A stretch of DNA of 5,647 nt from Candidatus Rifleibacteriota bacterium. GTDB lineage: Bacteria; Riflebacteria; Ozemobacteria; Ozemobacterales; Ozemobacteraceae. Of the stretch, positions 1 through 5,647 are shown one piece after another. Under the pieces are notes generated by a model. It was not told the origin of the DNA, ran no database searches, and saw only the letters and a list, made by a program, of their open reading frames with translations. The stretch covers positions 1 to 5,647 of the forward strand of contig JAKQKW010000135.1 in assembly GCA_029560455.1 (NCBI GenBank). The letters run 5' to 3'. The position numbers were made by a program, and so were the translations under genes. The number at the start of each line of letters is the position of its first letter. Positions within the stretch are counted from its first letter, which is position 1.

Positions 1-881
1 TGAGCAACCCTGAATTTCTTAAAGAGGGCAATGCCATCGACGATTTCATGAAACCTGACCGGGTGGTTATCGGCTGTGAAGACGTTCGCACCGGCGAGCT
101 GATGAAAGAACTCTATGCGCCGTTCGTGCGAACCGGCCACCCCATTATAATAATGGATCTGGCCTCGGCAGAAATGACCAAATATGCTGCCAACGCCATG
201 CTGGCCACCAAGATTTCGTTCATGAACGACATCGCCAATCTTTGTGAGCTTCTCGGGGTCGATGTCGCTCAGGTCCGCCAGGGTATTGGTTCAGATGCCA
301 GAATTGGTTATTCTTTTATATTTCCGGGTGCCGGTTACGGTGGCTCATGCTTTCCCAAAGACGTGCAGGCTCTGGTAAAAACCGGCGAGCAGCATTCATA
401 CCAGCTTGAAATTCTCGAAGCAGTAGAAGCGGTGAATTATCGCCAGAAAAAGGTTCTTTTTAACAAACTCGTGCGCCGATACGGCGAGAATTTAACAGGC
501 AAAACAATCGCGGTCTGGGGTCTGGCTTTCAAACCCAATACCGACGATATGCGCGAAGCCCCGTCGATCGTGCTGATCGAGAATCTGCTGGCTGCCGGCG
601 CAACCGTCAGGGCTTACGACCCCGAGGCGATGAAAGAGGCGCACAAGTCTTTTGGCGACCGAATCACCTATGGGAAAAAGGCCTACGATGTTCTCGAGGG
701 TGCCGATGCCCTGGTGATCGTAACCGAGTGGAACGAATTCCGCCACCCTGATCTGGAACGCGTTAAAACCCTTCTTAAGACCCCGGTGATAGTTGACGGC
801 CGCAACCTGTTCGAGCCCAAAAAGATGCTTCAACAAGGCTTCGACTACGAAGGTATCGGCCGCAGCGAGCACGAAAGATAA
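1..881 (+). CDS. ugd: UDP-glucose 6-dehydrogenase, left copy (5' end outside window)
   Basis: Oxidises UDP-glucose to UDP-glucuronate with two NAD+, a cytoplasmic step supplying capsule, exopolysaccharide or LPS synthesis. The frame is open from base 3, so the ATG at 48 is an internal Met and not the start. The 292 visible residues plus the 150 preceding residues seen in the right copy would make about 442, normal for the family. In that numbering the active-site Lys210 and Asn214 lie in [12 protein letters not shown], and the catalytic Cys266 lies in [10 protein letters not shown]. The C-terminal UDP-binding domain has [16 protein letters not shown] and ends near DGRNLF. The visible part therefore looks functional. 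A scrap of a DegT-type aminotransferase on the other strand abuts its 3' end. Part of the gene recurs at 5398-5647 and at 3261-3354. Whether this copy has its own intact 5' end cannot be seen. Confidence 0.95.
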
Positions 882-976
882 ACCTGCTTTGTTGCTCGGG
901 CAACGACCTTTTTAACTATCCTTATGGTATCTTCGATGTTCTGCTCAGTCAGCGTTGGATGCACAAGCAGCATCAT
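845..976 (-). pseudogene. C-terminal scrap of a DegT/DnrJ/EryC1-type sugar aminotransferase
   Basis: On the minus strand an open frame begins MMLLVHPTLTEQNIEDTIRI and continues VKKVVARATK. This resembles the last about 30 residues of DegT/DnrJ/EryC1/StrS PLP-dependent aminotransferases, which commonly end in 'vHPtlteedi.dt...i.kv'. A stop lies just upstream in frame, so nothing N-terminal survives. The frame loses its natural stop and runs about 13 codons into the antisense of the ugd 3' end. This gives a 43-codon open stretch that is a remnant, not a working gene. Such aminotransferases often sit beside ugd in surface-polysaccharide clusters, so this is probably the remains of the original neighbour. 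Family assignment rests on a short motif. Bases 977-1069 between this scrap and the Ffh-like fragment show only a hairpin-forming repeat, TCAGGGCG...CGCCCTGA, without a T run. Confidence 0.55.
891..913 (+). terminator. possible weak terminator after ugd
   Basis: A 5-bp stem GTTGC/GCAAC with a TCGG loop (891-904) is followed by GACC and five T's. It lies 10 bases after the ugd stop, where a terminator is expected. The stem is short and the T run does not follow it directly. The same bases also belong to the DegT-like fragment on the other strand, so this is only a candidate. Confidence 0.3.
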
Positions 977-1069
977 GATTTAATCCGGCCACAGGCCGAC
1001 GAAGCAATCTCAGGGCGATAAACGCCCGCCAGCCCGCCCTGAAAAATAATCTGCGCCAATCGTCGGATT

Positions 1070-1243
1070 ATGCGCTTTAAGCGCCTTATTGTCAGGGAAG
1101 GGGCTTTGCGTTATACTATTTGTATGTCAGATTTTGAACTTACCAGAAGCATGATCGATCGCTCCCGGGTAATTGCCAAAGGGCTGGCTATTCGCGACGT
1201 TCAGAGGCTTGTCAAGACTTTCAGAGGCAATAAAAAATCATGA
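1070..1243 (+). pseudogene. damaged Ffh M-domain-like fragment, possible 39-aa micro-ORF (1124-1243) coupled to nuclease 1
   Basis: The frame from 1070 (57 codons; 39 from the ATG at 1124) contains MSDFELTRSMIDRSRV, then IAKGLAIRDVQRLVKTF and a basic end. This resembles the SRP54/Ffh M domain, whose conserved part reads roughly 'ii.SMt..ER..P..id.SR..RIAkGSGtsv.dVnrLlk.F'. Compared with that pattern, about two residues are missing between SR and IAKG and about two after IAKG. That removes the RRIAKGSG core that contacts SRP RNA, so it is unlikely to work as Ffh. Its TGA overlaps the ATG of nuclease gene 1 as ATGA, an arrangement typical of translational coupling. It may be a pure relic of a chromosomal gene end, or a relic now used as a leaderless upstream cistron. 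The Ffh similarity is my recognition of a motif and has not been searched. Confidence 0.45.
1089..1117 (+). promoter_or_regulatory. sigma70-type promoter for nuclease locus 1
   Basis: TTGTCA at 1089-1094 and TATACT at 1112-1117 are separated by exactly 17 bases, close to consensus. Transcription would be expected to start about seven bases after the -10 box. That falls on or next to the ATG at 1124, so the first message codon could be an ATG with no leader. The promoter lies inside the Ffh-like fragment. The spacing from the -10 box to the ATG (six bases) is identical to that at nuclease locus 2. Confidence 0.6.
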
Positions 1244-2169
1244 ATATCGTTGATAATTCAGAAGTTAAATATTTCGGGCTGACTAATGACCTGCTGTTTA
1301 AGATTGTATTTGGCAGCAAAGGCAATGAAAAGCTTCTGGCTTTGATGCTAAATGCCCTGCTCAGTCTTAAGGGAAATCAGCAGATCGAAGAGCTTGAAAT
1401 TCTCAACCCGATCAATCTTCCTGAGTGGCAAAACGGCAAACAGTCTGTAATTGACGTTAAGGCTCGTGACATCAGCGGTGAAGTCTATTGCGTCGAAATT
1501 CAGGTTAAAGCCCATGCCGAGATCTTAAAGCGAGTATTGTTCTACTCTGCAGCAAGTTATACCAGACAAATTGTCCGTGGCGCAAAATATGCTGATCTTA
1601 ACAAAACAGTCTGTTTATGGATAATGTGTGAAACGACCCTGCCTGAACCAGAGATTTACAATAAATATCTGATCAAGCACGATAAAAATAACAATATCCT
1701 CACAGACCTTATGGAATACCACTTTGTTGAGTTGTCAAAATTTGACAAGAGCAAGCCTGCTGAGTTGCAAAACCGATTTGAAAAATGGCTTCATATTTTA
1801 AAATTCGGCGATTATTACCGCAGCGATTCTGAGTTGCCAGGTGAGCTCAAAAAAGAAAAAGGAATATGCGAGGTAATAAAACAAATGAGCACAGCCAACA
1901 CTGACGAGCATATGAGATACGAGCTTCTCGCCAGAGAAATGTTTTTAAGCGACCTGGCCACCGACCTGGACGCTGCTGAAAAAAAAGGCATCGAAAAAGG
2001 CATCGAAAAAGTTGCTCTAAAAATGCTTGCCAAAGGAAAGTCTTTTGAAGAAATCGCCGAAGCAACTGACCTGACCATTGATCAAATAAAGGCCATTGCC
2101 AGCAACAACAAATTCTGCGAACCCGCTGCACCCTATAAAGCCCCCAGGAAGCGAAAAAACGCCACATAA
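1240..2169 (+). CDS. Rpn-type PD-(D/E)XK nuclease (PDDEXK_2 family), nuclease 1
   Basis: A 309-residue protein of the group annotated 'Rpn family recombination-promoting nuclease/putative transposase'. The N-terminal motif TNDLLFKIVFG (residues 15-25) is the family signature. The nuclease core follows: Asp72 in SVIDVKA, then Glu86 and Gln88 in CVEIQVK, the D...ExQ form of PD-(D/E)XK, with metal-dependent DNA cleavage expected. Residues 90-200 complete the fold. From about residue 245 come two GIEK repeats, encoded by two identical 12-base units at 1987-2010, then LKMLAKGKSFEEIAEATDL, a predicted small helical module, and a basic tail. The start is set by ATGA overlap with the upstream frame and an AGAGG at 1223-1227. 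It is more AT-rich than ugd, consistent with transfer. Relatives in E. coli promote RecA-independent recombination and act in phage defence. No transposase partner or terminal repeats are seen. Confidence 0.9.
   Translation: MNIVDNSEVKYFGLTNDLLFKIVFGSKGNEKLLALMLNALLSLKGNQQIEELEILNPINLPEWQNGKQSVIDVKARDISGEVYCVEIQVKAHAEILKRVLFYSAASYTRQIVRGAKYADLNKTVCLWIMCETTLPEPEIYNKYLIKHDKNNNILTDLMEYHFVELSKFDKSKPAELQNRFEKWLHILKFGDYYRSDSELPGELKKEKGICEVIKQMSTANTDEHMRYELLAREMFLSDLATDLDAAEKKGIEKGIEKVALKMLAKGKSFEEIAEATDLTIDQIKAIASNNKFCEPAAPYKAPRKRKNAT
1885..2169 (+). CDS. possible nested C-terminal short form of nuclease 1 (94 aa)
   Basis: An in-frame ATG at codon 216 of nuclease 1 is preceded by GAGGT at 1870-1874, ten bases before the ATG. 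That is a usable but distant Shine-Dalgarno. The product would have 94 residues and contain only the GIEK repeats, the LKMLAKG helical module and the basic tail, with no nuclease residues. Its length is almost the same as the better-supported nested product of nuclease 2 (95 residues). By analogy with E. coli RpnA it could be an intragenic antitoxin. Other in-frame ATGs at codons 225 and 234 are alternatives. This is a hypothesis, weaker than the one for nuclease 2. Confidence 0.35.
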   Translation: MSTANTDEHMRYELLAREMFLSDLATDLDAAEKKGIEKGIEKVALKMLAKGKSFEEIAEATDLTIDQIKAIASNNKFCEPAAPYKAPRKRKNAT

Positions 2170-2201
2170 ACGGTCTGAAAGGCCTGCTCTGTTTCTGTTA
2201 A

Positions 2202-2489
2202 AATTCTCTGAGAAAAGACCGTGACGTCACAAATTACTCAAATCGTCTTGAAATCATCAGCCCCGGGAAACTCCAGAATTCAATGACTGTCACAAAAATG
2301 GTGGCCGGCCTGCGCTCCCCGCGAAATCCTCTAATCATGGATATTTTACGTGATTACGGCTATGTCGACTCACGCGGCATGGGTGTAAGAACAAAAGTTA
2401 TTCCCCTGATGCGGCAATTGAATATGACCGACCCAATATTCGAAGCAACCGACGACTACCTGAAAACTACCCTCCCCGGCAAAATATAG
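2202..2489 (+). pseudogene. 3' remnant of an AlbA_2 / RecG-like ATP-binding protein gene
   Basis: The frame is open from 2202 to the TAG at 2487-2489 and reads through the ATG at 2283, so that ATG is internal. It contains YSNRLEIISPGKLQNSMTV, then SPRNPLIMDILRDYGYV and RGMGVRTKVIPLMRQLNM. These match the C-terminal part of proteins with an N-terminal AlbA_2 DNA-binding domain and a GHKL-like ATPase fold ('RLEI.SPG.LP...T.E.m..g.s.pRNp.i...l...gyvE..GtGi..m'). Only about 80 residues remain of a family usually 400 or more long. The AlbA_2 domain and ATP site are gone. It starts 33 bases after nuclease 1, and no promoter or ribosome site was noted for it. It is a truncated relic, one of several gene ends gathered in this window. 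Confidence 0.7.
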
Positions 2490-2500
2490 CCCTGCTGAAA

Positions 2501-2579
2501 ACCCCGCAAAATCTCGGCAAAAGAAATTTAAAGCCACTAGAAACCAGCTTTCAACTTTCAACAAAGACTTTTGCGGGGT
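2501..2579. repeat. 11-bp perfect inverted repeat enclosing 57 bases
   Basis: ACCCCGCAAAA at 2501-2511 is exactly inverted as TTTTGCGGGGT at 2569-2579. The interior contains a short iteration (TTTCAAC twice) and no coding signal. No convincing target-site duplication flanks it. It could be a tiny palindromic element, a hairpin at the 3' side of the AlbA_2 relic, or chance. The stretch 2490-2800 otherwise holds no gene I can support, only short open frames and a promoter-like signal. Confidence 0.4.
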
Positions 2580-2685
2580 AAATGAAAACGACTTTTGCCA
2601 TAGAGCAAATTGAGACCGGCGCATCCCGCACCCAAAAATAATCGATGCCACTCGGCAGGTGAGCAAAACAAAAGAACAGCGCGGC

Positions 2686-2714
2686 TTGCCTGATAACAAT
2701 TACTGGGCTATACT
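2686..2714 (+). promoter_or_regulatory. candidate sigma70 promoter for the 58-aa gene
   Basis: TTGCCT at 2686-2691 and TATACT at 2709-2714 are separated by 17 bases. Transcription would begin near 2721, giving an 83-base leader before the ATG at 2804. The -35 box matches consensus at four of six positions. It is the third 17-base-spaced promoter in the window, and its -10 hexamer is identical to that of nuclease locus 1. Confidence 0.45.
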
Positions 2715-2754
2715 TTCTGAAGCAAAGTCTGCAAATTTTTCCTGTCAGGATACT

Positions 2755-2802
2755 ATGAAAAAAACAACCATCTGCACACCACAGGAACTTATGGAGGGCT
2801 GA
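2755..2802 (+). other. 15-codon upstream frame, possible leader peptide or relic
   Basis: A short frame MKKTTICTPQELMEG ends in TGA one base before the ATG of the 58-aa gene, and the ribosome site of that gene lies inside it. Coupling would be possible. No ribosome site precedes this ATG. The same frame is open further upstream, to about 2610, so it may be the tail of a decayed frameshifted gene. Little can be claimed beyond its position. Confidence 0.2.
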
Positions 2803-2803
2803 C

Positions 2804-2980
2804 ATGTGGAAAGACCCGATCATCGAAGAAACTCGCAAACGGCGCGATGAACTCGCGCAAAAACTTGGCGGCGACCTTGATGCTATCTGCAAGGCATCAC
2901 AGGAAAAAGAAGCAGAAACCACCAGAAAAGTCGTCAGCCTCCAACCGCGCAAAGCTCGCCTGCCAAAAAAGGCTGCCTGA
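2804..2980 (+). CDS. short conserved-looking protein of unknown function (58 aa)
   Basis: The 58-residue product begins MWKDPIIEETRKRRDELAQK and continues LGGDLDAICK. It ends with a basic segment containing RKVVSLQPRK. GGAGGG at 2793-2798 stands five bases before the ATG, and a candidate promoter lies about 80 bases upstream. The pattern 'MW.DPIveE.R..R...a...nyDldai......R.vvs..pr' is one I recognise from many short uncharacterised bacterial proteins. These are often found in accessory regions, sometimes near toxin-antitoxin genes, so an antitoxin-like role is possible. No toxin partner is visible next to it. Predicted mostly helical and charged, with no signal peptide or membrane segment. 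Bases 2981-3098 after it contain only a 6-bp hairpin, ATTAGC-CGGT-GCTAAT, at 3060-3075. Confidence 0.65.
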   Translation: MWKDPIIEETRKRRDELAQKLGGDLDAICKASQEKEAETTRKVVSLQPRKARLPKKAA

Positions 2981-3098
2981 TTCCCCCCCTTACCCCGGCC
3001 CCGAGTGAAGTATTTCAATGCAGACGGCAATCTATCTGTGTCTCCTGACCTGCCCCAAAATTAGCCGGTGCTAATCTACAGATCAGTATTTCCCGCCC

Positions 3099-3197
3099 GG
3101 CAAGCTGGAATACGCTGTATTATTGATTGAACTCAAATCTCAGGCGCTTTTTTAAAGCGGCTTTAATTTCGCCGGTCGGGCCGTTTTTGCTCATCAG
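3099..3197. repeat. 99-bp direct repeat, left copy (flanks nuclease 2)
   Basis: Matches 4773-4871 in the same orientation over 99 bases with four mismatches (3104, 3114, 3134, 3153) and no gaps. It covers the last about 26 codons of minus-strand gene X plus 21 bases beyond its stop. The two copies bracket nuclease gene 2, so recombination between them would excise a 1674-bp unit carrying that gene. Confidence 0.9.
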
Positions 3198-3260
3198 GCT
3201 GACGATATTGTCTGCCAGCTCCGGGATTCCTATCAAATGCAGATCTTCGGCACCACACAT
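3120..3260 (-). pseudogene. 3' end of unrecognised gene X, longer copy
   Basis: On the minus strand the frame reads [18 protein letters not shown], then [19 protein letters not shown] and EFNQ before TAA. Its composition and sequence look like a genuine protein C-terminus of about 46 residues, but I cannot assign a family. At 3261 the sequence switches to a fragment of ugd, so the N-terminal part is missing. The longer open frame that continues to 3356 only reads antisense ugd. A shorter copy, with the stop three codons earlier, lies at 4806-4871. In both places gene X points away from ugd sequence, suggesting that X and ugd were once divergent neighbours. Confidence 0.55.
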
Positions 3261-3354
3261 AATCGAGGTCTGGGGTCTGGCTTTCAAACCCAATACCGAC
3301 GATATGCGCGAAGCCCCGTCGATCGTGCTGATCGAGAATCTGCTGGCTGCCGGC
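3261..3354 (+). pseudogene. internal ugd fragment, third copy
   Basis: Equals bases 506-599 of the left ugd copy with one difference (3266). Bases 3267-3354 are 88 identical bases in a row. It encodes [16 protein letters not shown] and the following residues of the C-terminal domain and cannot make a functional enzyme. The left boundary abuts gene X with no spacer, and the right boundary at 3354/3355 is equally abrupt. Near-perfect identity means the copying was recent, or that it is kept similar by gene conversion. Confidence 0.9.
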
Positions 3355-3442
3355 ATGTTAAACTGGCCTGCCTGAAATTTGGTGGTGTCCCGAACTAACT
3401 CGCGAATGTGCCTACAGTGTTTTGCAGTGTGGTTTTCCGTGG

Positions 3443-3483
3443 TCGTGAATTAGAAACTGCAATAACCTATTGCCGAATCACGA
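3443..3483. other. nested inverted repeats upstream of nuclease 2
   Basis: GCAATA-ACC-TATTGC at 3459-3473 is a tight 6-bp stem with a 3-base loop. It lies inside TCGTGA (3443-3448) and TCACGA (3478-3483). It lies 52 bases upstream of the -35 box of nuclease 2 and would be outside its transcript, so it could be a protein-binding site or a recombination end. The rest of 3355-3534 shows no gene. Confidence 0.3.
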
Positions 3484-3534
3484 TTTCATTGGAGTGAAAA
3501 AGTTAGTGCATAAAAGGGATTGCGCAGTTTTTAT

Positions 3535-3563
3535 TTGCTACAGGTCTGCGGCTAAGATATAAT
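3535..3563 (+). promoter_or_regulatory. sigma70-type promoter for nuclease 2, predicted leaderless
   Basis: TTGCTA at 3535-3540 and a perfect TATAAT at 3558-3563 are separated by exactly 17 bases. The ATG of nuclease 2 begins at 3570, six bases after the -10 box, where transcription should start. No Shine-Dalgarno precedes that ATG. A leaderless message is the simplest reading. Confidence 0.7.
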
Positions 3564-3569
3564 AATCCA

Positions 3570-4580
3570 ATGGGTGACAAGGATAAAAGCTACAAACTGT
3601 TGTTTTCGCATGCGCAGATGGTCAAAGAACTTCTGTGCGATTTTGTCAGAGAAGACTGGATAAAACTCATAGATTTTTCGACCCTGAAGAAATACAACAA
3701 CTCCTTTGTTTCAGATGATTTAAAAGAGCGTTTCGACGATGTTATCTGGACTGTTAAATGGGGGAAGCAGCAGCTTTACATTTACATTCTGATCGAGTTT
3801 CAATCTGGCATCGACTACTTTATGAGCGTTCGCATGATGACCTATCTCGGACTGCTCTACCAGGATCTTATAATATCCAAAACAGTCAAAACAGGCCAGA
3901 AACTGCCGCCTGTTCTGCCGATAGTGCTATATAATGGTTCAAAGCGCTGGGATAATGCTCCTCTTGACATAAAAGATGTGATAGAGAAAGCGCCACGTGG
4001 TCTTGATCAGTATCTGCCACGATTACGCTATTTACTGATCGATGAAGGCTATTATGGAAACCACGAGCTTGAAAGTCTAAAAAGTGTGGTTTCGGTTCTT
4101 TTCCAATTAGAGCGCCAACAGACACCTGAAGATGTCTGCAAGATAATTGCTACCCTGATCGACTGGCTAAAAGCTCCTGAACAACTAAGCCTCAGACGTG
4201 CCTTTACTGTCTGGCTCGGCAGAGTATTACTGCCAAGCCGCTACCCTGGTAAATCAATACCAGAATTTCACGACTTGCAGGAGGTGCATGCAATGTTATC
4301 AGAAACCGTAAAATCCTGGCCTGCTCAATGGATGGCCAAAGGAATGGAAAAAGGTATAGAAAAAGGCATAGAAAAGGGCATAGAAAAGGGCCGCGCAGAA
4401 ACCCTGGTGCAAACAGCACTAAAAATGCTGAGCAAAGGTATCAGTGTCGAAGTAATTTCAGAAATCACCAGCCTGAGTCGCGACCAGATCGAAAAGCTGG
4501 CGAACGACAAAAACCGCGTTTCAGAGCCAGCCGCTGATTACAAACCCGCCCGCAAAACCAAACCCCGCCGCCGTAAATAG
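3570..4580 (+). CDS. Rpn/YhgA-like nuclease (Transposase_31 family), nuclease 2
   Basis: A 336-residue protein of the YhgA/RpnA-type group, PD-(D/E)XK nucleases linked in E. coli to RecA-independent recombination and phage defence. Family features occur in order: DKSYKLLFSHAQMVKELL (residues 5-22), NSFVSDDLKERFDDVIW with Asp57, YIYILIEFQS with Glu76 and Gln78 as the D...ExQ catalytic set, and KLPPVLPIVLYNG near 110-122. The C-terminal third holds four to five GIEK-type repeats (from about residue 257), then LKMLSKGISVEVISEITSL and a very basic tail. The start at 3570 is supported by the family N-terminus and by the promoter ending six bases upstream. It has no Shine-Dalgarno, whereas a strong one sits inside the gene at 4279. 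The gene is bracketed by a 99-bp direct repeat. No partner transposase or terminal repeats are visible. Confidence 0.92.
   Translation: MGDKDKSYKLLFSHAQMVKELLCDFVREDWIKLIDFSTLKKYNNSFVSDDLKERFDDVIWTVKWGKQQLYIYILIEFQSGIDYFMSVRMMTYLGLLYQDLIISKTVKTGQKLPPVLPIVLYNGSKRWDNAPLDIKDVIEKAPRGLDQYLPRLRYLLIDEGYYGNHELESLKSVVSVLFQLERQQTPEDVCKIIATLIDWLKAPEQLSLRRAFTVWLGRVLLPSRYPGKSIPEFHDLQEVHAMLSETVKSWPAQWMAKGMEKGIEKGIEKGIEKGRAETLVQTALKMLSKGISVEVISEITSLSRDQIEKLANDKNRVSEPAADYKPARKTKPRRRK
4279..4286 (+). promoter_or_regulatory. strong intragenic Shine-Dalgarno
   Basis: AGGAGGTG is a near-complete anti-16S match. Its GGAGG core ends eight bases before the in-frame ATG at 4293 (codon 242 of nuclease 2). It is the best ribosome site in the window, and it lies inside a gene whose own start has none. 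An out-of-frame ATG at 4288 is too close to use it. Confidence 0.75.
4293..4580 (+). CDS. nested C-terminal short form of nuclease 2, putative intragenic antitoxin (95 aa)
   Basis: In frame with nuclease 2 from Met242 (MLSETVKSWPAQWMAKG) to the shared stop, 95 residues. It contains the GIEK repeats, the helical LKMLSKGISVEVISEITSL segment and the basic tail, but none of the nuclease core. Initiation is supported by the ideal ribosome site just upstream. In the E. coli RpnA system the 3' part of the gene is separately translated, and the small product binds and inhibits the toxic full-length protein. Size, position and domain content here fit that arrangement. The regulatory role is inferred from this analogy. 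The start itself is directly supported by sequence. Confidence 0.65.
   Translation: MLSETVKSWPAQWMAKGMEKGIEKGIEKGIEKGRAETLVQTALKMLSKGISVEVISEITSLSRDQIEKLANDKNRVSEPAADYKPARKTKPRRRK
4341..4388 (+). repeat. 12-bp in-frame tandem repeats (GIEK units)
   Basis: Four consecutive 12-base units of the form GG.AT.GAAAA(A/G). The last two are identical, and a fifth degenerate unit follows. They encode GMEK GIEK GIEK GIEK. Because each unit is four codons, slippage changes the linker length without breaking either the long or the nested frame. Nuclease 1 has two exact units at 1987-2010. Confidence 0.9.
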
Positions 4581-4604
4581 TAGGTCTCTGGGCTTGTCGA
4601 AGGG

Positions 4605-4793
4605 TCAGCAGTTAAACTGTCTGGCCCGGCAGTGCAAAACATGCTCGACAAGCTCCTGAAAAGTTTCAGCAGTCACTGCGCTATTCTTGAAACGATACCA
4701 ATGATCGCCAGACGAAGAACCCTTCTTCATAAAACCATACATAAACGCCTGGCAGATTTTTCCTGAACGCCAGGCAATCTGGAATACACTGTA
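4605..4793 (-). pseudogene. minus-strand open stretch, probable gene end of unknown family
   Basis: The minus strand is open for 63 codons to a TGA at 4605-4607. From an ATG at 4742 it reads MYGFMKKGSSSGDHWYRF, then KNSAVTAETFQELVEHVL and a Cys-containing end. The composition (Trp, His, well-spaced charged residues) looks protein-like, but no family is recognised and no ribosome site was found. It lies downstream of the gene X end on the same strand and shares its first codons with the 99-bp repeat. It may be the tail of another decayed gene or a chance frame. Confidence 0.3.
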
Positions 4794-4871
4794 TTATTGA
4801 TTGAACTAAAATCTCAGGCGCTTTTTAAAAGCGGCTTTAATTTCGCCGGTCGGGCCGTTTTTGCTCATCAG
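4773..4871. repeat. 99-bp direct repeat, right copy, with shorter gene X end
   Basis: Second copy of the repeat at 3099-3197, 95 of 99 bases identical. On the minus strand it encodes [20 protein letters not shown] of gene X and stops three codons earlier than the left copy because one base change (4808) creates TAG. Gene X is cut at 4871, immediately before the upstream region of the right ugd copy. Confidence 0.9.
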
Positions 4872-4873
4872 AC

Positions 4874-4901
4874 TTGATTTTTCTGCTGCTGATGATAGAT
4901 A
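4874..4901 (+). promoter_or_regulatory. weak candidate promoter for the right ugd copy
   Basis: TTGATT (4874-4879) and TAGATA (4896-4901) are 16 bases apart and about 50 bases before the ugd start. The same stretch can form an interrupted stem: CTTGAT and GCTGC on the left pair with GCAGC-ATCAAG at 4916-4926. Both hexamers are imperfect, so this is tentative. Confidence 0.3.
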
Positions 4902-4949
4902 TTAATGCTCTATTTGCAGCATCAAGACTGAGTTTGAAAGGTTGAAACA

Positions 4950-5647
4950 ATGAAAATTGCCATGATCGGAACCGGTTATGTTGGTCTGGTTACAGGAACC
5001 TGCTTTGCGGAATCGGGCAATGATGTTATTTGCGTTGACACTGACGAAAAGAAGATTGCCGGGCTCAGAGACGGCATTATTCCGATTTATGAACCCGGTC
5101 TCGATGGCCTGGTCAAACGCAATGTCGGCGAAGAACGCCTCTCTTTCACGACCAGTCTCGAAGATGCTGTGGCAAAATCGTTGCTGCTGTTCATTGCGGT
5201 TGGCACCCCGCCGGGCGAAGACGGGTCAGCAGATCTCAGGCATGTTCTGGCGGTTGCCCGGGGCATCGGGCGCAGTATGAAAGAGTACCGGGTCATCGTT
5301 GATAAATCGACGGTTCCGGTTGGCACTGGCGAGAAGGTTAAGGCAGACATTCGCGAAGAACTTGCCGCCCGCGGTGAGAATATTCCCTTCGATGTGGTGA
5401 GCAACCCTGAATTTCTTAAAGAGGGCAATGCCATCGACGATTTCATGAAACCTGACCGGGTGGTTATCGGCTGCGAAGACGTTCGCACCGGCGAGCAGCA
5501 TTCATACCAGCTTGAAATTCTCGAAGCGGTAGAAGCGGTGAATTATCGCCAGAAAAAGGTTCTTTTTAACAAACTCGTGCGCCGATACGGCGAGAATTTA
5601 ACAGGCAAAACAATCGCGGTCTGGGGTCTGGCTTTCAAACCCAATAC
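4950..5647 (+). CDS. ugd: UDP-glucose 6-dehydrogenase, right copy with 97-codon in-frame deletion (3' end outside window)
   Basis: The start at 4950 is backed by GAAAGG (4936-4941) eight bases upstream and the dinucleotide-binding start [12 protein letters not shown]. 232 codons are open to the window edge. Intact parts are the N-terminal NAD domain with [15 protein letters not shown] and [10 protein letters not shown] (residues about 82-127), and [10 protein letters not shown] near 150. After residue 182 the sequence jumps to what is residue 280 in the left copy. The missing 97 residues contain the family's catalytic Lys210, Asn214 and Cys266 and most of the central dimer helix, so the product should be inactive. 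The reading frame survives. The retained overlap with the left copy differs by only two synonymous bases (5474, 5528). Gene end and fate are outside the window. Confidence 0.9.
5398..5647 (+). repeat. direct repeat of the left ugd copy with 291-bp deletion
   Basis: Bases 5398-5496 correspond to 1-99, and 5487-5647 correspond to 381-541, with one difference in each segment. The junction is the 10-base sequence ACCGGCGAGC, which occurs twice in the left copy, at 90-99 and 381-390. This is the expected product of slippage or recombination between short direct repeats. Confidence 0.95.

Follow-up and report, generated by a model that had tools for sequence, protein, structure and literature searches.

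A conserved internal start in a nuclease gene of Candidatus Rifleibacteriota points to a gene-within-gene toxin-antitoxin unit of the RpnL/RpnS kind

The closest described counterparts of the gene studied here are the Rpn nucleases of E. coli. An internal start is present in all five E. coli rpn genes (rpnA to rpnE), with M244 among the mutations studied in rpnA, and the full-length form RpnL inhibits growth, induces the SOS response and cleaves DNA, all of which the short form RpnS restrains (PMC10327210). Four-residue repeats lie 8 to 20 residues past the RpnS methionine, inside the first RpnS helix; their number is variable, and rpnS is duplicated, lost or fused in places (PMC10327210). RpnS is a three-helix bundle that forms a dimer via its first helix (PDB 7TH0). 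Release of the Rpn toxin was named in PMC10327210 as a key unresolved issue.

Here, a stretch of 5,647 nucleotides of a Candidatus Rifleibacteriota genome (contig JAKQKW010000135.1; hereafter the window) was analysed, which carries two nuclease genes on the forward strand, referred to as nuclease 1 and nuclease 2. Judged from its sequence, nuclease 2 belongs to the gene-within-gene toxin-antitoxin kind described as RpnL/RpnS (PMC10327210). Its rpnL frame (positions 3570 to 4580; 336 residues) matched PF04754 (8.3e-31, 107.6 bits; cut-off 21) and TIGR01784 (8e-21, 75.1 bits; cut-off 52.1). The PD-(D/E)XK-type residues D57, E76 and Q78 (codons at 3738, 3795 and 3801) as well as R88 were invariant in 69 sequences and align with D63, E82, Q84 and R94 of RpnA. 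In a profile comparison, the nuclease 2 family matched RpnA/B/C/E over 290 columns with a probability of 99.5%. Like RpnL/RpnS of E. coli K-12 and the rpn gene of C. difficile, nuclease 2 combines a PF04754/TIGR01784 nuclease with a D, E-x-Q active-site pattern, an internal Shine-Dalgarno (SD) sequence and ATG near codon 240 that predict a short C-terminal product, KGIE-type four-residue repeats past the RpnS methionine, and a predicted helical tail. Close full-length homologues shared about 73-87% identity with nuclease 2, and two of the close proteins (P0014 and P0022) are labelled Candidatus Riflebacteria. Relatives were also found in 4494 plasmid records, all at less than 60% identity, and none was confirmed in the viral contigs searched. 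PADLOC models gave only a weak match of the tail to a 'putative invertase' model.

The internal SD of nuclease 2, AGGAGG, is located at positions 4279 to 4284 of the forward strand (AGGAGGTG to 4286) and is followed, after an 8-nt spacer, by an in-frame ATG at 4293 to 4295, which is codon 242 (M242). The predicted antitoxin gene rpnS (4293 to 4580) would encode the C-terminal 95 residues. SD strength was scored for ATG, GTG and TTG triplets as duplex energy with the 16S tail. ATG 4293 reached -11.6 kcal/mol compared to -1.3 at the own ATG of the gene (3570) and -5.5 at its second-best in-frame start, and it ranked first among the 481 start triplets of the window (244 + 237 on the two strands). 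The SD, the ATG at codon 242 and the 95-residue product that a first-pass annotation had predicted were thus confirmed in the sequence. That annotation had also called the SD unusually strong, which holds in comparison with the E. coli rpn genes (-7.4 to -10.8) but not among the gene's own relatives, in which values of about -11 are common.

As a positive control, the same scan was applied to E. coli K-12, where it placed an internal start, at codons 241 to 245, first in five of five rpn genes. The codon ranked first in rpnA was the published M244; two adjacent ATGs tied in rpnC, and in rpnB the own start scored -8.0 versus -8.7 for the internal one. Strict identity of M242 with M244 of RpnA could not be established, as the profile alignment sets the two methionines several residues apart, with a gap.

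With respect to the ribosome, the 16S rRNA of a close relative (genome G002) matched RF00177 up to the last position, and by its coordinates GGATCACCTCCTT, which includes the anti-SD CCTCC, is located at this end; of 12 draft genomes searched, four contained GGATCACCTCCTT. The RNA around the internal start had a stability at the median for the transcript; in its predicted fold the SD was mostly free (mean 0.73), but ATG 4293 was mostly paired at two of its three bases. A hairpin with the SD in its loop was predicted as well; by eye, the flanking stem bases differ in the related locus L051.

When the nuclease 2 peptide was recoded synonymously 1000 times with its own codon usage, the same SD strength was attained in 7.4% of the draws. 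SD strength in this single gene therefore lies within chance, and for this reason relatives were collected. The loci contained 129 frames matching the query, of which 117 were distinct; 24 that did not span the site were dropped, and the 93 left were aligned; they count the window itself and include loci from genomes of Magnetococcales and Ectothiorhodospira. The codon aligned with codon 242 was ATG in 92 of these 93 frames, and GAGG or GGAG occurred upstream in 90, despite 24 different tripeptides being encoded there. The three exceptions were L118, with the weaker AAGGAAGG, and L072 and L120, in which GGAGG is found in another register and the ATG two codons later. A second set was assembled through Pfam family matches in the phylum to which the Magnetococcales genome G003 belongs (150 genomes, 37 matching, 30 loci used, 32 frames). 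In 31 of these 32 frames, the best internal ATG or GTG by SD fell 40 to 140 residues before the end, a stretch estimated to make up about one third of the positions scanned. The conserved site and the E. coli control, taken together, make nuclease 2 a member of the RpnL/RpnS kind and no separate invention. The first-pass annotation had regarded it as an independent instance; family-wide occurrence of the internal start argues against an independent origin in this lineage.

Selection on the site was analysed in 43 diverged representatives (less than 70% identity in the nuclease part). Their mean SD energy was -9.6 compared to -5.4 for the synonymous null (Wilcoxon p = 7e-13), and the SD was stronger than its own null mean in 42 of them. 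The codon for Glu238 was GAG in 39 of the 41 representatives with Glu, whereas at the other Glu positions of these genes GAG made up 570 of 1292 codons (p = 4e-12). Among 287 alignment columns, codon 238 was the most synonymously constrained (z = 7.0, the next column 4.6; mean 1.8, sd 1.1). Across all groups, 32 of 38 representatives had an internal SD stronger than the best SD at their own start. Whether SD and Met242 are kept in homologues above codon requirements had been raised as a check on the initial prediction; the near-fixed GAG, the rank of codon 238 and the aligned ATG answer it in the affirmative and support a conservation of the site beyond its coding role. At Glu245, three codons past the internal ATG, GAA was used in 20 of 26 Glu codons (column z = 4.1), a preference that possibly keeps the G content low just downstream of the start.

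The purine stretch and the methionine might instead be retained for the protein, where they would form a Glu-Val turn and begin a helix, or because ribosomes pause there, with no initiation taking place. Glu238, Val239 and Met242 are indeed highly conserved as residues, and the strength of the SD in the single gene, as stated, is within synonymous chance. What makes this explanation highly improbable is that the constraint acts on the codon and goes beyond the residue, with GAG nearly fixed and codon 238 first of all sites. The residue after Glu is mostly Val, Asp or Ala, all with GNN codons (85 of 93 frames), and GGAGG survives the register change in L072 and L120 together with a following ATG. 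A pause site, moreover, would not need an ATG. A further point against it comes from relatives of nuclease 1, a number of which have their best SD and its ATG at an earlier position.

Nuclease 1 (rpnL at 1240 to 2169, forward strand; 309 residues) belongs to PF12784 (PDDEXK_2) and TIGR01784. The SD scan located an internal SD, GAGGT, at 1870 to 1874, followed by a predicted rpnS at 1885 to 2169 (M216; 94 residues), which has the best SD of the gene (-7.2 versus -5.8 at the own start). This site, the missing SD at the own start of nuclease 2 and the tail exchange described below were absent from the first-pass annotation. From 50 distinct matches to nuclease 1, nine that did not span the site were set aside, and 41 frames were aligned (window included). 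The seven closest relatives have the internal start at the same codon, whereas in 14 of the 41 frames the best SD and ATG are found five codons earlier (-6.1 to -12.5). Overall, an in-frame start of -6 or stronger lay within 15 codons of the site in 29 of 41 frames and a good site was lacking in 12, as raw counts. The PF12784 relatives, nuclease 1 included, resemble nuclease 2 in their TIGR01784 match, the GIEKG repeat and a common tail; they differ in that the internal start is often in another register and that 22 of 33 have an SD-led own start (-5.5 or stronger). The window is 96% identical to a contig of G002 (loci L122/L157) from 1066 to 1976. Another relative from the phylum, G036, contained 28 matches to nuclease 1, several of them clustered on contig C18. 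A 39-codon ORF at 1124 to 1243 ends with a TGA that overlaps the ATG of nuclease 1 (ATGA), an arrangement that suggests translational coupling.

An AlphaFold2 model of nuclease 2 was built from 69 sequences (mean pLDDT 83, pTM 0.71). It shows the helices of the nuclease part up to residue 224, a short helix at the internal start (236-246), and a long helix (250-288) that bears the repeat. The repeat consists of four 12-nt units at 4338 to 4385 (forward strand), encoding KGME-KGIE-KGIE-KGIE; it sets in 15 residues past M242, within the published range of 8-20. The close proteins P0001, P0002 and P0003 comprise 332, 328 and 324 residues, and these steps of four residues fall in the repeat. Two short C-terminal helices (293-300 and 304-313; 4446 to 4508, forward strand) are predicted to form the RpnS tail, which is similar to that of L068. 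The model agrees with the published picture in which the repeat is part of the first RpnS helix. A PDB fold search with the nuclease and RpnAS gave 0 of 393 matches at E ≤ 0.001, with 7TH0 absent among the 50 matches listed, and PDB sequence searches gave no useful match either, 7TH0 included.

Upstream of nuclease 2, a promoter-like site is found at 3535 to 3563 (forward strand), made up of a -35 box TTGCTA (3535-3540), a 17-nt spacer and a -10 box TATAAT (3558-3563), with 10 of 12 matches. Taken alone the site is weak, because the region holds three such sites compared to 1.6 +/- 1.2 in shuffled sequences. In E. coli, RpnS has a promoter of its own within rpnL; by the same comparison, the one forward-strand candidate for such a promoter in nuclease 2 (4119-4147; 9 of 12 matches) was at chance level. 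Just 6 nt separate TATAAT from ATG 3570, so that transcription is predicted to start at or next to 3570, an ATG that has no SD.

The position of the -10 box was then compared among relatives. From 46 aligned frames of the phylum, three without an ATG at this place and one with a gap were removed, and 42 were scored (window included). A -10 box was defined as TAnnnT with at least four of six matches to TATAAT, 6-9 nt before the ATG. Such a box preceded the nuclease ATG in 35 of the 42 phylum genes, in 24 at exactly 6 nt, and was absent in seven; among phylum representatives the count was 17 of 22. TTG was present 17-18 nt before the box in 22 cases. Shuffled upstream DNA yielded a mean of three boxes in 42 and at most 10. 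Among 232 control genes from the genomes of the phylum, eight had a box, and the count rose to 11 if an ATG anywhere within the first 40 codons was accepted; the control rate is perhaps somewhat low because control starts were guessed from ORFs. The box was found in three of 33 PF12784-type rpn genes, and outside the phylum in one of 35 genes of the first set (0 of 12 representatives) and five of 31 of the second. None of the five E. coli K-12 rpn genes has a -10 box adjoining its ATG, which sets them apart from the SD-less own start of nuclease 2 with its box at 6 nt. Five proteins (P0007, P0009, P0014, P0017 and P0019) carry an N-terminal extension; four residues ahead of the methionine aligned with codon 1 it contains Tyr-Thr, Tyr-Asn or Tyr-Ile, pairs that a translated -10 box could yield.

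From the position of the box we infer that the nuclease 2 message is leaderless, with an SD-independent and probably weak toxin start and low RpnL output, next to an antitoxin start that is strong and depends on the SD. In Deinococcus-Thermus, leaderless genes are marked by a -10 box adjoining the ORF (PMC12340547). Leaderless messages are described as being translated with low efficiency in E. coli (PMC8485053) and as still being translated there under kasugamycin (PMC4929434). A leaderless reporter was robustly translated in M. tuberculosis (PMC8485053), which renders low output of RpnL uncertain. Nuclease 2 resembles the Deinococcus-Thermus genes (PMC12340547) in its TANNNT box a few bases ahead of the ATG, and its message is predicted to lack leader and SD, as in those genes and in leaderless toxin-antitoxin transcripts of M. 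tuberculosis (PMC8485053). Unlike there, where leaderlessness is a general mode of expression or extends to toxin-antitoxin transcripts at large, it is predicted here for one gene family in a phylum and is paired with an SD-led start in the same reading frame.

A further difference from RpnL/RpnS of E. coli is that the tail of nuclease 2 is common to nucleases of another Pfam family. The nuclease 2 tail was 80% identical to that of L068 over 61 residues, and the nuclease parts of the two were without detectable similarity. Likewise, nuclease 1 and P0007, which has a nuclease-2-type nuclease part, have tails with 93% identity over 57 residues, and the tail of the PF04754-type L061 matched that of nuclease 1 at 89% over 62 residues. 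At the DNA level, positions 1982-2227 were 95% identical to L061, extending 58 nt beyond the stop, with no other similar stretch between both genes. Conversely, L126, a broken copy in genome G027, was 95% identical to nuclease 1 until 2002, had a different tail, and showed similarity to the window again at 2679-2988. The tail-exchange junction of nuclease 1 is thereby placed at 1982 to 2002 (forward strand), in the GAAAAAGGCATC repeat, where similarity to L061 begins and similarity to L126 ends. Tails with at least 65% identity across 50 or more residues were shared by 279 pairs. In 14 of these pairs the nuclease parts were less than 50% identical, and in six of the 14 they had no detectable similarity; the 14 mismatched pairs came from the Riflebacteria set and G003. 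It appears from these comparisons that antitoxin tails have been exchanged between different Rpn nuclease families at the repeat. Both junctions in nuclease 1 lie inside the repeat and downstream of the internal start, so one exchange would alter both products, RpnL and RpnS, at once. Tail exchange between nuclease families is not described in the main text of PMC10327210. The literature matches listed included no further study of RpnS antitoxins and no work on leaderless rpn genes, and a search by family name returned no paper.

The surroundings of the two genes show signs of rearrangement. Positions 1-881, 3261-3354 and 4950-5647 contain pieces of what we take to be a nucleotide-sugar dehydrogenase-like gene. 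The segment 506-599 recurs at 3261-3354 (98.9%), and 1-99 and 381-541 recur at 5398-5496 and 5487-5647 (about 99%), the last copy being without the stretch between them; these duplications reflect either local rearrangement or an assembly artefact. A direct repeat of 107 bp (3094-3200 and 4768-4874, 94% identical) flanks nuclease 2, encloses a unit of 1567 bp, and could be a trace of the gain or duplication of this gene. Remnants of the nuclease 2 5'-end occur in L158 (about 2519-2640) and, on the reverse strand, in L075, with similarity beginning exactly at the ATG. Between the nuclease genes, a 58-aa ORF (2804-2980) has a good SD (-9.8) and no Pfam match, and gives the impression of a small antitoxin-type protein; the stretch 2765-2988 is 89% identical to sequence near the nuclease 1 copy in L126. 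A 68-aa ORF (2283-2489) matches the C-terminal piece of PF13749 (HATPase_c_4, RecG C-terminal) and is apparently a gene remnant.

Duplicated gene pieces, the 94% direct repeat and broken remnants in relatives are what would be expected if the locus were a decaying or inert copy whose products are of no relevance now. The 336 open codons, the invariant catalytic residues, the promoter-like and SD signals and the close full-length homologues make this very unlikely.

The best explanation of the locus as a whole, to which we assign a probability of roughly 0.75, is that nuclease 2 constitutes a toxin-antitoxin unit of the RpnL/RpnS gene-within-gene type, which would operate as follows. One leaderless message would be transcribed from a promoter with its -10 box almost adjoining the start codon. 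The 5' AUG of this message would give rise, by SD-less and probably weak initiation, to the full-length PD-(D/E)XK nuclease RpnL, and the SD-led AUG 242 to an excess of the 95-residue RpnS. The long repeat helix of RpnS would pair with the same helix in RpnL and hold the nuclease inactive until release, plausibly by phage infection, allows RpnL to cut DNA. The four-residue repeat would set length and register of the partner helix and would also be the point of whole-tail exchange, such that RpnL and RpnS are changed in one step. Translation, inhibition, toxicity and phage defence are ascribed to nuclease 2 by analogy with E. coli Rpn.

An internal start can also serve to make a structural subunit that the nuclease needs, as with Cas11d for Cas10d (cited in PMC10327210), and the short form would then be no inhibitor. 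Conservation of SD and ATG fits a helper and an inhibitor alike. This alternative is considered unlikely, since RpnS of E. coli restrains RpnL (PMC10327210) and nuclease 2 agrees with the E. coli genes in domain order, in where the site lies and in the repeat. The internal antitoxin proposed in the first-pass annotation is best read as a putative RpnS-like antitoxin, well supported by the conservation and the characterised family.

A more speculative and rather unlikely idea is that the two start modes in one frame act as a sensor of the ribosome state, with tail exchange switching partner specificity in one step. RpnL would require only an intact AUG at the mRNA end, and RpnS the 16S anti-SD and normal 30S initiation. 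Cleavage of the 16S tail, loss of an initiation factor or phage shut-off would then stop antitoxin synthesis while toxin synthesis continues, and the nuclease would be armed without a dedicated sensor.

Beyond the main text of PMC10327210, new aspects are the selection on the internal SD at the codon level, the leaderless-type toxin start in this phylum, and the exchange of tails at the repeat. The fixed GAG codon before the invariant methionine provides a simple marker for the annotation of RpnS in PF04754 genes, and comparable internal sites are present in many genes of PF12784. An exchange of tails at the repeat would account for a joint diversification of toxin and antitoxin. The combination of a leaderless start for the toxin and an SD-led one for the antitoxin inside the same gene offers a possible direct answer to the question of Rpn release, in that the mode of initiation would set the ratio of RpnL to RpnS.
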